The notes under the pieces are model-generated. The model saw nothing but the letters and a program-made list of their open reading frames with translations, ran no database searches and was not told the DNA's origin. From the IMG/VR virus record IMGVR_UViG_3300035388_000018, positions 1 through 58,336 of that record: a DNA stretch of 58,336 nt; one strand, given 5' to 3'. This DNA is from a virus. Made by a program: the position numbers and the translations under genes. Below, piece by piece: positions 1 to 58,336 of this stretch (position 1 is the stretch's first letter; every line of letters begins with the position of its first letter).

Positions 1-2
1 TT

Positions 3-1199
3 GATGGTGATGCCAGTGTAAACCGTACTGTCGCAATTACCGATGCCATCGATGGTGATATGTCCGGTGAAACCGCCATTAACGGCACGTTTACAATCAC
101 GTTCACCGACAAGGATGAGAACGGGGAAAGTTATACGCTGGAATCTTATGTCGTCAGCACTAAGGAAAATGGCCTTGATGATATGGGCCTGCCTGCCTTT
201 ATTGAAACCGTCCTTGAAAACAACAGTGACCGTTTTAGATGTGACATAGATACATCGGTATCCTGGGTAGATCTCAAGGCGGCTATCGCTGATGTTGCTG
301 GTTTTGCGACGGCTCAGGCTTTCACCGGCGGTACCGAGGGTGCCACAGAACCGACAGCGGAAGAATGGGACGATGCGTGGGACCTTTTCCGGAATGAATC
401 CGTTAACTGTGACCTGATGTTTGCAGCTGGCAACCTTGATGAGGACGTTCTTGAAAACTGTATCGAAATTGCCGAATTACGCCACTGTTCTTTTTTCTTT
501 GATGCGTCACCAGCTATCAAGCATGACGCGGCCATTACATGGTTGACCACGGCCGGTCTGGAAAGCAGGCAGGCGGCTTGCTACCATGCCCCGTTTGCGG
601 CCAAAGATAAATATTATGGCGGGAAAACAGTCTGGGGCGTGTCCGGGGAAGTCGCGGCGGCCTGCGCCCGAGGGGATGCCATTATGACCGGCAGTGTCCC
701 CGGTATCCATTACGCCCCTGCCGGTGGGAAACGGGCAAAACTCACCAGAACCGGCGTAACACCTTTGTATCCGGATGACATTCTTGACCGGGATGCGTTG
801 TACACGGCCCGGATTAACCCCGTCATTGCCTCACAAAGCGGCGGCGCGGTGGTCGATGACTGCCTATCCCTGCATTATAAGACCAATTATAGCCGTTTTG
901 TATGGGTCAACCGTATCCTGAATTACATTGATCACCGGTTTGTCGAAGCGGCCGGCCTGGCCAAGTTTGAGCCCGACGGCCTGACCTATGACATCCTGTA
1001 TCGTCTGTGCAAAACGATTATGGATGACCTTGTTACTTCGGGCGCCCTGGTCGAGCCACGAGATCCGGACACCGATGGAACGGAACCCTACATTCTGACT
1101 ATCGAACAGCAAGAAATCGACTTGTGGTTGGTGACATGGGAAGTGTGCCCGACCGGTGCCGCCCGGCGTATCGCTGGACAGCCCAAACTGATTAAATAA
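3..1199 (+). CDS. Contractile tail sheath protein, 5' end cut by window edge
   Basis: The reading frame is open from the first bases of the window to the TAA at 1197-1199, so the N-terminus lies outside; the ATG at 60 is internal. About 399 residues are visible. The product would polymerise around the tail tube and contract on infection. The call rests on the visible C-terminal sheath character (a globular alpha/beta part with segments such as YYGGKTVWGVSGE and a C-terminal half resembling the conserved sheath handshake domain) and on position: it is immediately upstream of tube-type, chaperone, tape-measure and baseplate genes, which is the standard myovirus order. A hairpin and a new ribosome binding site follow it. 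I am fairly sure of the class but not of the subfamily. Confidence 0.8.
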   Translation, partial: DGDASVNRTVAITDAIDGDMSGETAINGTFTITFTDKDENGESYTLESYVVSTKENGLDDMGLPAFIETVLENNSDRFRCDIDTSVSWVDLKAAIADVAGFATAQAFTGGTEGATEPTAEEWDDAWDLFRNESVNCDLMFAAGNLDEDVLENCIEIAELRHCSFFFDASPAIKHDAAITWLTTAGLESRQAACYHAPFAAKDKYYGGKTVWGVSGEVAAACARGDAIMTGSVPGIHYAPAGGKRAKLTRTGVTPLYPDDILDRDALYTARINPVIASQSGGAVVDDCLSLHYKTNYSRFVWVNRILNYIDHRFVEAAGLAKFEPDGLTYDILYRLCKTIMDDLVTSGALVEPRDPDTDGTEPYILTIEQQEIDLWLVTWEVCPTGAARRIAGQPKLIK

Positions 1200-1203
1200 A
1201 AGC

Positions 1204-1233
1204 CCGGTGTCTCCCTTTGCAGGGCGATACCGG
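1204..1233 (+). other. Stem-loop before a ribosome binding site
   Basis: Eleven paired positions (1204-1211 with 1226-1233, including one G-U pair, then 1213-1215 with 1222-1224, separated by one mismatch) and a six-base loop. No T-run follows, so it does not look like an intrinsic terminator. It lies between the sheath stop and the AGGGGG ribosome binding site of the next gene and belongs to a class of leader hairpins seen elsewhere in the window. Confidence 0.5.
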
Positions 1234-1269
1234 CCCAAACAAATAATTTTCCTTTAGGGGGTATTTTTT

Positions 1270-1923
1270 ATGTTTTTTAAGAATCCGGATAAAGATGTTT
1301 TTTCCATGGGGTTTGGCAAACCTGCCAAACTTGATGGGGAAGAGGATATTTTCGAAGCGGCAAGCAAAGATGCTGGCGGTTTCGCCGGTCAACAGCTGCG
1401 GGCCATGGCCATGTCTACCGCCCTTACTTGGCTGGACGAAAAGGATTATTCTTTTGAAGCCCTGGACGTTCTTACCGTTGGTATGGTTGACGTTGATGGT
1501 GACAAGGAAGTCGATGACGACGAAGAGCAGGACTATAACGAACTGCTGGCCGGTGTCGGTGACGCCCTGGTTAAACTGGGCGGATCGAGTGAGAACGTAA
1601 CGGCTTTCATTGACGGCGAAAGTGACGAACAGGGCGGAAAGCTTGGAAAATTCCTGGGTAAAAAGCTGGATGGATCGGCCATTGATGATAATCAGCTGGT
1701 TACCAGGTACGCAACCGTATCCGGGTCTGAATCCATTTTTGAATCTGTCAAAAAGGTCGTGCGAAACGGTAAAATCGTGCTGAAAAAAAAGCGCGTAAAA
1801 AAATACCGTATGACGGCGGCTCAACGGCAGGGGCTTAAAAAAGCCCGGCGGAAAAGTAACACGGCGGCTGCCCGGCGGAACCGTGCAAAGTCAATGCGAA
1901 CCAGAAAAAAAAGAGGCATTTAA
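1270..1923 (+). CDS. Uncharacterised virion-region protein with basic tail
   Basis: A 217-residue protein of unknown function. It starts at ATG 1270 behind an AGGGGG ribosome binding site. The middle is very acidic (a run of D and E near residues 72-86, DGDKEVDDDEEQD), while the last 50 residues are strongly basic (repeated K and R, ending RTRKKRGI), a charge split that suggests nucleic-acid or partner binding by the tail. No transmembrane segment or signal peptide is visible. It sits between tail sheath and tube-like genes, so a tail assembly or tail completion role is the best inference. It could also be a small internal virion protein. No family was recognised. Confidence 0.6.
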   Translation: MFFKNPDKDVFSMGFGKPAKLDGEEDIFEAASKDAGGFAGQQLRAMAMSTALTWLDEKDYSFEALDVLTVGMVDVDGDKEVDDDEEQDYNELLAGVGDALVKLGGSSENVTAFIDGESDEQGGKLGKFLGKKLDGSAIDDNQLVTRYATVSGSESIFESVKKVVRNGKIVLKKKRVKKYRMTAAQRQGLKKARRKSNTAAARRNRAKSMRTRKKRGI

Positions 1924-1926
1924 TCC

Positions 1927-2520
1927 GTGGCGTTTATTTGGAAATCAGGGCTCACAATTGTGGGGAATAATGACCCGAGTGTGAGCCCTTATCTCAAAAC
2001 CTGGATTAAACAGGGCAATGTACTTGTTTGCGGCGTCACCGGTGAGGGAACCAGTAAGGAAATTACTGCCAACTGGAATAGCCCGTTTGAAGAGGATTCA
2101 ATTGGCGGGCATTTTCAAAAGGTCGGCGGGTTATTGCAGTATAAAACCGGCCGAACCAGTAAAAGCAAACTTGCAAGTGTGCAGATATGGGAAGGCAACC
2201 GGCCGCATATGTTTAGTTTGGTTCTGCGGTTTTATGCCCTGGCCGATGCAAAGGCCGAGGTTATGGACCCGCTTCGAGAACTTGAAAAAATGCTTTCTCC
2301 TGATGTTAACCCGATGGCACCCGCCGGCCGGATACCGCAACCGGTATGGCTAAATATCGGCCGGAACGCGATTTACGGGGATTGTATCCTTGCAAGTATG
2401 TCTGTGCCCTTGGACAAAGAAAAAACCCGGGAAGGCTATTTGGTCCGGGCTGAAACCACGTTGCAGGTTGAAACGAAGACCATGATGAACCGGTCTGAAA
2501 TTGACGCTACCTACGGATAA
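1927..2520 (+). CDS. Putative tail tube-baseplate junction protein
   Basis: A 197-residue protein starting at GTG 1927; AGAGG lies about ten bases upstream and no better in-frame start precedes it. The start MAFIWKSGL and the central stretch MFSLVLRFYALADAKAEV followed by DPLRELEKMLSPD resemble tube-cap or junction proteins of T4-like tails, in which a predicted bound load phrase is followed by a P-rich loop, but the match is from pattern memory only. It is followed 12 bases later by a tube-type gene. It likely acts in the tail, at the tube-baseplate joint. Alternatives are a tube paralogue or neck protein. Confidence 0.5.
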   Translation: MAFIWKSGLTIVGNNDPSVSPYLKTWIKQGNVLVCGVTGEGTSKEITANWNSPFEEDSIGGHFQKVGGLLQYKTGRTSKSKLASVQIWEGNRPHMFSLVLRFYALADAKAEVMDPLRELEKMLSPDVNPMAPAGRIPQPVWLNIGRNAIYGDCILASMSVPLDKEKTREGYLVRAETTLQVETKTMMNRSEIDATYG

Positions 2521-2532
2521 GAAAGGCAAAAT

Positions 2533-3054
2533 ATGGATTCTTTTGGATCGGCCAATGTCGCATTGGTCAAAAAATCTTTAAATAAATTTCTCTCCATGGG
2601 GGAAAAGGCCACATCTGATGATTTCAGGATGACAGTGGAAGGATACTCTGAGCTTGAATTCTTGATTCAAACCGGACAACTTCCCCCGATCAAACGTGAA
2701 ATGGTCGAAATTGTGGGGCCCCATGGCATGCAGGTGCAGCAACAGGGCAAAATTATCAATGCCCATGAAGTGCCTATCACCTTCATTGAAACCGTTTCAG
2801 GCGCCGTACTGGGTGTCTTGCGGGACTGGGTGAAAAACAAGAGGTATCTGACTGTCACGCTTGCCATGCTGTCTGAGGGCGATACTCAGTCCAGTAAAGC
2901 CGCTACGGTGCGGTTTGAAAACTGCTGGATCGAATCGGATGCCATTGAATTCTCAGTTGAAGACAACACGCCTTTAAAACCGGCGGCTACATTGCATGTC
3001 AACTGGGTGTCCTATTTTGATGAGGACGGCAACACGCTGAACTGGGGCGTTTAA
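2533..3054 (+). CDS. Tail tube protein, gp19-like
   Basis: A 173-residue protein with AAAGG seven bases before ATG 2533. Length and sequence fit the T4 gp19 tail tube family: the segment VPITFIETVSGAVLGVLRDW (residues about 77-96) followed by alternating hydrophobic strands (FENCWIESDAIEFSV near 137-151, then LHVNWVSYF) is typical of tube subunits, which stack as hexameric rings through which DNA passes. It lies between sheath and tape-measure genes, as tube genes do. Two other genes here (1927-2520 and 3590-4078) look related in style, so one of the three is the main tube and the others may be tube caps or initiators; this one is my best candidate. Confidence 0.65.
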   Translation: MDSFGSANVALVKKSLNKFLSMGEKATSDDFRMTVEGYSELEFLIQTGQLPPIKREMVEIVGPHGMQVQQQGKIINAHEVPITFIETVSGAVLGVLRDWVKNKRYLTVTLAMLSEGDTQSSKAATVRFENCWIESDAIEFSVEDNTPLKPAATLHVNWVSYFDEDGNTLNWGV

Positions 3055-3590
3055 TGACTCCTGCCGAGATCATAGATCGGGCAAAACTCAAGTTTGATGT
3101 TCTGTATCATAGCAATCCTGCTAAATTGACGGCTATGATGCAGGACACCCTTGGCGTGTTTGAGGACAAAGCGGGCGCTATCCGATCCGTCCAGATTGCA
3201 TCCCCGGAGACCAGTATTGAAAAGCCGGCGGATATGCTTGCGGTGTGCTGCGTGCATGATGGCAAGGGAATGTTTGTCGAGAGCACCACAACTGCAACGG
3301 ATATTGTGATATCCGGGATTGTGGCGTATCCGGTGACCGTCAAGTACCTGGTTAATTTTCGGGATATGGAATTTAGTGTCAACCTGCCGGCCGAAAGTGT
3401 CGGGTTGATACAATCCCATTTCACGGCTCAATTGACTGTCCGGAACACGCGGCGGGAACGGGCGGTGGCGGTGGCCGCCGGATTACAGGTTGAATTGCCT
3501 TCAGAAGAGTCCTTGACGGCTAAGGTCGAAACAATCGAGACGGCCATGGAAGAAACGGCGGCTATCATCCCCATGATTACGGTGGTGTGA
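3054..3590 (+). CDS. Uncharacterised tail-region protein
   Basis: A 178-residue protein. Its ATG shares one base with the preceding stop (TAATG), which points to translational coupling with the tube-type gene. The sequence is soluble, mixed alpha/beta, with a hydrophobic central strand region (TDIVISGIVAYPVTVKYLV) and an Ala/Glu-rich C-terminus (residues about 145-178). No enzyme motif is visible. Tail completion or baseplate proteins of T4-like phages occupy such positions, which is the only basis for a role. It overlaps the next gene by one base (TGATG). Confidence 0.55.
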   Translation: MTPAEIIDRAKLKFDVLYHSNPAKLTAMMQDTLGVFEDKAGAIRSVQIASPETSIEKPADMLAVCCVHDGKGMFVESTTTATDIVISGIVAYPVTVKYLVNFRDMEFSVNLPAESVGLIQSHFTAQLTVRNTRRERAVAVAAGLQVELPSEESLTAKVETIETAMEETAAIIPMITVV

Positions 3591-4078
3591 TGGAAGATTT
3601 TAATAAATTGCGGTTGATGGCCGGGCGGCTGGTCGAAACCCATTTTCGGGAACCCTGGCAATTCCGGATTGAGATAGATCAGTATCCTCATGATGATTTT
3701 GACCTGTATGTCCGTGAAATATCCTATGGGCCTACCGAGATTGAAACGGATCAGGAAAAGGCCGGTATTCAAACCTTGACTTATCCCAGCGGTACGGCGC
3801 CCGTCACTGTCTCAATGACAATGCGGGATCATGAGGATATGCGGGTTTCAGATTGGTTTAATGCCCTGATAAAAAAAGTGATCAATTCAGACGGTACCGT
3901 AAATTTGCCGATTGATTATTGTGTCAGCTTCAAACGATTTTCCCTTTTACACGACAATACTGAAACCGAAACCGATAAATGGATGGTTTATCCTACTCAA
4001 ATTGGGGATATCACCGAATCCAAGGACGGTGACGGGGTTTTGGAATTTCCAATAACTTTTATTCAATTTAGGTCTTGA
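3590..4078 (+). CDS. Tube-like baseplate/tail structural protein
   Basis: A 162-residue protein. I chose ATG 3590, which shares one base with the upstream stop, over an overlapping GTG three bases earlier. The C-terminal part (DKWMVYPTQIGDI... then VLEFPITFIQFRS) has the strand pattern of gp19-like tube or tube-initiator subunits, and the N-terminal half has the charged turn PHDDFDLYVREISYGP often seen in such proteins. It probably forms a ring at the baseplate end of the tube, or the tube itself. Position next to the assembly chaperone supports a tail role. Confidence 0.55.
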   Translation: MEDFNKLRLMAGRLVETHFREPWQFRIEIDQYPHDDFDLYVREISYGPTEIETDQEKAGIQTLTYPSGTAPVTVSMTMRDHEDMRVSDWFNALIKKVINSDGTVNLPIDYCVSFKRFSLLHDNTETETDKWMVYPTQIGDITESKDGDGVLEFPITFIQFRS

Positions 4079-4079
4079 T

Positions 4080-4847
4080 ATGATTTCACCTTTTAATTTA
4101 CCCAGCAACCCGGAAAAAGAAATCCACTTGCGTGAGGCCACCGTGGGTGATGCTATGGATTTTTCAGATGTGGACGCGGCCCGGGAAGAGGCGGCCACCA
4201 CGTTATTTTTAAATACTATCCAGGATAAGGCCACGTTTTACGATTCAAAATACTGGACCGGTGAGGATCGGCGGTTTGCCCTGGTATGGTATTACATGCA
4301 TACCGAAAAAGACACCACCCTATCTGTGTCATACGATTGCGGGGCCTGCAGCAAAGAACATTCGTTTTCTTTTGATGTGAAGGATATAGCGGCCGAATAT
4401 TCTGACATTAGGGGCAAGTCGGAGCGCGATATTGAGTTTGAAGGACAAAAGGTTATTGTCCGACCATTGAACGGCATATCCCTTGAAATGCTTGAAATTG
4501 AACGAATAGCCCTTGCAGATGCGAAGGCGCGTGCCGGGGAACAATCCGGCGGATATCGCAAGCAGGCGGCCCGGATTAAGTTGAAAAGCCTTCTCTGGTG
4601 TTGTGAATTTCCCGGCATGACCGGTGATGAAAAAGAACGGCTGGTCTTTACCTTTGGGGTAAAGAAACTTGAGCGTTTTCTTGATGCCGTCGGGGAACAA
4701 TTGGTCGATATGCGCCATGGATTATTGACCGAATACGAAAACGGCAAGATTTTTCTGGTGTCCCCTACTCATGCCTGCCCTGAAAAGGAGGTACTGACCC
4801 GGGTTCGGGTCCCGTTTCGGCCTGGCGACTACATTCCCGAACTATAG
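4080..4847 (+). CDS. Tail assembly chaperone, T4 gp26-like family
   Basis: A 255-residue protein starting at ATG 4080, two bases after the upstream stop. The N-terminus (PSNPEKEIHLREATVGDAMDF) and the DCGAC pair near residues 85-89 resemble the T4_baseplate (gp26-like) family. In position it matches the tail assembly chaperones that sit directly before the tape-measure gene. Such chaperones are commonly made in two lengths by ribosomal frameshifting, and the +1 frame here is open past the stop and reads as sensible protein up to the next gene (see the extension entry). It should act in the cytoplasm, coating the tape measure during tail assembly. Confidence 0.6.
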   Translation: MISPFNLPSNPEKEIHLREATVGDAMDFSDVDAAREEAATTLFLNTIQDKATFYDSKYWTGEDRRFALVWYYMHTEKDTTLSVSYDCGACSKEHSFSFDVKDIAAEYSDIRGKSERDIEFEGQKVIVRPLNGISLEMLEIERIALADAKARAGEQSGGYRKQAARIKLKSLLWCCEFPGMTGDEKERLVFTFGVKKLERFLDAVGEQLVDMRHGLLTEYENGKIFLVSPTHACPEKEVLTRVRVPFRPGDYIPEL

Positions 4848-4977
4848 TCGGGACGGCTGGACTATTATTATCAATAATCTTTGTTTGCACGCCCGGCAAA
4901 CGATCCGGGGCGTGCTTGATTCCCCCAAAGATATTGCGCTGGCGTTGCATCGTGAAATAGAAAAGGCGAACCGGTGA
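4840..4977 (+). CDS. Candidate +1 frameshift extension of the tail assembly chaperone
   Basis: The +1 frame relative to the chaperone gene is open from 4798 to the TGA at 4975-4977 and encodes a well-behaved amphipathic sequence (RDGWTIIINNLCLHARQ, then DIALALHREIEKANR). It has no usable start codon or ribosome binding site of its own. A proline codon CCC at 4836-4838 followed by G would let the tRNA slip one base forward (CCC to CCG) and enter this frame at AAC 4840, adding 45 residues in place of the last three. The longer product would end four bases into the tape-measure gene (overlap GTGA). The exact slip site is inferred; an earlier shift between 4798 and 4836 is also possible. Confidence 0.5.
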   Translation, partial: NYSRDGWTIIINNLCLHARQTIRGVLDSPKDIALALHREIEKANR

Positions 4978-6773
4978 AAGATCTAAAATCAATTTCCCTT
5001 CTAAAGAGTATCGACACGCGGCTTGACAAGCTTCTAAATGCTGTCATGTCGAGTTCAAAGGCCACTATCGGCCATATTCAAAAAGCTACCAAAAAGAGTG
5101 GACCATCGACCCGGCTTGCACGGAAAAAGCCCGTGACGGCCAAACTGAAGCGATCCACGGCCAAAAAATCGACCATTGTCATATCGATTGATGAGGTTGA
5201 TAAGGTGTCCACAAAAAAGGTCGTTGCTAAGGCGGTCAAAAAAGTTGAACCCCTGCAAAAAAAGCAATCCACCGCAAAGAAAATATCGAAAAAGCCTATT
5301 GACCGGCAGGGCATTAAGCCCGTGCCGGCCGTAAAAAAAGCCTCGTCTGCAAACATTAATCAGGACCGGCAGGAAAAGACACAACAAAAAGCGAACAACA
5401 AGGGGTTTTTCAAATCCCTGGCCGCTTCGTTTTCGTCGGTCACCGGGAAAATAACGGGGCAGGTTAGGGAATTGACCGCCGGAAAGGGCGGCGTCGAACA
5501 AGGCCGGGATGCGGTGGGTATGGCTGCCGGCGGGCCGGTGTGGGGCGCAATCAAAGAAATGACCGAGTTTGTTTCTGATGTCCGGGGCGAACGGAGCATG
5601 ACCGGGCGGATTGTCGGGAACCTGTTTAAACGGTTTGCCGGTAGGAAAGCGGCCGCCGATACTCCGGAAGGGTATAAGCCGGATAAAAACGGGAAACTTC
5701 GAGATAAAAAGGGGCATTTCCTGAAAGGGTCGGGAACTGTCGAGAAATCACCGGACAAAAAACAGGATAATAATGCCCTGTTCGATGATCTGTTCGGCAA
5801 TGATGGACAAAAGGGCAAACCGGCCGGCCACCTTACCCGGAAAAGCAAAAAAAGAAGTGCCGAACAGCTGGGAACCGTCACAGACTCCATGAAGGTCAGT
5901 GAAAAGGCGGAGAAAAAACGGCATAAGGAACTTTTAAGCGCGGTCAAGGGAATCGATGCCGACGGGGACGGCGGCCTTCTAGGTAATTTGAAGGGCGGCA
6001 AGGGTATCTCCGGAAAAATAAAAGGCCTGCTGGGGCTGGGGGCTGCCGGCGGGGTGGCTACAAAGGGCGGCGGCATCCTGAGCAAGGTCCTTGGCGGTGG
6101 CAAAAAAGCCATGGGCGCAGTGAAGGGGCTGGGGGGCAAAGCGCTTGGGAAAGTCGGGGGCAAGGGGGCCTTGAAGGGGCTGGGTAAGGCTGGCGGCAAG
6201 TCGTTATTGAAAAAAATCCCTGTCTTGGGTCTTTTGGCGGGCGGTGGGTTTGCCATACAACGTCTGATGAAAGGGGACATGGCCGGTGCCCTTGGTGAAT
6301 TAAGTTCAGGAGCGGCCAGCATGGTCCCGGGACTTGGAACGGCGGCATCTGTGGCTATTGATGCCGGACTCGTGGCGCGTGATCTGAAAAACGGTGAGGC
6401 AGATGAGACTGTAACGCCTCATGGACCGGATACCCGGGCCGAGATTGAACAGATCCGGGCGGCCAAGAAAAACAAATCTTTAAATAAAGGCAAAAAGAAA
6501 ACATTACAAGCAGGGACAGTATCAGGCAAAAAAAGCAGTACGGTTCCCGGTAAAATTGGTAAGACAGTGTTACCCGTGTCGCCGATTAAGGCCCCGGCCG
6601 TGTCAAAAGCACCGGCTACGCAGTCTCAACCGGCGGCGGCGAAGCAACAACAACCGGTTATTGTGATAAAAAACGCGGAAAGAGAAAAAGAAAAAAAGAA
6701 ATCTTTACCGCATAATATTCCAACTGAGTATGACGATACCGTTTTGACGCTAATGGCGCATGACCGATTATGA
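4974..6773 (+). CDS. Tape-measure protein candidate
   Basis: A 599-residue protein with GTG start 4974, overlapping the putative frameshift extension by four bases and preceded by GAAAAGG. The first 150 residues are rich in Lys, Thr and Ser; there is a GYKPDKNGKLRDKKGHFLKG segment near 227-246 of a type common in phage tail length proteins. Residues about 330-470 are Gly/Ala-rich and hydrophobic (KIPVLGLLAGGGFAIQRLM), as in the membrane-inserting part of tape measures. A Lys/Pro/Ala-rich tail follows. It would set tail length inside the tube and help DNA cross the inner membrane. At the usual 0.15 nm per residue this suggests a tail near 90 nm (inference). Confidence 0.65.
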   Translation: MKDLKSISLLKSIDTRLDKLLNAVMSSSKATIGHIQKATKKSGPSTRLARKKPVTAKLKRSTAKKSTIVISIDEVDKVSTKKVVAKAVKKVEPLQKKQSTAKKISKKPIDRQGIKPVPAVKKASSANINQDRQEKTQQKANNKGFFKSLAASFSSVTGKITGQVRELTAGKGGVEQGRDAVGMAAGGPVWGAIKEMTEFVSDVRGERSMTGRIVGNLFKRFAGRKAAADTPEGYKPDKNGKLRDKKGHFLKGSGTVEKSPDKKQDNNALFDDLFGNDGQKGKPAGHLTRKSKKRSAEQLGTVTDSMKVSEKAEKKRHKELLSAVKGIDADGDGGLLGNLKGGKGISGKIKGLLGLGAAGGVATKGGGILSKVLGGGKKAMGAVKGLGGKALGKVGGKGALKGLGKAGGKSLLKKIPVLGLLAGGGFAIQRLMKGDMAGALGELSSGAASMVPGLGTAASVAIDAGLVARDLKNGEADETVTPHGPDTRAEIEQIRAAKKNKSLNKGKKKTLQAGTVSGKKSSTVPGKIGKTVLPVSPIKAPAVSKAPATQSQPAAAKQQQPVIVIKNAEREKEKKKSLPHNIPTEYDDTVLTLMAHDRL

Positions 6774-7120
6774 GCGAACTTAAAGAATATAACTGGTTGA
6801 TGGTGTCATCCCCAAGCGAGGGGGTAAGTACCCACGATGACGGCGCGGCCATGGCCCAGCGGATTCTTGAATGGTTGGGCACTCCGGAGGGCAGCGTCGC
6901 GGACCTGCCGGACTGGGGCAATACGCTTTTTACGCTTAAACACGAGCCGACCGGTGTGGATCTTCAGGTATTTGCTGAAATGACCATTTTTGAGAAACTT
7001 ATCAAAGATGTCGAGGATATTGATATTCGAAAAGTGAGCGTCGAATTTCCTGATATCGACATGGCCAAGGTTACCATTGCGTATGGTACCGAGACTCTTG
7101 AAGAGACGGTGATATTATGA
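6770..7120 (+). CDS. Baseplate wedge protein, gp25-like
   Basis: A 116-residue protein, the usual size of the T4 gp25 / P2 gpW-lysozyme-like family. The family core is visible: AQRILEWLGTPEGSVADLPDWG (short: ILEWLGTPEGS then PDWGNTL) and the C-terminal strand set AEMTIFEKLIKDVEDIDI with the conserved acidic residues. Gp25 joins the inner baseplate to the sheath and nucleates sheath assembly. ATG overlaps the tape-measure stop (ATGA), and the next gene overlaps in the same way, so the baseplate genes are translationally coupled. Confidence 0.85.
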   Translation: MSELKEYNWLMVSSPSEGVSTHDDGAAMAQRILEWLGTPEGSVADLPDWGNTLFTLKHEPTGVDLQVFAEMTIFEKLIKDVEDIDIRKVSVEFPDIDMAKVTIAYGTETLEETVIL

Positions 7121-8514
7121 TCAGTAAAACCGAGGCAATAGCCAAGTTTAAGGAAATAATCGGCACAAAAGGGACATGGGGCCAGCTGGCTGCATCTCAA
7201 TTTGTCGAACATCTTGCTATTTTTATGTCCTGGGCGCTTCGGCAAGCATTGTGGGCTATTGAAAGGGCCTTTCAGGAGTTTTTCAGATCCACAGCTATGA
7301 ACCGGTCAAGCATTCTGGCCCACGTTGAGGATGAAAACTACATCCCTTTGAAAGCAACCCCGGCCACGGGGACATGCAGCATCACAAATAACGGAGCGGC
7401 GGCGGTGTCGCTGGATCTTTACCAAGCTTTCCTGTCATCCACACAGGAGGATTACATTTTAAACGAGGTTGTCGCCTTGGCTGCGGGCAGTACCGCTGCA
7501 GTCGAATTTAAGCAGTTTGAAAAAATGATCCTTCTGTATGCCGTTGATGAGGAAAAAGCCTTTTACGAGATCCTCTTCGATAAGGTGCTGTCCGGCACCA
7601 TTCACAGCATGACCGTGTATGTGGATGACGTGGAATGGACGCTGGATAGTAAATTCCGAAACGCTTATTCAGACTCAAAATTTTACGATGAATTCTATTC
7701 ACATACGGATCAAGTCGGCATCCGATTTGGTAACGGCATATTCGGACAGGTCCCGGCCCTTGATAGTGTGGTCCGGGTAGAATTATGGCTCACCAATGGC
7801 GATACCTACCTTGCGGAAAATCAGGCGCTTACTATTGTCGGTGAGGTCCTGGACGTTGCCGGGGACGCGGTTGACTTGGCCGTCATGAGCACTACTGCCC
7901 TGACTGGCGGCACTGATATGGAAGATACCGAAAGCATCCGGAGAAACCTTCAATATTGGCCCATCTATAATGATCAACTGGTTTGGGATAACGATTACAT
8001 CTATTTTGTGAAACGAAGTGTGTCCGATATTATATGGATGAATGTTTGGGGTGAAAAAGAAGCCGAAGCCGAAGCGGGCGCGGCAAGTCTGGCTTTTATC
8101 AACACCATTTTCGTTTCAGCGTACCAGGCGGGCGGGGCCGCTATCGAGGGCACCGTCATTGATCTGCTGGAAGGCGCGGTTGAAAAGCTTAATCGCAAAT
8201 TTGAATGGGTTGCCCCTTCTTTTGTAACGTTCACCGTATCGGTCACCGCAAAAGTCGGCAAATCACGCAATACGGCCGATGTCGAAACCGCTATTACTGA
8301 AATTCTTGCAACCAATTACGACAAGGACTCCGCAAACCGAAAAGACTTGGTTCTGCTAAGAGAGATTTACGCATTGATCGAGGGTACCGGCTATTTTACT
8401 GGCGTTGGGGAGTATTTTGAAGTCACGGCGGCCGGGGACACGACGGCGGATCTTCTCAAGGAAATGGTTTGTATTGATCTGGGCACTTCAACTTTTACAA
8501 TCGGGTATTTATGA
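7117..8514 (+). CDS. Baseplate wedge protein, gp6 / J-like
   Basis: A 465-residue protein, overlapping its neighbours by ATGA on both sides. It resembles the baseplate J / T4 gp6 family, the ring protein that triggers sheath contraction. Supporting signs are an N-terminal helical region with RSTAMNRSSILAHVEDENY (residues about 58-76), where J-like proteins start their fold; a middle domain with FGNGIFGQVPALDSVVRVE (residues about 199-217), matching the common (F)GdG..G..P..g; and a C-terminal alpha/beta domain (VTFTVSVTAKVGKSRN). Placement between gp25-like and I-like genes is the classical W-J-I order. Confidence 0.8.
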   Translation: MISKTEAIAKFKEIIGTKGTWGQLAASQFVEHLAIFMSWALRQALWAIERAFQEFFRSTAMNRSSILAHVEDENYIPLKATPATGTCSITNNGAAAVSLDLYQAFLSSTQEDYILNEVVALAAGSTAAVEFKQFEKMILLYAVDEEKAFYEILFDKVLSGTIHSMTVYVDDVEWTLDSKFRNAYSDSKFYDEFYSHTDQVGIRFGNGIFGQVPALDSVVRVELWLTNGDTYLAENQALTIVGEVLDVAGDAVDLAVMSTTALTGGTDMEDTESIRRNLQYWPIYNDQLVWDNDYIYFVKRSVSDIIWMNVWGEKEAEAEAGAASLAFINTIFVSAYQAGGAAIEGTVIDLLEGAVEKLNRKFEWVAPSFVTFTVSVTAKVGKSRNTADVETAITEILATNYDKDSANRKDLVLLREIYALIEGTGYFTGVGEYFEVTAAGDTTADLLKEMVCIDLGTSTFTIGYL

Positions 8515-9173
8515 TTGACTGGTTAAAAAAACGATTGGTCCCGGCTAAAGGGGATACCTCAAGATGGTCGGAACTTGCGGAAGCGTGTCAAACGTTTTGG
8601 GAAACGTATTTTGACCCTTATGCACAGCGGTTACTTGATCTGAGGTCAATTTACACGGCATGGGGCGATGATCTTGAAACGATCATGACCGAGCTGGGGG
8701 ATTATTTCCGGGCGGATATCGGGGAAAGCGTCGACAGGCCTATTCAAATTGTGTGGCGACGGCTGGAATTACAGGGGAAAGAGACTAAAAACCTTGCTCA
8801 TATGACTTTGAGGCGTAAGTTTTTAGGCCTGGATATCGAATGGGTGCCGCTTTATCACGAAAAAACCGCCGAGTACGGTACCGCTTTTAAAAAGCTCGAA
8901 GAGATAGAGTTCGCCGGGCTGGATGTGGCCGATTATTTTTTAACTTCTCACGGCAAGATTCAACTGGCATCCAAATCTTTGAATCAGCAAAATTTATCTT
9001 TTGCCGATTTCCTGGCGGCGGTCAAGGAAGAGCTTGAGCGTTTTTTACCAACCCATATTGTTTATGATGGGGCTGAATTAACGTCGGAGGAATTAAATTT
9101 GCCGATTTATTTTGGCGGGTTTGTGGTTGAAGGCGTCACAACTGAAATAGAAATGGATGCTTTTGTTTATTAA
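8511..9173 (+). CDS. Baseplate wedge / tail protein I-like
   Basis: A 220-residue protein overlapping the gp6/J-like gene by four bases. It has the features of phage tail protein I or wedge connector proteins: an N-terminal helix pair (FWETYFDPYAQRLLDLRSIY), then RPIQIVWRRLELQGKETKN, typical of the part that contacts the J-like ring, and a C-terminal beta region ending DAFVY. It should join the wedge to the fibre network. Position after J and before the fibre (P2-like order J-I-H) is strong support. A T4 gp7 or gp53 relation cannot be excluded. Confidence 0.65.
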   Translation: MIDWLKKRLVPAKGDTSRWSELAEACQTFWETYFDPYAQRLLDLRSIYTAWGDDLETIMTELGDYFRADIGESVDRPIQIVWRRLELQGKETKNLAHMTLRRKFLGLDIEWVPLYHEKTAEYGTAFKKLEEIEFAGLDVADYFLTSHGKIQLASKSLNQQNLSFADFLAAVKEELERFLPTHIVYDGAELTSEELNLPIYFGGFVVEGVTTEIEMDAFVY

Positions 9174-9182
9174 GGAGTAACA

Positions 9183-10448
9183 ATGTCACAGTTTGGCAAT
9201 TTTTTTATAACCGATGCCGGCGCGGACCTGCTGTCAAAGGTCCAGGCAGGCGGAACGCTTCAGTTCAATCGTTTGGCTATAGGGGATGGGACATGGCCTG
9301 ATGCCGGCGCGGACAATTCGGCCATGACCGGCCTTTTAAGTGAAAAGGTCACCATGGGCATCCAAACCCTGACGGCGATAGGCGGCGGAAAGGCCAATTT
9401 AGCCTCTATTATGATGTATGCCGACCTGCTGTCTACCGGTTTTTATGGCCGTGAATTGGGGTTATTTGCTCAAGATCCGGACAATGGAGAAATTCTATTT
9501 TCGGCGGCTTATTCCGGGGATCTATCCGACTGGATACCGGCCACAACTGAGGTCCCGGCCTATGAGCATGCTTATAACCTGGGAATTGCTATAGGAAGTG
9601 CGACTACATTGACCGTACAGGTCGACCAGACGATTGTTACCGCTACGGTACAGAATCTTAACGATCATGCTGCCCTGACAGACCCGCATAGCGCAACCAG
9701 CGCGGCCACAGCCAGTCGCCTTGTTCTCAGGGATACAAACGGCCGGGCGCAGGTCAATGCGCCTGCTGTTGCGGCGGATATTGCACGTCTGGCCGAAGTG
9801 GACGCGGAAGCTACGCTCAGGGGTAATGCCGATAGTGCAGAAGCTTCCACACGGCAATCCGCTGACAGTACGCTCCAAGAAAATATTGATTCGGAAGCTA
9901 CGCTCAGGGCCAATGCGGACATTGCCCATGCTGCTTTAACCCACCTTGCGTTGGGGGAGACTTCCGCTATGGCCTACAGGGGCGATAGAGGCAAGGTAGC
10001 TTATGACCATCGCGCTTTAACGAATAACCCGCATGCTGTGACGGCTGCGCAACTTGGAGCGGCTGCGATTCTTACACAAATCAAAACCGTTGATGGCCCT
10101 GGTACCGGCCTGGATGCTGATTTGCTGGACGGAAAACATGCAAGCGAATTCTGGGATGATGCCGCCGGGGTATGCAGCCTTGCATCTAATGGCTACCAGA
10201 AATTTCCCAGCGGACTTATTCTCCAATGGGGTGTAAAAGATTATGTCCATTACAGTACTGATGAGGAAGTAACTTTCCCAATCGCCTTTCTTAATGCTTG
10301 TTTACAGGGCTTTACGGTACAAGGGGCAAAGGTTGGTATCGAGACGTTTTTCGGTGGGGCTGTTTATAATTTGACCAAAACTCAAATGACGCTTTTTAAT
10401 ATGGCAACCACCAACGTGATAATGCGTTGGTTTGCAATTGGTTATTAA
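9183..10448 (+). CDS. Tail fibre protein with P2 gpH-like N-terminus
   Basis: A 421-residue fibre, AAGGAG six bases before ATG 9183. The N-terminal 150 residues (start SQFGNFFITDAGADLL, ligand-like turn AIGDGTW, then GFYGRELGLFA) match the P2 gpH-type baseplate-attachment domain. Residues about 170-260 are an Ala/Asp-rich trimeric coiled coil (repeated EATLRGNADSAEAS). A module LALGETSAMAYRGDRGKVAYDH (shared with the second fibre) follows, and a C-terminal gp53-like receptor domain begins around SNGYQKFPSGLILQWG. It would bind the host surface. Confidence 0.85.
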   Translation: MSQFGNFFITDAGADLLSKVQAGGTLQFNRLAIGDGTWPDAGADNSAMTGLLSEKVTMGIQTLTAIGGGKANLASIMMYADLLSTGFYGRELGLFAQDPDNGEILFSAAYSGDLSDWIPATTEVPAYEHAYNLGIAIGSATTLTVQVDQTIVTATVQNLNDHAALTDPHSATSAATASRLVLRDTNGRAQVNAPAVAADIARLAEVDAEATLRGNADSAEASTRQSADSTLQENIDSEATLRANADIAHAALTHLALGETSAMAYRGDRGKVAYDHRALTNNPHAVTAAQLGAAAILTQIKTVDGPGTGLDADLLDGKHASEFWDDAAGVCSLASNGYQKFPSGLILQWGVKDYVHYSTDEEVTFPIAFLNACLQGFTVQGAKVGIETFFGGAVYNLTKTQMTLFNMATTNVIMRWFAIGY

Positions 10449-10463
10449 AAAAGAGAGGGTTTG

Positions 10464-11033
10464 ATGGGACAAAAACACGCTACATTCAACGACAATGGGG
10501 TTCCGGTGGCTTTTTACAGCACGGAAGTCCATGGGGAACTCAATGCGCCCGGATGCATGATCCCGGATAATGCCGAAGCTATCACTACCGGCGATTGGAA
10601 AAAATATATATCCGGTAATTATTACCAGTCGAAGGGTGCGTGTACGCTTATTCCGGCTCCGGTTGAAAGCCTGGAAGATACCAAGAGTGCGGCATACCAA
10701 AGGATCAACATAGCCCGTCTTAAAGTGGTGGATGGGGGCGTCGAGTGGAATGGCTATATCTGGGATTCTGACGAAACCAGCCGAAACAACTTGACCGGTT
10801 CGATTTCCGGGTTTCAAGCGGGATTGTTCGCGGCCGATCCGGAGACAGGCATCGTCATTACCTGGCGGACAGCGGATAATCAGGATATCGAATTAACTGC
10901 GGTTGAATTGTTGGGCATGGCGGGCGCCATGCTGAACCACGTAAACACTCAATACCAAAGATCATGGGTACTGAAACAACAAATAAATGCCGCGACCACG
11001 GTCGAAGCGGTGGCGGCGATCATCTGGACCTAA
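10464..11033 (+). CDS. Tail fibre assembly protein, DUF4376 family
   Basis: A 189-residue protein. I chose ATG 10464, preceded by AAGAGAGGG, over a TTG three bases earlier. The C-terminal half is a DUF4376 domain: YIWDSDETSRNNLTG (about 98-112), then ITWRTADNQDIELT (about 128-141) and LLGMAGAMLNHVNTQYQRSW. Proteins of this family sit next to tail fibre genes and are thought to help fibres trimerise and attach. It follows the first fibre directly. Confidence 0.8.
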   Translation: MGQKHATFNDNGVPVAFYSTEVHGELNAPGCMIPDNAEAITTGDWKKYISGNYYQSKGACTLIPAPVESLEDTKSAAYQRINIARLKVVDGGVEWNGYIWDSDETSRNNLTGSISGFQAGLFAADPETGIVITWRTADNQDIELTAVELLGMAGAMLNHVNTQYQRSWVLKQQINAATTVEAVAAIIWT

Positions 11034-11060
11034 AATCAATGTGCATGAAAGGACGTTTTT

Positions 11061-11666
11061 ATGAAAACAATCGGTTTTGTAAATTTTAACCCCAAGGGCC
11101 TGAAACCCTTGACGGATGAGCTTGAAAAGAAACACAAGCTGCCCGTTGTCGATGTGAAGGCGCCCAACATGCCAAAGCGTGAGGACGGGTTCCAGGTCAA
11201 GACGGCCACCTTTACTTTTGAGAGCGGTCAAAAAATGGTCCTGAAGATCAAGGCGAACGGTACTATTTTTCAGGTCCGGCTTAACGGTAAGGTTATTCCG
11301 GTGAAAAACTCTGAAGACTTGCACGTTCCCCAGAATTTCAAAAAAGCCGTCAAGGAAATGGCGAATTTTGTCAAGAAAAACGAGCCCGCCTACACAAAAC
11401 AGAAGGCCAAGCGATTAAATAAGGCGGTGGGCCCCAAACCGAAGCGGGTTAGCGCGAGTGTAGCCAAACAACTTTCTTTCAAGAAATCTTTATTGGAAGA
11501 TTTAAAGGCGGAGGCCACCGAACTGGGGCAGGAATTGACGGAACAAAAAGGCGTTGCCGACACAAAGACGTCAAACCTTGAAGCCTTGAAAGCCGAACTT
11601 AAAACCGAACAGGACCGTAACGAGGCCCTGCAAACCGAATACAATCAACTGTTGGAGGCAGCATAA
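11061..11666 (+). CDS. DarA-like polyvalent-associated protein
   Basis: A 201-residue protein with AAAGGA before ATG 11061. The N-terminal 85 residues carry TATFTFESGQKMVLKIKANG followed by FQVRLNGKVIPV, a pattern of DarA-like domains found in phage polyvalent proteins. The last 70 residues are a predicted coiled coil (LEALKAELKTEQDRNEALQ). The next gene begins on its stop (TAATG) and has a related domain. In P1 the Dar proteins are packed in the head and enter with the DNA to blunt type I restriction; a similar role here is inference from the pair and from the DarB-like gene at 26828. No enzyme motif is visible. Confidence 0.5.
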   Translation: MKTIGFVNFNPKGLKPLTDELEKKHKLPVVDVKAPNMPKREDGFQVKTATFTFESGQKMVLKIKANGTIFQVRLNGKVIPVKNSEDLHVPQNFKKAVKEMANFVKKNEPAYTKQKAKRLNKAVGPKPKRVSASVAKQLSFKKSLLEDLKAEATELGQELTEQKGVADTKTSNLEALKAELKTEQDRNEALQTEYNQLLEAA

Positions 11667-14600
11667 TGAATAATCCCTATGCCGATGGCACAAAAGTTAC
11701 CCTGGGGCTGGATCTGTTCGCCCGTGGGTTCTCTCAAAAAGAACTGGATGCCGCTTATTATGATTTAACGGCGGATCCGGATCAAGAAAGCCTGTTGTTT
11801 GAAACCGCTTCTTTTCAGGACATCGATGACGAATACAACCCGGGCGAACTGGAAATGATTCTTGAATCGATTCGGGTTAAGAAATTCTCACAGACCGCTT
11901 CAAAAATGAAAGCCCTGGTACGGGTTCTGAATAAAAACGCCAAAAAAGAGATTACGGCGGAACCGGCCATGATCGGAAAGCCCCGAAAGTCGGGTATGTT
12001 TGCGACTGTCACGGTGCAAATTCCTTTCACTGATGGGCAGGTCCTCAGTATTGTTTTTCATAGCCCCGGCGGTGATGAGCGCAAGATCCTGGCTGATGAC
12101 GCGATTATCGCTTTTCGCTGGTTGCTGAACAAAAGGGATATCACACACGCGGTATCACCGGAAAAGGGCCAGAATGTAAGCCTGGAAAAGATCAGTAAGC
12201 GGATAATGCAGATCACGGCCAAAAACTCCGAGATATTCCAGAAAAAACAGTCTGAAATCAAGGCACAAAAAACGGAACTGGCCGAAACGACCACGGCTAT
12301 TGATACGCAGGAAAAGCAGAAACAAGAGACCCTGGCCACGATCACCGAAGTTAAGGCGCAGGCCGAAACCGCTGATGAGGATATTGGTGTCCTGCAGGCC
12401 CGTATTGAAAAGCTCAAAGAGGACAATGCCGACCTTGAAAACTCTCTTGAGGCTTTAAAAAAGAAACGGGCCGAAGAAAAAGTGAGAAATGACGCGATTG
12501 ATGAAACGAAACGGCTACAGGCATTGGGCGCAGAGCATGTCCCGGGCCTTCGCTTTCAGGATACGGAAGATGCCGGCCGAACATGGGAGTATTTTCAGTC
12601 GGGCAATCTGACGCAGGACCAGTGGGACAGCTATGTCAAGGATTTGTATAAATCCGGAAAAGCTACGGAACCTGAAATTGAAAACATCGATGATATTAAA
12701 TGGGATGATCTAAAAGAACTCTTTACCTCCGCAAAAACAGAGGCAAGGCGTGAGGTCATAAGGGGTGAAATAAAAAAACGTACTGAAAATCTTGGCGGTT
12801 TATCCTTGGCGGAACTTCGGACGCTTTACAAAAGCACTGAATCCCGGGACAAACAAGATGCGGTGCTTCAGGAAATTGAAAAACGTGTCGCTAACGGTGA
12901 AGATGATGTGTCGGAAACCGAATCAAATGCCGATAAAATAAAAGGCATTCTCATCCTTGGTGACCGTCCCACCGAGGCACCTGTCGGCAGTCTGATTTTT
13001 AATGCCCCCCGGCCCATTGTCGGGCATGAAGAGTGGCAGGGTGACTTTGCCCATGGCCGTTTCTATACCGCCGTCGATCCCAAGGGGGACCGGGCGGATT
13101 GGATGATTGAAGAGAACCGCAAGATGGACGCCTATGTCGCTGAATTTCGAAATAAGGCGGAAACCTTGGCACTTGCAAAGGCCTGGTTCCGGGCAGAATA
13201 TCCGCAATATGCCGACAAACAAGAGGCCCGGGAAGATTCAGATGAAGATTATATCCGGTCTTTCCATGCGCGTATGGAAAAAATCAAGACATACGGGGAA
13301 CTCAAAAAGGTACTTGCTATATACGGTGCCATGGTCGGCAAAACGGGCACCGAACCCGAGCCCGAAAAAGAAACGGTCTCAATCCTGCCGGCAAAAGAGC
13401 AGAAGGGAAACCCGGCAAAGCGGGCGGCCAGAATCCTGCATAAGCTGAAGCTGGAAGCCCGGGCCATGAAAAACGACTTTCATGTGAAGCTGAAAAACGG
13501 GGCCTGGATGGATTTATCCATTGAAACCCATGATACCGACTCCATGGATGGTGACGGCGGCAAGCGGATCTATTTCACTCAGTACATAAAAGAGGGCGGT
13601 GACCTGATTATTGATTCTGAAATGGTTTTTGTCACCAATGCCTATACCGGATACCTGAAGCTTGCGGAGATCGGTTATCGGGGACCCATGGGCGAAGTCA
13701 GAAAAACCAATATCGGGCGGCCGGAAAGCAGCTGGGCAAACATGTTCTCAAAAAATTTGATTGATCAGGGGTATGACAAAGCGTCACCGGCCGAAGTCGA
13801 GACTGAAACCAAAAATCTGAAGCAACTCATTGCCAAAATAAAGGAAGAAAAGGATCAGAACAAAAAGGCTGACCTTTGGTATGACGCCGATCTGAACACT
13901 TCCGAAGGCAATCAGGCCGTCAGGGAAATGGTGATGTCGCTTCCGGCTGGACAGTACAAGCTACACAGCCGGGAATATGGCACAAATCTCGTAGACCTTA
14001 TGTATGAGCTTTACGGAAAAATGCCAAGTAATATGGTTGATGAGCCGTTGCTTTTAGGGTTGACAACGACAAATCCCGAAAAAGTGAATGCTACATTCAC
14101 TCACGACATGGATTCGGTGACCATAAATAGCGACAAAGCCAATGCTCCGACGATTGATGATGTCAAGGCATGGATGCGGACAAATACCAGCCTTGACCTT
14201 GACACCGAGGACCCTGAAAACGGTGAAATAGCGTATTCCACCAGGCAAAGTGGTGATGTCGGCAACGAGACACCGGGAAAAGGCGACATCGAATATGTAG
14301 GTAAAATAGCCAAAAAGCTTACAGCGCAATTCCCTGGTGTACAGACTTCTCGGGAAACGGTTGATGAGTATGTGATACTTACCATTTCCGGTTGTAAGCC
14401 CGAAATCGGCACGGGGACCGACCCCGGGCCTGATACCAAGATCGATCCCCCCGATATCCCTGAAAAAATGGTGTCAATTTTAAACGCTTTCGATGCCGGT
14501 AACATGGGTGAAGCTGATTATTCGGAAGCTTCGTACCAAATCGTGGATGAATTCACGGCGGATGAAGTCAAGGATGCCAGCGGGATATTGAAAAATTACA

Positions 14601-14929
14601 CTGAATCCGATTCCTACCGGGCCATGTCTGAGCCAGAACAAGACAAGTACAACCACTGGGCGCAGGTTTTATTTATGGCCATGGTCGCTATGAATAAAGA
14701 CATAAATAAACCGGATCCTGAACCTGAACCCGGCCCGGACCTGGACGAAGGCACTTTGCAAATAGCGGATGATCTTCTGTCCGGCGCATATGATGACATC
14801 CCCATGGACGAGCTGTCAGACCTCATTGAGCCGATCTTCGACCTTGACGAAGGTAAGTATATGGACCTGATGGAAAAAGTTGATTCTTACGCAACTGAGC
14901 TAACCAAAAAGAAAGCGCAGGCCGCATAA
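11666..14929 (+). CDS. Large DarA-like polyvalent protein
   Basis: A 1087-residue protein. Residues about 60-180 match the DarA N-terminal domain as I remember it: VQIPFTDGQVLSIVFHSPGG, then IIAFRWLLNKRDITHAV. A long coiled coil follows (about 180-275). A second folded segment lies near 590-700 (DGGKRIYFTQYIKEGGDL, then FVTNAYTGYLKLAEIGY), like a small DUF6908-type domain, tentatively. The rest is Asp/Glu/Pro-rich, with DPEPEP-like linkers before the C-terminal helical part. The initiation codon overlaps the upstream stop. I infer a virion-injected protein that acts with the DarB-like protein. No catalytic site was recognised. Confidence 0.55.
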   Translation: MNNPYADGTKVTLGLDLFARGFSQKELDAAYYDLTADPDQESLLFETASFQDIDDEYNPGELEMILESIRVKKFSQTASKMKALVRVLNKNAKKEITAEPAMIGKPRKSGMFATVTVQIPFTDGQVLSIVFHSPGGDERKILADDAIIAFRWLLNKRDITHAVSPEKGQNVSLEKISKRIMQITAKNSEIFQKKQSEIKAQKTELAETTTAIDTQEKQKQETLATITEVKAQAETADEDIGVLQARIEKLKEDNADLENSLEALKKKRAEEKVRNDAIDETKRLQALGAEHVPGLRFQDTEDAGRTWEYFQSGNLTQDQWDSYVKDLYKSGKATEPEIENIDDIKWDDLKELFTSAKTEARREVIRGEIKKRTENLGGLSLAELRTLYKSTESRDKQDAVLQEIEKRVANGEDDVSETESNADKIKGILILGDRPTEAPVGSLIFNAPRPIVGHEEWQGDFAHGRFYTAVDPKGDRADWMIEENRKMDAYVAEFRNKAETLALAKAWFRAEYPQYADKQEAREDSDEDYIRSFHARMEKIKTYGELKKVLAIYGAMVGKTGTEPEPEKETVSILPAKEQKGNPAKRAARILHKLKLEARAMKNDFHVKLKNGAWMDLSIETHDTDSMDGDGGKRIYFTQYIKEGGDLIIDSEMVFVTNAYTGYLKLAEIGYRGPMGEVRKTNIGRPESSWANMFSKNLIDQGYDKASPAEVETETKNLKQLIAKIKEEKDQNKKADLWYDADLNTSEGNQAVREMVMSLPAGQYKLHSREYGTNLVDLMYELYGKMPSNMVDEPLLLGLTTTNPEKVNATFTHDMDSVTINSDKANAPTIDDVKAWMRTNTSLDLDTEDPENGEIAYSTRQSGDVGNETPGKGDIEYVGKIAKKLTAQFPGVQTSRETVDEYVILTISGCKPEIGTGTDPGPDTKIDPPDIPEKMVSILNAFDAGNMGEADYSEASYQIVDEFTADEVKDASGILKNYTESDSYRAMSEPEQDKYNHWAQVLFMAMVAMNKDINKPDPEPEPGPDLDEGTLQIADDLLSGAYDDIPMDELSDLIEPIFDLDEGKYMDLMEKVDSYATELTKKKAQAA

Positions 14930-14940
14930 AAGAACCTTAA

Positions 14941-14971
14941 AAGGTGCCCGTGGATTATTCCCGGGCACCTT
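14941..14971 (+). other. Perfect 10-bp stem-loop before a ribosome binding site
   Basis: AAGGTGCCCG at 14941-14950 pairs with CGGGCACCTT at 14962-14971 around an 11-base loop. No T-run follows, and AAAAGGAG begins ten bases downstream. It could be a weak terminator after the DarA-like gene, an mRNA-stabilising 5' hairpin, or an RNA-processing site. Confidence 0.55.
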
Positions 14972-14995
14972 ACCCGGGATAAAAGGAGTATGAGA

Positions 14996-15331
14996 ATGGC
15001 GTTATCATTTAAAGAACGGAACAAGATCCGGAAACAGATCGGACAGCAAACAGCACAGCTTGAAGGGGCCGAAGGGCTTACTTTCAAGGAAAAAAACCGT
15101 ATCCGGAAAGAAATAGGCCAATTGCTTGCACAGCTGGAAGCTGAAATTGACAAAAAACCCGAAGTCAAAAACGAAAAACTGACGGCCCTTATCGCCGGCA
15201 AGTATAATACCGAAAAGCCTGAGCGTTTCTTGGTCATTTTGCAGGAAATCGTTGACGAAATACAGGACATCGAGCCCGTAAAAGAACCTGTCATTCAGTA
15301 CATCGAAAAATATGAAGAGAAAAAAGAATGA
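14996..15331 (+). CDS. Small protein with duplicated helical motif
   Basis: A 111-residue protein. ATG 14996 is preferred because AAAAGGAG (14981-14988) is seven bases upstream; the ATG at 14990 is only one base from it. The first half is a tandem duplication of about 23-25 residues: LSFKERNKIRKQIGQ...AQLE and LTFKEKNRIRKEIGQ...AQLE. The motif is basic and helical. The second half is acidic (QEIVDEIQDIEPVKEP). I do not recognise it. It lies between the DarA-like gene and the second tail fibre and overlaps that fibre by four bases (ATGA), so it may be a small virion or assembly protein. Confidence 0.6.
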   Translation: MALSFKERNKIRKQIGQQTAQLEGAEGLTFKEKNRIRKEIGQLLAQLEAEIDKKPEVKNEKLTALIAGKYNTEKPERFLVILQEIVDEIQDIEPVKEPVIQYIEKYEEKKE

Positions 15332-18231
15332 AACGATTTTTTGCCGCGGCGTCCATAAACTCCACCGATGCTGATTCCATTCAGAAAGTACATGTTGATC
15401 CGGTAACCATCCTGATAGACGGGGATGTTTGCCTGGTCGGCACGTCTTCTCAGTTTGAAACTTATGTACTGGATGCGGATTCGGGGCAAGCGGAGTCGTC
15501 ACAAGACGTTCTATTGCCCTTTGGTGAAACTGGGCCCAAACGCTGGATACGACACGTTGACGCGGATATTGTCGATGCCGTGTTGAAAAAGCATGAGCAT
15601 GCCAACAAAGCCCTTATCGACACCTATAGCCAGACCAATGCCAATATAGGCGATGCTATCACAAAGAAGCATGCACAGCTTTGTGCATCTGCCGATTTCA
15701 CCAAGCTTGGTGGTATTGAGGTGGGGGCCAATAAATACGTCCATCCGGCTGCCCATGTGATTACAGAAGTGACAGGCCTTCAAACGGCTTTGGATGGAAA
15801 ATCTGATGATGGTCATATCCATGATGGCCGATATTACACCGAAGCCGAAACAGACCAGAAGATTGCAGCCCTTGTCGAATCCGCACCGGAGACCCTGGAC
15901 ACTCTAAACGAGCTGGCCGCGGCACTGGACGATGATCCAAATTTTGCAACCACTGTTGCTACCCAGATCGGGACAAAGGTTGATAAAGTCGCTGGCAAAG
16001 GCTTGTCTACAAACGATTACACGGACGCTGAACAGACAAAGCTTACGGGGATTGCGGCGGGCGCCCAGGTTAACACAATCGATGCCGGTGGCGGTTTGGC
16101 CGCTTTGGACGCCACGGCCGATACAAAGCTTGAGGGGATTGAAACGGGGGCTAACAAATATGCTCACCCTGTAACCCATCCGGCCGGTATTATCGTGCAG
16201 GATGCGGCCAACCGATTCTTTACTGACACTGAGCGAACAAAGCTTACAGGGATAGCGACGGGCGCTAATAAGTATGTCCACCCTACCGCCCATACTATCG
16301 CGGAGGTAACCGGGCTGCAAGGTGCCCTGGATGGCAAATCTGACACGGGACACGGTCATGCTATTGGAGACACATCCGGGTTACAAACAGCCCTAGACGG
16401 GAAGTCTGCTACGTCTCACAACCATGATAGCAAATATTTAGGGATATCGGCAAAGGCCGCTGATTCGGAAAAGTTGGATGGAGTTAACGGGGGTGATTTC
16501 CTTAAAAAGTCGGAGGATTACGTCGCTGGCCACCATGCTGAAGGTCGGGCGCTAATAAGTGCATCTCTTACCAATGATTTCGGCAACCTTCGACATAGGG
16601 GCGGTGAATTTATTTTCACGAATATTTCCCCCGGTGACAATACAATTGATTATATGTTTGATGGGTTGTCTACTTTTCTTTCTATGGCAGTGGCTTCAAC
16701 CACCTTCCCGGTTGTCATTGAGTTTACGTTACCAAGGAAATTAACATATAGTGCTTATATAGGTATCGGCTTCGGCAGCACCAGTTGGAGGACCAACGGT
16801 GTAAAAATAGAAGCCTTCAGTGAAGGTGGCTGGGTCACGGTGGTGGACACTATAACCAATTCTTCAGAAGATATCTTCGCACAGATTCCAGGGAATTCCA
16901 GCATAGGCACAACCAAAGTCCGATACACGTTGACCGACCCAAACACAACGTCAGTTCGCATCTGCCACTTGTGGGGCTATAACTATAATTCGGCAATGTG
17001 GTCAGAGCTTCAGATGCCCCGCGTTGGTGGTAAAATGTATGGCAGTCTGGAAGTGGAAGGGGATGTAACGCTATCAGGCACCGTTGATAGTCGAGACCTT
17101 ACCGCAGATGGCACAAAGCTTGATGGCATAGCGACCAGTGCCAATCTTTACACACACCCAGCAAATCACCCTGGATCAATCATAACCCAGGATTCAACTC
17201 ACAGGTTTGCAACGGATACGGAAAAAACAACCTGGAATGACAAGAGCAATTTAGCCCTGGGCGAAACGTCAGTTACAGCATATCGAGGTGATAGGGGCAA
17301 GACGGGATATGACCATTCCCAGGTTGCACACGCACCGACAGGCGCCCAGGTTAATACCATTGACGCTGGTGACGGCTTGGCGGCGTTAGATTCGGCGGCC
17401 GATACCAAGCTTGACGGGATTGCGACCAGTGCAAATAACTATTCTCACCCGGCAACCCATCCGCCGTCAATCATTGTTCAAGACATAACGAACCGATTTG
17501 TAACAGATGCAGAAAAGGCAGCGTGGACAGCTAAAAGCGATTTAGCTTTGGGAGAGACTTTATCGACCGCTTACCGTGGGGATCTTGGTAAACTTGGGTA
17601 CGATCATTCAAAGATACTCCATGCCCCCAGTAACGCCAATTATTACGAGCATCCTGCAACTCACCCAGCAAGCGTTATCGTACAAGATGCCAGTAATCGG
17701 TTTTTTACGGATACTGAACGGACCAAGCTTACGGGCATTGCAACCGGCGCTAACCTTTATTCTCACCCGGCGAACCATGCAATCGCAGTTATTACCGGCC
17801 TCCAAACGGCCTTGGACGGTAAGTCAGCTACAACCCACGTCCATGATAGCAGGTACTATACGGAATCAGAGGTAAATGCCCTTTTGGCTGGTATTGGTGG
17901 GGGCGCTAAGTTTAAAACAGGTCAGTACACGGGTAATGGGTCTACCAGTCAAGCCATCACGGGGGTTGGGTTTACTCCAAGATACGTGGCCATTAGATAC
18001 CGAACAACGAGCTCAGCTGACGGCGCTTACTTCATCCGCACCGATCAAGAAATAACTGATTATTGTATGGTGATTAAAGGAGAAATTGATGCCCTGGAAG
18101 TTCCTTTAACTCAAATGTTAGACGACTGTATCATTTCTTTGGATGCTGATGGCTTTACAGTGGATGATATTGGCAACCCTGGTGACCCCAACTACTCCGG
18201 CAGAACATACATTTACGTTGCTATAGGATAA
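15328..18231 (+). CDS. Second, long tail fibre protein with repeated modules
   Basis: A 967-residue fibre starting in the ATGA overlap at 15328. It is built from repeated fibre modules: HPATHPASVIVQDASNRF, FFTDTERTKLTGIATGAN, VTGLQTALDGKS and GETLSTAYRGDLGKLGYDH recur several times between about residues 120 and 840. The N-terminal region (FAAASINSTDADSIQKV) should attach to the baseplate. The C-terminal 100 residues (KTGQYTGNGSTSQAITGVG, then YVAIRY) resemble a beta-structured receptor-binding tip. A non-repeated insert around 405-580 (GYNYNSAMW) may be a carbohydrate-binding domain. The shared RGDRGK module with the first fibre suggests recombination between them. Confidence 0.8.
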   Translation: MKRFFAAASINSTDADSIQKVHVDPVTILIDGDVCLVGTSSQFETYVLDADSGQAESSQDVLLPFGETGPKRWIRHVDADIVDAVLKKHEHANKALIDTYSQTNANIGDAITKKHAQLCASADFTKLGGIEVGANKYVHPAAHVITEVTGLQTALDGKSDDGHIHDGRYYTEAETDQKIAALVESAPETLDTLNELAAALDDDPNFATTVATQIGTKVDKVAGKGLSTNDYTDAEQTKLTGIAAGAQVNTIDAGGGLAALDATADTKLEGIETGANKYAHPVTHPAGIIVQDAANRFFTDTERTKLTGIATGANKYVHPTAHTIAEVTGLQGALDGKSDTGHGHAIGDTSGLQTALDGKSATSHNHDSKYLGISAKAADSEKLDGVNGGDFLKKSEDYVAGHHAEGRALISASLTNDFGNLRHRGGEFIFTNISPGDNTIDYMFDGLSTFLSMAVASTTFPVVIEFTLPRKLTYSAYIGIGFGSTSWRTNGVKIEAFSEGGWVTVVDTITNSSEDIFAQIPGNSSIGTTKVRYTLTDPNTTSVRICHLWGYNYNSAMWSELQMPRVGGKMYGSLEVEGDVTLSGTVDSRDLTADGTKLDGIATSANLYTHPANHPGSIITQDSTHRFATDTEKTTWNDKSNLALGETSVTAYRGDRGKTGYDHSQVAHAPTGAQVNTIDAGDGLAALDSAADTKLDGIATSANNYSHPATHPPSIIVQDITNRFVTDAEKAAWTAKSDLALGETLSTAYRGDLGKLGYDHSKILHAPSNANYYEHPATHPASVIVQDASNRFFTDTERTKLTGIATGANLYSHPANHAIAVITGLQTALDGKSATTHVHDSRYYTESEVNALLAGIGGGAKFKTGQYTGNGSTSQAITGVGFTPRYVAIRYRTTSSADGAYFIRTDQEITDYCMVIKGEIDALEVPLTQMLDDCIISLDADGFTVDDIGNPGDPNYSGRTYIYVAIG

Positions 18232-18238
18232 AAATATT

Positions 18239-18781
18239 ATGAAAGCATTTATCAGAGTAAACCAGGACAACGAAATAGTCTGTAGAGCAACTGAAACGTG
18301 CAATCTGCATGGCGAAGGCACAGATTATCTTGTTGCCGATGAATCGGCAAATCCCGGGTATTCATGGACTCCCGAGTATGAAGATCAAGGTGTCACCGTG
18401 GGGGTTTTAGGCCCTGACCCTATGGAAATTGTTTTGGCGAAGAAAGCAAATGAAATTAAAACCGCCTTTTATACGGCGGCTGCGCAGCCGGTACCCATTG
18501 AGGTCAACGGAATCACATTTCAAATGGATGGCAAAAAAGACAGTGGGCGGCTCCTGAATGACGGTATTACGTTGGCTGAGTTGGCCGGAGAGACTACCAT
18601 TGACGTCATTGATTATTACAATGTGCCGCATTTCGGGATTTCCCTGGTTGATGCTAAGGAGATCGCTAAACAACAAGCTCTTGCGTTCAGAGCTAATTAT
18701 TACATTCGCGCAGGTTTGCGTTATCAGGTTGAGGTCGCGCCTGATGTTGCTACATTGACTGCGATAACCTGGCCTACCTAA
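18239..18781 (+). CDS. Second tail fibre assembly protein, DUF4376-like
   Basis: A 180-residue protein; AGGA lies nine bases before ATG 18239, eight bases after the second fibre's stop. The C-terminal half (KKANEIKTAFYTAAAQPV, then GITFQMDGKKDSGRLLNDG and HFGISLVDAKEIAKQQALAF) has the DUF4376-type helical layout, more divergent than the copy at 10464. Pairing one fibre with one assembly protein is the usual arrangement, so it probably serves the 967-residue fibre. The N-terminal 60 residues are a small separate domain with two cysteines (C17 and C23). Confidence 0.6.
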   Translation: MKAFIRVNQDNEIVCRATETCNLHGEGTDYLVADESANPGYSWTPEYEDQGVTVGVLGPDPMEIVLAKKANEIKTAFYTAAAQPVPIEVNGITFQMDGKKDSGRLLNDGITLAELAGETTIDVIDYYNVPHFGISLVDAKEIAKQQALAFRANYYIRAGLRYQVEVAPDVATLTAITWPT

Positions 18782-18803
18782 TTAGCCAACGTAAAGAGGC
18801 TCC

Positions 18804-20438
18804 ATGACAGTCACATTTAAAGATACCGCATCCACCATATGGCAGAATCAGGAGGTTACATTCTATGGCCGTCAGGTTGATATTGAGGGTTCTGGTAGCT
18901 GTTTGGATTTTTGCACAAGTTTGAGTGATATCAGTAAGGTTACAGGCTTGATAATCGAGAATTCCCAGTTTGATTTTCAAGCAGACATAAGCGCTTTGAC
19001 GAAACTGGTAGACCTCACGGGGGCCGCAAGTCAGCTTGATCTGCAAGCCGATACGAGCGTTTTGACGAAACTGGTAGGCCTGGCAGGTGGCGCAAACCAG
19101 TTTAGCTTTCAAACCGATACGAGCGATTTGACTAAGCTGGTAAGCTTGGTGGGCGGCGCAAGTCAGATTGGTTTTCAAACAGGTGTGAGCGATTTAACAA
19201 AGCTGGTGGACTTGGCGGGATCTGCATGCCGGTTTGATCTCCAAACAGGCATGAGTGCTTTAACAAAGCTGGTAGATTTGACGGGATATCCAAGTCAATT
19301 TGATTTGCAAACCGATATAAGCGCCCTCATAAAGCTGGTGGACATGGTAGGCGATCCCAGCCAGTTTGATTTCCAAGCCGGCATAAGCGTTTTGACAAAA
19401 CTGGTGGACCTGGCGGGCAGTTCGATCCAGTTTGATTTTCAAGCAGGCATAGGCGTGCTCACGAAGTTGGTGGACATGGTGGGCGATCCAAGCCAGTTTG
19501 GTCTGCAAGCCGGCACGGGATCACTCACGAAGTTGGTGGACCTTGCGGGCAGCTCGAACCGGTTTGATTTCCAAACAGGTATGAGCGCTTTGACGAAGCT
19601 GGTAACTTTGACGGGGGGTTCAAGTCAGTTTGATTTCCAAGCAGGTGTAAGCGCACTCACGAAACTGGTAGCTTTGGCGGGGGATGCGAGTGTATTCGGC
19701 CTGTATGCTGGGCCGAGCGGGTTGGTGCGTATCCGTTCCATAACGGGTGGCGCAAGCTTGTTTCAAAATGAGATCAGTGGAAGCGTACTTACCTTATTGT
19801 GCAACGTGACAGGCGGAGCCAACAAATTCGATTTTTTTGCCAGTCACAGTATGTTGACAAAACAGGTCGCTTTAATAGGTGCCCCTAATATATTTAATCT
19901 CCAGGGCAGTGTATCGCCCTTAACGTTCGTGGGGAATCTTTTAGCGGGAGATGGGCACTTTGCCTTTGCATCCGAGGAAAGCACTCTCAGTAAGCTTGTG
20001 GAGCTTGTGGGCGGGGGTTCTTGTATTGATTTCTTGGGCGATACTTCGCGCGTAACGGCTTTATGCAATATCGTGCCCGGGTTGTCGGTTTTGGAAATGG
20101 GTTTGAGTGCCGGCGAAGTGGCAAAAATGGCACTTATTTACCCGGATTCGTCAGTTTTTAACATGCTTTCGGGCTCAAGCGCATTGTCCGCGCTCAAGCC
20201 GATTTTCCCCGGCAATAGTTGTTTTAATTTTGAAGGCAAGGGCAGCAATATCATATTTTGGTCATATCCGCTCAATGCATTTGTTGCACAGCAAGGGGTT
20301 TATGCTTTTGTTTCAATAAAAAATAGTATTTTTCAGCATACGGCTACAGCGCCAGGCATTTTTGTGTTCACGGCTAATACTGAAAATTTTAATAGAGTAG
20401 GTAATTTAATCAATTTTTGTCGTAAAATTAGGAAGTAA
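18804..20438 (+). CDS. 22-residue repeat protein, putative beta-solenoid fibre or spike
   Basis: A 544-residue protein preceded by AGAGG. Residues 42-481 are exactly 20 uninterrupted repeats of 22 residues with consensus LTKLVDLxGxxSQFDFQAxxS; 41 residues precede and 63 follow them. Each unit has two short hydrophobic strands (TKLVDL and QFDFQ) separated by a Gly/Ser turn, which suggests a beta-solenoid with one coil per repeat. The first twelve units are most alike; the last eight diverge. The C-terminal 63 residues are Phe/Val-rich (GVYAFVSIKN, APGIFVFTA) and may cap or trimerise. Function is unknown. Its place after the second fibre and its assembly protein suggests a tail spike, fibre tip or decoration. 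No signal peptide is seen. Confidence 0.7.
   Translation: MTVTFKDTASTIWQNQEVTFYGRQVDIEGSGSCLDFCTSLSDISKVTGLIIENSQFDFQADISALTKLVDLTGAASQLDLQADTSVLTKLVGLAGGANQFSFQTDTSDLTKLVSLVGGASQIGFQTGVSDLTKLVDLAGSACRFDLQTGMSALTKLVDLTGYPSQFDLQTDISALIKLVDMVGDPSQFDFQAGISVLTKLVDLAGSSIQFDFQAGIGVLTKLVDMVGDPSQFGLQAGTGSLTKLVDLAGSSNRFDFQTGMSALTKLVTLTGGSSQFDFQAGVSALTKLVALAGDASVFGLYAGPSGLVRIRSITGGASLFQNEISGSVLTLLCNVTGGANKFDFFASHSMLTKQVALIGAPNIFNLQGSVSPLTFVGNLLAGDGHFAFASEESTLSKLVELVGGGSCIDFLGDTSRVTALCNIVPGLSVLEMGLSAGEVAKMALIYPDSSVFNMLSGSSALSALKPIFPGNSCFNFEGKGSNIIFWSYPLNAFVAQQGVYAFVSIKNSIFQHTATAPGIFVFTANTENFNRVGNLINFCRKIRK
18927..20246 (+). repeat. Twenty in-frame 66-bp tandem repeats
   Basis: The DNA counterpart of the repeat protein: 20 units of 66 bp with no indels, from codon 42 to codon 481. 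Shared words such as ACGAAACTGGT and TTTGATTTCCAAGC recur, best conserved in units 2-12. The in-phase length and gradual decay toward the 3' end suggest past expansion by unequal recombination, now under coding constraint. Confidence 0.85.
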
Positions 20439-20460
20439 ACAACTTTAAGGAGTGTCAATT

Positions 20461-20832
20461 ATGGGACGTTGGGCATCAGATTCAGTTATAGACGCATCTT
20501 TGGACAAAATGTCAGAGGCAAACCTTTTGATCGCCTGTTCGCAGCAACCGGCTAATCGCGTAGAAGCGGTAGGCACATATGCTATTGCCGATGTCGTATT
20601 AGCCGCCGAGGATTTCAGCAAGGCGAATGATACCAGCGGTAGGATATTGACAGTCGCAGGGAAGGCGCTGGTCGATGTTGATACAGACGGGACAATTACG
20701 CATCTGGCTCTTTGTGACGAAACCGAATTGCTGTATGTCACGACCACCAACAGCAAAATCGTTGAAATTGGTGATAAGGTTAATATTGGCGCCTTCACCG
20801 CAAACCTCAAAGACCCTGTAGCGATTTCATAA
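20461..20832 (+). CDS. Small conserved phage structural protein
   Basis: A 123-residue protein. ATG 20461 is used because AAGGAG ends eight bases before it; a GTG nine bases earlier lies inside the binding site. The opening (GRWASDSVIDASLDKMSEANLLIACSQQP, shortened: WASDSVIDASL and LLIACSQQP) matches a family of small phage proteins that I have seen near fibre or head genes without a proven function. The second half is a compact beta pattern (LALCDETELLYVTTTNSKIVE). It probably forms part of the virion surface. Confidence 0.6.
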   Translation: MGRWASDSVIDASLDKMSEANLLIACSQQPANRVEAVGTYAIADVVLAAEDFSKANDTSGRILTVAGKALVDVDTDGTITHLALCDETELLYVTTTNSKIVEIGDKVNIGAFTANLKDPVAIS

Positions 20833-20841
20833 GGTGACGTG

Positions 20842-21198
20842 ATGGCTGATTTTCCGCAGGACATAATCGAGTTACGGTATTTTTCCGATAATTGGGGGCC
20901 GTTCTCGTTCGATTTTGGCAATCACTTGCCGCCGGGATCGAATCTTAGCCATGTTGATCTAAAGGCTTATGCCGGTGCTGTCAATCCGGCGTCGGATTTG
21001 TCTGAAGCTACTGAGATCACGAGCGAAATTATTGATAGCGATATGTTACCGCTAATCGACAAGAACACTGTGCTGGTGTATTTCAAATATCCGACATTGG
21101 GCGAATTGAAAGGGATAAAAGCTACATTGTTGTTCGAATTTACCCTGGATACGACTGCCCGGCATGTGGCTTATTTCCAGTATGTCAAAATAATATAA
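20842..21198 (+). CDS. Small uncharacterised structural protein, beta-rich
   Basis: A 118-residue protein; ATG 20842 is preferred over GTG 20839, with AAGGTG upstream. It looks like an immunoglobulin-type or baseplate-accessory beta fold: PPGSNLSHVDLKAYAG, then a charged Asp-rich loop (DSDMLPLIDKNTVLVYFKYP) and TLLFEFTLDTTARHVAYFQY. No enzyme motif. It follows a small structural gene by nine bases and ends the fibre cluster. Confidence 0.5.
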   Translation: MADFPQDIIELRYFSDNWGPFSFDFGNHLPPGSNLSHVDLKAYAGAVNPASDLSEATEITSEIIDSDMLPLIDKNTVLVYFKYPTLGELKGIKATLLFEFTLDTTARHVAYFQYVKII

Positions 21199-21209
21199 AT
21201 GTGGAAAAC

Positions 21210-21332
21210 GTGAAAGCCAAAGCCGGTTATAAAAAACAAAAGTCTGAAAGCTCAACCGGCAAATGGTTGAAACGATATTTTGAAAAACGAACTTGTCGGA
21301 AAAGAATAGGAATTGGTGTAAATGCCGCTTAA
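21210..21332 (+). CDS. Possible 40-residue basic peptide
   Basis: An open frame from GTG 21210 to TAA 21330-21332, overlapping the start of the next gene by 11 bases. It is rich in Lys and Arg (GKWLKRYFEKRTCRKRIG). It lacks a clear ribosome binding site, so it may be non-coding leader of the metallopeptidase gene. Low confidence. Confidence 0.25.
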   Translation: MKAKAGYKKQKSESSTGKWLKRYFEKRTCRKRIGIGVNAA

Positions 21333-23427
21333 ACTCAAAACGATTTCCCCCCGAAATAGAGTGGAAAAAGCAAAAGGTTTCCCGGATATCCGAAGGATTA
21401 TCTGCCAGCGTTTTGAAATCAATGAAAATATGTGGCAACTTTCCGCCGATGCCGGTTTGAGGGCTATCCGGGGGCTAAAGCGGGCGGAACAAAGCACAGA
21501 CCCCCTTGATAGGGCCTTGCAAGGGGAAAGCTTGTTCCGGGCAATGCCAATGCCGGATACGTTTGAAAATATGGGCGTCGATATTGACGACTTCAAGCAC
21601 AGGGCAAAAGCCCTTTACCCCAAGGGTGAAAAAAACGGTATAGAATCGGATATTGGGACTATCGCTTACCAGCATTACACCGAAGCCGGGGCACTGCCAG
21701 GGGATGTTTTAAGTCTTGTCGACACGATTAAGGCGGCGGATAAACAGACCAGCGACAAGATAAAGGAACAAGGGGAATTAGTTAATAAAAATTACGGAAA
21801 ACTGAATGCGGCTATCGCAGAATACCGCCGGGATGCAGGGTGGGACCGAGAACGGGCGAAATTCTACAAGGTACACAGCGAGGATGTGGCGCCCCGGGCG
21901 GATGCCGGCACCGAATTTCAGGATGGCCGGATAGATAGAATCGAGTTTAATAAAAAAATAGCGGCCCTTAACGAAAAACTCCGAGCGGCGACCCGTGCAT
22001 GGAACGAATTTGCTAATAAAGTACAGGCACACGAAATAGGCCTACATAGTAAATACGTTGGGAATAGTGAACATGTGCAACAAGAAACCGATAACAAGGA
22101 AATGGATGCAGCATTACAGGCGTTTTATGCTAAAACGGTATCCGTGGCCTTAGAATCATCCCCCATATCTGAAAAAGACGCGCAGGACTGGGCCGGAAAG
22201 CAAGTGATCGCTCCGGCCTTGAAAAGCAGGCTCAAAAAGTCGGGTTATGGTGAGGCACAATTTAAGGATGATACGGCTGAATTTTATCGGTTGTGCGGCG
22301 GCCGGGTTGGGACAATCGAGTTTAAAACAACCAGGAAAAAGCGGTCATTTGCAATGGTCGAAAGTAACCAGGTCCATTTAAGCGCAAAGTCCGATAAGCG
22401 GACCATCTTCCATGAAATGGCCCATCTACTTGAAAACCAGCCAGTTGTTAAGGCGGCTAATAACCGTTTTATAGATAAAAAAACAGGCGGTCGTCAAAAA
22501 ATGGCGTCGCTCCGGTCGTTAACCGGGAACCGGGGGTATAAGTCGAACGAAAAGGCGTTTGTTGATCATTTCTTTGATCCGTATGTCGGTAAATATTACC
22601 CGGGCGGAATAACCGAAGTGGGTAGCATGGGGTTCCAGATGTTTGCAGACCCTAAAAAAATGGCAATGCTTTATGACCAGGACCCGGAAATGTTCCAATA
22701 CATTTTAGGGGTGGTTCGTAGTCCGATGACCAGCGTCGAGAAAGAAGCGGTTGACCTGATGGTAACGAAACGTCAAGAAAATATTGACGCGGTTGCGGTC
22801 GGTAAAAAGTTTTATGCGGCACTGGATAAAAAAAGTAAGAACATAGATAAAATAATCGAGGGGTCGTATTATCGGTTTGAAGGAACGTTGAGCCGGTTCA
22901 GGGTGATGTTTAAGGATGATTATATACTGGCTGCCACGGTTACCAAGAAAATAGCGCAGCAATTTTTATATATGTACTTGTGGCAGCTGTCTATATCCCC
23001 AAGGGTAGGCAGGCCAACTGACTCTAATTTGGAATATTGTATTAAAAACAATATCATCCCCCATACACTCAAGATCGATGACAGATACAAAACAATCCCA
23101 GATATCACCGTCTTGGACGTGGATAAAATGCCAAAAGATTTGGCTGAATTTACTGCCGGGGCTGATGAATTTATCAAATGGTTGAAGGGCAAAGCGTTCA
23201 GTCTTTCCCCGTATTCGTATGATACCGAGAATTATGAATATTCCAAGGGCGGCAAATCCATCATGGCTAAAGTGCGGCGGGGGGAACACGGAACCGTTTT
23301 AATAGAAGATAGAACGGACTTCGAGAATTTAAGCGTGGACTCTTTGTATCGATTTAGAGAAAAATCCGTAAAAGAAATATTCAAATCGGCCAGGGCTGAT
23401 ATCCAAAAGATAATAGGGGACGAATAA
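21322..23427 (+). CDS. Large protein with zinc metallopeptidase-like domain
   Basis: A 701-residue protein; AGGA about ten bases before ATG 21322. Residues 364-368 read HEMAH, the zincin HExxH motif, inside TIFHEMAHLLE, and a possible third ligand is E432 in TEVGSMGFQMFADP, whose downstream phrase (LYDQDPEMFQYILGVV) is typical of phage and mobile-element metallopeptidase domains. The N-terminal 300 residues are mostly helical and charged; the C-terminal 250 are of unknown fold. It belongs by length and context with polyvalent proteins injected with the DNA: the next gene overlaps by one base and carries other such domains. The target protein is unknown. Confidence 0.6.
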   Translation: MPLKLKTISPRNRVEKAKGFPDIRRIICQRFEINENMWQLSADAGLRAIRGLKRAEQSTDPLDRALQGESLFRAMPMPDTFENMGVDIDDFKHRAKALYPKGEKNGIESDIGTIAYQHYTEAGALPGDVLSLVDTIKAADKQTSDKIKEQGELVNKNYGKLNAAIAEYRRDAGWDRERAKFYKVHSEDVAPRADAGTEFQDGRIDRIEFNKKIAALNEKLRAATRAWNEFANKVQAHEIGLHSKYVGNSEHVQQETDNKEMDAALQAFYAKTVSVALESSPISEKDAQDWAGKQVIAPALKSRLKKSGYGEAQFKDDTAEFYRLCGGRVGTIEFKTTRKKRSFAMVESNQVHLSAKSDKRTIFHEMAHLLENQPVVKAANNRFIDKKTGGRQKMASLRSLTGNRGYKSNEKAFVDHFFDPYVGKYYPGGITEVGSMGFQMFADPKKMAMLYDQDPEMFQYILGVVRSPMTSVEKEAVDLMVTKRQENIDAVAVGKKFYAALDKKSKNIDKIIEGSYYRFEGTLSRFRVMFKDDYILAATVTKKIAQQFLYMYLWQLSISPRVGRPTDSNLEYCIKNNIIPHTLKIDDRYKTIPDITVLDVDKMPKDLAEFTAGADEFIKWLKGKAFSLSPYSYDTENYEYSKGGKSIMAKVRRGEHGTVLIEDRTDFENLSVDSLYRFREKSVKEIFKSARADIQKIIGDE

Positions 23428-25265
23428 TGGAATCTGAATTTACAGACGGCTTTTCGTACCAGTTTGAGTTAAAAACCCTGGCAGGCCCTGGGGTGATAAC
23501 AGTTGCCCCGACACAATGGGATGAACCGGGGAAAATCACCATTGAAGATTATGGGTCCAGTGACATCCATTATTGTATTTCGAGCCTTTTTGACAAACAC
23601 GGTTTCGGCATGACCGGTGTTTGTATGCAGATGGGTACTGAATCCCCTGTTGACATCAACCGTGTGTTGCAGATGTACGCGGGAAAAGAAGGGGAAATGG
23701 TCCTTTCTTACGATTTAATCGGGTTTAATCCTGATGAAATGGCCGAAGGTGGCAGCGTTCTTGAAAGCGCGGTCACTTTCAAAGAGAAAAAATTCACACT
23801 GCAGGACCGGTATCAATTCCAGGGCCTGCCCATTTCCATTGAAAATAAAAAAGGATCGTATCGAACCGGTATGTATCCGGACGGCCATGAATGGAAAACC
23901 TTCATGTATTTTGATTATGGGTATATCCGGAAAACCAAGGGTGAAGACGATGAAGGCATTGACGTGTATGTGGGTCCGGACCGGACGGCAAAACACGTTT
24001 ACATCGTGAAACAGCATAAAATTGAAGCGGTCAAGAAATGGGAGGGCGCCTATTGCCCTAAATGCGGTGAGCATGCCCGGGATTGCGCCTGTAAAGAATT
24101 TTTCGACGAAGATAAGGCGTTTGTAGGCTTCGGGAATAAAGAGGCCGTTATCAGCGCATACGGCAAGCAATACGACTCCCCTCTTTTTATCGGGCCGATA
24201 TCCACCATGACGGTCGATGATTTTAAAAAACTGATGACCGGGCCAAAAGAAAAGGTGAAAGTCCCTTTGCAATTTGTGTCTGAATCAGCTGGGGATTGGC
24301 GGAGCGTCATAAGAAACGCGGAGACGTTCTCTTCCATCGTGGCCGTTTTTAAAGATAAAATGATTGGCCCGGCGCCCGAGCAAGAAAACACATCCGCCGA
24401 GGAAAGGGCAATAAACCGGCCGATCCTGAACAACTTTTTCAAGGGCGTGAAGCTGAAAAAGGCTGAATACAAGGTGTTTGAAATTGGTGAAGACAATAAA
24501 CCCGCGTATCGGCCGGTAACCGGTTGGCGGTATGGTCATTTTGCGACACAAAAGGTCGACGGAAAATGGGTAACGACACATATCAAGACAGGGCAGGGCG
24601 TGGGGAGAGTCCAGGGGAAAAAGCTTGATGCCGTCGAACACATGTGGCGCCTTGAAAAGCTGGGGTCTGAATGGGATTTCGATAAGTCTGAAGATATGCC
24701 TGAAGACCTAGCCCAGCACGCCATGGAAATCCGGGATGACATCGAAAATGTTAGGTTGCCGGCCGAATTGATACCGGCTGAAACACCAGCACCGGCACCG
24801 CAGGGGAGCGAGACCCCCCTGTATCACGGCAGTCCGGTAAAAGACCTGAAAACGATACAGGCGGGTTCATGGTATAGCCCGGTAAAGGCTTTAGCGGCGG
24901 CGTTTGCCCGGGGCAGGGGAAACAAAAAAGATCCTGGGCAGATATACGGCGTCAATATGGACCTGGGCGGCTACCAATGGGCCGATTTAACGGCTTTTGG
25001 GATGGATGAGTATGTCACACCAAAACAAATGGCCGTTGCCACTGGTGTTGACCTGGCGGAACTCATGCAGGCATTTCAAAAAGAATCCACATTGAAGGAT
25101 ACTCTTGAAGATGGCCTTATCGCATTGCGCCATCTTGTTGACCAAAAGCCGATTATGGACTTTTACAAGGCAAAGGGCTTTGATGGATTCAAGGCAAAGG
25201 AAGGGTTAAAGTCACCCACTGATTATATCGACACCTATAAATTGTTTTTCAGCCAAGCTTTATAA
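23427..25265 (+). CDS. Multidomain protein: pyrophosphatase-like plus ADP-ribosyltransferase-like
   Basis: A 612-residue protein whose ATG shares a base with the preceding stop. Residues about 130-265 resemble the inorganic-pyrophosphatase-like domain of phage polyvalent proteins: GLPISIENKKGSYRTG, YFDYGYIRKTKG, EGIDVYVGPD and FFDEDKAFVGFGN. A CPKCGEHARDCACK zinc-ribbon-like insertion sits at 210-223. A linker with PAPAPQG leads to a C-terminal domain (465-612) starting LYHGSP (residues 465-470) with GSWYSPVKALAAAFA, a pattern seen in ADP-ribosyltransferase-like effectors. I infer a virion-delivered effector that alters host proteins or nucleotides. Catalytic residues are not proven; the closing Glu motif of ADP-ribosyltransferases was not identified. 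Confidence 0.55.
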   Translation: MESEFTDGFSYQFELKTLAGPGVITVAPTQWDEPGKITIEDYGSSDIHYCISSLFDKHGFGMTGVCMQMGTESPVDINRVLQMYAGKEGEMVLSYDLIGFNPDEMAEGGSVLESAVTFKEKKFTLQDRYQFQGLPISIENKKGSYRTGMYPDGHEWKTFMYFDYGYIRKTKGEDDEGIDVYVGPDRTAKHVYIVKQHKIEAVKKWEGAYCPKCGEHARDCACKEFFDEDKAFVGFGNKEAVISAYGKQYDSPLFIGPISTMTVDDFKKLMTGPKEKVKVPLQFVSESAGDWRSVIRNAETFSSIVAVFKDKMIGPAPEQENTSAEERAINRPILNNFFKGVKLKKAEYKVFEIGEDNKPAYRPVTGWRYGHFATQKVDGKWVTTHIKTGQGVGRVQGKKLDAVEHMWRLEKLGSEWDFDKSEDMPEDLAQHAMEIRDDIENVRLPAELIPAETPAPAPQGSETPLYHGSPVKDLKTIQAGSWYSPVKALAAAFARGRGNKKDPGQIYGVNMDLGGYQWADLTAFGMDEYVTPKQMAVATGVDLAELMQAFQKESTLKDTLEDGLIALRHLVDQKPIMDFYKAKGFDGFKAKEGLKSPTDYIDTYKLFFSQAL

Positions 25266-25356
25266 CCCGGGCCCGGATCGTGGGCAGGGCGGTTTTTATC
25301 AAAAAAATGTATCGTTTTAACTTTATTTAAAGAAAAAAAGTTTAAAAGGGAGTACA

Positions 25357-25608
25357 ATGCCTAAAATAAAAGGTTTTTTCCAGGATGCGGTTGGCAATTT
25401 TTCAATGATGCGGCTTTTGTCCTTCATTATCACGATCACGGTAATGTTGATTTGGGCCGTGGAATGTTTGCGTAAAAATGAATTTCTTGGATGGGGGGAC
25501 AGCCAAGTTTACATACTTATCGCGTGTATCGTTCCCACTGTCCTACAAAAGCTGGTGGAATCCGGCGGGCTGCAGTTCCTATTCGGCAGCAAAAAGGCGA
25601 CTAAATGA
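25357..25608 (+). CDS. Holin, two transmembrane segments
   Basis: An 83-residue protein; AAAAGGGAG precedes ATG 25357. It has two hydrophobic stretches: LLSFIITITVMLIWAVECL (about 20-38) and QVYILIACIVPTVLQKLV (about 50-67), with a charged loop between and a basic tail (GSKKATK). Its size, topology and position just before an endolysin-like gene, which overlaps it by four bases (ATGA), fit a class II holin that opens the inner membrane at lysis. Confidence 0.75.
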   Translation: MPKIKGFFQDAVGNFSMMRLLSFIITITVMLIWAVECLRKNEFLGWGDSQVYILIACIVPTVLQKLVESGGLQFLFGSKKATK

Positions 25609-26207
25609 AAATCCCATCTGTACCAGACATTATTAAGGCCATGAGGAACAAGGGCTATACCGTCTACAGCGATCCGGACGGTTATGACCTGAATATAGTA
25701 GGCATCCGGGCAAAAAACATTTTTGCAAATCGGTTTGATGATCTGCTGACGGTGTTTTATCGGTTTCAAGATCAGTGGGGTTATGTAGCTTTCCCGGCAA
25801 CGACCGACCCGGGAACATATTGGTTGGAAAATCCCATGGTGAAACTGGGCACCGCCATTCTTGCCCCGGGACAATACCGAGCTGCATACAAAATAGGAAA
25901 ACACCATGGCAAATATGATGCGTTGGTACAGACCAAGCCTGTCACGGTTTTTAGGGACCGGAACCGGGATAATAGGTTGGATGTCAAGGACGCCATCACG
26001 GATACCGGCATGTTCGGTATCAACATTCATCACGCTACACGAAAAGGCAAATCGAACAATGTCGAAAAGTGGTCGGCTGGTTGTCAGGTGATCCAAAATT
26101 CAAACGAATTTGAAGTTCTCATGTCATTGGCCCGGGTTGGCCGGGAACGCTTCGGGAATTGCTTTACATACACTCTACTGGACGAAAAAGACATTAAGGA
26201 TTCTTAA
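25605..26207 (+). CDS. Endolysin candidate with L,D-transpeptidase-like Cys motif
   Basis: A 200-residue protein in the lysis cassette. Near residues 145-160 it reads INIHHATRKGKSNNVEKW followed by SAGCQV: a His about 14 residues before SxGC, which is the layout of the catalytic His and Cys in YkuD-type L,D-transpeptidases (motif HX14-17 SHGC). A similar fold with hydrolytic function would cut or remodel peptidoglycan cross-links. The N-terminal 90 residues have no recognised motif. It lacks a signal peptide, so export depends on the holin. That this gene follows a holin supports a lytic role; the enzymatic direction is unproven. Confidence 0.6.
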   Translation: MKIPSVPDIIKAMRNKGYTVYSDPDGYDLNIVGIRAKNIFANRFDDLLTVFYRFQDQWGYVAFPATTDPGTYWLENPMVKLGTAILAPGQYRAAYKIGKHHGKYDALVQTKPVTVFRDRNRDNRLDVKDAITDTGMFGINIHHATRKGKSNNVEKWSAGCQVIQNSNEFEVLMSLARVGRERFGNCFTYTLLDEKDIKDS

Positions 26208-26209
26208 CG

Positions 26210-26749
26210 ATGATTTCAATTTTTTCCTCATTAGCAAGCGGCGGCATTCTGGGCGCCATTGGCAGTGGCATTACAAACCTTTTCGATTTCCTGAAACAAA
26301 AGCAGGCCAACAAACAGGCGCTTGAAGTCCGAAAGCTGGAGATTGCAGTTACCAGTAAACGCCATGAGCACGAATTGGCCCTGGCCGGCATGAAGCAGAC
26401 CATGGACATGCAAAAAGGCGCGGATAAGATCCAATCGGCCAGTTATGAAATGGATAAGGCCACATATACGGACACAAAAAGTGCAAACTGGGTTTCACAG
26501 ATCCTTTTGACGACTGTTGATGTACTTCGGGGGTTGGTCCGGCCGGCGATGACCGGCTACATGGTCTGGGAAGTCCATGTTTTGCGAACATCGGTTGAAG
26601 CGATATTGACCAGTTCCGGTGTTACGCTGATTTCAGCACCGCAGGCATTGGCAATCTATAGCGATATAGTCAACATGATTCTATTTCTGGCATCAGCGTC
26701 TTTTTCATGGTGGTTCGGTACAAGAATAAAAAACAAAGCCGTTGCATAA
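26210..26749 (+). CDS. Membrane protein of lysis cassette with WWFGTR motif
   Basis: A 179-residue protein with AAGGA nine bases before ATG 26210. Hydrophobic segments are visible at the N-terminus (SSLASGGILGAIGSGITNLF), around 108-125 (LRGLVRPAMTGYMVWEV) and around 145-166, ending SFSWWFGTR, a motif I associate with a phage membrane protein family encoded in or near lysis genes. A charged helical region (KQKQANKQALEVRKLEIAV) separates them. It may be a second holin, antiholin or pore protein. It overlaps no neighbour but follows the endolysin by two bases. Confidence 0.55.
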   Translation: MISIFSSLASGGILGAIGSGITNLFDFLKQKQANKQALEVRKLEIAVTSKRHEHELALAGMKQTMDMQKGADKIQSASYEMDKATYTDTKSANWVSQILLTTVDVLRGLVRPAMTGYMVWEVHVLRTSVEAILTSSGVTLISAPQALAIYSDIVNMILFLASASFSWWFGTRIKNKAVA

Positions 26750-26780
26750 CCTGTATTACCAGCGGTTTAAAGATATTTAA

Positions 26781-26803
26781 GCACTATACAAATGTATAAG
26801 TGC
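26781..26803 (+). other. Imperfect inverted repeat upstream of the DarB-like gene
   Basis: GCAC-TATAC and GTATA-AGTGC flank AAAT, giving an imperfect palindrome with one bulge at 26781-26803, within the leader of the helicase-methyltransferase gene. It may be an operator or mRNA hairpin. No T-run follows. Confidence 0.35.
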
Positions 26804-26827
26804 AAACCAGTTAAAAAGGATTGTAAT

Positions 26828-29800
26828 ATGGGTAATCAAGTGTCGTTATTTGGAGATGATTTGATTCTGGAACGGGCGGCGTTGCCGGCAGAGCAGATCC
26901 GGGAAGCAACCTCTTACAAAGAGATTGCCACGGTGTTTGCAAAAATCTTTAACCTATCGGATGTCCCGGGAGTGGTTGGGCCAACGGCTTACAAAGATCC
27001 CAAAAGCGATTTTGGGTTGAAGGTCCGGGGCGTAAAAACACGGGAAAAGATTAACGAACAGGCAAAGGCAATATTGAAAAAGGCTGATTCCTTAAAAGAT
27101 TTGTCTGAAGAGGATGTCGACTTTTTGAAACAATATTCCGGCCGGGGCGGTTTGACAGAGAATTCACAGTTCGAATATTACACGCCTACACCCATTGCAG
27201 AAGGCGTTTGGGATGTTCTTAAACTCCACGGTTTTGAAAACGGCAACGTCCTTGATCCGTGTACCGGCGCTGGCGTATTTCCCACCACGAAACCAGACGG
27301 CGTTTTAATGACCGGCGGTGACATCGATCCGGTTGGATCCAAAATAGCGGCCCTGTTTAACCCCGAAGATTCGATTAAAAACCGTTCATTCGAACAAATT
27401 GCGGTGGCAACCGAGGATAATACTTTTGATTCGGTCGTTGGCAATGTGCCTTTTGGGGATGCCCGGGGAAAGGCTATCTTTGATGACCCGGCATATAAAA
27501 CTGAAAAACGGATCGAGCGATATTTCCTTCTCAGGGCCATGGACAAACTTAAACCCGGGGGGCTGGCCTGCCTGGTGGTGCCGATTAACATTGTCGGGGC
27601 AAAAAACGACAAATGGAAACGCTTTCGAATTGCCATGAGCAAAAAGGGTGAATTCCTTGGCGCCCATAAACTGCCGTCCAAGTCCTTTGGTGGTCAGGGC
27701 ACTGATACTGTGGTTGATATCGCCGTGTTTAAGAAACATCCCCAGGACCTTCTTGAAAAAATCGACAATCTTGAATTCGAAACCCTGCAGGAAACCAATG
27801 TCATATGGGATGAGTTCATTGACGGCCGATACTGGCTGGGTGAAGGAAAACGGTTCATTCAGGGTAAGTATGTCCCGAAAACGGCCGGGGACCGGTGGAG
27901 CCGGGAAACAGTTGACGGTGACATCGATCCTATCACGATCAAGAAAAAACTGGCCGTGCATTTCGCTTCCCGGATTGACTGGGATGCACTGGAAACCGCC
28001 GAGGCTGAAGTTAAGAATTACGCGGAAGGTGACCGCAATATTATTAACGGCATCGAGTATGAATTCGTTGACGGCGATTGGCAACGGGTTCACCAGACCG
28101 AAAAAAATGATATCCGGATTGATGAGAATAAATATGGTGCTGGCACAATGGCAGAATTAAAGGCACTCTTATCCTCTCCGGAAGGCGCCCTGCAGCTAAC
28201 TGCAAAACAGTTGTTCGCTATCTATAAAACGTGGCCGGACCTGCTTTCCCCGCTTCAAAAGGATGCGGTTGAATTTTCCATGAGTCAATCTGATGAAAAA
28301 TTCCATGAACAGGCATGTAGGGGTACGATTATCGGTGGTCTTCTGGGCCGGTTGAAGGCGAATCCGGATGAAAACGAAAGAGCCCGCCTGCAAGAAATGA
28401 TGGCCGCTGAAATTGATAAGTACGGACACCCGAAAAACAATAGTCATTTGTGCTTGACGGGGTCCTCTTCACGGCAGTTTGGGCTTTTCCTGAATTCGGT
28501 TGATGAGAAAGGGCAGTTTTCCGACTTCCTGGCCGGCACTCAGGATACTGAGAAAAGCGAATTTGACCCGACAAACATTCAATCTATTGTGGAACATCTT
28601 TTTGTTCGTGAAGGTATCCACCAAATCGAGCTTGAAGATATCAAAAAGCTTTATTCCGGGAAAATGGGTCTTGATTCCCTGGGGGATCTGGCACAGGTCG
28701 ATAACATTGCCATTACCGCAGATGGGATGCTTATGCCGTTTGGTCGATACACGGCCGGCAACATATACACAAATATTCAGGCAATGACCGATGCCATGGC
28801 CGATGAGGAAGACGACCGCCTGAAAGACAAGTGGATGCAGCAAATTGAGGCCATTAACAAGAAGCGGAAAATAACCGTCGCGGAGGATATCAGTTTTGGC
28901 CTGCAGGATAAATGGTATCCGAGAGGGTTTCTTGTTGATTTTCTCCGTGAAAACGGTTGGCCGAATGTTAAATACGGTTATTTTGAAGATGTCGAGAAGG
29001 AAGACTCTTTTGACGGGACAAAAAACATTGTCAGTGAATTTGTCGAAGATGCCAATGCAAAAGACGGGGAATTTATCGGCATAGGCGGATCCGGCTTTCC
29101 TAAACAGCTTCTTAAATATCTGAACGGCGGCAAGATCACATCTTCGAAGCAGGATCTTATCGAACAGTACAAGAACGAAGCCAATGTCATGACGGAAAAC
29201 TTCAATGCCTGGATGCAGCAACATCAAGACATGGATCAGTTGACGGCTTCTTATAACCAGCGGTTCAATGCCTTTCTTCCGTATGAATATGAAGACACGG
29301 ACCTGCACCTTGAAGGATTTTCGAAACAGGTAAAACTACATGGCTTTCAGAACTCCGCAATCAGGCGGCTTTCTGAAGAGGGGCGGGGGATTCTGGGTTT
29401 CGACGTCGGACTTGGGAAATCCTACGCGGCGGTTGCACTGGCTCAATATAATAAACAAATGGGCAGATCTAAAAAGACATGTATTATAATGCCCGATTCT
29501 GTGCTGGCGAACTGGTATCATGAAATCAATCACCTTGTCGGCAATATGAATGACGTTTTGTTTGTCGGGTTTGAGCCCAAGATGGATAAAAATGGCGTAA
29601 TCACCAGGGAAGTCGTAAAAGACGAAAAGGGAGAGCCCAAGGTCAACAAGTTCACCGGTGAGATCGAACAACAGGACGTGCTGATAAAGCGTAAATCCAA
29701 GGCCGATATCTGGAAAAAAATGTGGGAGATCCCGACAACCGGCAAGTCACTGGTCGTCATGACAAAGGAAAAGTTCGGTTCCATTCCGATGCGGCCCGCA

Positions 29801-32800
29801 ACAAAGTCCAAGTACGCTGAAAAGATGATAAAAAGATCCCTTATCAGCGACAAAGTAGCCGCAGATATGATGGGAACGGATAAAGATGGCAAGAAAAAGA
29901 GCTACCAGGCCGATAAGGATGAGGCCAACTTTGCCGCAAAATATTACGATGAGGGTACGGCCAAAAAAGGCGAATTGCCGTATTTTGAGGATATGGGATT
30001 CACTGATGTCATTATAGACGAGGCTCACGAATTCAAAAATAGCTACCAGCCTGGGAAAGATACCAAAGATATCGCATACTTACCCACGGCACCATCTTCA
30101 AAGCGGGCGCTGGATATGACCCTGAAAACTTCATACCTGAAGGAAGCCAATAACGGCAGGGGCGTTTATCCTTTGACGGCAACCCCGGTAACAAACTCTG
30201 TTTTCGAAATCTACAACATGCTGTCTTATGTTTGCCCTGTCGAAGAATTCGAGCGTTTTGGTGTTTATACGGTCGATGATTTTGTCCGAGTGTTTGGGAA
30301 AATTGAACAGGTCGACAAGGTGATGGTAAGTGGCGCAATTAAGGCCCGTGACGGTCTGGTGGGTTTCCGTAACCTGGACGGGCTCAGAAACTTGTTTCAC
30401 AAATATACCATCCTGAAAAATGCTGATGACGTGGGGTTGGAACTGCCACCGCATGAAGAGGTCAATGAAGAGGTCGAGTTGACCAACAAACAAATGGATA
30501 TTTATTCGAATCTCAAAGCAGATGCCAAGGAAGCATCAAAGCCGGGTTCAAAAATTTCCATGTTCTCTGTTATCCGGGATATGGACAGGGTTACTACAGA
30601 CATGGACCTTTATAACCACAAAATGACCTTTCATTTCAAATCGGAAGATGAGGTAAAGGTTCGAAACTTGGTTGCAGACCTGCCGGCCACGGTGACCGTG
30701 ACAGACAAGGGCGAAGATGGAAAGGCCTACAAAACAAAGGTTTCGATCACTACCGAAACCCGTAAGGAAGGCGATATCTTCGTACTTGTGGTCCCTGAAT
30801 CTGTTGAAACGGCGGTTACGACTCGTCTGGCCCGGTTCGGTATCGATGAGATCGACGTGGCCCATCCCCTTGTCCCCAAATATGCCAAGCTGGTTGAGAA
30901 TCTCAGGTTACATCTTGAGGCGAAGGGGAAACAGATTGTTTTCACCGAAGAAAAATCACAGCATCAAAAAATAAAACGAATATTGGCGCATTATGTCCCA
31001 CTTTCCCGTGACAAGATCGGTATCATTAACGCGGAAGAAGCCGAAGGCGGAAAGCTTCAACAGATATCTGATGCCTACAATTCCGGGAAAACAAAGGTGG
31101 TGATTGCCAATAAAAAGGCGGAGGTCGGTGTCAACCTGCAAAAAGGGACCACAGCCATCCACCATTTGACACTGCCTTGGACGCCTGCCAGCATTCAACA
31201 GCGAAACGGGCGCGGTGTTCGGCAGGGAAACACGGCCGCAAATATTAAGATTTATTATTACCTGGGGGCGAAATCTTTTGATTTTTACCGCCTGGACCTG
31301 CTGAAGCGGAAATCAAACTGGCAGCGGGATCTTTTCAATGGGACAGACACGGAAGTGGAGAACGCTAACGCTCTGTCTCAGGATGATATGATTGATATGC
31401 TGGCCGATGATCCGGAAGAGACCAAGCGTCGCAGGATGGAGCGATTGGCCAAACAGAAGGCGGAGCGTGAAGAGCGTGAACGGCGCCGGTTGATTAATAT
31501 GATGCAGCAAATTGCCAATATAAACGAGTCGCTCTCCGGGTTTGATGAAAAACGGGAAGAGCGCAGGGTGAAGCTGAATACCGAAATTTCAGAACATGAA
31601 CGGGTCATTGCGGATCTGAAAGAAAAGGGAAAAAAATACGATGAAGACGACGAGCGACGTACAAACCTGGGTACGCGGATAGCAAAAAGGAAAACACGTC
31701 TTGCCGTTGCAAAGAACGCTTTGGACGGTCTTGATACTGCGTTTGATTCGAAAAAAAGTAGCCTTGAGGCGAAAACAAAGCAGCTTCGGAGTGTCCTTGA
31801 TCTGAAGGCCAAAAAAGGCGAATTGCCCTTTGACGCGGAGCTGATAAGTCATCCTGAAAAAATGATTGCCACGCTGGATGGTAAAGTCTTAGCTGTGGGT
31901 GATGTCTATGAGGATAAAGAACGAGACAATCTTTATCGCATCCTTAATGTTCTCAATGAATATAGGGCGGTTGATATCGAGTCGGTTACCGGGAAAGCTA
32001 TCTATCTCAAAAGGTTCTATGGTGCCGATGTTGATAGCGCGTATCTTGTCAAGCTGTCCGACTGGCCCTTTGATGATATGGTAAAATGTTCTTATTCTGA
32101 AAAAGAACTCGAGTTGAAAAAAATTCTCAGTGAATCGTATTCCTGTAAAAAATTGGTTGGTATCGACAAAAGCTTGTTTCTTGAAAATGCCAAAGACTTC
32201 TCTTTGTCCGGCGTTTTCCTGGTTCGAGCTACTGACGGTTATGCTCTTGAAAGTAGTGGGGATATTGCGGATAAAACAAATGTCGTGTATCCAGAACCAA
32301 AAAACGAAACGTATAAAAAGCATGTGGCTGAAGCATACTTGGCCCTATATCATGAAAAAGGCACCTCCGGATATTGGGAAAATGAGATGCTAAAAGACCT
32401 TTTCGGCTATGACTGGCGAGAGGCACTTGAGGAATTTGGCAAGAAGGCCACTGAAACAGAGATACGGACATGGTATGGAAATTATATCCAGAATTGCTTG
32501 GATGAGCGTCTTGACAACGGTTGCAATGAAACAGATCCCCGCAAGATTTTAAGACTGATTGATGATGAGTACCGATTTCGGCCGGGCATGGTGGCAGAGG
32601 CAAAGCGCGACGGCCTGGGCGATAACATGACATTCATCCGTGAAACGATAGTGTCTTGCTGGACAACGCAAGTTGAGGGCTTGAGGCGAAAAGCTGAAAC
32701 CCTTAACGAACAGATCCGGGAAAAAGAAGCCCGTGAAAAACAGGCGGCCGTTGATGCCGAAATGGATGCAGCTAAAAAGGATCCAAACTATAAAGAGATT

Positions 32801-33094
32801 CCCGAAAAGATCGCGGCCGGTTTTGCACAAATGGGTATTACCGCCAGAACCAATATGAAACAAACGGTTCTACCCGGGCGGCGGCGGTTTAAAGATACGA
32901 ACGTCGCTCCATTCTCCCGGTGGTTTTTTCAAGACAAGCACGGCAAGGCTGGCGTACTTTTCCGGGTAAAGGATATCCTCAAGGCGCGATATAGTGCTAA
33001 GTATTTTAATGGGGAATCCGGGGATTTTCAAGGGCCTTGGTGGCATGTCAGTTCAAAAGAGGATCTTGAGGAAATTTACGAGTTGATGGCATAA
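26828..33094 (+). CDS. DarB-like N6 methyltransferase-SNF2 helicase polyvalent protein
   Basis: A 2088-residue protein. I start at ATG 26828, seven bases after AAAAAGGA, not at the earlier in-frame ATG 26792. Residues about 100-260 form an adenine-N6-type methyltransferase (DPCTGAG 143-149 for SAM binding, NVPF 206-209 in place of NPPF or DPPY). A SNF2-type helicase follows: Walker A GLGKS at 861-865, DEAH at 1064-1067, TATP motif, and RNGRGVRQGN at about 1459-1468. A charged coiled coil (about 1530-1640) and an uncharacterised C-terminus finish it. The order methyltransferase plus helicase is that of P1 DarB, which is packed in the head and protects injected DNA from type I restriction. The same role is inferred here. 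Confidence 0.8.
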   Translation: MGNQVSLFGDDLILERAALPAEQIREATSYKEIATVFAKIFNLSDVPGVVGPTAYKDPKSDFGLKVRGVKTREKINEQAKAILKKADSLKDLSEEDVDFLKQYSGRGGLTENSQFEYYTPTPIAEGVWDVLKLHGFENGNVLDPCTGAGVFPTTKPDGVLMTGGDIDPVGSKIAALFNPEDSIKNRSFEQIAVATEDNTFDSVVGNVPFGDARGKAIFDDPAYKTEKRIERYFLLRAMDKLKPGGLACLVVPINIVGAKNDKWKRFRIAMSKKGEFLGAHKLPSKSFGGQGTDTVVDIAVFKKHPQDLLEKIDNLEFETLQETNVIWDEFIDGRYWLGEGKRFIQGKYVPKTAGDRWSRETVDGDIDPITIKKKLAVHFASRIDWDALETAEAEVKNYAEGDRNIINGIEYEFVDGDWQRVHQTEKNDIRIDENKYGAGTMAELKALLSSPEGALQLTAKQLFAIYKTWPDLLSPLQKDAVEFSMSQSDEKFHEQACRGTIIGGLLGRLKANPDENERARLQEMMAAEIDKYGHPKNNSHLCLTGSSSRQFGLFLNSVDEKGQFSDFLAGTQDTEKSEFDPTNIQSIVEHLFVREGIHQIELEDIKKLYSGKMGLDSLGDLAQVDNIAITADGMLMPFGRYTAGNIYTNIQAMTDAMADEEDDRLKDKWMQQIEAINKKRKITVAEDISFGLQDKWYPRGFLVDFLRENGWPNVKYGYFEDVEKEDSFDGTKNIVSEFVEDANAKDGEFIGIGGSGFPKQLLKYLNGGKITSSKQDLIEQYKNEANVMTENFNAWMQQHQDMDQLTASYNQRFNAFLPYEYEDTDLHLEGFSKQVKLHGFQNSAIRRLSEEGRGILGFDVGLGKSYAAVALAQYNKQMGRSKKTCIIMPDSVLANWYHEINHLVGNMNDVLFVGFEPKMDKNGVITREVVKDEKGEPKVNKFTGEIEQQDVLIKRKSKADIWKKMWEIPTTGKSLVVMTKEKFGSIPMRPATKSKYAEKMIKRSLISDKVAADMMGTDKDGKKKSYQADKDEANFAAKYYDEGTAKKGELPYFEDMGFTDVIIDEAHEFKNSYQPGKDTKDIAYLPTAPSSKRALDMTLKTSYLKEANNGRGVYPLTATPVTNSVFEIYNMLSYVCPVEEFERFGVYTVDDFVRVFGKIEQVDKVMVSGAIKARDGLVGFRNLDGLRNLFHKYTILKNADDVGLELPPHEEVNEEVELTNKQMDIYSNLKADAKEASKPGSKISMFSVIRDMDRVTTDMDLYNHKMTFHFKSEDEVKVRNLVADLPATVTVTDKGEDGKAYKTKVSITTETRKEGDIFVLVVPESVETAVTTRLARFGIDEIDVAHPLVPKYAKLVENLRLHLEAKGKQIVFTEEKSQHQKIKRILAHYVPLSRDKIGIINAEEAEGGKLQQISDAYNSGKTKVVIANKKAEVGVNLQKGTTAIHHLTLPWTPASIQQRNGRGVRQGNTAANIKIYYYLGAKSFDFYRLDLLKRKSNWQRDLFNGTDTEVENANALSQDDMIDMLADDPEETKRRRMERLAKQKAEREERERRRLINMMQQIANINESLSGFDEKREERRVKLNTEISEHERVIADLKEKGKKYDEDDERRTNLGTRIAKRKTRLAVAKNALDGLDTAFDSKKSSLEAKTKQLRSVLDLKAKKGELPFDAELISHPEKMIATLDGKVLAVGDVYEDKERDNLYRILNVLNEYRAVDIESVTGKAIYLKRFYGADVDSAYLVKLSDWPFDDMVKCSYSEKELELKKILSESYSCKKLVGIDKSLFLENAKDFSLSGVFLVRATDGYALESSGDIADKTNVVYPEPKNETYKKHVAEAYLALYHEKGTSGYWENEMLKDLFGYDWREALEEFGKKATETEIRTWYGNYIQNCLDERLDNGCNETDPRKILRLIDDEYRFRPGMVAEAKRDGLGDNMTFIRETIVSCWTTQVEGLRRKAETLNEQIREKEAREKQAAVDAEMDAAKKDPNYKEIPEKIAAGFAQMGITARTNMKQTVLPGRRRFKDTNVAPFSRWFFQDKHGKAGVLFRVKDILKARYSAKYFNGESGDFQGPWWHVSSKEDLEEIYELMA

Positions 33095-33128
33095 AGAAAA
33101 AAAGATTGAAATTTTAAAATATTTTGAT

Positions 33129-33154
33129 AGGTTCGGGCTGAAAGGCCCGGACCT
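33129..33154 (+). other. Stem-loop before a ribosome binding site
   Basis: AGGTTCGGGC at 33129-33138 pairs with GCCCGGACCT at 33145-33154 (one G-U) around a 6-base loop. AAGGAG follows 7 bases later. No T-run, so a leader hairpin is likelier than a terminator. Confidence 0.5.
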
Positions 33155-33171
33155 AAAACAAGGAGCGACAC

Positions 33172-33576
33172 ATGGAAAACATCGTAAAGCCGACCAAAGA
33201 GGATTTACAACCCGTCATCGATGAGGCGTGTAAGAGCCAGACGGCGGAGCAATGGCGGGAAAATGTCTTAAACTCCATCAAGGTTATGCTGGGGAAAAAG
33301 CCTATCCGGTACCGGGGGTTCGGTCCTTACTGGTGGTTGGTCAAAAAAATGTTTGTCGATCAAGAGTTTTTTGAATTCGGGGAAGATATCGACAAACAGT
33401 GGTTCGATATGACCGATTACGGCGATGCCACCTTAAACCTGGCGGCGGCGTTCGCCTATGAAGATGCCCGGTTTCAAACTGTCAATATTTATGAAAGCAC
33501 CCATACCGTAGAGACGGACACCGGCACCATGGATTATGTCCTGTCTGATGAGGATATGGAAATCATGGGAAAATAA
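33172..33576 (+). CDS. Conserved hypothetical next to DarB-like gene
   Basis: A 134-residue protein with AAGGAG before ATG 33172. It is acidic and contains the aromatic core RYRGFGPYWWLVKKMF (about 43-58) and WFDMTDYGDATLNLAAAFAY (about 84-103). I recall similar small proteins in plasmids and phages beside polyvalent proteins, but the function is unknown. The location after a leader hairpin and before an intrinsic terminator (33603-33641) makes it the last gene of the helicase transcript. Confidence 0.55.
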   Translation: MENIVKPTKEDLQPVIDEACKSQTAEQWRENVLNSIKVMLGKKPIRYRGFGPYWWLVKKMFVDQEFFEFGEDIDKQWFDMTDYGDATLNLAAAFAYEDARFQTVNIYESTHTVETDTGTMDYVLSDEDMEIMGK

Positions 33577-33602
33577 TAAGCTAAAAGTCGTAAATACATC
33601 TG

Positions 33603-33641
33603 AAAGGCCGGAAGCGGGGCACCGTTTTTGGCCTTTTTTTG
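33603..33641 (+). terminator. Intrinsic terminator after the DarB unit
   Basis: AAAGGCC at 33603-33609 pairs with GGCCTTT at 33630-33636, and T residues continue to 33641. The 20-base loop is GC-rich and may fold further. The next gene begins at 33765 in its own unit. Confidence 0.6.
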
Positions 33642-33764
33642 TTGCATACCATATGTGCTTTTCCATCCTTTACCTTCTGACGGTATGTGAAACATAGTTA
33701 GGGTGTCAAATTGTATGGAATCGGGTGTTTTTAATAACAAATAAATAGGTAGGAATAAAAAATT

Positions 33765-34706
33765 ATGCGCAAAACAACTTTGAAGTTTGAAAATTACAGT
33801 TCATCGTTTATGGGTTACATTGGCCAGAACGCTAATTTTGAAGTCCCCGGGCACGCATTCGGGGACAATGGCGTGTTGGTTGCCGTGGATGCGGATCTGG
33901 TGGATAAAATCAAAGCGGCGGTGATGGCTCGGCAGCCGGCCATGGTTATCACCACGATAGGGGATTTTGACGATGGTATTGATCTTCCGGCCACTCCCTA
34001 CAGAAAAATTAACCCTGTTGGTACCAGTGCCCCGGGTGCCACTAATGATGAGATTGAATATTATTGTATCGGGTCCTTGTGGATCGATATCGCGGCGTCA
34101 CCAAAAGAGACTTATGTGTGCGTGGATGCGACCGAAGGCGCGGCGGTATGGGTGGGAACGGTTCATCCCAGCGTGCTTATGGCGCCCGAGAAATCCCCCG
34201 TTAATGCTGCGAGTGCCACTGGAGTATTGACCACAAATGAAACACTTGTTGCGGACGGCGATACCGTGACAATCGGTGAAACCGTTTACACGTTTAAAAC
34301 CGCTCTCAGTACCGAACCTGCCGTGCCCTATGAGGTATTGATTGGTGCGGACACCGTTGCACAGATGGCCAATCTTGCACTTGCCGTTAACGGCGGTGCT
34401 GGGGAAGGGATCAATTACGCAACCGGGACAGTAGCCCATCCAGACGTGTCCGGGGAAGTAGACGGCACGGATTTTACCGTTACCAGATTACCGGCGGGCG
34501 CGGCCGGTAATCTGGTTGCAAAAGCAGATGATAGCGTGAACCTTGACTGGGATGGCGACGGCGAAGTGCTTACCGGCGGGATTGACGGAACGGTGGGCGT
34601 CGCAAATGAAATTTGTGAAGATGGGACATACCTCTATCTGTGCATAGCGGACAACGACGTATCCCATACGAATTGGCGGCGAATCAGCATGGGGTCGGCT
34701 TACTGA
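33765..34706 (+). CDS. Virion structural protein, candidate decoration or head fibre
   Basis: A 313-residue protein with AGGA before ATG 33765, isolated between two terminators, which points to a gene made at a high level. Residues about 150-250 form a beta domain common in phage structural proteins: TNETLVADGDTVTIGETVYTF, then IGADTVAQMANLALAVNGG and GTDFTVTRLPAGAAGN. The C-terminus GTYLYLCIADNDVSHTNWRR with RRISMGSAY is also typical of head-surface proteins. The N-terminus GYIGQNANFEVPGHAFG is not assigned. The major capsid protein is not nearby, so this decoration call is inference. Confidence 0.55.
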   Translation: MRKTTLKFENYSSSFMGYIGQNANFEVPGHAFGDNGVLVAVDADLVDKIKAAVMARQPAMVITTIGDFDDGIDLPATPYRKINPVGTSAPGATNDEIEYYCIGSLWIDIAASPKETYVCVDATEGAAVWVGTVHPSVLMAPEKSPVNAASATGVLTTNETLVADGDTVTIGETVYTFKTALSTEPAVPYEVLIGADTVAQMANLALAVNGGAGEGINYATGTVAHPDVSGEVDGTDFTVTRLPAGAAGNLVAKADDSVNLDWDGDGEVLTGGIDGTVGVANEICEDGTYLYLCIADNDVSHTNWRRISMGSAY

Positions 34707-34726
34707 TATTGAAAAAAATAAAGAAT

Positions 34727-34760
34727 AAATGGCCGCCACTTGATTGCGGCGGCCATTTTC
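34727..34760 (+). terminator. Strong bidirectional terminator before the portal gene
   Basis: AAATGGCCGCC at 34727-34737 and GGCGGCCATTT at 34748-34758 form a perfect 11-bp stem with a 10-base loop, followed by T. The base composition (A-rich left edge, T-rich right edge) suits termination in either direction. Confidence 0.7.
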
Positions 34761-34790
34761 ATAATTAGTGAGTACGGCGAGGGGCTACCC

Positions 34791-36458
34791 ATGTCTAAAA
34801 AGAAATCTAAGATAAAAACCATAGAAAAAATTTCGCTTCTATGGGGCCGTCTTTTCGGTGGTTACGACAGCGAACGGAACGATCAAAGTAGCGATATTGT
34901 TGATATCAATTCGCAGGGCAGCGCAAGCGAGTTATTACCGCGGCCCGGCAACATGCTGGCCACGGAAGAGATTATAAAAGCGGCTGAAATCGGGACCGCT
35001 GAAACGGAAAAACTTGCAGAGACGTTCCCCTTGGAGCGTTTGGCAAAATATGGCGTTTTGACCAGCATGGACCGGGACCCTACCATTAACGCGGCCATTA
35101 CCCTGCATGTCAACCAAGCTTTAAGTGCAAAAACAGCAACCGGTGAGATTATTTCCATTGAATCGACTTCTGACAAAGATAATAAGTTTGTCAATGATCT
35201 TCGGGATACATTCAAGGAAATGATAAACAAAGATTGCCAGAAGTGGGCCTATAATGCCGCCTTGCATGGTATTTGGTATGTCCGGCCCTATGGATTTAAA
35301 GGCACGGGCATAACTCATGTCCGGAGTGACTTTTACACGCATCCCCGTTTCATTAAAGAGTATGAGCACGGCGGCCGCCTGGCCGGTTACACGCATGCCT
35401 ATCAGAATATTGCGAAAGAGGGGCGTATCGAGTTGATGGAGCCCTGGAAATTCGTCTCTTTTAAAATCCCTAACATAAAAAACGACACACTGATTGAGCC
35501 TATCCGGTTTGACCAAGAAAAGTTTGATATCGGTGACGATGATTGTTTGGCGGAAGAGCTTGTAGAAACGCAGAGCTATGGCAAGTCTATCATTGAAACG
35601 GCCTTTGATCCATGGTTTGACCTTCAAAACGCAATCATGAGCCTCAATATGTCCCGGCGCAATGCGGCCCGCCTTGAGCGTGTGGTGGGCGTCAATACCG
35701 GTAAGCTTTCTCCCCTGAAAGCGGCTGAATACCTAAATTCAGTATCGGGCCAGCTAAAAAAAGCGAATGAGCAACACGCAAAGCAAGCCATCACCAAGGG
35801 GTTTTTCCAGACTGTCATCAACCACCTGATTCCCATCTTCGGTGATCGCGGCCGGCTTGACATTTCAACCGTGGAAGGGTCCCCGAATATCGAAGGCCTT
35901 GAGGACGTAATGTTCCATGTCAAACGACTGGGCGGCGCCCTGGGGGCGGATCCTTCTTTGTTGGGGTTTGGAGACATGCTTTCCGGTGGTTTGGGCGAAG
36001 GCGGCTATTTTCGTATGTCGATTATGGCGGCCGTTAAATCAAATTTGATTCGGCAGGCTATCAGGGATGGATTGGAAGAGCTGTTTAACATCCACATTGC
36101 CTTGAAATACGGTCAATACTTTTTACCCGGTGAACGGCCTTGGCGTATCGTTTTTAATTCAATTTCGACGGCCGTGGAGCGTGAAGAGCAGGAGAACATG
36201 GAAGGGCGGGTTAATTTTGCAACGATGCTTGCCGGATTGGTCCAGACCGTTGATCCTGAATTCTCAAAAATTGAATGGAATGCCTTTAATAACTATCTGT
36301 GGACAGACATTTTAAAGGTTGATGAGGAAAAATATAAGGCCATTTTCCCGAAAAAAATGGAAGCTCCGCCGGCGGAAGGGGAAGAGCCCTTAATGGAGTC
36401 GGCTATTGAAGATCAGGTAACCAAAATAATTGATAAATTTTATGAGAGGGGTGTTTAA
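34791..36458 (+). CDS. Portal protein, gp20-like
   Basis: A 555-residue protein. I use ATG 34791, preceded by AGGGG; an earlier in-frame TTG falls inside the terminator stem. Portal signs are the acidic stem and clip region (SMDRDPTINAAITLHVNQAL, residues about 87-106), SYGKSIIETAFDPWFD (about 263-278) and the conserved loop LGGALGADPSLLGFGDML (about 383-400) with GLGEGGYFRMSIM after it. The length is close to T4 gp20-type portals (about 520). The dodecameric portal forms the DNA entry channel at one capsid vertex. The protease gene starts at its stop (TAAATG). Confidence 0.85.
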   Translation: MSKKKSKIKTIEKISLLWGRLFGGYDSERNDQSSDIVDINSQGSASELLPRPGNMLATEEIIKAAEIGTAETEKLAETFPLERLAKYGVLTSMDRDPTINAAITLHVNQALSAKTATGEIISIESTSDKDNKFVNDLRDTFKEMINKDCQKWAYNAALHGIWYVRPYGFKGTGITHVRSDFYTHPRFIKEYEHGGRLAGYTHAYQNIAKEGRIELMEPWKFVSFKIPNIKNDTLIEPIRFDQEKFDIGDDDCLAEELVETQSYGKSIIETAFDPWFDLQNAIMSLNMSRRNAARLERVVGVNTGKLSPLKAAEYLNSVSGQLKKANEQHAKQAITKGFFQTVINHLIPIFGDRGRLDISTVEGSPNIEGLEDVMFHVKRLGGALGADPSLLGFGDMLSGGLGEGGYFRMSIMAAVKSNLIRQAIRDGLEELFNIHIALKYGQYFLPGERPWRIVFNSISTAVEREEQENMEGRVNFATMLAGLVQTVDPEFSKIEWNAFNNYLWTDILKVDEEKYKAIFPKKMEAPPAEGEEPLMESAIEDQVTKIIDKFYERGV

Positions 36459-37457
36459 ATGCCGGAAACAATAAAATGCAAGTTTAATTTATTCGAAGAG
36501 GGCCGGGAATATACCGGGCATCACCGAAAGTATGTTCTTGAAAATGCAAGGCGTGTCTGTTACGCGCCCGGGACCAGGGAAGGGCTCAGACTTCGGGAAA
36601 AATTAGGATACCTGGGCCACGGCCGGCGGGAAATGGCCGGCAAGATCCGGATCGGTGAAGTCGAAAAAGTGGAAATGCCGGATGGGTCCATGGCGGTTGT
36701 CGAAAATGTCCCAAGCAATGTGACCACGTTTTTTGAAATCGACAAAGATGGAAACGTTGACCACCACCAAGAAATTTTAGGCACGAACCAGCCCGGTAAA
36801 ATTGTTTCGGGCCTGAACCAATCCAAGGTGGGCGGTTTCTCTTGGGCTATGGGTGGCAGTGACGGCGGGCAGCATGGTGCCACACGAGTTTCGTCGTTTG
36901 AGGGGTTTGACTATGTTATGAACCCGGGTTTTTCTGCAAACCGGGGGTATGTCCTTGAATCAGCTGGGGCCCGGGATATGATACTTGAAAGTATTTGTAA
37001 AACCGGGATCGATGACAAGGTGGCTGAAAAATACCTTGAAAATTGGGCTGCATCGGCACAGGTCCAGGCAATTGAACTTGAGGAAAAGCTTGCATCGGCT
37101 GAAATATTCGAGTCGGCTTTGATTGAGAAAAGTGAGGCCTTAGCCGCTGAAAATGAAGCGTTTAAAAAGCAGGCTGAAGGAAGGCAGGCTTTAATCACTG
37201 AATGTGCCAAAAATAGCACGGTGGTTATCCCTGCCGGTGTTGCGGATGCACTTATCAGTATGGCGAATGAGGATGATTTTAATAAGCTGGTCGGCTTTTT
37301 TGAATCCGCCGGTCATGCTGACCTTTCCCGGTATCCGTTACCCGGGGTTGAACGGGAAAAAATAATGGTTGAAAAGTATCCGGTCAAAAGAAAGCCTGAG
37401 TATGGGCAGGCGGCGGCCGGTGTTGATTTTGGTGGCAAATCTTTTATCGTTCGATAA
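36459..37457 (+). CDS. Head maturation protease with scaffold-like C-terminus
   Basis: A 332-residue protein, AGAGGGG before ATG 36459 and directly abutting the portal stop. The first 180 residues look like a prohead protease: YLGHGRREMAGKIRIGEVE, then NVPSNVTTFFEIDKDGNV, HHQEILGTN and SKVGGFSWAMGGSDGGQ. The residues 185-270 are helical and Ala/Glu-rich (LEEKLASAEIFESALIE), as in protease-scaffold fusions that are cut and expelled from the head. It would cleave scaffold and capsid proteins in the prohead. The catalytic residues are not certain. A major capsid gene does not follow. Confidence 0.75.
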   Translation: MPETIKCKFNLFEEGREYTGHHRKYVLENARRVCYAPGTREGLRLREKLGYLGHGRREMAGKIRIGEVEKVEMPDGSMAVVENVPSNVTTFFEIDKDGNVDHHQEILGTNQPGKIVSGLNQSKVGGFSWAMGGSDGGQHGATRVSSFEGFDYVMNPGFSANRGYVLESAGARDMILESICKTGIDDKVAEKYLENWAASAQVQAIELEEKLASAEIFESALIEKSEALAAENEAFKKQAEGRQALITECAKNSTVVIPAGVADALISMANEDDFNKLVGFFESAGHADLSRYPLPGVEREKIMVEKYPVKRKPEYGQAAAGVDFGGKSFIVR

Positions 37458-37467
37458 CGGGGGTGGT

Positions 37468-37755
37468 ATGAGCGAGTTATCAGCGATAATGTCAACACTT
37501 GAGAACCATGGCCGGAAATTAGAAACGATAGAGGGCGCTATCGCAGCAATCGCCGTCCAGGATGAGCAAATACAAAGTTTGCAAACACAGATGACGGCGT
37601 TGTTTGCAAAGCTTGAAGTGGTTTTAGGCCCCGAGGGAACGATTGTCCATATGAAAGAGCATCAAGCCAGCTGCCCAAAGTCTCAAGTCAAGTGGCTATG
37701 GACGGCGATAGCAGCACAGGCGCTAATGATTATTGGTAAATTTTTGACTGGATAA
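37468..37755 (+). CDS. Coiled-coil protein with C-terminal membrane anchor
   Basis: A 95-residue protein from ATG 37468 with GGGGGTGG upstream; an earlier in-frame start overlapping the protease gene is not supported. Residues about 5-50 form a coiled coil (MSTLENHGRKLETIEGAIA, then QDEQIQSLQTQMTALFAKL) and residues about 74-93 a membrane segment (LWTAIAAQALMIIGKFL). This layout is that of XhlA-type cell-lysis or surface proteins. Its position, ten bases after the protease gene, is odd for a lysis gene. A role in lysis, superinfection exclusion or head assembly on membranes is possible. Confidence 0.5.
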   Translation: MSELSAIMSTLENHGRKLETIEGAIAAIAVQDEQIQSLQTQMTALFAKLEVVLGPEGTIVHMKEHQASCPKSQVKWLWTAIAAQALMIIGKFLTG

Positions 37756-37761
37756 AATAGG

Positions 37762-37799
37762 CCTGGGCCGTTTCGTGGGTGATCGCGGGGCGGTCCAGG
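37762..37799 (+). other. GC-rich hairpin next to the origin
   Basis: CCTGGGCCG at 37762-37770 pairs with CGGTCCAGG at 37791-37799 (one G-U) across a 20-base loop. It sits between the last rightward gene and the first iteron; no T-run follows. It may end late transcription or be part of the origin. Confidence 0.35.
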
Positions 37800-37805
37800 T
37801 CGAAC

Positions 37806-38156
37806 TTGGAATGCAAACCACCATCGTCCTCTAAATCTGTGGCGGTGTTTTATCTTTATATAGATAGGGTTAAGGGATAAGACAGTTTTTGTGCATCTAA
37901 GCATTTGTAATATTTAAAAAAGTGCAGGTTCAACTTGGAATGCAAACCACTATCCCCCGGTCAATTTGGAATGTAAACCACCACCTATACGCTTAATTTG
38001 GAATGCAAACCACCACCAATGGGCCTATTTTCTTGGGTGATACGGTCAACTTGGAATGCAAACCACCACCTTATGCGCTTAACTTGGAATGCAAACCATC
38101 ACTTTCGTTGGTCGATTGGAATGCAAACCACCACTTTTGTGGAATGCAAACCACCA
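37806..38156. repeat. Iteron array, probable plasmid replication origin
   Basis: Eight copies of an 18-bp repeat TTGGAATGCAAACCACCA, all in the same direction, start at 37806, 37935, 37966, 37998, 38051, 38084, 38116 and (with the first base missing) 38140. Spacing between several neighbours is 31-33 bp, close to three helical turns, and 53 or 24 elsewhere; the first copy is 129 bp away. Variants are C-to-T at base 9 in the third copy, ACTA ending in the second, and ATCA in the sixth. RepA ends two bases beyond the array. Repeats of this kind bind the initiator and control copy number. The stretch 37824-37934 is AT-rich and could be the melting region. Confidence 0.8.
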
Positions 38157-38157
38157 T

Positions 38158-39156
38158 CTATGGCGTTTGTACGGTGTCTTTTTTGATCAATTTATTGATA
38201 GCGGTTGCCCTTTTTGCTGCATAGTTGAATTTAGGCGCTGTTACAATTGTTATCATGCCGTCTATGATTTTCCGGCCATTATATGTATTGTCTATTTGAT
38301 ATTTATGTACTGTCTCTTTGTCTATCATTTCATCCAGGGCTTTTTTTATTTCCCGGATGTTGGTTGCTAAACTTTTGTAAAATTTTCCACCCGACTCCCG
38401 TATCAATGTCGTGACCTTAATGGTGAAAGTCTGAGTTACGCTTGCTTGCGTAAATATGTGAGCTAACCTTTTGTGTAGGTATCGAGCCATTATTTTTTTG
38501 TATGACATGCATGTAACATAGTCATATTGTCGGAAAGTCCCCTCACGGATACAGCGATCCACAAGAATATTAAATCTGACAAAGCACCGGGCGTCGCCGG
38601 ATGTTTTTAGCCATTCGGCCCTGGTACTCATACCTAAACTTTCAAAAATGTTTGAGCTTATAACAGATGTCCCGTCGGCATTTGACAATTCGATATGCGT
38701 TCGGCTGCATATGGCAAGCGCCTCTTTGATTTGGTTGATATTCAGGTCGTGTCCACTGCGTTTTAATTCGTTCTGCAGCTCAGTTAAGGTAAAGACAACG
38801 CCAGCTTTATTGTCCAAATAGAAACCCTTTCCGTCTGTAGCCAGTTTGCGTAAGGCGTCTTCAACTATCTCTTCTCTATTCCCTGGGAAATGGTCTCTAT
38901 AGATTCCGTCTTTCCCTTCTATTCGGGCCGGGATTATATCCACTTGATATTCATGCTTATCAAACACGAATTCACGGTGTAAGGGCTCTTGCCGTATCGC
39001 TACTTTGCTGTTGTTCCAACGGTCATATTTTGGGATGGCATCGTACAGGTGTATGGTATTTGAATATTTACTGGGTTGGGTTACAATCTGGAACAAACTC
39101 ATTTGTTCCATCTTTTTAAACTTTTTAATCCTTTCTGGGAATTTAGTGTCCTTCAT
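38158..39156 (-). CDS. RepA-like plasmid replication initiator
   Basis: A 332-residue protein. Its ATG at 39156 (leftward) has AGAGGA five bases upstream; an earlier in-frame start is not needed. It looks like a plasmid initiator: SNTIHLYDAIPKYDRW, then HFPGNREEIVEDALRKLA, a helical region with TLTELQNELKRSGHDLN (likely winged-helix) and YVTCMSYKKIMARYLHKRLAH. It overlaps the upstream parG-like gene by 14 bases, forming the operon parA-parG-repA, and ends at the iteron array, which should be its binding site. The precise Rep family was not identified. Confidence 0.7.
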   Translation of the reverse strand: MKDTKFPERIKKFKKMEQMSLFQIVTQPSKYSNTIHLYDAIPKYDRWNNSKVAIRQEPLHREFVFDKHEYQVDIIPARIEGKDGIYRDHFPGNREEIVEDALRKLATDGKGFYLDNKAGVVFTLTELQNELKRSGHDLNINQIKEALAICSRTHIELSNADGTSVISSNIFESLGMSTRAEWLKTSGDARCFVRFNILVDRCIREGTFRQYDYVTCMSYKKIMARYLHKRLAHIFTQASVTQTFTIKVTTLIRESGGKFYKSLATNIREIKKALDEMIDKETVHKYQIDNTYNGRKIIDGMITIVTAPKFNYAAKRATAINKLIKKDTVQTP

Positions 39157-39358
39157 TTTTCCTCTTTTCGGCCTGAGCGAGTGCGTCAACGATGGCGTTT
39201 GTAATAAAGTCTTGGATCGTTTCTTCGGCTATAGCGCAATACACCCGCATTCGTTTAAGTACATCTTTATTTATTTTGGCGTTAAGGGGACCCCTGCCCG
39301 GGGTGGTGGCGGTAGGCCTGTTGGCTTCTTTTGCCATTTTTGCAAGATTACTTTTCAT
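39143..39358 (-). CDS. ParG-like ribbon-helix-helix partition protein
   Basis: A 71-residue protein with AAGGAG before the ATG at 39358, overlapping parA by 11 bases. The N-terminal 30 residues are basic and unstructured (KMAKEANRPTATTPGRG), then comes a ribbon-helix-helix pattern: GPLNAKINKDVLKRMRVYC and ETIQDFITNAIVDALAQAE. Size and order after a ParA of 211 residues match the ParF-ParG systems: ParG binds the centromere and operator and stimulates ParF ATPase. It would also repress the operon promoter. Confidence 0.75.
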   Translation of the reverse strand: MKSNLAKMAKEANRPTATTPGRGPLNAKINKDVLKRMRVYCAIAEETIQDFITNAIVDALAQAEKRKNEGH

Positions 39359-39983
39359 GGGTTTTTCTCCTTTTGAAGATTTCTTTTTTTAAAGATTGGA
39401 TTTCTTTGCTGGCAGCACTCATGGGCGCGTATGACAACACGGTTTCACCATTGATAAGAGCGTTCACATAGGCGATTCTGTGCGAAATTTCGGCCCGTAG
39501 GACGGGAACGCGGTAATATTCAAGGGCCTGCCTTGCTTCCCGGCCAACAATGGTGTTTGCAACCTTTCGAGAAATTAGAATTCGGGCGTCCAGGGCCTTG
39601 TTGTATTCCTTTGCCTCTTTGATAAGCGGAACGATGTCGTTACTGGCCCAGATATCGAGAGGGGACGGCGTTATGGGGACAATGGCTATATCGGCACTCA
39701 GAAGACAGGAAAGCGTGATGTCGCTTATTCCTGGCGGCGCATCGATGACCGTGTGTGTAAACCCACGGGTTAGCTTTTCAATGGCGGTGTGTAATGGTTC
39801 GGGGTGGTGGATGACATCGAAATGATTATTATCTGCGATTGCTTTCCACCTGGTGGCGCTGGCTTGCGGGTCCCCGTCGATCAACCGGACCGGCGTTCGC
39901 TTCCCGGCCATGGCGTGTGAAAGATTGATGGCAATGGTTGTTTTCCCGACTCCGCCCTTTTGGTTGACAATGCAAATCACCAT
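39348..39983 (-). CDS. ParA/ParF-type partition ATPase
   Basis: A 211-residue ATPase with TAGGA before the ATG at 39983. The deviant Walker A motif KGGVGKT sits at residues 9-15, after VICIVNQ; the switch region shows LIDGDPQASAT (about 33-43) and VIDAPPGISD (about 80-89). Its size, without an N-terminal DNA-binding domain, is that of the ParF or type Ib class. It segregates plasmid copies on the nucleoid. It is the first gene of the leftward parA-parG-repA operon. Confidence 0.9.
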   Translation of the reverse strand: MVICIVNQKGGVGKTTIAINLSHAMAGKRTPVRLIDGDPQASATRWKAIADNNHFDVIHHPEPLHTAIEKLTRGFTHTVIDAPPGISDITLSCLLSADIAIVPITPSPLDIWASNDIVPLIKEAKEYNKALDARILISRKVANTIVGREARQALEYYRVPVLRAEISHRIAYVNALINGETVLSYAPMSAASKEIQSLKKEIFKRRKTHEK

Positions 39984-40081
39984 TTTTCCTACCTTTCTTT
40001 TTTAAAAAAGAACTTTTAATAAAGTTTGTTTTAAAGTAATATAGCTTTAAGCAATACTTTTCAAGCGAAAAAGGGGGTTTT
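39984..40081 (-). promoter_or_regulatory. Divergent control region of the partition-replication operon
   Basis: Between parA and the rightward gene at 40082, on the leftward strand TTGAAA, 15 bases, TATATT give a fair promoter. The AT-rich spacer has repeated TTAAAG/CTTTAA words (near 40007-40056) that could be ParG boxes. The assignment is tentative; the centromere could also lie elsewhere. Confidence 0.35.
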
Positions 40082-40282
40082 ATGGAATATTATCAGATTA
40101 GTTTGATTGACCAGGCGTTACAGGATTTGGGGGACGTGATCGCGGCGGATTGGATGGAAAATGCCAAGGGGCTTGATGGGAAGCCCCTTGGCGTGGATGT
40201 TTCTCTTAAGATTAAGTCAGCGGCGGGGTGTTTGGGGGAGATCAAACGGTGTCAAGGATGTAACCGGCCTGATATCCTTTAG
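40082..40282 (+). CDS. Small uncharacterised protein
   Basis: A 66-residue protein with AGGGGG seven bases before ATG 40082, the only rightward gene in the right part of the window. It is an acidic helical protein (ISLIDQALQDLGDVIAADW) with two cysteines near the end (CQGCNRP). It diverges from parA and converges on the leftward gene at 40284, leaving one base between them. It may be a plasmid-maintenance gene, but nothing in the sequence defines a function. Confidence 0.55.
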   Translation: MEYYQISLIDQALQDLGDVIAADWMENAKGLDGKPLGVDVSLKIKSAAGCLGEIKRCQGCNRPDIL

Positions 40283-40283
40283 G

Positions 40284-40502
40284 CTATTGATCGTCGGGCG
40301 CACCTTGTATCTCACTAGCAAATTTTATTATTTCTTTAAAGGTTTCGTCAACTCCCTCAATCATACGGCAAAGCATTTTTTGTTTATCAAGATCACCAAC
40401 GTCAGCGCATTTTGCGGCTAAGTCTTGAATTGTTTTTCTTGTTTGTATCCATTTCGCTTCAGTGTCCAAACTCATTGATATTATTTTTTTTATTTCGTCC
40501 AT
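40284..40502 (-). CDS. Small helical uncharacterised protein
   Basis: A 72-residue protein with AAAAAGGA before its ATG at 40502. Entirely helical and charged (KWIQTRKTIQDLAAKCADV, then MLCRMIEGVDETFKEIIKF). It lies downstream of the 56-residue gene at 40557-40727 and probably in the same transcript from the promoter at 40755-40798, although two TTGACACTTTAG repeats lie just before it. Function unknown. Confidence 0.6.
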   Translation of the reverse strand: MDEIKKIISMSLDTEAKWIQTRKTIQDLAAKCADVGDLDKQKMLCRMIEGVDETFKEIIKFASEIQGAPDDQ

Positions 40503-40520
40503 ATTGGTGTCCTTTTTAGC

Positions 40521-40560
40521 CTAAAGTGTCAAAACCTGCCGTTTTAATCTAAAGTGTCAA
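40521..40560 (-). repeat. Two TTGACACTTTAG direct repeats
   Basis: TTGACACTTTAG occurs twice on the leftward strand, at 40549-40560 and 40521-40532, 28 bases apart. The first overlaps the stop codon of the 56-residue gene. They may be operators or relics of -35 boxes; no matching -10 element is clear. Confidence 0.4.
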
Positions 40561-40727
40561 CTTCCAAAGACTGCCCCATGCTGTTTGGCCGAAACCGTGA
40601 AACCTGCGTTATACTCTTTCAGACCGCTATTGTCGCTATTCCTGAGTGCTGGTGGATTGTAATTGTTGTACCATGCGTCGCTGTCCCCGTCGTTATAGCC
40701 CTTGGTGTAATGCTTGTCTTTTCCCAT
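40557..40727 (-). CDS. 56-residue acidic/aromatic small protein
   Basis: Read directly from the leftward strand: ATG at 40727 to TGA at 40557-40559. It is rich in Tyr, Asn, Asp and Gly, with the phrase HYTKGYNDGDSDAWYNNYNP and later LKEYNAGF; such Y-N-D-G-D motifs followed by NPP occur in small phage and plasmid proteins of unknown function. GGAG lies ten bases upstream; a nearer ATG opens only 13 codons. It is the first gene after the promoter-operator at 40755-40798. Confidence 0.55.
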   Translation of the reverse strand: MGKDKHYTKGYNDGDSDAWYNNYNPPALRNSDNSGLKEYNAGFTVSAKQHGAVFGS

Positions 40728-40754
40728 GTTTCATTTGCTCCTGTTTGTGTTTTA

Positions 40755-40798
40755 GCCAAGTTTTCCCACTTAAACCATAAAACTTGGCGACGTGTCAA
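40755..40798 (-). promoter_or_regulatory. Leftward promoter with 10-14-10 palindromic operator (copy 1)
   Basis: TTGACA (complement of 40793-40798) is followed by GCCAAGTTTT (complement of 40779-40788), 14 bases, and AAAACTTGGC (complement of 40755-40764), a perfect 10-bp inverted repeat lying between and over the expected -10 region (GTTTAA). It precedes the 56-residue gene. Two more copies of the same design lie at 44888-44931 and 47009-47052, which argues for a shared repressor. Confidence 0.7.
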
Positions 40799-40815
40799 GG
40801 GGAAAATGAAAACAA

Positions 40816-41406
40816 TTAAATCTCATTCGCATAAACATTTTTAATTTCAACATCCGTAATGCAAAGATAGATGAGTGTTTCCTTCTGGCTACTGTGATTC
40901 AGACATTTCATCAAGGTCGGCAGGCTCATACCGTAATTTGTGTACTGCTGGTAGGCCCACGTTTTCCGTAGTGTGTGACTGCCGTAATTCCCCGGCATGT
41001 TCACCCGCCCGCACCAACCTTTCACCAGTCGGCTCAGTGAGGATACGGTGAGGACAGGCGCCCGGTAACTGCGAAACAGGTAATTATCATCCTGATAATC
41101 GTGGGATGCCAAAAGTTTTTGAATCGCATCGACACAAAGGGTGTTTAAATGCAGGTCTTTGACTTTGCCGGTCTTTTTTTCCCTCAATGTCAGCTTCCCC
41201 ATAGCCTGAAGGTATTTGACATCCTTGACTTTGATGGAAAGCAGATCCGAAGCTCGAAGGTTTGTATTTACCCCGATAACGAACAGGGCATAATTTCTGG
41301 GATTATGGGAAAGCAACTGTTTTATAGTTGCAATGTCTTTTGGGGCCCGGATCGGTTCTACCCTTATGATTGATCCTTTTTTGGGTCGGTTCGAGTTTTT
41401 TTTCAT
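40816..41406 (-). CDS. Short tyrosine recombinase
   Basis: A 196-residue recombinase, AAGGA before ATG 41406. All catalytic positions are visible: R51 (TNLRASDLL), K76/K77 (REKKTGK), H144 and R147 in SHTLRKTWAY, H171 (LNHSS) and Y180. It lacks the usual N-terminal core-binding domain of XerC, Cre or lambda Int. In a phage-plasmid it most likely resolves multimers (as Cre does in P1), circularises DNA or inverts segments; integration is less likely as no attachment site is seen. It is the last gene of the leftward operon, overlapping the zinc-finger gene by four bases. Confidence 0.8.
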   Translation of the reverse strand: MKKNSNRPKKGSIIRVEPIRAPKDIATIKQLLSHNPRNYALFVIGVNTNLRASDLLSIKVKDVKYLQAMGKLTLREKKTGKVKDLHLNTLCVDAIQKLLASHDYQDDNYLFRSYRAPVLTVSSLSRLVKGWCGRVNMPGNYGSHTLRKTWAYQQYTNYGMSLPTLMKCLNHSSQKETLIYLCITDVEIKNVYANEI

Positions 41407-41741
41407 AACGATTCCTTGTTGTGCGCGTCATAACACAATTGATTACAAAAAACTTTATCCTTGTCATAAACAATTTCGGATAAATCGCTGATTGTAATAG
41501 CTATATTTGCCCCGCAATGGCTACATTTGAAAAGCCACATCTTTTGTTCAATCAAAAGTTTAGGAGGAACAAAGCCGGTTTTTGAGTAGATGTCAAAACC
41601 GGGGCGGCGAATACAGCTTGTGTAATTAGGGTTCAGCTTTAATCTTTCGGAGCCTATCCTTTTGGCCTTGATGCCATCATTGTGGAAAACTATCGTATAG
41701 TCACCGTCCCAGTGGTCATCTTGTATTTCCCAAGCCTTCAT
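41403..41741 (-). CDS. Zinc-finger protein, paralogue of the DnaB-domain fusion
   Basis: A 112-residue protein with AAGGGA before ATG 41741. It aligns almost end to end with the first 112 residues of the protein at 48261-49151: MKAWEIQDD, TIVFHNDG, FVPPKLLIE, then the zinc ligands C73, C76, C99 and C103 (C-x2-C-x22-C-x3-C). It has no DnaB part. It lies between the recombinase and the gene at 41738, with four-base overlaps on both sides. DNA or protein binding is likely but not shown. The pair suggests duplication within the phage, with later fusion or loss of the helicase domain. Confidence 0.65.
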   Translation of the reverse strand: MKAWEIQDDHWDGDYTIVFHNDGIKAKRIGSERLKLNPNYTSCIRRPGFDIYSKTGFVPPKLLIEQKMWLFKCSHCGANIAITISDLSEIVYDKDKVFCNQLCYDAHNKESL

Positions 41742-42283
41742 AATTTTTCCCTTTCATGTGTGAATTTTCGCCCCATCTGGAACAATTCCTGTGTCGTGAA
41801 TTTATAGGCGCCCTGCAGGTATTTATCGAATTCAGACTGCGGGTAATGCACGGATAATTGTTTTCGAATAGTGGCATGGAAAAGCTCGATAGCTTCCGGT
41901 TCCAGGCCAACAGCTTTGATACCTTTTAATATAGGCCCGTCCAAAAGATAGAATTGAATCAAATTTTTAACCTGGCCGTTTTCCGGTTCCATCCATTCCT
42001 CTATCCATTCACGGTTGACTGGCCGGGCGTTAAAACTAAAATCAAGTTCACCTAATTTTTTTGAAAACATAAAAATCCAGATGGCCACCGGTACCGGCGT
42101 GCTGGTTTCCAGGTAGCCGTATTCCCTGAATGATGCCTTGAACGCTTTTTTCTCTACCGGCGTGAGGCCTGGCAGTTGAAGCGTTACTACCGGCCCACCT
42201 CTCCACATTTCCATAACTCCGCCTTCTTGGGGCGGTATCGGCCCGGGAAAAGGTTTCCCTACTTCAAACATTGTCATTGTCAT
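41738..42283 (-). CDS. Uncharacterised early protein
   Basis: A 181-residue protein; AAAGGA lies eight bases before ATG 42283. The N-terminus is Pro/Gly-rich (GKPFPGPIPPQEGGVMEMW), the centre has VTLQLPGLTPVEKKAFKAS and TSTPVPVAIWIFMFSKKLG, and the rest is helical. It overlaps the zinc-finger gene by four bases. No motif is recognised; related sequences of this style occur in phages and plasmids. Function unknown. Confidence 0.6.
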   Translation of the reverse strand: MTMTMFEVGKPFPGPIPPQEGGVMEMWRGGPVVTLQLPGLTPVEKKAFKASFREYGYLETSTPVPVAIWIFMFSKKLGELDFSFNARPVNREWIEEWMEPENGQVKNLIQFYLLDGPILKGIKAVGLEPEAIELFHATIRKQLSVHYPQSEFDKYLQGAYKFTTQELFQMGRKFTHEREKL

Positions 42284-42304
42284 GAGTGCATCCTTTCGCT
42301 GGGG

Positions 42305-42568
42305 CTAAACCAGCATATCAGTATCTTCACCACGTTCAATTTCCATTGTCATGCCGCTTCTGTCTATAATGTATACGTCACTATAGCCTGATATGCAAAG
42401 GGCGTCATGTCTGGCTATGGCCCGGTATGGATATTCATGCACGGATGCTTGTGGCTTTGCCGTCGGGGAGATTACTGCAAATTTAAATTGCCTTTTGAAG
42501 TTGGCCACAATGGGCGCCATGCCGGGGTGTTTGATTTCTAATTTCACTTTTCCGATAATTCGTTTCAT
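42305..42568 (-). CDS. Uncharacterised small early protein
   Basis: An 87-residue protein with AAAGGA before ATG 42568. It is basic at the N-terminus (RIIGKVKLEIKHPG) and beta-rich after (YPYRAIARHDALCISGYSDVY). A GC-rich hairpin (42582-42599) lies 13 bases before its start codon. It precedes the 181-residue gene by 21 bases. Function unknown. Confidence 0.6.
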   Translation of the reverse strand: MKRIIGKVKLEIKHPGMAPIVANFKRQFKFAVISPTAKPQASVHEYPYRAIARHDALCISGYSDVYIIDRSGMTMEIERGEDTDMLV

Positions 42569-42581
42569 TATTTTCCTTTGT

Positions 42582-42599
42582 GCCCCGGTTGCCCGGGGC
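42582..42599 (-). other. GCCCCGG-CCGGGGC hairpin in leader
   Basis: A 7-bp GC stem with a 4-base loop (GCCCCGG 42582-42588, CCGGGGC 42593-42599). It lies between the stop of the upstream gene and the ribosome binding site of the gene at 42305. One of four near-identical hairpins in this operon. Confidence 0.55.
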
Positions 42600-42609
42600 G
42601 GCTGGTGAT

Positions 42610-43554
42610 TTACATCCGGATCCCGGTGCCGATGGGTGAGAAAGCATACAAATATGCCACCGCCCGAATTTCAAAATCAGTCATGGGTACCCAGTTCGGC
42701 TTATCCCCGAATCCGCGGTTCCATCCCCATCCGGTGTTTGTTGGATGATCTTTACGAAAGGCTTCCTTTTTTTCTTCAGTGTCAATGTTGTGAGCTATGA
42801 ATGATTCAACGTCAATGGCCAGGCCACCCGCTTCAGGATTAACGACATACCCAAAGTCAAAAATATTCCGACAGGTAAAAATACCGGATTCACCGGTTTT
42901 GGAGTCGACGATCTTGACTTTTGCAAAGGGGTCGGGGCCGCCTTCACCGCCGGCACGGTGGGACCTTTTAATAATCTCAACATTAAAATTTTTTCTGTCA
43001 CGTTCCCGCTGTATCGCTCTTTCGGCACGGATCGCGGCCTTTTTGGCTTCAGCGGCCTTTGCCGCTTCCATCTTTTTTCGGGCTTTGTCAAACAATTCGG
43101 CCGGCAAAAAATACCACCCATGGTGATTTTCAAGCATGTCCGGACCAATTACCTTAGCCCCGGTTTCGTCCTCATATTCACCGGACATTAGGTCCCCGTT
43201 GGTCCACAGGCACCGGGCGATAGTGTGGCCGGCCGGGCATTCTACCAGGGCCTTGTTTTTCCGGTCCTCTTCGGCGGCCTTCTCTTCGGCGGCCCGGATC
43301 GCTTCGAGCCTTTTAATCTCAAAGTCAACTATCAACCAGTCGGTTTCGGGGATGCCAATACAAACACGCCCACGTTTGTTGTTTATTTTGGCATTGCTGA
43401 TGAGTACGCCAGCTTGTTCTTTTATTTTCGCCCATTTCCCGAAACCTGAGATTGCACCCAATTTAGGGTGATGGAGTGTTGCGAAACATCCATTGCCCTT
43501 AACTTCCAAAATCACCGGGAAGCCATCCTTTATTGTCTGTGTCTTAACTTCCAT
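42610..43554 (-). CDS. Uncharacterised early protein with central charged helix
   Basis: A 314-residue protein with AAGGA before ATG 43554. The N-terminal 85 residues form a small domain (GNGCFATLHHPKLGAISGF, GRVCIGIPETDWLIVDFEI). An Ala/Lys/Glu-rich coiled coil lies at about 155-190 (KARKKMEAAKAAEAKKAAI). The C-terminal part (FNVEIIKRSHRAGGEGGPD, IFTCRNIFDFGYVVNPEAG, TGWGWNRGFGDK) is Gly/aromatic-rich. No family was recognised. It is near the middle of the leftward transcript from 44863. Confidence 0.55.
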   Translation of the reverse strand: MEVKTQTIKDGFPVILEVKGNGCFATLHHPKLGAISGFGKWAKIKEQAGVLISNAKINNKRGRVCIGIPETDWLIVDFEIKRLEAIRAAEEKAAEEDRKNKALVECPAGHTIARCLWTNGDLMSGEYEDETGAKVIGPDMLENHHGWYFLPAELFDKARKKMEAAKAAEAKKAAIRAERAIQRERDRKNFNVEIIKRSHRAGGEGGPDPFAKVKIVDSKTGESGIFTCRNIFDFGYVVNPEAGGLAIDVESFIAHNIDTEEKKEAFRKDHPTNTGWGWNRGFGDKPNWVPMTDFEIRAVAYLYAFSPIGTGIRM

Positions 43555-43569
43555 GTTTTTTTCCTTTTT

Positions 43570-43758
43570 TTATGCAAAATTCAAAAAATCAATCTTGGTC
43601 CCCACGTGGAATAACTTTTTCCGGCGCGGGAATATTTTTTTTGACATTTTCCGGACCTCGAGGCCGAAACTGCGGTCGCCTCTTTCAATCAGTTTTTTTT
43701 TCCAAGCGTTTGCCTCTTTCCGCGTGTGGAACGCTTTCCCGAATGTCCCGTTCATCAT
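43570..43758 (-). CDS. Small basic protein
   Basis: A 62-residue protein, strongly basic (ERGDRSFGLEVRKMSKKIF, PRRKKLFH). AGGAGG lies five bases before the first of two adjacent ATGs. It could bind nucleic acid. The GCCCCGG hairpin (43773-43790) lies just before its ribosome binding site. Function unknown. Confidence 0.55.
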   Translation of the reverse strand: MMNGTFGKAFHTRKEANAWKKKLIERGDRSFGLEVRKMSKKIFPRRKKLFHVGTKIDFLNFA

Positions 43759-43772
43759 TTTTTCCTCCTGTA

Positions 43773-43790
43773 GCCCCGGTTGCCCGGGGC
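43773..43790 (-). other. GCCCCGG-CCGGGGC hairpin in leader
   Basis: Same 18-base sequence as at 42582-42599. It precedes the AGGAGG of the gene at 43570. Confidence 0.55.
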
Positions 43791-43797
43791 GGTTAAC

Positions 43798-44022
43798 CTA
43801 AACTATTTCAATCTCATCCGGCATATGATCAATTGACCCTAATTCAACGGGGGTAATGTCTGTTTTTCCGCAATTTTCGCAATCTAATCCAAAGGTTTCG
43901 GCCGCTGATTTTTCATTGCTATTATAGAATTCTGAACAAGTAGGGCAATATCCATGGCCCGATTTAGAATATGTGCCATACACTAAAATTTTACTATTTG
44001 CTGTTTTTACTATTTTTTTCAT
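43798..44022 (-). CDS. Small zinc-ribbon protein
   Basis: A 74-residue protein, AAAGG before ATG 44022. Two cysteine pairs, GYCPTCSEF (about 25-33) and LDCENCGKT (about 46-54), form a C-x2-C...C-x2-C zinc ribbon. The C-terminus is acidic (HMPDEIEIV). Such ribbons bind nucleic acid or protein. It is preceded by the longest hairpin of the region (44046-44078). Confidence 0.6.
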   Translation of the reverse strand: MKKIVKTANSKILVYGTYSKSGHGYCPTCSEFYNSNEKSAAETFGLDCENCGKTDITPVELGSIDHMPDEIEIV

Positions 44023-44045
44023 TTCAAACCTTTTTCGGCAGTTAA

Positions 44046-44078
44046 CGAACTGCCCCGGTCGCTTCCCGGGGCAGTTCG
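44046..44078. other. 13-bp GC-rich hairpin in leader
   Basis: CGAACTGCCCCGG at 44046-44058 pairs perfectly with CCGGGGCAGTTCG at 44066-44078 around a 7-base loop. It lies just before the gene at 43798 on the leftward strand. On the rightward strand it is followed by GTTTTT and could stop antisense transcription. Confidence 0.6.
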
Positions 44079-44082
44079 GTTT

Positions 44083-44397
44083 TTAAAATGGGCAGTCCGG
44101 ACCTTGATCTTGTGCCATACCGACTGGCTCTATCTTGCGGAACACAAACAGGTAGGGTTCCGCATCCTCATCCGGTTCTTTTTTTTTAACGAAAGCTTCA
44201 GCTTCCGGCAGGGTGTCAAAGGTTTCCCAGATGTGCAATTCATTGCCCAGTACGGCATCTGTAAACGGGCAGTGAATGGAATCTTCAGAGCACACCGGGA
44301 ATTTTCCCTGTTCTGCCAAGGCTTCAGCCTCTTTCAGCTGTGACTTGTTTTGATATTCACTTTTGGAAAGTTCGAAGGCGTTTTGAAAATCATTCAT
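44083..44397 (-). CDS. Uncharacterised small acidic protein
   Basis: A 104-residue protein. I start at ATG 44397 because AAGGA lies eight bases upstream; an ATG 11 codons earlier has no binding site and lies inside the preceding gene. It is acidic with a compact alpha/beta look (ELHIWETFDTLPEAEAFVK, EPDEDAEPYLFVFRKIEPV) and C-terminal CPF. The start overlaps the upstream stop by eight bases. Function unknown. Confidence 0.6.
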   Translation of the reverse strand: MNDFQNAFELSKSEYQNKSQLKEAEALAEQGKFPVCSEDSIHCPFTDAVLGNELHIWETFDTLPEAEAFVKKKEPDEDAEPYLFVFRKIEPVGMAQDQGPDCPF

Positions 44398-44611
44398 GGT
44401 TGAATTCCTTATTAATTCTATTGCATTCATCTTTTACAAGCGGATGCCAGAACATAATAATCGTATCGCCCGCTTTGTAATTCTCCCTGGCCCACGATCT
44501 ATGGCTGAATTCTGTTTCTGGTGAAAAACCTTCACCATTTGTTGCCCACGATGGCCTTTTGTGTTCCGCTTCTTCTTCTGGCGTTACGTCCCTTGGTATT
44601 TTCGATTCCAT
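44390..44611 (-). CDS. Uncharacterised small protein
   Basis: A 73-residue protein with AAGGA seven bases before ATG 44611. Sequence phrases: IPRDVTPEEEAEHKRPSW, WARENYKAGDTIIMFWHPL. It looks soluble and acidic to neutral. It overlaps the next gene (44083-44397) by eight bases, so the two are coupled. Function unknown. Confidence 0.55.
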   Translation of the reverse strand: MESKIPRDVTPEEEAEHKRPSWATNGEGFSPETEFSHRSWARENYKAGDTIIMFWHPLVKDECNRINKEFNHE

Positions 44612-44629
44612 GTTTTTTTCCTTTTTTGT

Positions 44630-44650
44630 GCCCCGGTCGCTCCCCGGGGC
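44630..44650 (-). other. GCCCCGG-CCGGGGC hairpin in leader
   Basis: GCCCCGG 44630-44636 and CCGGGGC 44644-44650 around 7 bases; fourth member of this family, placed before the gene at 44390. Confidence 0.55.
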
Positions 44651-44671
44651 GGTTTATGCTGTTTGTCGGCT

Positions 44672-44863
44672 TTAATTGTTTCCGCCCGGGATATTAGCGA
44701 CAAGATACACAGGATCATTAACATTCAATCCGGATATCTTTGTCCGCCCACACTGCCGGTCAACGTGGAAAAATTTAGTGTTATGAACGTCGCCGGGGAT
44801 TGTCTCTAAAATTGCCTTCTTAGCGCTGCTTGGTATTTCTGAAAAATTGATTTTCGATTTCAT
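44672..44863 (-). CDS. Small protein, first gene of the operon at 44931
   Basis: A 63-residue protein with AAGGAG before ATG 44863. The core is FHVDRQCGRTKISGLNVND, with a Gly/Asn tail. It is the first gene after promoter copy 2 (44888-44931), with a short leader of about 40 bases. Function unknown; being first in an operator-controlled unit it may be expressed early or at derepression. Confidence 0.55.
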   Translation of the reverse strand: MKSKINFSEIPSSAKKAILETIPGDVHNTKFFHVDRQCGRTKISGLNVNDPVYLVANIPGGNN

Positions 44864-44887
44864 GTTTTTTCGCTCCTTTGTGTCGTT

Positions 44888-44931
44888 GCTAAGTTTTCCC
44901 CCTTTTTATATAAAACCTGGCGACGTGTCAA
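44888..44931 (-). promoter_or_regulatory. Leftward promoter with palindromic operator (copy 2)
   Basis: TTGACA (complement of 44926-44931), then GCCAGGTTTT (complement of 44912-44921), 14 bases containing TATAAA and AAAACTTAGC (complement of 44888-44897). The arms match at 8 of 10 positions, with the same 14-base spacing as copies 1 and 3. TATAAA, 15 bases from TTGACA, is the best -10. It drives the gene at 44672 and probably the genes down to the recombinase at 40816. Confidence 0.7.
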
Positions 44932-44960
44932 GGGGTTTTTTTGATATTTTTTCAAAAAAA

Positions 44961-45045
44961 GGTAAAAAAATAACCCGAGCCCCTGTTTTTACAGGCGTTC
45001 GGGTTAGTATGGCTTTTCGCCAACTTATAGGATAAGTTGGCGAAA
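44961..45045 (-). terminator. Two tandem hairpins ending the lipoprotein gene
   Basis: Leftward order: a 14-bp stem with ATAAGTTGGCG (45015-45045), then AACCCGA/TCGGGTT with CCTGT/ACAGG (44972-45005), followed by a leftward ATTTTTTTA tract (44963-44971). The second is a good intrinsic terminator. Together they isolate the lipoprotein gene from the operon that begins at 44931. Confidence 0.7.
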
Positions 45046-45049
45046 GGAT

Positions 45050-45568
45050 TTAATTGTAAATTATATTTAAAATATGGTCCTGGTTGACTCCCTCCCATGC
45101 TTCCGAATAAAGCCCGTCAAGTTCAAAACTCTTTCCGTCAACGGCTATGGCCCATTGTGCGGTTACCGGAGTGCCCATGGGCCACATTTCGATATCAAGG
45201 TAGTCATCGATGGCGGCGGCTATGCCTTCAAGGGTGTTCGGTAGATTTCGCAAAAAGTCGGTTTTACCTTTTGAAAGGGCGTCCTCTAATATTTGTTCCT
45301 GGGAAACATTGGTTTTGATTTGCAGGACGGCGGCGTCATGTGTTTTTTGTGAAATGGTGCCGGCGAACTCAACAATATTTTGCCCTTTGTCGGTTTGCCC
45401 CTTTGTCCAGGTCGGATTATCGAAGGACCCTTCAAAAGCATTGCCGATTGTAAGCGTTTGGTATCCATCCATGGTGGCGTCTTTTACCGAATCAATATCA
45501 TTCGCATTGGAACAACCGGAGAGTGAGAGTAAAAAAAATACTGCGATGATCGAGATTCCCTTTTTCAT
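45050..45568 (-). CDS. Lipoprotein, probable lysogenic-conversion gene
   Basis: A 172-residue protein with AAGGGG before ATG 45568. The N-terminus is a lipoprotein signal peptide: KKG, a hydrophobic run (ISIIAVFFLLSLS) and the lipobox LSGC (Cys19). The rest is periplasmic: GYQTLTIGNAFEGSFDNP, a phrase I recall from small lipoproteins of unknown function, then VEFAGTISQKTHDAAVLQI. It is its own unit, with a double terminator behind it. In phage genomes such genes are often made in the prophage state and block adsorption of related phages or change the surface, which is inference here. Confidence 0.65.
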   Translation of the reverse strand: MKKGISIIAVFFLLSLSGCSNANDIDSVKDATMDGYQTLTIGNAFEGSFDNPTWTKGQTDKGQNIVEFAGTISQKTHDAAVLQIKTNVSQEQILEDALSKGKTDFLRNLPNTLEGIAAAIDDYLDIEMWPMGTPVTAQWAIAVDGKSFELDGLYSEAWEGVNQDHILNIIYN

Positions 45569-45688
45569 GTTTTCCCCTTTTCTGCTTTGATTAAAAAACG
45601 TTTCTGTGATGAGCTTTTAATTTAAAAGATCAAGTTCTGATATTTTTGATTAGAATATCGGGTTATACCTTGATAAAATCAAGAGAAA

Positions 45689-46114
45689 TTATGTACTGGT
45701 CACGGTTTTATCTGATCCGGGACCGTCGGGCGGGATTACTCCAATTTTTTCAAGCCGTTCAATCCATTCGGCGGATGATTTAAAGGTTAACCGTTCACCG
45801 CCGTCATATTGATTGAGTAGGGCGGCATAGTGACTTTGTAATTTGACACTTTCCGACAATGCTATTTCCATTTTATCCATAGGGTGCTCTCTCAATGCTT
45901 CATTTAATACGCTTCGAAGCAATGCGGTTGCCTCTTTCTGTGCACCCTCAAGCGTGGCCGCCTTCAGTTCCCTGGCATTGAGAACCCCATAACAGGTTGC
46001 AAGCCATGTTTCACCACAACCTATATAATGGTGGACACACAACCTCAAAACACCGAAATCTCTTGATGACTCCCTTACTTCCTTTTTGCGCATTTCGTTT
46101 TTCCACTCTTCCAC
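45689..46114 (-). CDS. Uncharacterised early protein
   Basis: A 141-residue protein with GTG start 46114 and AGAGGGGG five bases upstream. It has an early Cys/His patch (LRLCVHHYIGCGETWLATC, residues about 23-41) and then helices (LNARELKAATLEGAQKEAT). It may bind metal through the Cys/His cluster. It is 22 bases behind the PP-loop gene and in the same transcript. Function unknown. Confidence 0.55.
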   Translation of the reverse strand: MEEWKNEMRKKEVRESSRDFGVLRLCVHHYIGCGETWLATCYGVLNARELKAATLEGAQKEATALLRSVLNEALREHPMDKMEIALSESVKLQSHYAALLNQYDGGERLTFKSSAEWIERLEKIGVIPPDGPGSDKTVTST

Positions 46115-46136
46115 GGGTCCCCCTCTCTAACTGTCT

Positions 46137-46985
46137 TTATGCTGCTTTGGGTAATTTAAGCTGGCGGTCCTCTTCTGTAAAACGTTTTTCAAAATCATGA
46201 ACTGTTTTATAATCCTTAAACCCCCGGTTATGCTCCGGCCGTGCCGCATCCATTTCAAGCGTATTCGTCCATAAGTCGGGGTAATGTTTTCTCAGCGTCC
46301 GGAGGTCCCCTATTCGCTGAAGCGGGCAACAATAACATGAAACTCTGCTAAAATGCTCATACAATCCGCCCCATCTGTATTCGTGATCATAGCAATATTG
46401 CAGTGCGTCGGCTTCCGTGACGCCCCATTCTATCAATGGGTATCGCCCGGGATATTTGGAATCATCTTTAATCCGATGGCTTTCGTCGGCAGCATAGCCA
46501 ATACATGAAACCGGATTCGGTATCGGCTTCATGAAATAATTAAGGGTATTGACCTTTTCACGGGTACACCACCGCCGGCCGGGTGAAGGCCAGCTATTGC
46601 CATACCTGTACACTTTACCCTTCAACATGCGCCTTAATAATACTTTCGATTGCGGCATGATATCCGGCATTGTCTGGTATTCACGCATTGTTTCGAACTT
46701 TTTTTGCAGATCCGGCAACGACAATTTTTTTAATGCGGTCATATTGGCAATAATGGGCCGGTGAAACATCCAATAGTCAAAGGGCAACCGGCTATGCAGT
46801 CGCCAGATTTTAAGGCCGGTCCGTTTCTCAAGCAAATTGATATGATCGTACATCCCCGGGAATTCCCAACCGGTGTCAAAAAATACGACCGAATGAATGG
46901 GGATACCGCGTTCTATCGCCATGAGTAGCATGGCGGTTGAATCTTTGCCGCCGGACAGGGAAAATACATTGTTTTGTTCAATCAC
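46137..46985 (-). CDS. PP-loop ATPase, PAPS reductase-like family
   Basis: A 282-residue enzyme; GTG start 46985 with AAGGAG eight bases upstream. SGGKDST at residues 11-17 is the PP-loop that binds ATP. Other family signs are VFFDTGWEFP (about 34-43), GRRWCTREK (about 135-143), CIGYAADESHR (about 160-170) and CYCCPLQR (about 217-224), which could coordinate a cluster or zinc. Such phage enzymes are annotated PAPS reductase or sulfotransferase-like; relatives act in sulfur transfer, including phosphorothioation (DndC) and tRNA thiolation. Which reaction holds here is open. It starts the unit driven by promoter copy 3. Confidence 0.7.
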   Translation of the reverse strand: MIEQNNVFSLSGGKDSTAMLLMAIERGIPIHSVVFFDTGWEFPGMYDHINLLEKRTGLKIWRLHSRLPFDYWMFHRPIIANMTALKKLSLPDLQKKFETMREYQTMPDIMPQSKVLLRRMLKGKVYRYGNSWPSPGRRWCTREKVNTLNYFMKPIPNPVSCIGYAADESHRIKDDSKYPGRYPLIEWGVTEADALQYCYDHEYRWGGLYEHFSRVSCYCCPLQRIGDLRTLRKHYPDLWTNTLEMDAARPEHNRGFKDYKTVHDFEKRFTEEDRQLKLPKAA

Positions 46986-47008
46986 GCTATAAGCTCCTTT
47001 TTCTGTTT

Positions 47009-47052
47009 GCCAAGTTTCCCCGTTTAAACCATAAAACTTGGCAAGCTGTCAA
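47009..47052 (-). promoter_or_regulatory. Leftward promoter with palindromic operator (copy 3)
   Basis: TTGACA (complement of 47047-47052), GCCAAGTTTT (complement of 47033-47042), 14 bases, GAAACTTGGC (complement of 47009-47018): 9 of 10 arm positions match. It stands 24 bases before the PP-loop gene start. Arms, spacer length and TTGACA distance match copies 1 and 2. Confidence 0.7.
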
Positions 47053-47090
47053 GGGTTTTTTAATCCGGATATGTAACAAATTTGGATTTT

Positions 47091-47146
47091 AAAACGCAAA
47101 CCAACCAAAAAACGCATATTCGCGTTTTCCCGGCAGTTTGCGTTTT
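47091..47146. terminator. Nested AAAACGC inverted repeats, terminator-like
   Basis: AAAACGCAAAC (47091-47101) and GTTTGCGTTTT (47136-47146) form perfect outer arms; AAAACGC (47109-47115) and GCGTTTT (47122-47128) form an inner hairpin with a 6-base loop. Leftward, the inner stem is followed by TT and could end the transcript from the right. Four copies of AAAACGC in mirror order could also bind a protein. Confidence 0.5.
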
Positions 47147-47164
47147 TCCCGTCAGCCTATTCCA

Positions 47165-47320
47165 TCAGGCATCCCCCTTGTCGACTTCGATATGTGATGA
47201 TTGTTCGTTACATTCGGGGCAATAAAAAAAATCACCATTTGCGTATGTGGCCGCAAGCGTTACGAATATATTATTGCCCTCATATCCACAATGAGGGCAA
47301 TAAAAGCGCAAAACGTTCAT
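47165..47320 (-). CDS. Small zinc-ribbon protein
   Basis: A 51-residue protein. ATG 47320, nine bases after AAGGA, is better than an ATG 12 codons earlier inside the preceding gene. It is a two-knuckle zinc ribbon: YCPHCGYEG (about 7-15) and YCPECNEQ (about 34-41), with a short acidic tail. It overlaps the thymidylate synthase-like gene by four bases. A nucleic-acid or partner-binding role is likely. Confidence 0.6.
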   Translation of the reverse strand: MNVLRFYCPHCGYEGNNIFVTLAATYANGDFFYCPECNEQSSHIEVDKGDA

Positions 47321-48132
47321 ATCGAAATTTCCTTTTTGCTGGCAATCTTCAGACACCGGGCTTCGGCCAATTCAACGGCATACCCATACATATGGAGCCC
47401 CTTGCTGCTAATAACCATTTCCCCCTGATCAACTCCGATCATGGCGGCCATGTATTCTTGCAGTAAACTGATCCCTGCAAGATTGGCCGGAAGCCCGTTC
47501 CATAGATCCCATGACCGGAAATAAATATGGAAATGCAATTTTCCGTCCTGAATCCTGGTGTCGATATGCCGCAAGCAGGGCGGATCCTCAAGAAGCATGT
47601 CAGTTGGCTGCCCTACCTGCAAAACGATTTGGTTGTTTCGTGGCCCCTTGCTTCTGTATGTCCATATTGCGAATTCGATTTGGTTTAAATACCTACGCCA
47701 CGGGGATATATAGGAATGACCACTATCTATGATGAGAGCCCCTGCGGTTGTGGCGTCTACAACCCTACATTCAGATTGGTTGTCATCGACCAAAGGCATG
47801 CGGGTCAACCGTTCACCGTATGTATATTGCTCCCCCTCTTTTTTTTCCGGCGTCATAAGGTATTTCCAGTATTGTTCGGCAACATAATCCTTTTCAACCG
47901 GCGGTGGCAGTGTGCTGCCTTCTGGCAGTTCCGGGACCAATGGCCGGCCGTCAACATCCCTGAGATACGGCTTTTCAATATAACCTGTGAAATAATCGAA
48001 TTCAAGACGTGTCTGGCCGGCATAGCTGCCCTGGTCAACGATGAACGTTTGGCCATGGTCAAGTATGGCGTGAACTGCCCTGAACCATACATCCGGCAGC
48101 GTTGTTGCTTTAATCGTTACTGCATCTAACAT
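47317..48132 (-). CDS. Thymidylate synthase homologue
   Basis: A 271-residue protein; GGGGGAG before ATG 48132. Residues and spacings match E. coli ThyA: catalytic C186 (LEDPPCLRHI) is followed 20 residues later by R206-S207-x-D209 (FRSWD), N217 (LPANLAG) eight later, and H247 and Y249 30 residues after that, the same distances as C146, R166-D169, N177 and H207-Y209. Asn at 217 favours a dUMP-type substrate over dCMP. It would make dTMP, or hydroxymethyl-dUMP, for phage DNA. The N-terminal half is divergent, so kinetics and product are unproven. Confidence 0.8.
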   Translation of the reverse strand: MLDAVTIKATTLPDVWFRAVHAILDHGQTFIVDQGSYAGQTRLEFDYFTGYIEKPYLRDVDGRPLVPELPEGSTLPPPVEKDYVAEQYWKYLMTPEKKEGEQYTYGERLTRMPLVDDNQSECRVVDATTAGALIIDSGHSYISPWRRYLNQIEFAIWTYRSKGPRNNQIVLQVGQPTDMLLEDPPCLRHIDTRIQDGKLHFHIYFRSWDLWNGLPANLAGISLLQEYMAAMIGVDQGEMVISSKGLHMYGYAVELAEARCLKIASKKEISI

Positions 48133-48207
48133 TTATTCTCCCCCCAAGCATTTTGAATGTGAATTATTATGAGCCCAAATCCTTTTTTTTAGCCATTGGC
48201 ACCAGGT

Positions 48208-48233
48208 CCGGCCGTTAAATTTGCGGTGGCCGG
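48208..48233 (-). other. Leader hairpin between early genes
   Basis: CCGGCC 48208-48213 and GGCCGG 48228-48233 around 14 bases, within the 128-base gap between the DnaB-domain gene and the thymidylate synthase gene. Flanking GC-rich runs may extend the structure. Confidence 0.35.
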
Positions 48234-48260
48234 CCCGGGCCGCGTATGATCGATAAGTTT

Positions 48261-49151
48261 TTATGATGCCCCCTGCGCCTTTTTATCGTGAATATCACGG
48301 ACGTATTGCATAAGATCGACTGTCGGCAGTATGGCTATATCCACCAAGGATGCAAGGTAGGCGTTCCCGCCGACTGCTTCAAGTTTGCCATCTTTTTTGA
48401 GTGCGTCAGAAATGGTTACAAGGTCGATGAGTTGGTGAAAGGCAAACAATTCCGTAATCGCTGTAAATATTTTCCGGTGAACCGGTGTGAAGTCTTCAGG
48501 TTCCAGGATATTCATGGCTTTTAAAAGGAAATCATCGTTTAACAGTGTCGCGCCGATAACCATCCGTTCTATTGCTTTAATGTCTGTTTTGCCTTGAAAT
48601 TTTTCCCATGCCTTGAGGTCCCCATTTGCAATAAACACCCTGTATTCGCCTTCCTGCGTCAATCGTATCGAACACAGATACTTACTGCCCGGGAACTTAA
48701 AGTAGGCGAACGGCGTCAATTTGGGCCATCCACCACGAAACTGGATGATGGTCAGTTGTGGAAATCTTTTTTTACATTCGGTTTTAAACTCTGCATAGGT
48801 ATTGTTGACGGCCTGCTTTCTTTTTTCCCGGGCGTCGTAACATGCCTGATTGCAAAAAACCCTGCGCCCCGAATAAACGACTTGTGACAAATCTTCTATG
48901 GTCGATTCAGATATGTGGTTAAAACAGTTTTCACATTCAAAATACCATTCATGATTTTCAATTAAAACTTTGGGCGGGACAAACCCCTGTTCGGCGTATT
49001 TGTCAAAAAGGGGACGTCTTTTGCAGGTGACGTATTCGGGGTTTACATCAAGCTCATTCGCTCCCAGGCGCCTTGCAGCTGTCCCGTCTTTGTGAAAAAC
49101 AATGGTTCCACGGTGTTCATCATCATCTTCTTGCACTTCCCATGCTTTCAT
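48261..49151 (-). CDS. Zinc-finger protein fused to a DnaB N-terminal domain
   Basis: A 296-residue protein; AAGGAG before ATG 49151. Residues 1-110 are a paralogue of the protein at 41403-41741, with zinc ligands C73, C76, C100 and C104. Residues about 192-292 match the DnaB helicase N-terminal domain: AIERMVIGATLLNDD, EPEDFTPVHRKIFTAI, IDLVTISDALKKDGKLEAVG, and AYLASLV. In DnaB this domain makes the trimeric collar and binds DnaG primase. The RecA-like ATPase domain is missing. So it is not a helicase. It may act as a loader, a primase-binding decoy or a recruiter of host DnaB. It is 9 bases after the nuclease gene. Confidence 0.75.
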   Translation of the reverse strand: MKAWEVQEDDDEHRGTIVFHKDGTAARRLGANELDVNPEYVTCKRRPLFDKYAEQGFVPPKVLIENHEWYFECENCFNHISESTIEDLSQVVYSGRRVFCNQACYDAREKRKQAVNNTYAEFKTECKKRFPQLTIIQFRGGWPKLTPFAYFKFPGSKYLCSIRLTQEGEYRVFIANGDLKAWEKFQGKTDIKAIERMVIGATLLNDDFLLKAMNILEPEDFTPVHRKIFTAITELFAFHQLIDLVTISDALKKDGKLEAVGGNAYLASLVDIAILPTVDLMQYVRDIHDKKAQGAS

Positions 49152-49160
49152 GTTCTCTCC

Positions 49161-49658
49161 TTATAAATAGGGGTTGTCGTAAATTAAAGGGATCACGCCT
49201 CTCAGATGTAACCGCCTTAACGCTGAATACATAAGTGCTGTCTCACCCTTTGTGTTTATTTCTGTAAAATTGAAGTTGGGGTCTGTCCAGGTATTTCCTT
49301 TGGGGCCCACTTTTTGCCTTGCTGCCCCGTTGCCATCAACCCAAATGAGACCCCATTTATCAGGTAAGTCTTCAGGCATTATTAACCCTTTTGCGCAAAG
49401 ATAAAAACGGATCCGACCAACTCCTTGCCATGGCTGTTTTCTAATAAATTTTCTTTTATCGGCGTGGAAATCGGCCCTTGAAGCCTTGCACTCAATAAGG
49501 ATTGAGAGTCCAGACCTAAAACCAATGGCGTCGGGTGTTTCGCCGGCAAGCGTCGTTAATTCCTTGAACGCAAATCCACATTTTTTTAAAAGCCATTTCT
49601 CAGCGATGCCTACCAGGTCTTTATGCGTATATTTTGTAATTACTTTTTTCTTGCTCAT
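49161..49658 (-). CDS. PD-(D/E)XK nuclease-like protein
   Basis: A 165-residue protein. The nuclease core is TPDAIGFRSGLSILIECKAS (residues about 41-60), with D43 followed by E56-x-K58; RKQPWQGVGRIRFYLCAKG and KWGLIWVDGNG follow as later strands. This is the PD-(D/E)XK fold pattern common in phage recombination and Holliday-junction-type nucleases. It starts at ATG 49658 with only a weak binding site and is two bases behind the next gene upstream, so it may be coupled. The C-terminus (ALMYSALRRLHLRGVIPLIY) may bind DNA. Confidence 0.6.
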   Translation of the reverse strand: MSKKKVITKYTHKDLVGIAEKWLLKKCGFAFKELTTLAGETPDAIGFRSGLSILIECKASRADFHADKRKFIRKQPWQGVGRIRFYLCAKGLIMPEDLPDKWGLIWVDGNGAARQKVGPKGNTWTDPNFNFTEINTKGETALMYSALRRLHLRGVIPLIYDNPYL

Positions 49659-49660
49659 TT

Positions 49661-50281
49661 TTAGAACAACCTCATTTGTGCCGGTGCTTTCCCTCTTTTG
49701 ACAAGAAACATACGCGATTTTTCAGCCCGAAACAGGGAATAAAACTCCCCCCCCTGAGCCACATAATCCCCGGCAAAGGCGGGGTTGTCGCTCTGGAAGT
49801 CAAAGGGATAACCCAGAACAAAGCCCCATGCCTCAACTCCCGCGTAATAAGTGTATTTGCAAACTTTCCTAATGCGAAAGAGTCGAATTGAATCAATACA
49901 GGGGTCCCGAAATTCAATCATGTCCCCCGGGAAAAGAAGTTTGCCTACGTCTTTTTCCCCTGGCGGTGTTTTCCTAAGCCTGCAACCGTCTGCAAGGACG
50001 AATTCGTTTTCGGTTTCCTGCGCTATTTTATTAATTTTCCGTCGGTTCTCTATGTCTCCACTGTTCATACCCCTCAGACATTCGTTGATATGGGTGACAG
50101 GGGTGTCATAATCAAAGGGTTCAAGTCCTGTCGATTCCTGAATAGCCCCTGTGAAAAAGTCTTTACCTTCAGTCTCACCTTTTGCGGTAAGCCGTTTTGC
50201 AAAATTCGCGGCCTTGCGTTCTGTACCTTCAAACCGTTTTATCCAGTGTTTTTCATGGTAAAAAACAAGATGTGTTGTCAT
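49661..50281 (-). CDS. Uncharacterised early protein
   Basis: A 206-residue protein with AAGGGAAG before ATG 50281. N-terminal half: EKHWIKRFEGTERKAANF and YDTPVTHINECLRGMNSG. C-terminal half is Gly/aromatic-rich (KVCKYTYYAGVEAWGFVLGY, AGDYVAQGGEFYSLFR). No recognisable motif or membrane segment. It is next to the nuclease gene and may be functionally linked. Function unknown. Confidence 0.55.
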   Translation of the reverse strand: MTTHLVFYHEKHWIKRFEGTERKAANFAKRLTAKGETEGKDFFTGAIQESTGLEPFDYDTPVTHINECLRGMNSGDIENRRKINKIAQETENEFVLADGCRLRKTPPGEKDVGKLLFPGDMIEFRDPCIDSIRLFRIRKVCKYTYYAGVEAWGFVLGYPFDFQSDNPAFAGDYVAQGGEFYSLFRAEKSRMFLVKRGKAPAQMRLF

Positions 50282-50292
50282 TTAAGCTTCCC

Positions 50293-50499
50293 TTAGAATG
50301 TTTCTTTTAAGACCATGCGGGCCAATTTTTGACATTGCCTGGCGTCAAGGCCGTTATCTGCAATGGTTTGCAAAGCGTTCTCCATGGTTCTGTATCTATG
50401 CTCAAGAATCCGTGTCGAGAAGGCTTCCCCCTGGCCAAAAACGACTGGCGGTAATGCGTCCCATGTTTTTATTTTTCGTATTTCAGCTGTTGTAGCCAT
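50293..50499 (-). CDS. Uncharacterised small protein
   Basis: A 68-residue protein; AAAGGA before ATG 50499. Mostly helical (HRYRTMENALQTIADNGLD, QKLARMVLKETF), with IKTWDALPPVVFGQG before it. It lies between the 130-residue gene and the 206-residue gene in the leftward operon. Function unknown. Confidence 0.55.
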   Translation of the reverse strand: MATTAEIRKIKTWDALPPVVFGQGEAFSTRILEHRYRTMENALQTIADNGLDARQCQKLARMVLKETF

Positions 50500-50511
50500 T
50501 CTATTTTTCCT

Positions 50512-50904
50512 TTATAGCCATCGAAAATTTTTAGAATCCGGAATGTCCATGTCAAAGAAGTCCCATAAAAATTCACGCACCCTTTTGACATAGCTGGCGA
50601 AATGTTTTCTATCCATTTCCCGGGTTCTGACAATCGTGAAGACACCAGGTTCGTCCGGATCATACTTGCGGGAACAATAATAAAGTAGCCACTCATGGGC
50701 TTTTAATTCTGAATACCCCGTCCATTCACACAGCCATAACCGGACTATGACTTTCCGGTAGTAAGCATTCAGGCCCATGGATCGTTTTTCCGGTACCGGC
50801 TCTACTGAGATATAATATTGGCCGTTATCCAAGCCGGTAATGAAATCGCGGAACGTTTCTTTGCTCCGCCACCTGGGCTGGTGATCCCAGACAGCAATTG
50901 ACAT
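50512..50904 (-). CDS. Uncharacterised protein, possibly recombination-related
   Basis: A 130-residue protein. I use ATG 50904; a TTG five codons upstream overlaps the HNH gene stop and could instead start by coupling. The C-terminal part, MDRKHFASYVKRVREFLWD followed by MDIPDSKNF, resembles a motif of NinB-like phage proteins (acidic helix then IPD). The centre is RLWLCEWTGYSELKAHEWLL. It lies next to the HNH gene. The NinB link is a weak pattern match. Confidence 0.45.
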   Translation of the reverse strand: MSIAVWDHQPRWRSKETFRDFITGLDNGQYYISVEPVPEKRSMGLNAYYRKVIVRLWLCEWTGYSELKAHEWLLYYCSRKYDPDEPGVFTIVRTREMDRKHFASYVKRVREFLWDFFDMDIPDSKNFRWL

Positions 50905-50915
50905 AAACGGTGTTA

Positions 50916-51230
50916 TCAATTATCGCCCCATTCGCCCACCACGAGCTTGTATTGCTCGACAAGACCATGGCAATACATGCAAAGCGTTACGCAATTCTCC
51001 ATGGTATCCAAGCGCCCATGGCTGCGTTTTTGTTTGTGATGCACGGATAAAACGCTATTCGGAAACGGCATAGGTTCTTTTTTGCTCGGGCAGTCCGGAT
51101 TCCTGCATTCGTAATTGTCACGAGCAAAAACAGCCTCAATAAATGCCGTGTATTCTTTTCCCTTTTTGACCACTTTTTTTTGTTTTGGGACGGCAAAACC
51201 GCCCCAGTCGATAGCCTGTTTACGCTTCAT
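50916..51230 (-). CDS. HNH endonuclease-like protein
   Basis: A 104-residue protein; it overlaps the preceding gene by 11 bases. The N-terminal 30 residues are basic (KQKKVVKKGKEY). FARDNYECRNPDC gives a zinc pair, LSVHHKQKRSHGRLDTMENC holds the HH and N of the beta-beta-alpha-metal fold, and VTLCMYCHGLVE the second pair and last H. It is small, like the HNH proteins that nick DNA for packaging or replication. It is not inside another gene, so a homing role is less likely. The DNA target is unknown. Confidence 0.75.
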   Translation of the reverse strand: MKRKQAIDWGGFAVPKQKKVVKKGKEYTAFIEAVFARDNYECRNPDCPSKKEPMPFPNSVLSVHHKQKRSHGRLDTMENCVTLCMYCHGLVEQYKLVVGEWGDN

Positions 51231-51414
51231 CGGTTATGGCCTGTATGTGGAAGATCGCACCGGAAAGCACCTGGCGAAATTCGGTGGGGATGTTTTTATT
51301 AAGGCAATCACTGATCGTTTCAGCCGAAAGGCCGGCTTTGATTTTTTCAGTCATTTGCAAAATGGCGCCCGGTGCCTGTTCTTTTACGAATTCAAAACAT
51401 TCATGGTTGGTCAT
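51220..51414 (-). CDS. Uncharacterised small helical protein
   Basis: A 64-residue protein with ATG 51414 sharing one base with the stop of the gene before it. Helical (CFEFVKEQAPGAILQMTEKI, AETISDCLNKNIPTEF). The HNH gene begins inside its last codons. Function unknown; likely translated by coupling. Confidence 0.5.
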   Translation of the reverse strand: MTNHECFEFVKEQAPGAILQMTEKIKAGLSAETISDCLNKNIPTEFRQVLSGAIFHIQAITDEA

Positions 51415-51737
51415 TATTCGCTTTCCCTTTTCCTTGCGGTGGTTCTGGGTTCCGGTGTGATAATAATTTGCCCGTTTCTAAAATCAATCCATAGGTCGTT
51501 GTAGCAGGCCCGGATATTCGGTCCGTCTCCTGTAATGACAGGTGGTATGCAGGGCCGCTGGAAGACCTGAACGGGTAGTTGTTTTTTGGGCGGGACATCC
51601 GGGGCAACTTCTATTTCAATTTCATAACCTGCGTCTTGTAGCTCTTTGTATCGTTGGTTGAGATCATCTGTGCCTTCAGCTATCCAAGTAACGTATCGGA
51701 GTACCGGATGATTGCCTTTGATTAAAAATCTTTGCAT
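51414..51737 (-). CDS. Uncharacterised small protein
   Basis: A 107-residue protein; AAAGGA about 11 bases before ATG 51737. It has a short N-terminal beta part (RFLIKGNHPVLRYVTWIAEG), a helix (DDLNQRYKELQDAGYEIEI) and a Pro-rich C-terminus (APDVPPKKQLPVQVF). It is the first small gene after the SbcC gene; a strong hairpin (51767-51805) precedes it. Function unknown. Confidence 0.55.
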   Translation of the reverse strand: MQRFLIKGNHPVLRYVTWIAEGTDDLNQRYKELQDAGYEIEIEVAPDVPPKKQLPVQVFQRPCIPPVITGDGPNIRACYNDLWIDFRNGQIIITPEPRTTARKRESE

Positions 51738-51766
51738 ATCACTTTAATCCTTTATCTCTTTTTTTC

Positions 51767-51805
51767 TTTCCGGCGCCCGGACACAGCACGGCCCGGGCCC
51801 GGAAA
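51767..51805 (-). other. Long GC-rich hairpin between SbcC and the next gene
   Basis: TTTCCGGcGCCCGG (51767-51780) and CCGGGCCCGGAAA (51793-51805) pair over 13 positions with one bulge around 12 bases. It lies 4 bases beyond the SbcC stop and before the next ribosome binding site. No leftward T-run. Confidence 0.5.
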
Positions 51806-51809
51806 GCGG

Positions 51810-54755
51810 TTAATATTCTACGCCATGGCCGGTGAACTCGATCACACGATCGGCCATGGCCACGCACACAGGTTTGTGAGATATAAAAAAATTGGTTTTA
51901 AAGCCGCCCTGGATCATGAACTGTCGGTAAAGAGAAATAAAATCCTGTGCGCTGTGTTCATCAAGCGCCCCGTCCTCTTCATCAAGCATGCAGGAATTAA
52001 AAGCACGCCCGCTCTTTTCCTTGCTGACCATAGTCAGTGCCAAGCGTGCAGCTTTATGTAGCCATACCTGTTCACCGCCGGAAAAAAGATCAAGCAAAAC
52101 TTCTTCCCCGTCCTCAAGGGTCACAACAAAATCAAGGACTTCCTTACCGGTGTCATCCAGGGTGGCGACCTTTAGCGTGTTTCCCGGGCCAAAAGTGGAA
52201 AGTAACAGGTTGTTGGCATAATTGGATATAGAAGGGGCAACGGCGGCAAGCTCAAGGGCCTGCAAGCCTGTTTTAGAGCAACCGTTCCTAGCGTATGTCC
52301 ACTGTGCTGCTTCGGTTAAAAGGACGCCTCGTTTTTCCACCAGGGCATCAAGCTTGGCCTGTTGTGACTCTTTCCGATCAAACTCTTTTTTCAGTTGCAC
52401 CAACTCTGTGCGTTTTTCTGTGGTTTGTCGTGAAGCTTGCTCCATTGCTTGCTCAAGGCCTGCGATATCGGCCTGCAATGTTGTAATTTCGCTGTAGGCC
52501 TTATGTTGTTCTGTCGCAGTGGTGAGCAGGGCGGCGTTTTTAACGGAAAGCTCTTTAAGTTCGGCTTCCAGGACGGCTTCGCACACACTGTGATCATTTT
52601 CTATGTCATCAATATTGACTTGGATACCGGCTTTTAAATTTTCGATAAAAGTAACGGCCTGTTTTGCACTTGCCAGGTCACCGGCCTTAGCGGCCATGGT
52701 TTGAGCTGTTTCAAGTTCGGCGAGCATCTTTTTAATGGACAATGCAAGGCTGTTAATTTTGGCACTGATGGCTTTTTGCTTCCCGGCCAATTCTGTTTCA
52801 GCCGCCATATTTTGTGCTAATGCACTTAAAATTGTATCGGTTTCGGTGTACCCGGCATCCTTAATTAATTCAGAACGGTTTTTTGTCAGGATGGAAAGCC
52901 GTTCTTTTGTTGCTATGATTTCACCTGATTTTTCGGCCATAGCCTGAGTTGCTTCAAGCGATAGCTGGAGTTCAGCGACGGCCATGTTGGCCTGTTCACA
53001 CGCCCGTGTGATGTCGCGGTGCTTTTTAGCCAGTTGACGGCCTAAATCGTGACTTCCGTCAATTTTGCCGTCATAACTGGTCAAGACATTGTTTCTTTCG
53101 AAGCTAAGGCTTTCTAATTCGGTAACGAGGGCATGTTTTTTATTTAAAAAGACCTCACTTTTATGTCTTAAAACTTCCTTTTCCTGCGCTATCGTGGCGA
53201 TTCGTGATTGCCGCCGATCTTCAAGGCCGGGTATCAAGGCTTTTGCCTTTACGGCATTGATAATGAATTTACAAGTTGTGCTGGTACATAATGGGTCGCG
53301 TTCTTCCAGTGCATCGGCTTGCTGGTTGACATATGTCAACTCCTGATTGACAGATGTTAATTCGGCGTCAGAATCAAGGAGTGAAAGCTCAAAATTAAGA
53401 TCATTCAGGTTGTGGTCAGCTTGTGCATGCTTTGTTTCGGCGGCGGTGATGCGGGCGGCAACTTCCGATATAGCCTGAGCCCTGTCTGATACGATCTGTA
53501 GATGATTTTGGTTATGTTCGTTTAATTGTGCGTTGATGTCTGATATTTGTTTTTCCGTTACGGTCTTTTTCTCTCGGGCGTCCAGAAGCGTGGCGTTTAA
53601 TTCGGAGATGCGTTCTTTTGCCTGTTTTACAAGCCCCTCGGTTTTTAACAACTCTTCGCACTGAGTAATATCGTTATCTATCTCCCCCCCCCTGGCCCTC
53701 AATTTGGTTGATACTTGATTGGCAATAGTCAAGGACCCTGTTGTTAGCGTGAGTTGATTCTGAAGCCGCTCCTTGTCTTCACGGGCTGTTTTAAGATCGG
53801 TATCAATCACTATCATCCTGTTCTGTGCCCGATGTATGTCAGGTTCGGCGGCGATTATTTCAGATTGTTGCGTTAATTCCCGGTCGGCATCTTCAAGCTT
53901 GAGTCTAAAAGTAGATAATTTAATGCCGCGGTCTTCCCTTGCTTTTGCCTTGGCTTTCCGGATCGTTTCAATCTGTTCTGCGATTGTATTGAGCTTTTGG
54001 TTTGTGAGCTCACTGTCTTTTGCAATTTCCTGCTGGCCCTGCAGCGCCTCTTTTTTTTTAGTCAACCATGCCCATGTGGATTTATATTTTCTGGATAGAT
54101 CCGCTATTTGTGTGCCTGCGTTTTCAAGCGTTTCCCGTGTGACAAGACAATCATCGATTGACCTTTGTAATGCCTCGATCTTGACGACCAAAGTTGACAG
54201 GGCGGATTCAACCATGCTTACACATTTGCCGGATGTTTTTTCATGGGCCTGAAGCCGCCACAATCCAAGAAATTCGGCCATGAGATCCCTGAGCTTCCCG
54301 GTTCTAATCTCCGACATTTTCTTAGTATTCTGAGCGCAAAAAACGGAGTTAAAAAATAACGCTTCAGATCCCATTATTTCGGTGATGGCCTTTTTGTATG
54401 CCCCGAATTTACCGTCGACAACAGATGATGTACTGTGGTTCTCGTACAAAAAGGCCTCACCACGGCCGGAGTTCGAATCTATAAAGATTTTTGACTGATA
54501 ATGAGTTCCGCCCATCCTGAACCCCAGATCACGAAAAGAATCTTTTAAGTAAAAATGGTGATGCAATGCCCCTTTGCGTGATGGCAGGCTTAAAAAAGGG
54601 TGCATATTGTCAAGCACGGTCGTTTTCCCGGTTCCGCAAGGGCCGGAAAAGGCCACCAGCCCGGTCATTCCTTTGAAATCAATTGTCACTTCATCAAGGC
54701 CCATGCCCCGCTGAATGCCTTTTGCGCCTCTGATTGTTACTTTTTCAATGTCCAT
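51810..54755 (-). CDS. sbcC: SbcC/Rad50-like ATPase
   Basis: A 981-residue ABC-class ATPase; AAGGA before ATG 54755. Walker A GPCGTGKTT is at residues 38-46, an ABC signature SGGEQVWLH at about 890, and the Walker B region SCMLDEEDGALDE at about 922. The middle 600 residues are antiparallel coiled coil. The hook, near residue 490, reads DPLCTSTTCKF, C-x4-C, not the usual C-x2-C zinc hook. With the SbcD-like nuclease next to it, it processes hairpins and protein-bound or double-strand ends during phage replication and recombination. The N-terminal half is better conserved than the hook. Confidence 0.85.
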   Translation of the reverse strand: MDIEKVTIRGAKGIQRGMGLDEVTIDFKGMTGLVAFSGPCGTGKTTVLDNMHPFLSLPSRKGALHHHFYLKDSFRDLGFRMGGTHYQSKIFIDSNSGRGEAFLYENHSTSSVVDGKFGAYKKAITEIMGSEALFFNSVFCAQNTKKMSEIRTGKLRDLMAEFLGLWRLQAHEKTSGKCVSMVESALSTLVVKIEALQRSIDDCLVTRETLENAGTQIADLSRKYKSTWAWLTKKKEALQGQQEIAKDSELTNQKLNTIAEQIETIRKAKAKAREDRGIKLSTFRLKLEDADRELTQQSEIIAAEPDIHRAQNRMIVIDTDLKTAREDKERLQNQLTLTTGSLTIANQVSTKLRARGGEIDNDITQCEELLKTEGLVKQAKERISELNATLLDAREKKTVTEKQISDINAQLNEHNQNHLQIVSDRAQAISEVAARITAAETKHAQADHNLNDLNFELSLLDSDAELTSVNQELTYVNQQADALEERDPLCTSTTCKFIINAVKAKALIPGLEDRRQSRIATIAQEKEVLRHKSEVFLNKKHALVTELESLSFERNNVLTSYDGKIDGSHDLGRQLAKKHRDITRACEQANMAVAELQLSLEATQAMAEKSGEIIATKERLSILTKNRSELIKDAGYTETDTILSALAQNMAAETELAGKQKAISAKINSLALSIKKMLAELETAQTMAAKAGDLASAKQAVTFIENLKAGIQVNIDDIENDHSVCEAVLEAELKELSVKNAALLTTATEQHKAYSEITTLQADIAGLEQAMEQASRQTTEKRTELVQLKKEFDRKESQQAKLDALVEKRGVLLTEAAQWTYARNGCSKTGLQALELAAVAPSISNYANNLLLSTFGPGNTLKVATLDDTGKEVLDFVVTLEDGEEVLLDLFSGGEQVWLHKAARLALTMVSKEKSGRAFNSCMLDEEDGALDEHSAQDFISLYRQFMIQGGFKTNFFISHKPVCVAMADRVIEFTGHGVEY

Positions 54756-54769
54756 GTTTGTTCCTTTCC

Positions 54770-56008
54770 TTATGCTGCTTTTGAGAGTGTAATGACCGCT
54801 TCGATCTCAACGATATGTTTGATTTTGGCGTCCAGGGCGTCAAGAATTGCCCCGGGTTCCTGGGTTTCCAGCTGATCAATTTTATCAAGGATTTCATTGT
54901 TGAGGGGTTGCCCCTTGATTTCAGCCATTTCCCGGAATTTATCCGTCAATCGCTCCAGACGCATCAACCGTTCACATCGGATATTTTCACGGGGGATCCG
55001 GGCAAGGCGGATATCGACACTTTTGGCACCCTGCGCTTCCAAAAGGCGTTTTAATTCGGCTTGATTAATGGTCTTGACTTCATCGGTGTAAACTTTGATC
55101 TGATACCGGACGATGGCTTCAATCATATTCTGATCGGTAACGGCCAGGGCCTCGACGGTGATATCTTTCTCGGTTGTCAGGTCGGCACCCATGACAACCA
55201 GATTGCGGGTGGGGATGTATGTTGGGGTTGTTTTGAGATAACCCGTTTCAACTTCATGGATAAAAAAGCCCTTTGGCTCAAGTTCCCCATAATCTTTTCT
55301 ATAGGAACTGCCCGGGAAATAAATATTTTTCCCGATCTGTTGCATCATATGGATATGGCCAAGGCAAACCACATCAGCATTTGCAAGGGAAATTTGATCC
55401 TGTGTGACTTCGATATCCTTGCCGGTTAAAATCTGATTCTCGGAGACATGAGCACCGTAAACGTTCCAGTGCCCGGTAAGAACGTGTGGGCAATCATAAT
55501 CAGCGGCACCGGCACCAAACCCCATGAAAACTTGTGCCATGGCCTCGGATATTTCGGCGTCTGTAATTTCGATAGAGTTTGATGTGGATTGAAAATGTTT
55601 CTTTGTCGGGGCCGGGAATTGAGAAATAACGGCCATTGGTGTGGAAAGCGGGCGGATATTCGTTAATCCGGCTTCCGTTAAAAATATTTGCTCTGGGACT
55701 TCTGACACCCATATCCGGGACGGATTGATGTGTTTAAAAAGCAATGGCGCCATGCCGTCATGGGTGGGCGTTCCGATGGGGATAACAACCGGGGCAATGG
55801 TGGATAGGTGGGAGACAATATCAAACAGCAACCGGGCGGATCGGCTTTTCATCCTGATTTCCTGGCTGTCGCTCAGGTCCCCGGCAATAACAATCAGGTC
55901 GGGTGCTTCGGCCTCGGCCTGATCAACTATAAAATTCAGGCATTTTTCACATTCGTCATAATCGATGTCGCGGACGTGAAAATCTGCGGTGTGAAAAACT
56001 CTTAACAT
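54770..56008 (-). CDS. sbcD: SbcD/Mre11-like nuclease
   Basis: A 412-residue metallophosphoesterase. I start at ATG 56008, preceded by AAAGGA; an in-frame start 31 codons upstream lies in the hairpin and the end of the upstream gene. Metal-binding motifs appear in order: HTADFHV, AGDLSDS, PIGTPTHDG (in place of the GNHD motif), LTGHWN and LGHIHMM. The C-terminal 100 residues should bind the SbcC coiled coil. It degrades ends and opens hairpins as a complex with SbcC. Confidence 0.85.
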   Translation of the reverse strand: MLRVFHTADFHVRDIDYDECEKCLNFIVDQAEAEAPDLIVIAGDLSDSQEIRMKSRSARLLFDIVSHLSTIAPVVIPIGTPTHDGMAPLLFKHINPSRIWVSEVPEQIFLTEAGLTNIRPLSTPMAVISQFPAPTKKHFQSTSNSIEITDAEISEAMAQVFMGFGAGAADYDCPHVLTGHWNVYGAHVSENQILTGKDIEVTQDQISLANADVVCLGHIHMMQQIGKNIYFPGSSYRKDYGELEPKGFFIHEVETGYLKTTPTYIPTRNLVVMGADLTTEKDITVEALAVTDQNMIEAIVRYQIKVYTDEVKTINQAELKRLLEAQGAKSVDIRLARIPRENIRCERLMRLERLTDKFREMAEIKGQPLNNEILDKIDQLETQEPGAILDALDAKIKHIVEIEAVITLSKAA

Positions 56009-56024
56009 GCTTTTTTCCTTTCCC

Positions 56025-56045
56025 GGGCAGGTTCGGGGCCTGCCC
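56025..56045 (-). other. Hairpin before the SbcD gene
   Basis: GGGCAGG 56025-56031 pairs with CCTGCCC 56039-56045 around 7 bases, just upstream of the AAAGGA site of the SbcD gene and after the stop of the 337-residue gene. Same placement as the other leader hairpins. Confidence 0.5.
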
Positions 56046-56057
56046 AGTGTGTTTGGT

Positions 56058-57071
56058 TTATGCTGCTTTCTGAATTGCGGGACGGTCAAGAAGGGCTTCA
56101 AGAAACTTCAACCGGTTATTGTCGCTCAGCTCATCAATCTTGAAGGCCGCATTCCCCATATCGTATTTGGTTTTTTTGACCCATCCGTTTAGGGTTTCGA
56201 TCTGGTTTTCCGTATCCATGGCCTTGAAATCGGCCACGGTCGCTTCACGCTCGTTTGGCGGGCCGTCAGCTTCGGGCGGTGGCGTTGGTGTTGTGGGTGG
56301 CGCCGGTGTGGGGTTCGTTGCGGGCGCTGTCTTTGTTGCGGGTGTGTCCGGTGAACTGTCACTTGTTGGCATGACCTCTTTATATGTGGGTGTCGCCGGC
56401 TTTCCAAACAACCGTGTGCTTGCGCCCAATTGAGCCTTGAGTGCCAAGTCCTTTACGGCCGGGTCTTTAAAGTCAACCTGTAGCCGGTACCAGACAACGA
56501 CAAACGGGTATTTAAGTTCGGCGGCTGTAAAGTCATTCGGGACATTTAATATTTTCCTGATGGCCCTATTACGGGCCTCAGTTTCAGCAAGCCCCAACAT
56601 GTGGCTTCGTTTTTGCCGGAAAGCATTGTCCACGGCACTCTCAATGTATGGGGCTTTCTGTCTTGGGTCTGAAAAGTTTCTTTTATCCGCTTTTTTGGAA
56701 TGTTCGGCGTACAGGTCATCTTTTATGATGATCATATCAATATCCCCGTGCCCGAATACTGAATGGATTGTTCCGTCAACCCGTTTTCGCCATGCGACGG
56801 CTTCAAAAAGGATATACTCACCACGGATATGTTCTCTAACTCCTGATGTTATCGGGTCCCAACCGATATGGGCTTCGTTTGCCAGTTTTTCTAAAGCAAA
56901 GCCGGTTAATCTGAGGTTGCCGGTTGCCGGGTATATATCTTTGCCGGATGGGTTGGGATCTAAAAGGACTGTCTGAAATACTGCATCATATCCCTGTGCC
57001 GGTGAGTTGTAATTCACATCAACGGCCAATAAATTGACCGTTTGGCCTGTTTCTGGGTGTTTACATATCAT
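56058..57071 (-). CDS. Putative ssDNA annealing/recombination-associated protein
   Basis: A 337-residue protein with AGGGGG five bases before ATG 57071. Residues about 60-210 contain FALEKLANEAHIGWDP, FGHGDIDMIIIKDDLY and AETEARNRAIRKILN followed by AAELKYPFVVVWY; the A-E-T-x-A-x-x-R-A-I-R pattern resembles single-strand annealing or RecT-Erf-like proteins. A Pro/Thr-rich linker (about 225-285) and a small helical C-terminal domain follow. Placed directly upstream of SbcD and SbcC, it may anneal strands produced by them. The family call is tentative. Confidence 0.45.
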   Translation of the reverse strand: MICKHPETGQTVNLLAVDVNYNSPAQGYDAVFQTVLLDPNPSGKDIYPATGNLRLTGFALEKLANEAHIGWDPITSGVREHIRGEYILFEAVAWRKRVDGTIHSVFGHGDIDMIIIKDDLYAEHSKKADKRNFSDPRQKAPYIESAVDNAFRQKRSHMLGLAETEARNRAIRKILNVPNDFTAAELKYPFVVVWYRLQVDFKDPAVKDLALKAQLGASTRLFGKPATPTYKEVMPTSDSSPDTPATKTAPATNPTPAPPTTPTPPPEADGPPNEREATVADFKAMDTENQIETLNGWVKKTKYDMGNAAFKIDELSDNNRLKFLEALLDRPAIQKAA

Positions 57072-57083
57072 CGCATCCCCCTC

Positions 57084-57308
57084 TTAATATGCCGGTTCCC
57101 CGGTGATGCTGGTTTGATTTGCGGCCATGGCCTCGGACAGAATCCGGGCGCCTTCACTTACCTCAACCTTTACGCCAGTGCGGGCCGGACAAACGGTAAC
57201 CGCTTCGAATTCATCCTGTCCGGTATGAGGTTTGAATGTGATTGCCTCAATCTCTGAATCCGGGATTGAGAGGCTTTCGCCGTTGCTCCATTTCACAATT
57301 ACGTCCAT
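57084..57308 (-). CDS. Small uncharacterised protein
   Basis: A 74-residue protein. I chose ATG 57308, preceded by AAAGGAG, over an earlier in-frame start that overlaps its neighbour. It is beta-rich (MDVIVKWSNGESLSIPD, EIEAITFKPHTGQDEFEAV) and ends with a short helix. Its first 20 codons overlap the end of the Cys-rich gene in another frame. Function unknown. Confidence 0.5.
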   Translation of the reverse strand: MDVIVKWSNGESLSIPDSEIEAITFKPHTGQDEFEAVTVCPARTGVKVEVSEGARILSEAMAANQTSITGEPAY

Positions 57309-57474
57309 TGTTTTTCTCCTTTGGTTGAAATTTTGTGCAAAATCGTTCCCCCGGGTATGTTTCGCCCGGCGGGAACCGTTTCTCGTGGAAGCCGCAATAT
57401 GCAAGACTCCCCGGGTCCGGTCGCTCCCGGAATTTGAAATCAGCGCAATGTGCGCAGATCTGCTCTACAGACAT
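57247..57474 (-). CDS. Small cysteine-rich protein
   Basis: A 75-residue protein starting at ATG 57474 inside the last codons of the 46-residue gene (ATGTCTGTAG), so probably translated by coupling; there is no good binding site of its own. Four cysteines lie in a metal-binding style layout: ICAHCADF, LAYCGFH and RFCTKFQ. The last 20 residues are basic. It could be a zinc-binding regulator. An earlier in-frame GTG at 57540 also exists. Confidence 0.5.
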   Translation of the reverse strand: MSVEQICAHCADFKFRERPDPGSLAYCGFHEKRFPPGETYPGERFCTKFQPKEKNNGRNCEMEQRRKPLNPGFRD

Positions 57475-57605
57475 AAGAAAATCACCAGGCAGGGGAAGGC
57501 GATGGTAAATAAAATGATCCCTTGGGCGATCATGTTGCACGTTTCTTTGTCAAGCAGGCGTGATAATCGTGGGATTGATTCGAAAAGTTCTAATATTTTT
57601 ACCAT
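57465..57605 (-). CDS. 46-residue membrane peptide
   Basis: Found on the leftward strand, ATG 57605 to TAG 57465-57467, with AGGGGG five to six bases before the start. The N-terminal half is amphipathic (ILELFESIPRLSRLLDKE); the last 22 residues are hydrophobic (MIAQGIILFTIAFPCLVIF), a single membrane span with Cys near the end. It is the first gene after the promoter at 57706-57735. A role in membrane signalling, antiholin action or superinfection immunity is possible, but only the topology is visible. Confidence 0.55.
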   Translation of the reverse strand: MVKILELFESIPRLSRLLDKETCNMIAQGIILFTIAFPCLVIFLCL

Positions 57606-57705
57606 TTTGTCCCCCTTTTGTGATTGTATCGCTCTTTATCCGGTTCGAGCCGTTTACCAATCAAGGTGTGTGGCGCCGGGCCGGTTTATGTTTGAGCTTG
57701 GGGGG

Positions 57706-57758
57706 ATAGTACACAAAAACTTTTGTATATGTCAAGTTATTTTATGAAACTTTTGTAT
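57706..57758 (-). promoter_or_regulatory. Strong leftward promoter with two 12-bp direct repeats
   Basis: TTGACA (complement of 57730-57735), 18 bases, TACTAT (complement of 57706-57711). AAACTTTTGTAT occurs at 57717-57728, inside the promoter, and at 57747-57758, just upstream, exactly 30 bp apart; the inner copy is palindromic (ACAAAA-AC-TTTTGT). This operator differs from the GCCAAGTTTT type, so a different regulator is likely. It drives the operon from 57605 leftward to SbcC and beyond. Confidence 0.65.
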
Positions 57759-57763
57759 TACAG

Positions 57764-57802
57764 AAAACAAAAAAACCCGATCCGATAAAATCGGGTCGGG
57801 TT
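57764..57802 (-). terminator. Intrinsic leftward terminator
   Basis: A 13-bp stem with a 3-base loop (57774-57786 with 57790-57802; one G-U) followed, on the leftward strand, by seven T residues and more T beyond. It stops transcription from the gene at 57936-58154 before the promoter at 57706. Confidence 0.8.
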
Positions 57803-57935
57803 TGGAAGAACTATGTACTATATATTATTTTTTATAAAAAATCGTAGTCGTTTTATTGATTCCAGGGGGAAATTATCTCGTCATCAATACCTTGTAATTT
57901 GTTACAACAATTTTTAATTATGCTTCCGATAAAGC

Positions 57936-58154
57936 CTATTTTCCTGTGGCGGAATTTATCTTTTTATAAACTGGCCTTTTTGCGAGGTAGAACGGAAACC
58001 CAATAATCCATATCAGTAGACAGGCAAAGAACCACCCATACGCGCCCAAGTTGCCCATGCCGTCGATCTGGCCTTTTTTGACGCCGATTGTTTTAGCATC
58101 AATTAACACCCATATTGATGTCCCTATAATAATAATCCAAACCAAGTTTTCCAC
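57936..58154 (-). CDS. Small two-span membrane protein
   Basis: A 72-residue protein. GTG 58154 lies four bases after AAGGAGG; an in-frame start 17 codons earlier has no binding site. Two hydrophobic spans: ENLVWIIIIGTSIWVLIDA (about 2-20) and YGWFFACLLIWIIGFPFYL (about 36-54), with KGQIDGMGNLG between and a basic tail. Similar W-V-x-x-D-A-x-x-I-G, K-G-Q and G-W-F proteins occur in bacterial chromosomes and plasmids, function unknown. A strong terminator follows, so it is its own unit, likely a cargo or lysogenic-conversion gene. Confidence 0.6.
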   Translation of the reverse strand: MENLVWIIIIGTSIWVLIDAKTIGVKKGQIDGMGNLGAYGWFFACLLIWIIGFPFYLAKRPVYKKINSATGK

Positions 58155-58336
58155 CGATCCTCCTTTTTGAGTTAATAAACATAAAAGAACTTGCTTAAAT
58201 ACCAAAGCATCAGAAATTTACAAACTGAAAATAGAAAATTGGCAATAACTCAATAATCAATGTAACTTATTGTTTTTACATAGAATAAAATAAATCTAGA
58301 CTTTTTATTAATACTAGTGTATAGCATTCTAAGTTA
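58155..58336. other. AT-rich window end without genes
   Basis: From about 58180 to the window edge the sequence is clearly richer in A and T than the phage genes. I see no coding frame or RNA gene. It should hold the leftward promoter of the gene at 57936-58154, but no clear pair of boxes stands out. Confidence 0.4.

Follow-up and report, generated by a model that had tools for sequence, protein, structure and literature searches.

What use does a phage have for the collar of the replicative helicase DnaB, a hub shared by primase, loaders and initiators, when the motor is missing? The question is raised by P0001, an ORF of a P1-like element found in the window (the whole 58,336-nt IMG/VR viral record analyzed here), which a preliminary description had read as a DnaB N-terminal domain (NTD) without the helicase, fused to a zinc module and possibly acting as a loader or decoy. 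P0001 is a real protein in which a member of the phrog_8514 family is joined to a DnaB docking domain without the motor, and it would fold as two modules (Table 1). GC3 is uniform across the junction of these modules (0.465 and 0.468 on its two sides). The gap between P0001 and the upstream phrog_631 gene is 9 nt, and both genes likely belong to one operon.

Table 1. Features of P0001, its surroundings and the loci compared with it (window coordinates unless another sequence is named)
Feature	Position	Strand	Description or basis
P0001, whole ORF, 296 aa	48261..49151	-	phrog_8514 protein + DnaB N-terminal globule
P0001 residues 1-187, complete phrog_8514 domain, alpha/beta	48591..49151	-	phrog_8514 profile, model pLDDT
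P0001 residues 1-110, N-terminal sub-domain, putative zinc site	48822..49151	-	alignments, paralogue
P0001 residues 188-192, short junction joining the two domains	48576..48590	-	
P0001 residues 193-292, DnaB N-globe, six helices	48276..48575	-	PF00772, Foldseek
Shine-Dalgarno AAGGAG of P0001	49157-49162		5 nt 5' of ATG, canonical
Upstream gene, phrog_631	49161..49658	-	weak MmcB-like match, PD-(D/E)XK-like motif
Paralogue, 112 aa, N-terminal sub-domain alone	41403..41741	-	
P1-like portal protein	34740..36458	+	33% identical to P1/P7/D6 portal
Plasmid-type initiator, RepB family	38158..39189	-	about 40% identity to initiators of large conjugative plasmids
L124 DnaB NTD ORF, 131 aa, free-standing	L124:2968-3363		after an unidentified 245-aa ORF
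DnaB NTD of pbDPRO (L002, Desulfovibrio-type plasmid), 86 aa	pbDPRO:5585-5845		directly 3' of Rep gene

The identity of the C-terminal domain is supported by profile, sequence and fold comparisons. PF00772 matches residues 193–289 with E=3.2e-21 (75.7 bits against a Pfam cut-off of 23), DnaB chains of the PDB are matched at the sequence level with a best E of 1e-9, and only about the first 100 positions of the NCBIfam DnaB models match P0001. The NTD of the DnaB/Ban replicative helicases shows the same six-helix globe with about 35% of identity to residues 193–292, whereas the helical hairpin, the linker helix and the RecA-type ATPase of these helicases are lacking in P0001, whose ORF stops soon after the position of K112 in Gst DnaB. 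The C-terminal 114 residues (183–296), folded with an alignment of 28 viral DnaB NTD rows, gave an AlphaFold model of six helices with a mean pLDDT of 90, and the top Foldseek matches of this model in the PDB were the DnaB NTDs 2r5u, 2r6a and 1jwe (TM about 0.8, rmsd about 1.7 Å), a fold match that partly depends on the sequence match because the folding alignment contained DnaB rows. Folding P0001 with phrog_8514 relatives alone did not resolve the C-terminal region, and a full-length combined alignment (A7) in which DnaB rows were misplaced was kept out of folding. The proposed correspondence between the last ~100 residues and the DnaB NTD therefore holds by sequence as well as by structural comparison. 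Among the positions conserved at ≥80% in phage DnaB NTDs, P0001 keeps 17 of 21, which indicates that the domain is not decayed and looks able to fold; the conserved residues may reflect merely a recent origin. A proline that is invariant in the DnaB set is replaced by Leu241.

The missing ATPase domain was confirmed. The RecA-type ATPase profile (PF03796, DnaB_C) finds no match in the six frames of the whole 58 kb record while matching in control genomes, and the 128 nt between P0001 and the next gene, a thymidylate-synthase-like ORF, contain no helicase remnant. P0001 is thus not a frameshifted or truncated helicase, and no adjacent frame encodes the rest of DnaB. P0001 was also dropped as a DnaG relative (no DnaG-type zinc, TOPRIM or helicase-binding profile of Pfam or NCBIfam matches it), as a known helicase loader (no match to the DnaC, lambda P, G39P or DciA families in Pfam, PHROGs and NCBIfam) and as a known defence protein (no match among the anti-phage defence models of PADLOC).

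The remainder of P0001 proved to be more than the zinc module first described, since it comprises a whole phrog_8514 protein. The phrog_8514 profile matches residues 1–187 with E=4.5e-51 over positions 4–200 of 204, and the N-terminal model has a pLDDT mostly above 88 up to residue 180. The phrog_8514 proteins of Vibrio phage vB_VpaM_MAR (MAR_35), PaMx11 and Escherichia phage alia resemble this part of P0001 with roughly 33–44% of identity and have the CxxC, CxxxC, GGWP and FPG motifs in common with it. They stop where P0001 runs on into the DnaB globule; unlike such free-standing members of about 190–220 aa, P0001 consists of the full-length family protein plus 109 extra residues. Four near-invariant cysteines (C73-x2-C76 and C100-x3-C104) are candidate ligands whose spacing suggests a zinc site, and to this extent the zinc module stands; the protein of phage alia is without most of them. 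The N-terminal sub-domain also exists alone, as had been noted, in a paralogue of the same record that matches residues 1–110 only, with 54% of identity. A fold search with the N-terminal domain gave nothing significant in the PDB and three matches with E <0.001 among viral models, the best of them being the PaMx11 protein of the same family.

The phrog_8514 part was found by tblastn in many phages and plasmids, the best rows spanning residues 1 to about 190. Among the relatives inspected, nine named ones and fifteen loci from IMG/VR, none carries a DnaB domain; complete relatives mostly measure about 187–223 aa, one (L029) is a short form of 119 aa, and the loci L020 and L030 are cut by contig ends. 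A 295-aa open frame in the genome G009 was rejected as a fused relative, its extra length being an upstream extension without DnaB domain. The fusion therefore appears unique in what was searched, and since phrog_8514 proteins are complete and free-standing in many phages and plasmids, the C-terminal domain is probably the added part. The fused form is known from one IMG/VR record, and an exact search with the P0001 junction, which may omit records very near the window, found no copy in any other IMG/VR contig. A profile scan of genome contigs with the phrog_8514 alignment and a search of 369 gammaproteobacterial genomes gave no relative, both without a positive control.

DnaB globules without a motor are also found in L124 and pbDPRO, so that this part of P0001 is rare yet not unprecedented. 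Relatives of the C-terminal domain were collected from 64 viral loci, of which only L124 is NTD-only; in the remaining ones the frame continues for 200 or more residues. No DnaB_C is found in the 47 kb record of L124. Faecal phage sequences matching L124 with high coverage were discarded as NTD-only candidates, since they encode complete DnaB proteins or, in one case, are a fragment at the edge of a contig. The pbDPRO NTD lies in the Rep frame behind a TAA and is annotated from a non-ATG start; its production by readthrough or from a rare start is possible. No DnaB ATPase is present in the pbDPRO sequence examined, and the Rep and DnaB-NTD pair is not a conserved unit, being absent from the two nearest Rep relatives. 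Both ORFs resemble P0001 in having an N-globe with no ATPase in the open frame, and differ from it in that they are free-standing or beside a Rep gene and not fused to phrog_8514. The phrog_20000 profile (132 positions) matches P0001 and L124 but also ordinary DnaB in control genomes, and the family possibly consists of motorless DnaB NTD proteins. The view that the architecture was undescribed is consequently retained, as far as the searches reach, for the fusion and given up for the motorless NTD itself. A further parallel is offered by DnaG primase, whose C-terminal domain (P16/HBD) resembles the DnaB NTD (PMC4523182) and, as in P0001, is a docking domain behind a zinc-containing N-terminus; P0001 differs from DnaG in having no TOPRIM or DnaG profile match and no hairpin subdomain.

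By its gene content, the window derives from a P1-like phage-plasmid whose initiator is of the IncC type, to which we take the matched RepB-family initiators to belong. The record also encodes ParA, a DarB-like protein of 2100 aa and SbcCD; the joining of a P1-like backbone to a RepB-family initiator and ParA is seen at 34740–39983 and in the record as a whole. A portal search of genomes gave a single named relative, in Vibrio owensii. G003, the closest of the long relatives (90.8 kb, portal 64% identical), has its gene order in common with most of the window and extends 28 kb past the common region, which shows that the window is a fragment. Neither DnaB nor P0001 was found in G003, where an unrelated 183-aa ORF lies between SbcC and the thymidylate-synthase-like gene. 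P0001 occupies an accessory position: it is absent from G003 and from the other P1-like relatives, and the gene order on both of its flanks is common to G003. In the region missing from the window, G003 encodes a DnaD/lambda-O-like replication protein, which together with its lack of DnaB is consistent with reliance on host DnaB. Another relative, G007, encodes a full DnaB of 444 aa; given this and the greater extent of G003, the absence of a helicase is demonstrated for this fragment only.

Other genes of these elements deserve mention. The thymidylate-synthase-like ORF (47317–48132) encodes a 271-aa protein that matches the C-terminal half of thymidylate synthase only, is 56% identical in G003 and is possibly a divergent nucleotide-modifying enzyme. 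A PAPS-reductase-like protein of 282 aa (46137–46985, phrog_424) falls in the auxiliary metabolic gene class of PHROGs, and a 544-aa ORF near the tail genes (18804–20438) is built from repeats some 25 residues long, of the kind FDFQTGMSALTKLVDLAG. In G003, a 599-aa ORF (L053:13252-15051) has a C-terminal zinc motif and the look of a TnpB-type nuclease.

We tentatively favor, at somewhat less than even confidence, the reading of P0001 as an accessory phage-plasmid gene whose phrog_8514 product acquired a DnaB N-globe by fusion and uses it as a docking tag to the host replisome. A gene fusion would have put the N-globe on the C-terminus of the phrog_8514 protein, and the globe would then bind the usual partners of the DnaB collar, either adjacent N-globes of DnaB or a collar-reading primase or initiator. 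Once bound, it would deliver the phrog_8514 domain to the replisome of the host or, conversely, recruit host DnaB for the phage. This is the most economical reading, the binding and the effect on replication being what we infer. The narrower proposal that the detached collar domain is an address label connecting an early, zinc-containing protein to the replisome of the host is doubtful. Such fork targeting is not described for phages in the literature searched.

It is unlikely that P0001 is a mere passenger, formed when part of a DnaB gene was fused illegitimately and as yet without any role under selection. A single known instance, an accessory position missing in relatives and a frame that terminates within the NTD, as a chance stop codon could have caused, all agree with such an origin, but the intact conserved positions and the confident model fold speak against it, as does the lack of any helicase fragment downstream.

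A decoy or inhibitor, in which the N-globe would halt host replication by sequestering DnaG of the host or by poisoning the DnaB collar, appears distinctly unlikely even though primase binds to the collar that the DnaB NTD forms. Gst E15, presumably a DnaG-contact residue, aligns with K192 of P0001, and the protein ends near the start of the hairpin, before the positions of I119 and I125. In DnaB, the N-globe (helices 1–6) is followed by this hairpin (helices 7–8), which builds the NTD dimers (PMC2761005, PMC4705694); DnaG binding is reported to rest on I119 and I125 of Gst DnaB (PMC2761005), and an H. pylori DnaB NTD without the complete hairpin is a poor binder of DnaG (PMC2761005, PMC4705694). 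In favor of a decoy, the N-terminal domain of M. tuberculosis DnaB and the complementary domain of DnaG, both purified, bind each other with a Kd of 0.21 μM (PMC12278352). The E. coli DnaB globe makes globe-to-globe contacts in crystals (PMC2761005). Since the P0001 domain stops before the hairpin, the primase-decoy idea is weakened, and collar contacts that are weaker or of another kind, e.g., globe to globe, are more likely than strong capture of DnaG by a decoy; the preliminary description thus keeps its architecture while its DnaG decoy loses ground.

A helicase recruiter or loader serving the phage, with the N-globe joining the collar of host DnaB while the N-terminal domain binds phage DNA or the initiator of the phage, is improbable. 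It would suit a phage-plasmid with its own initiator and no helicase in the record, and a domain with a zinc site could bind nucleic acid. However, P0001 matches no loader family, the syntenic G003 has its own DnaD/O-like gene elsewhere, and the N-domain relatives adjoin a mixture of methyltransferase, ASCH, DHHA1, exonuclease and integrase genes and not consistently replication genes (at L031 the neighbor has a weak helicase-loader family match). An assembly chimera or sequencing error, which the single record and the lack of a second copy of the junction could suggest, is very improbable in view of the even GC3, the clean ORF with its Shine-Dalgarno sequence, the flanking gene order common to G003 and the absence of adjacent helicase sequence.

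As a phrog_8514 protein that would dock through a DnaB globe, P0001 would give a first testable function to a widespread phage family that has none, and a phage protein carrying the collar hub alone would serve as a natural probe of the contacts that the N-globe can make by itself. Proteins of the mycobacteriophage D29 Gp65 type consist of the RecA core alone (PMC4523182) and are likewise half a DnaB in a phage, but the opposite half to that of P0001. P0001 also shows the DnaB NTD moving in evolution as a module of its own, the mirror image of the known phage DnaB proteins that have the motor only.
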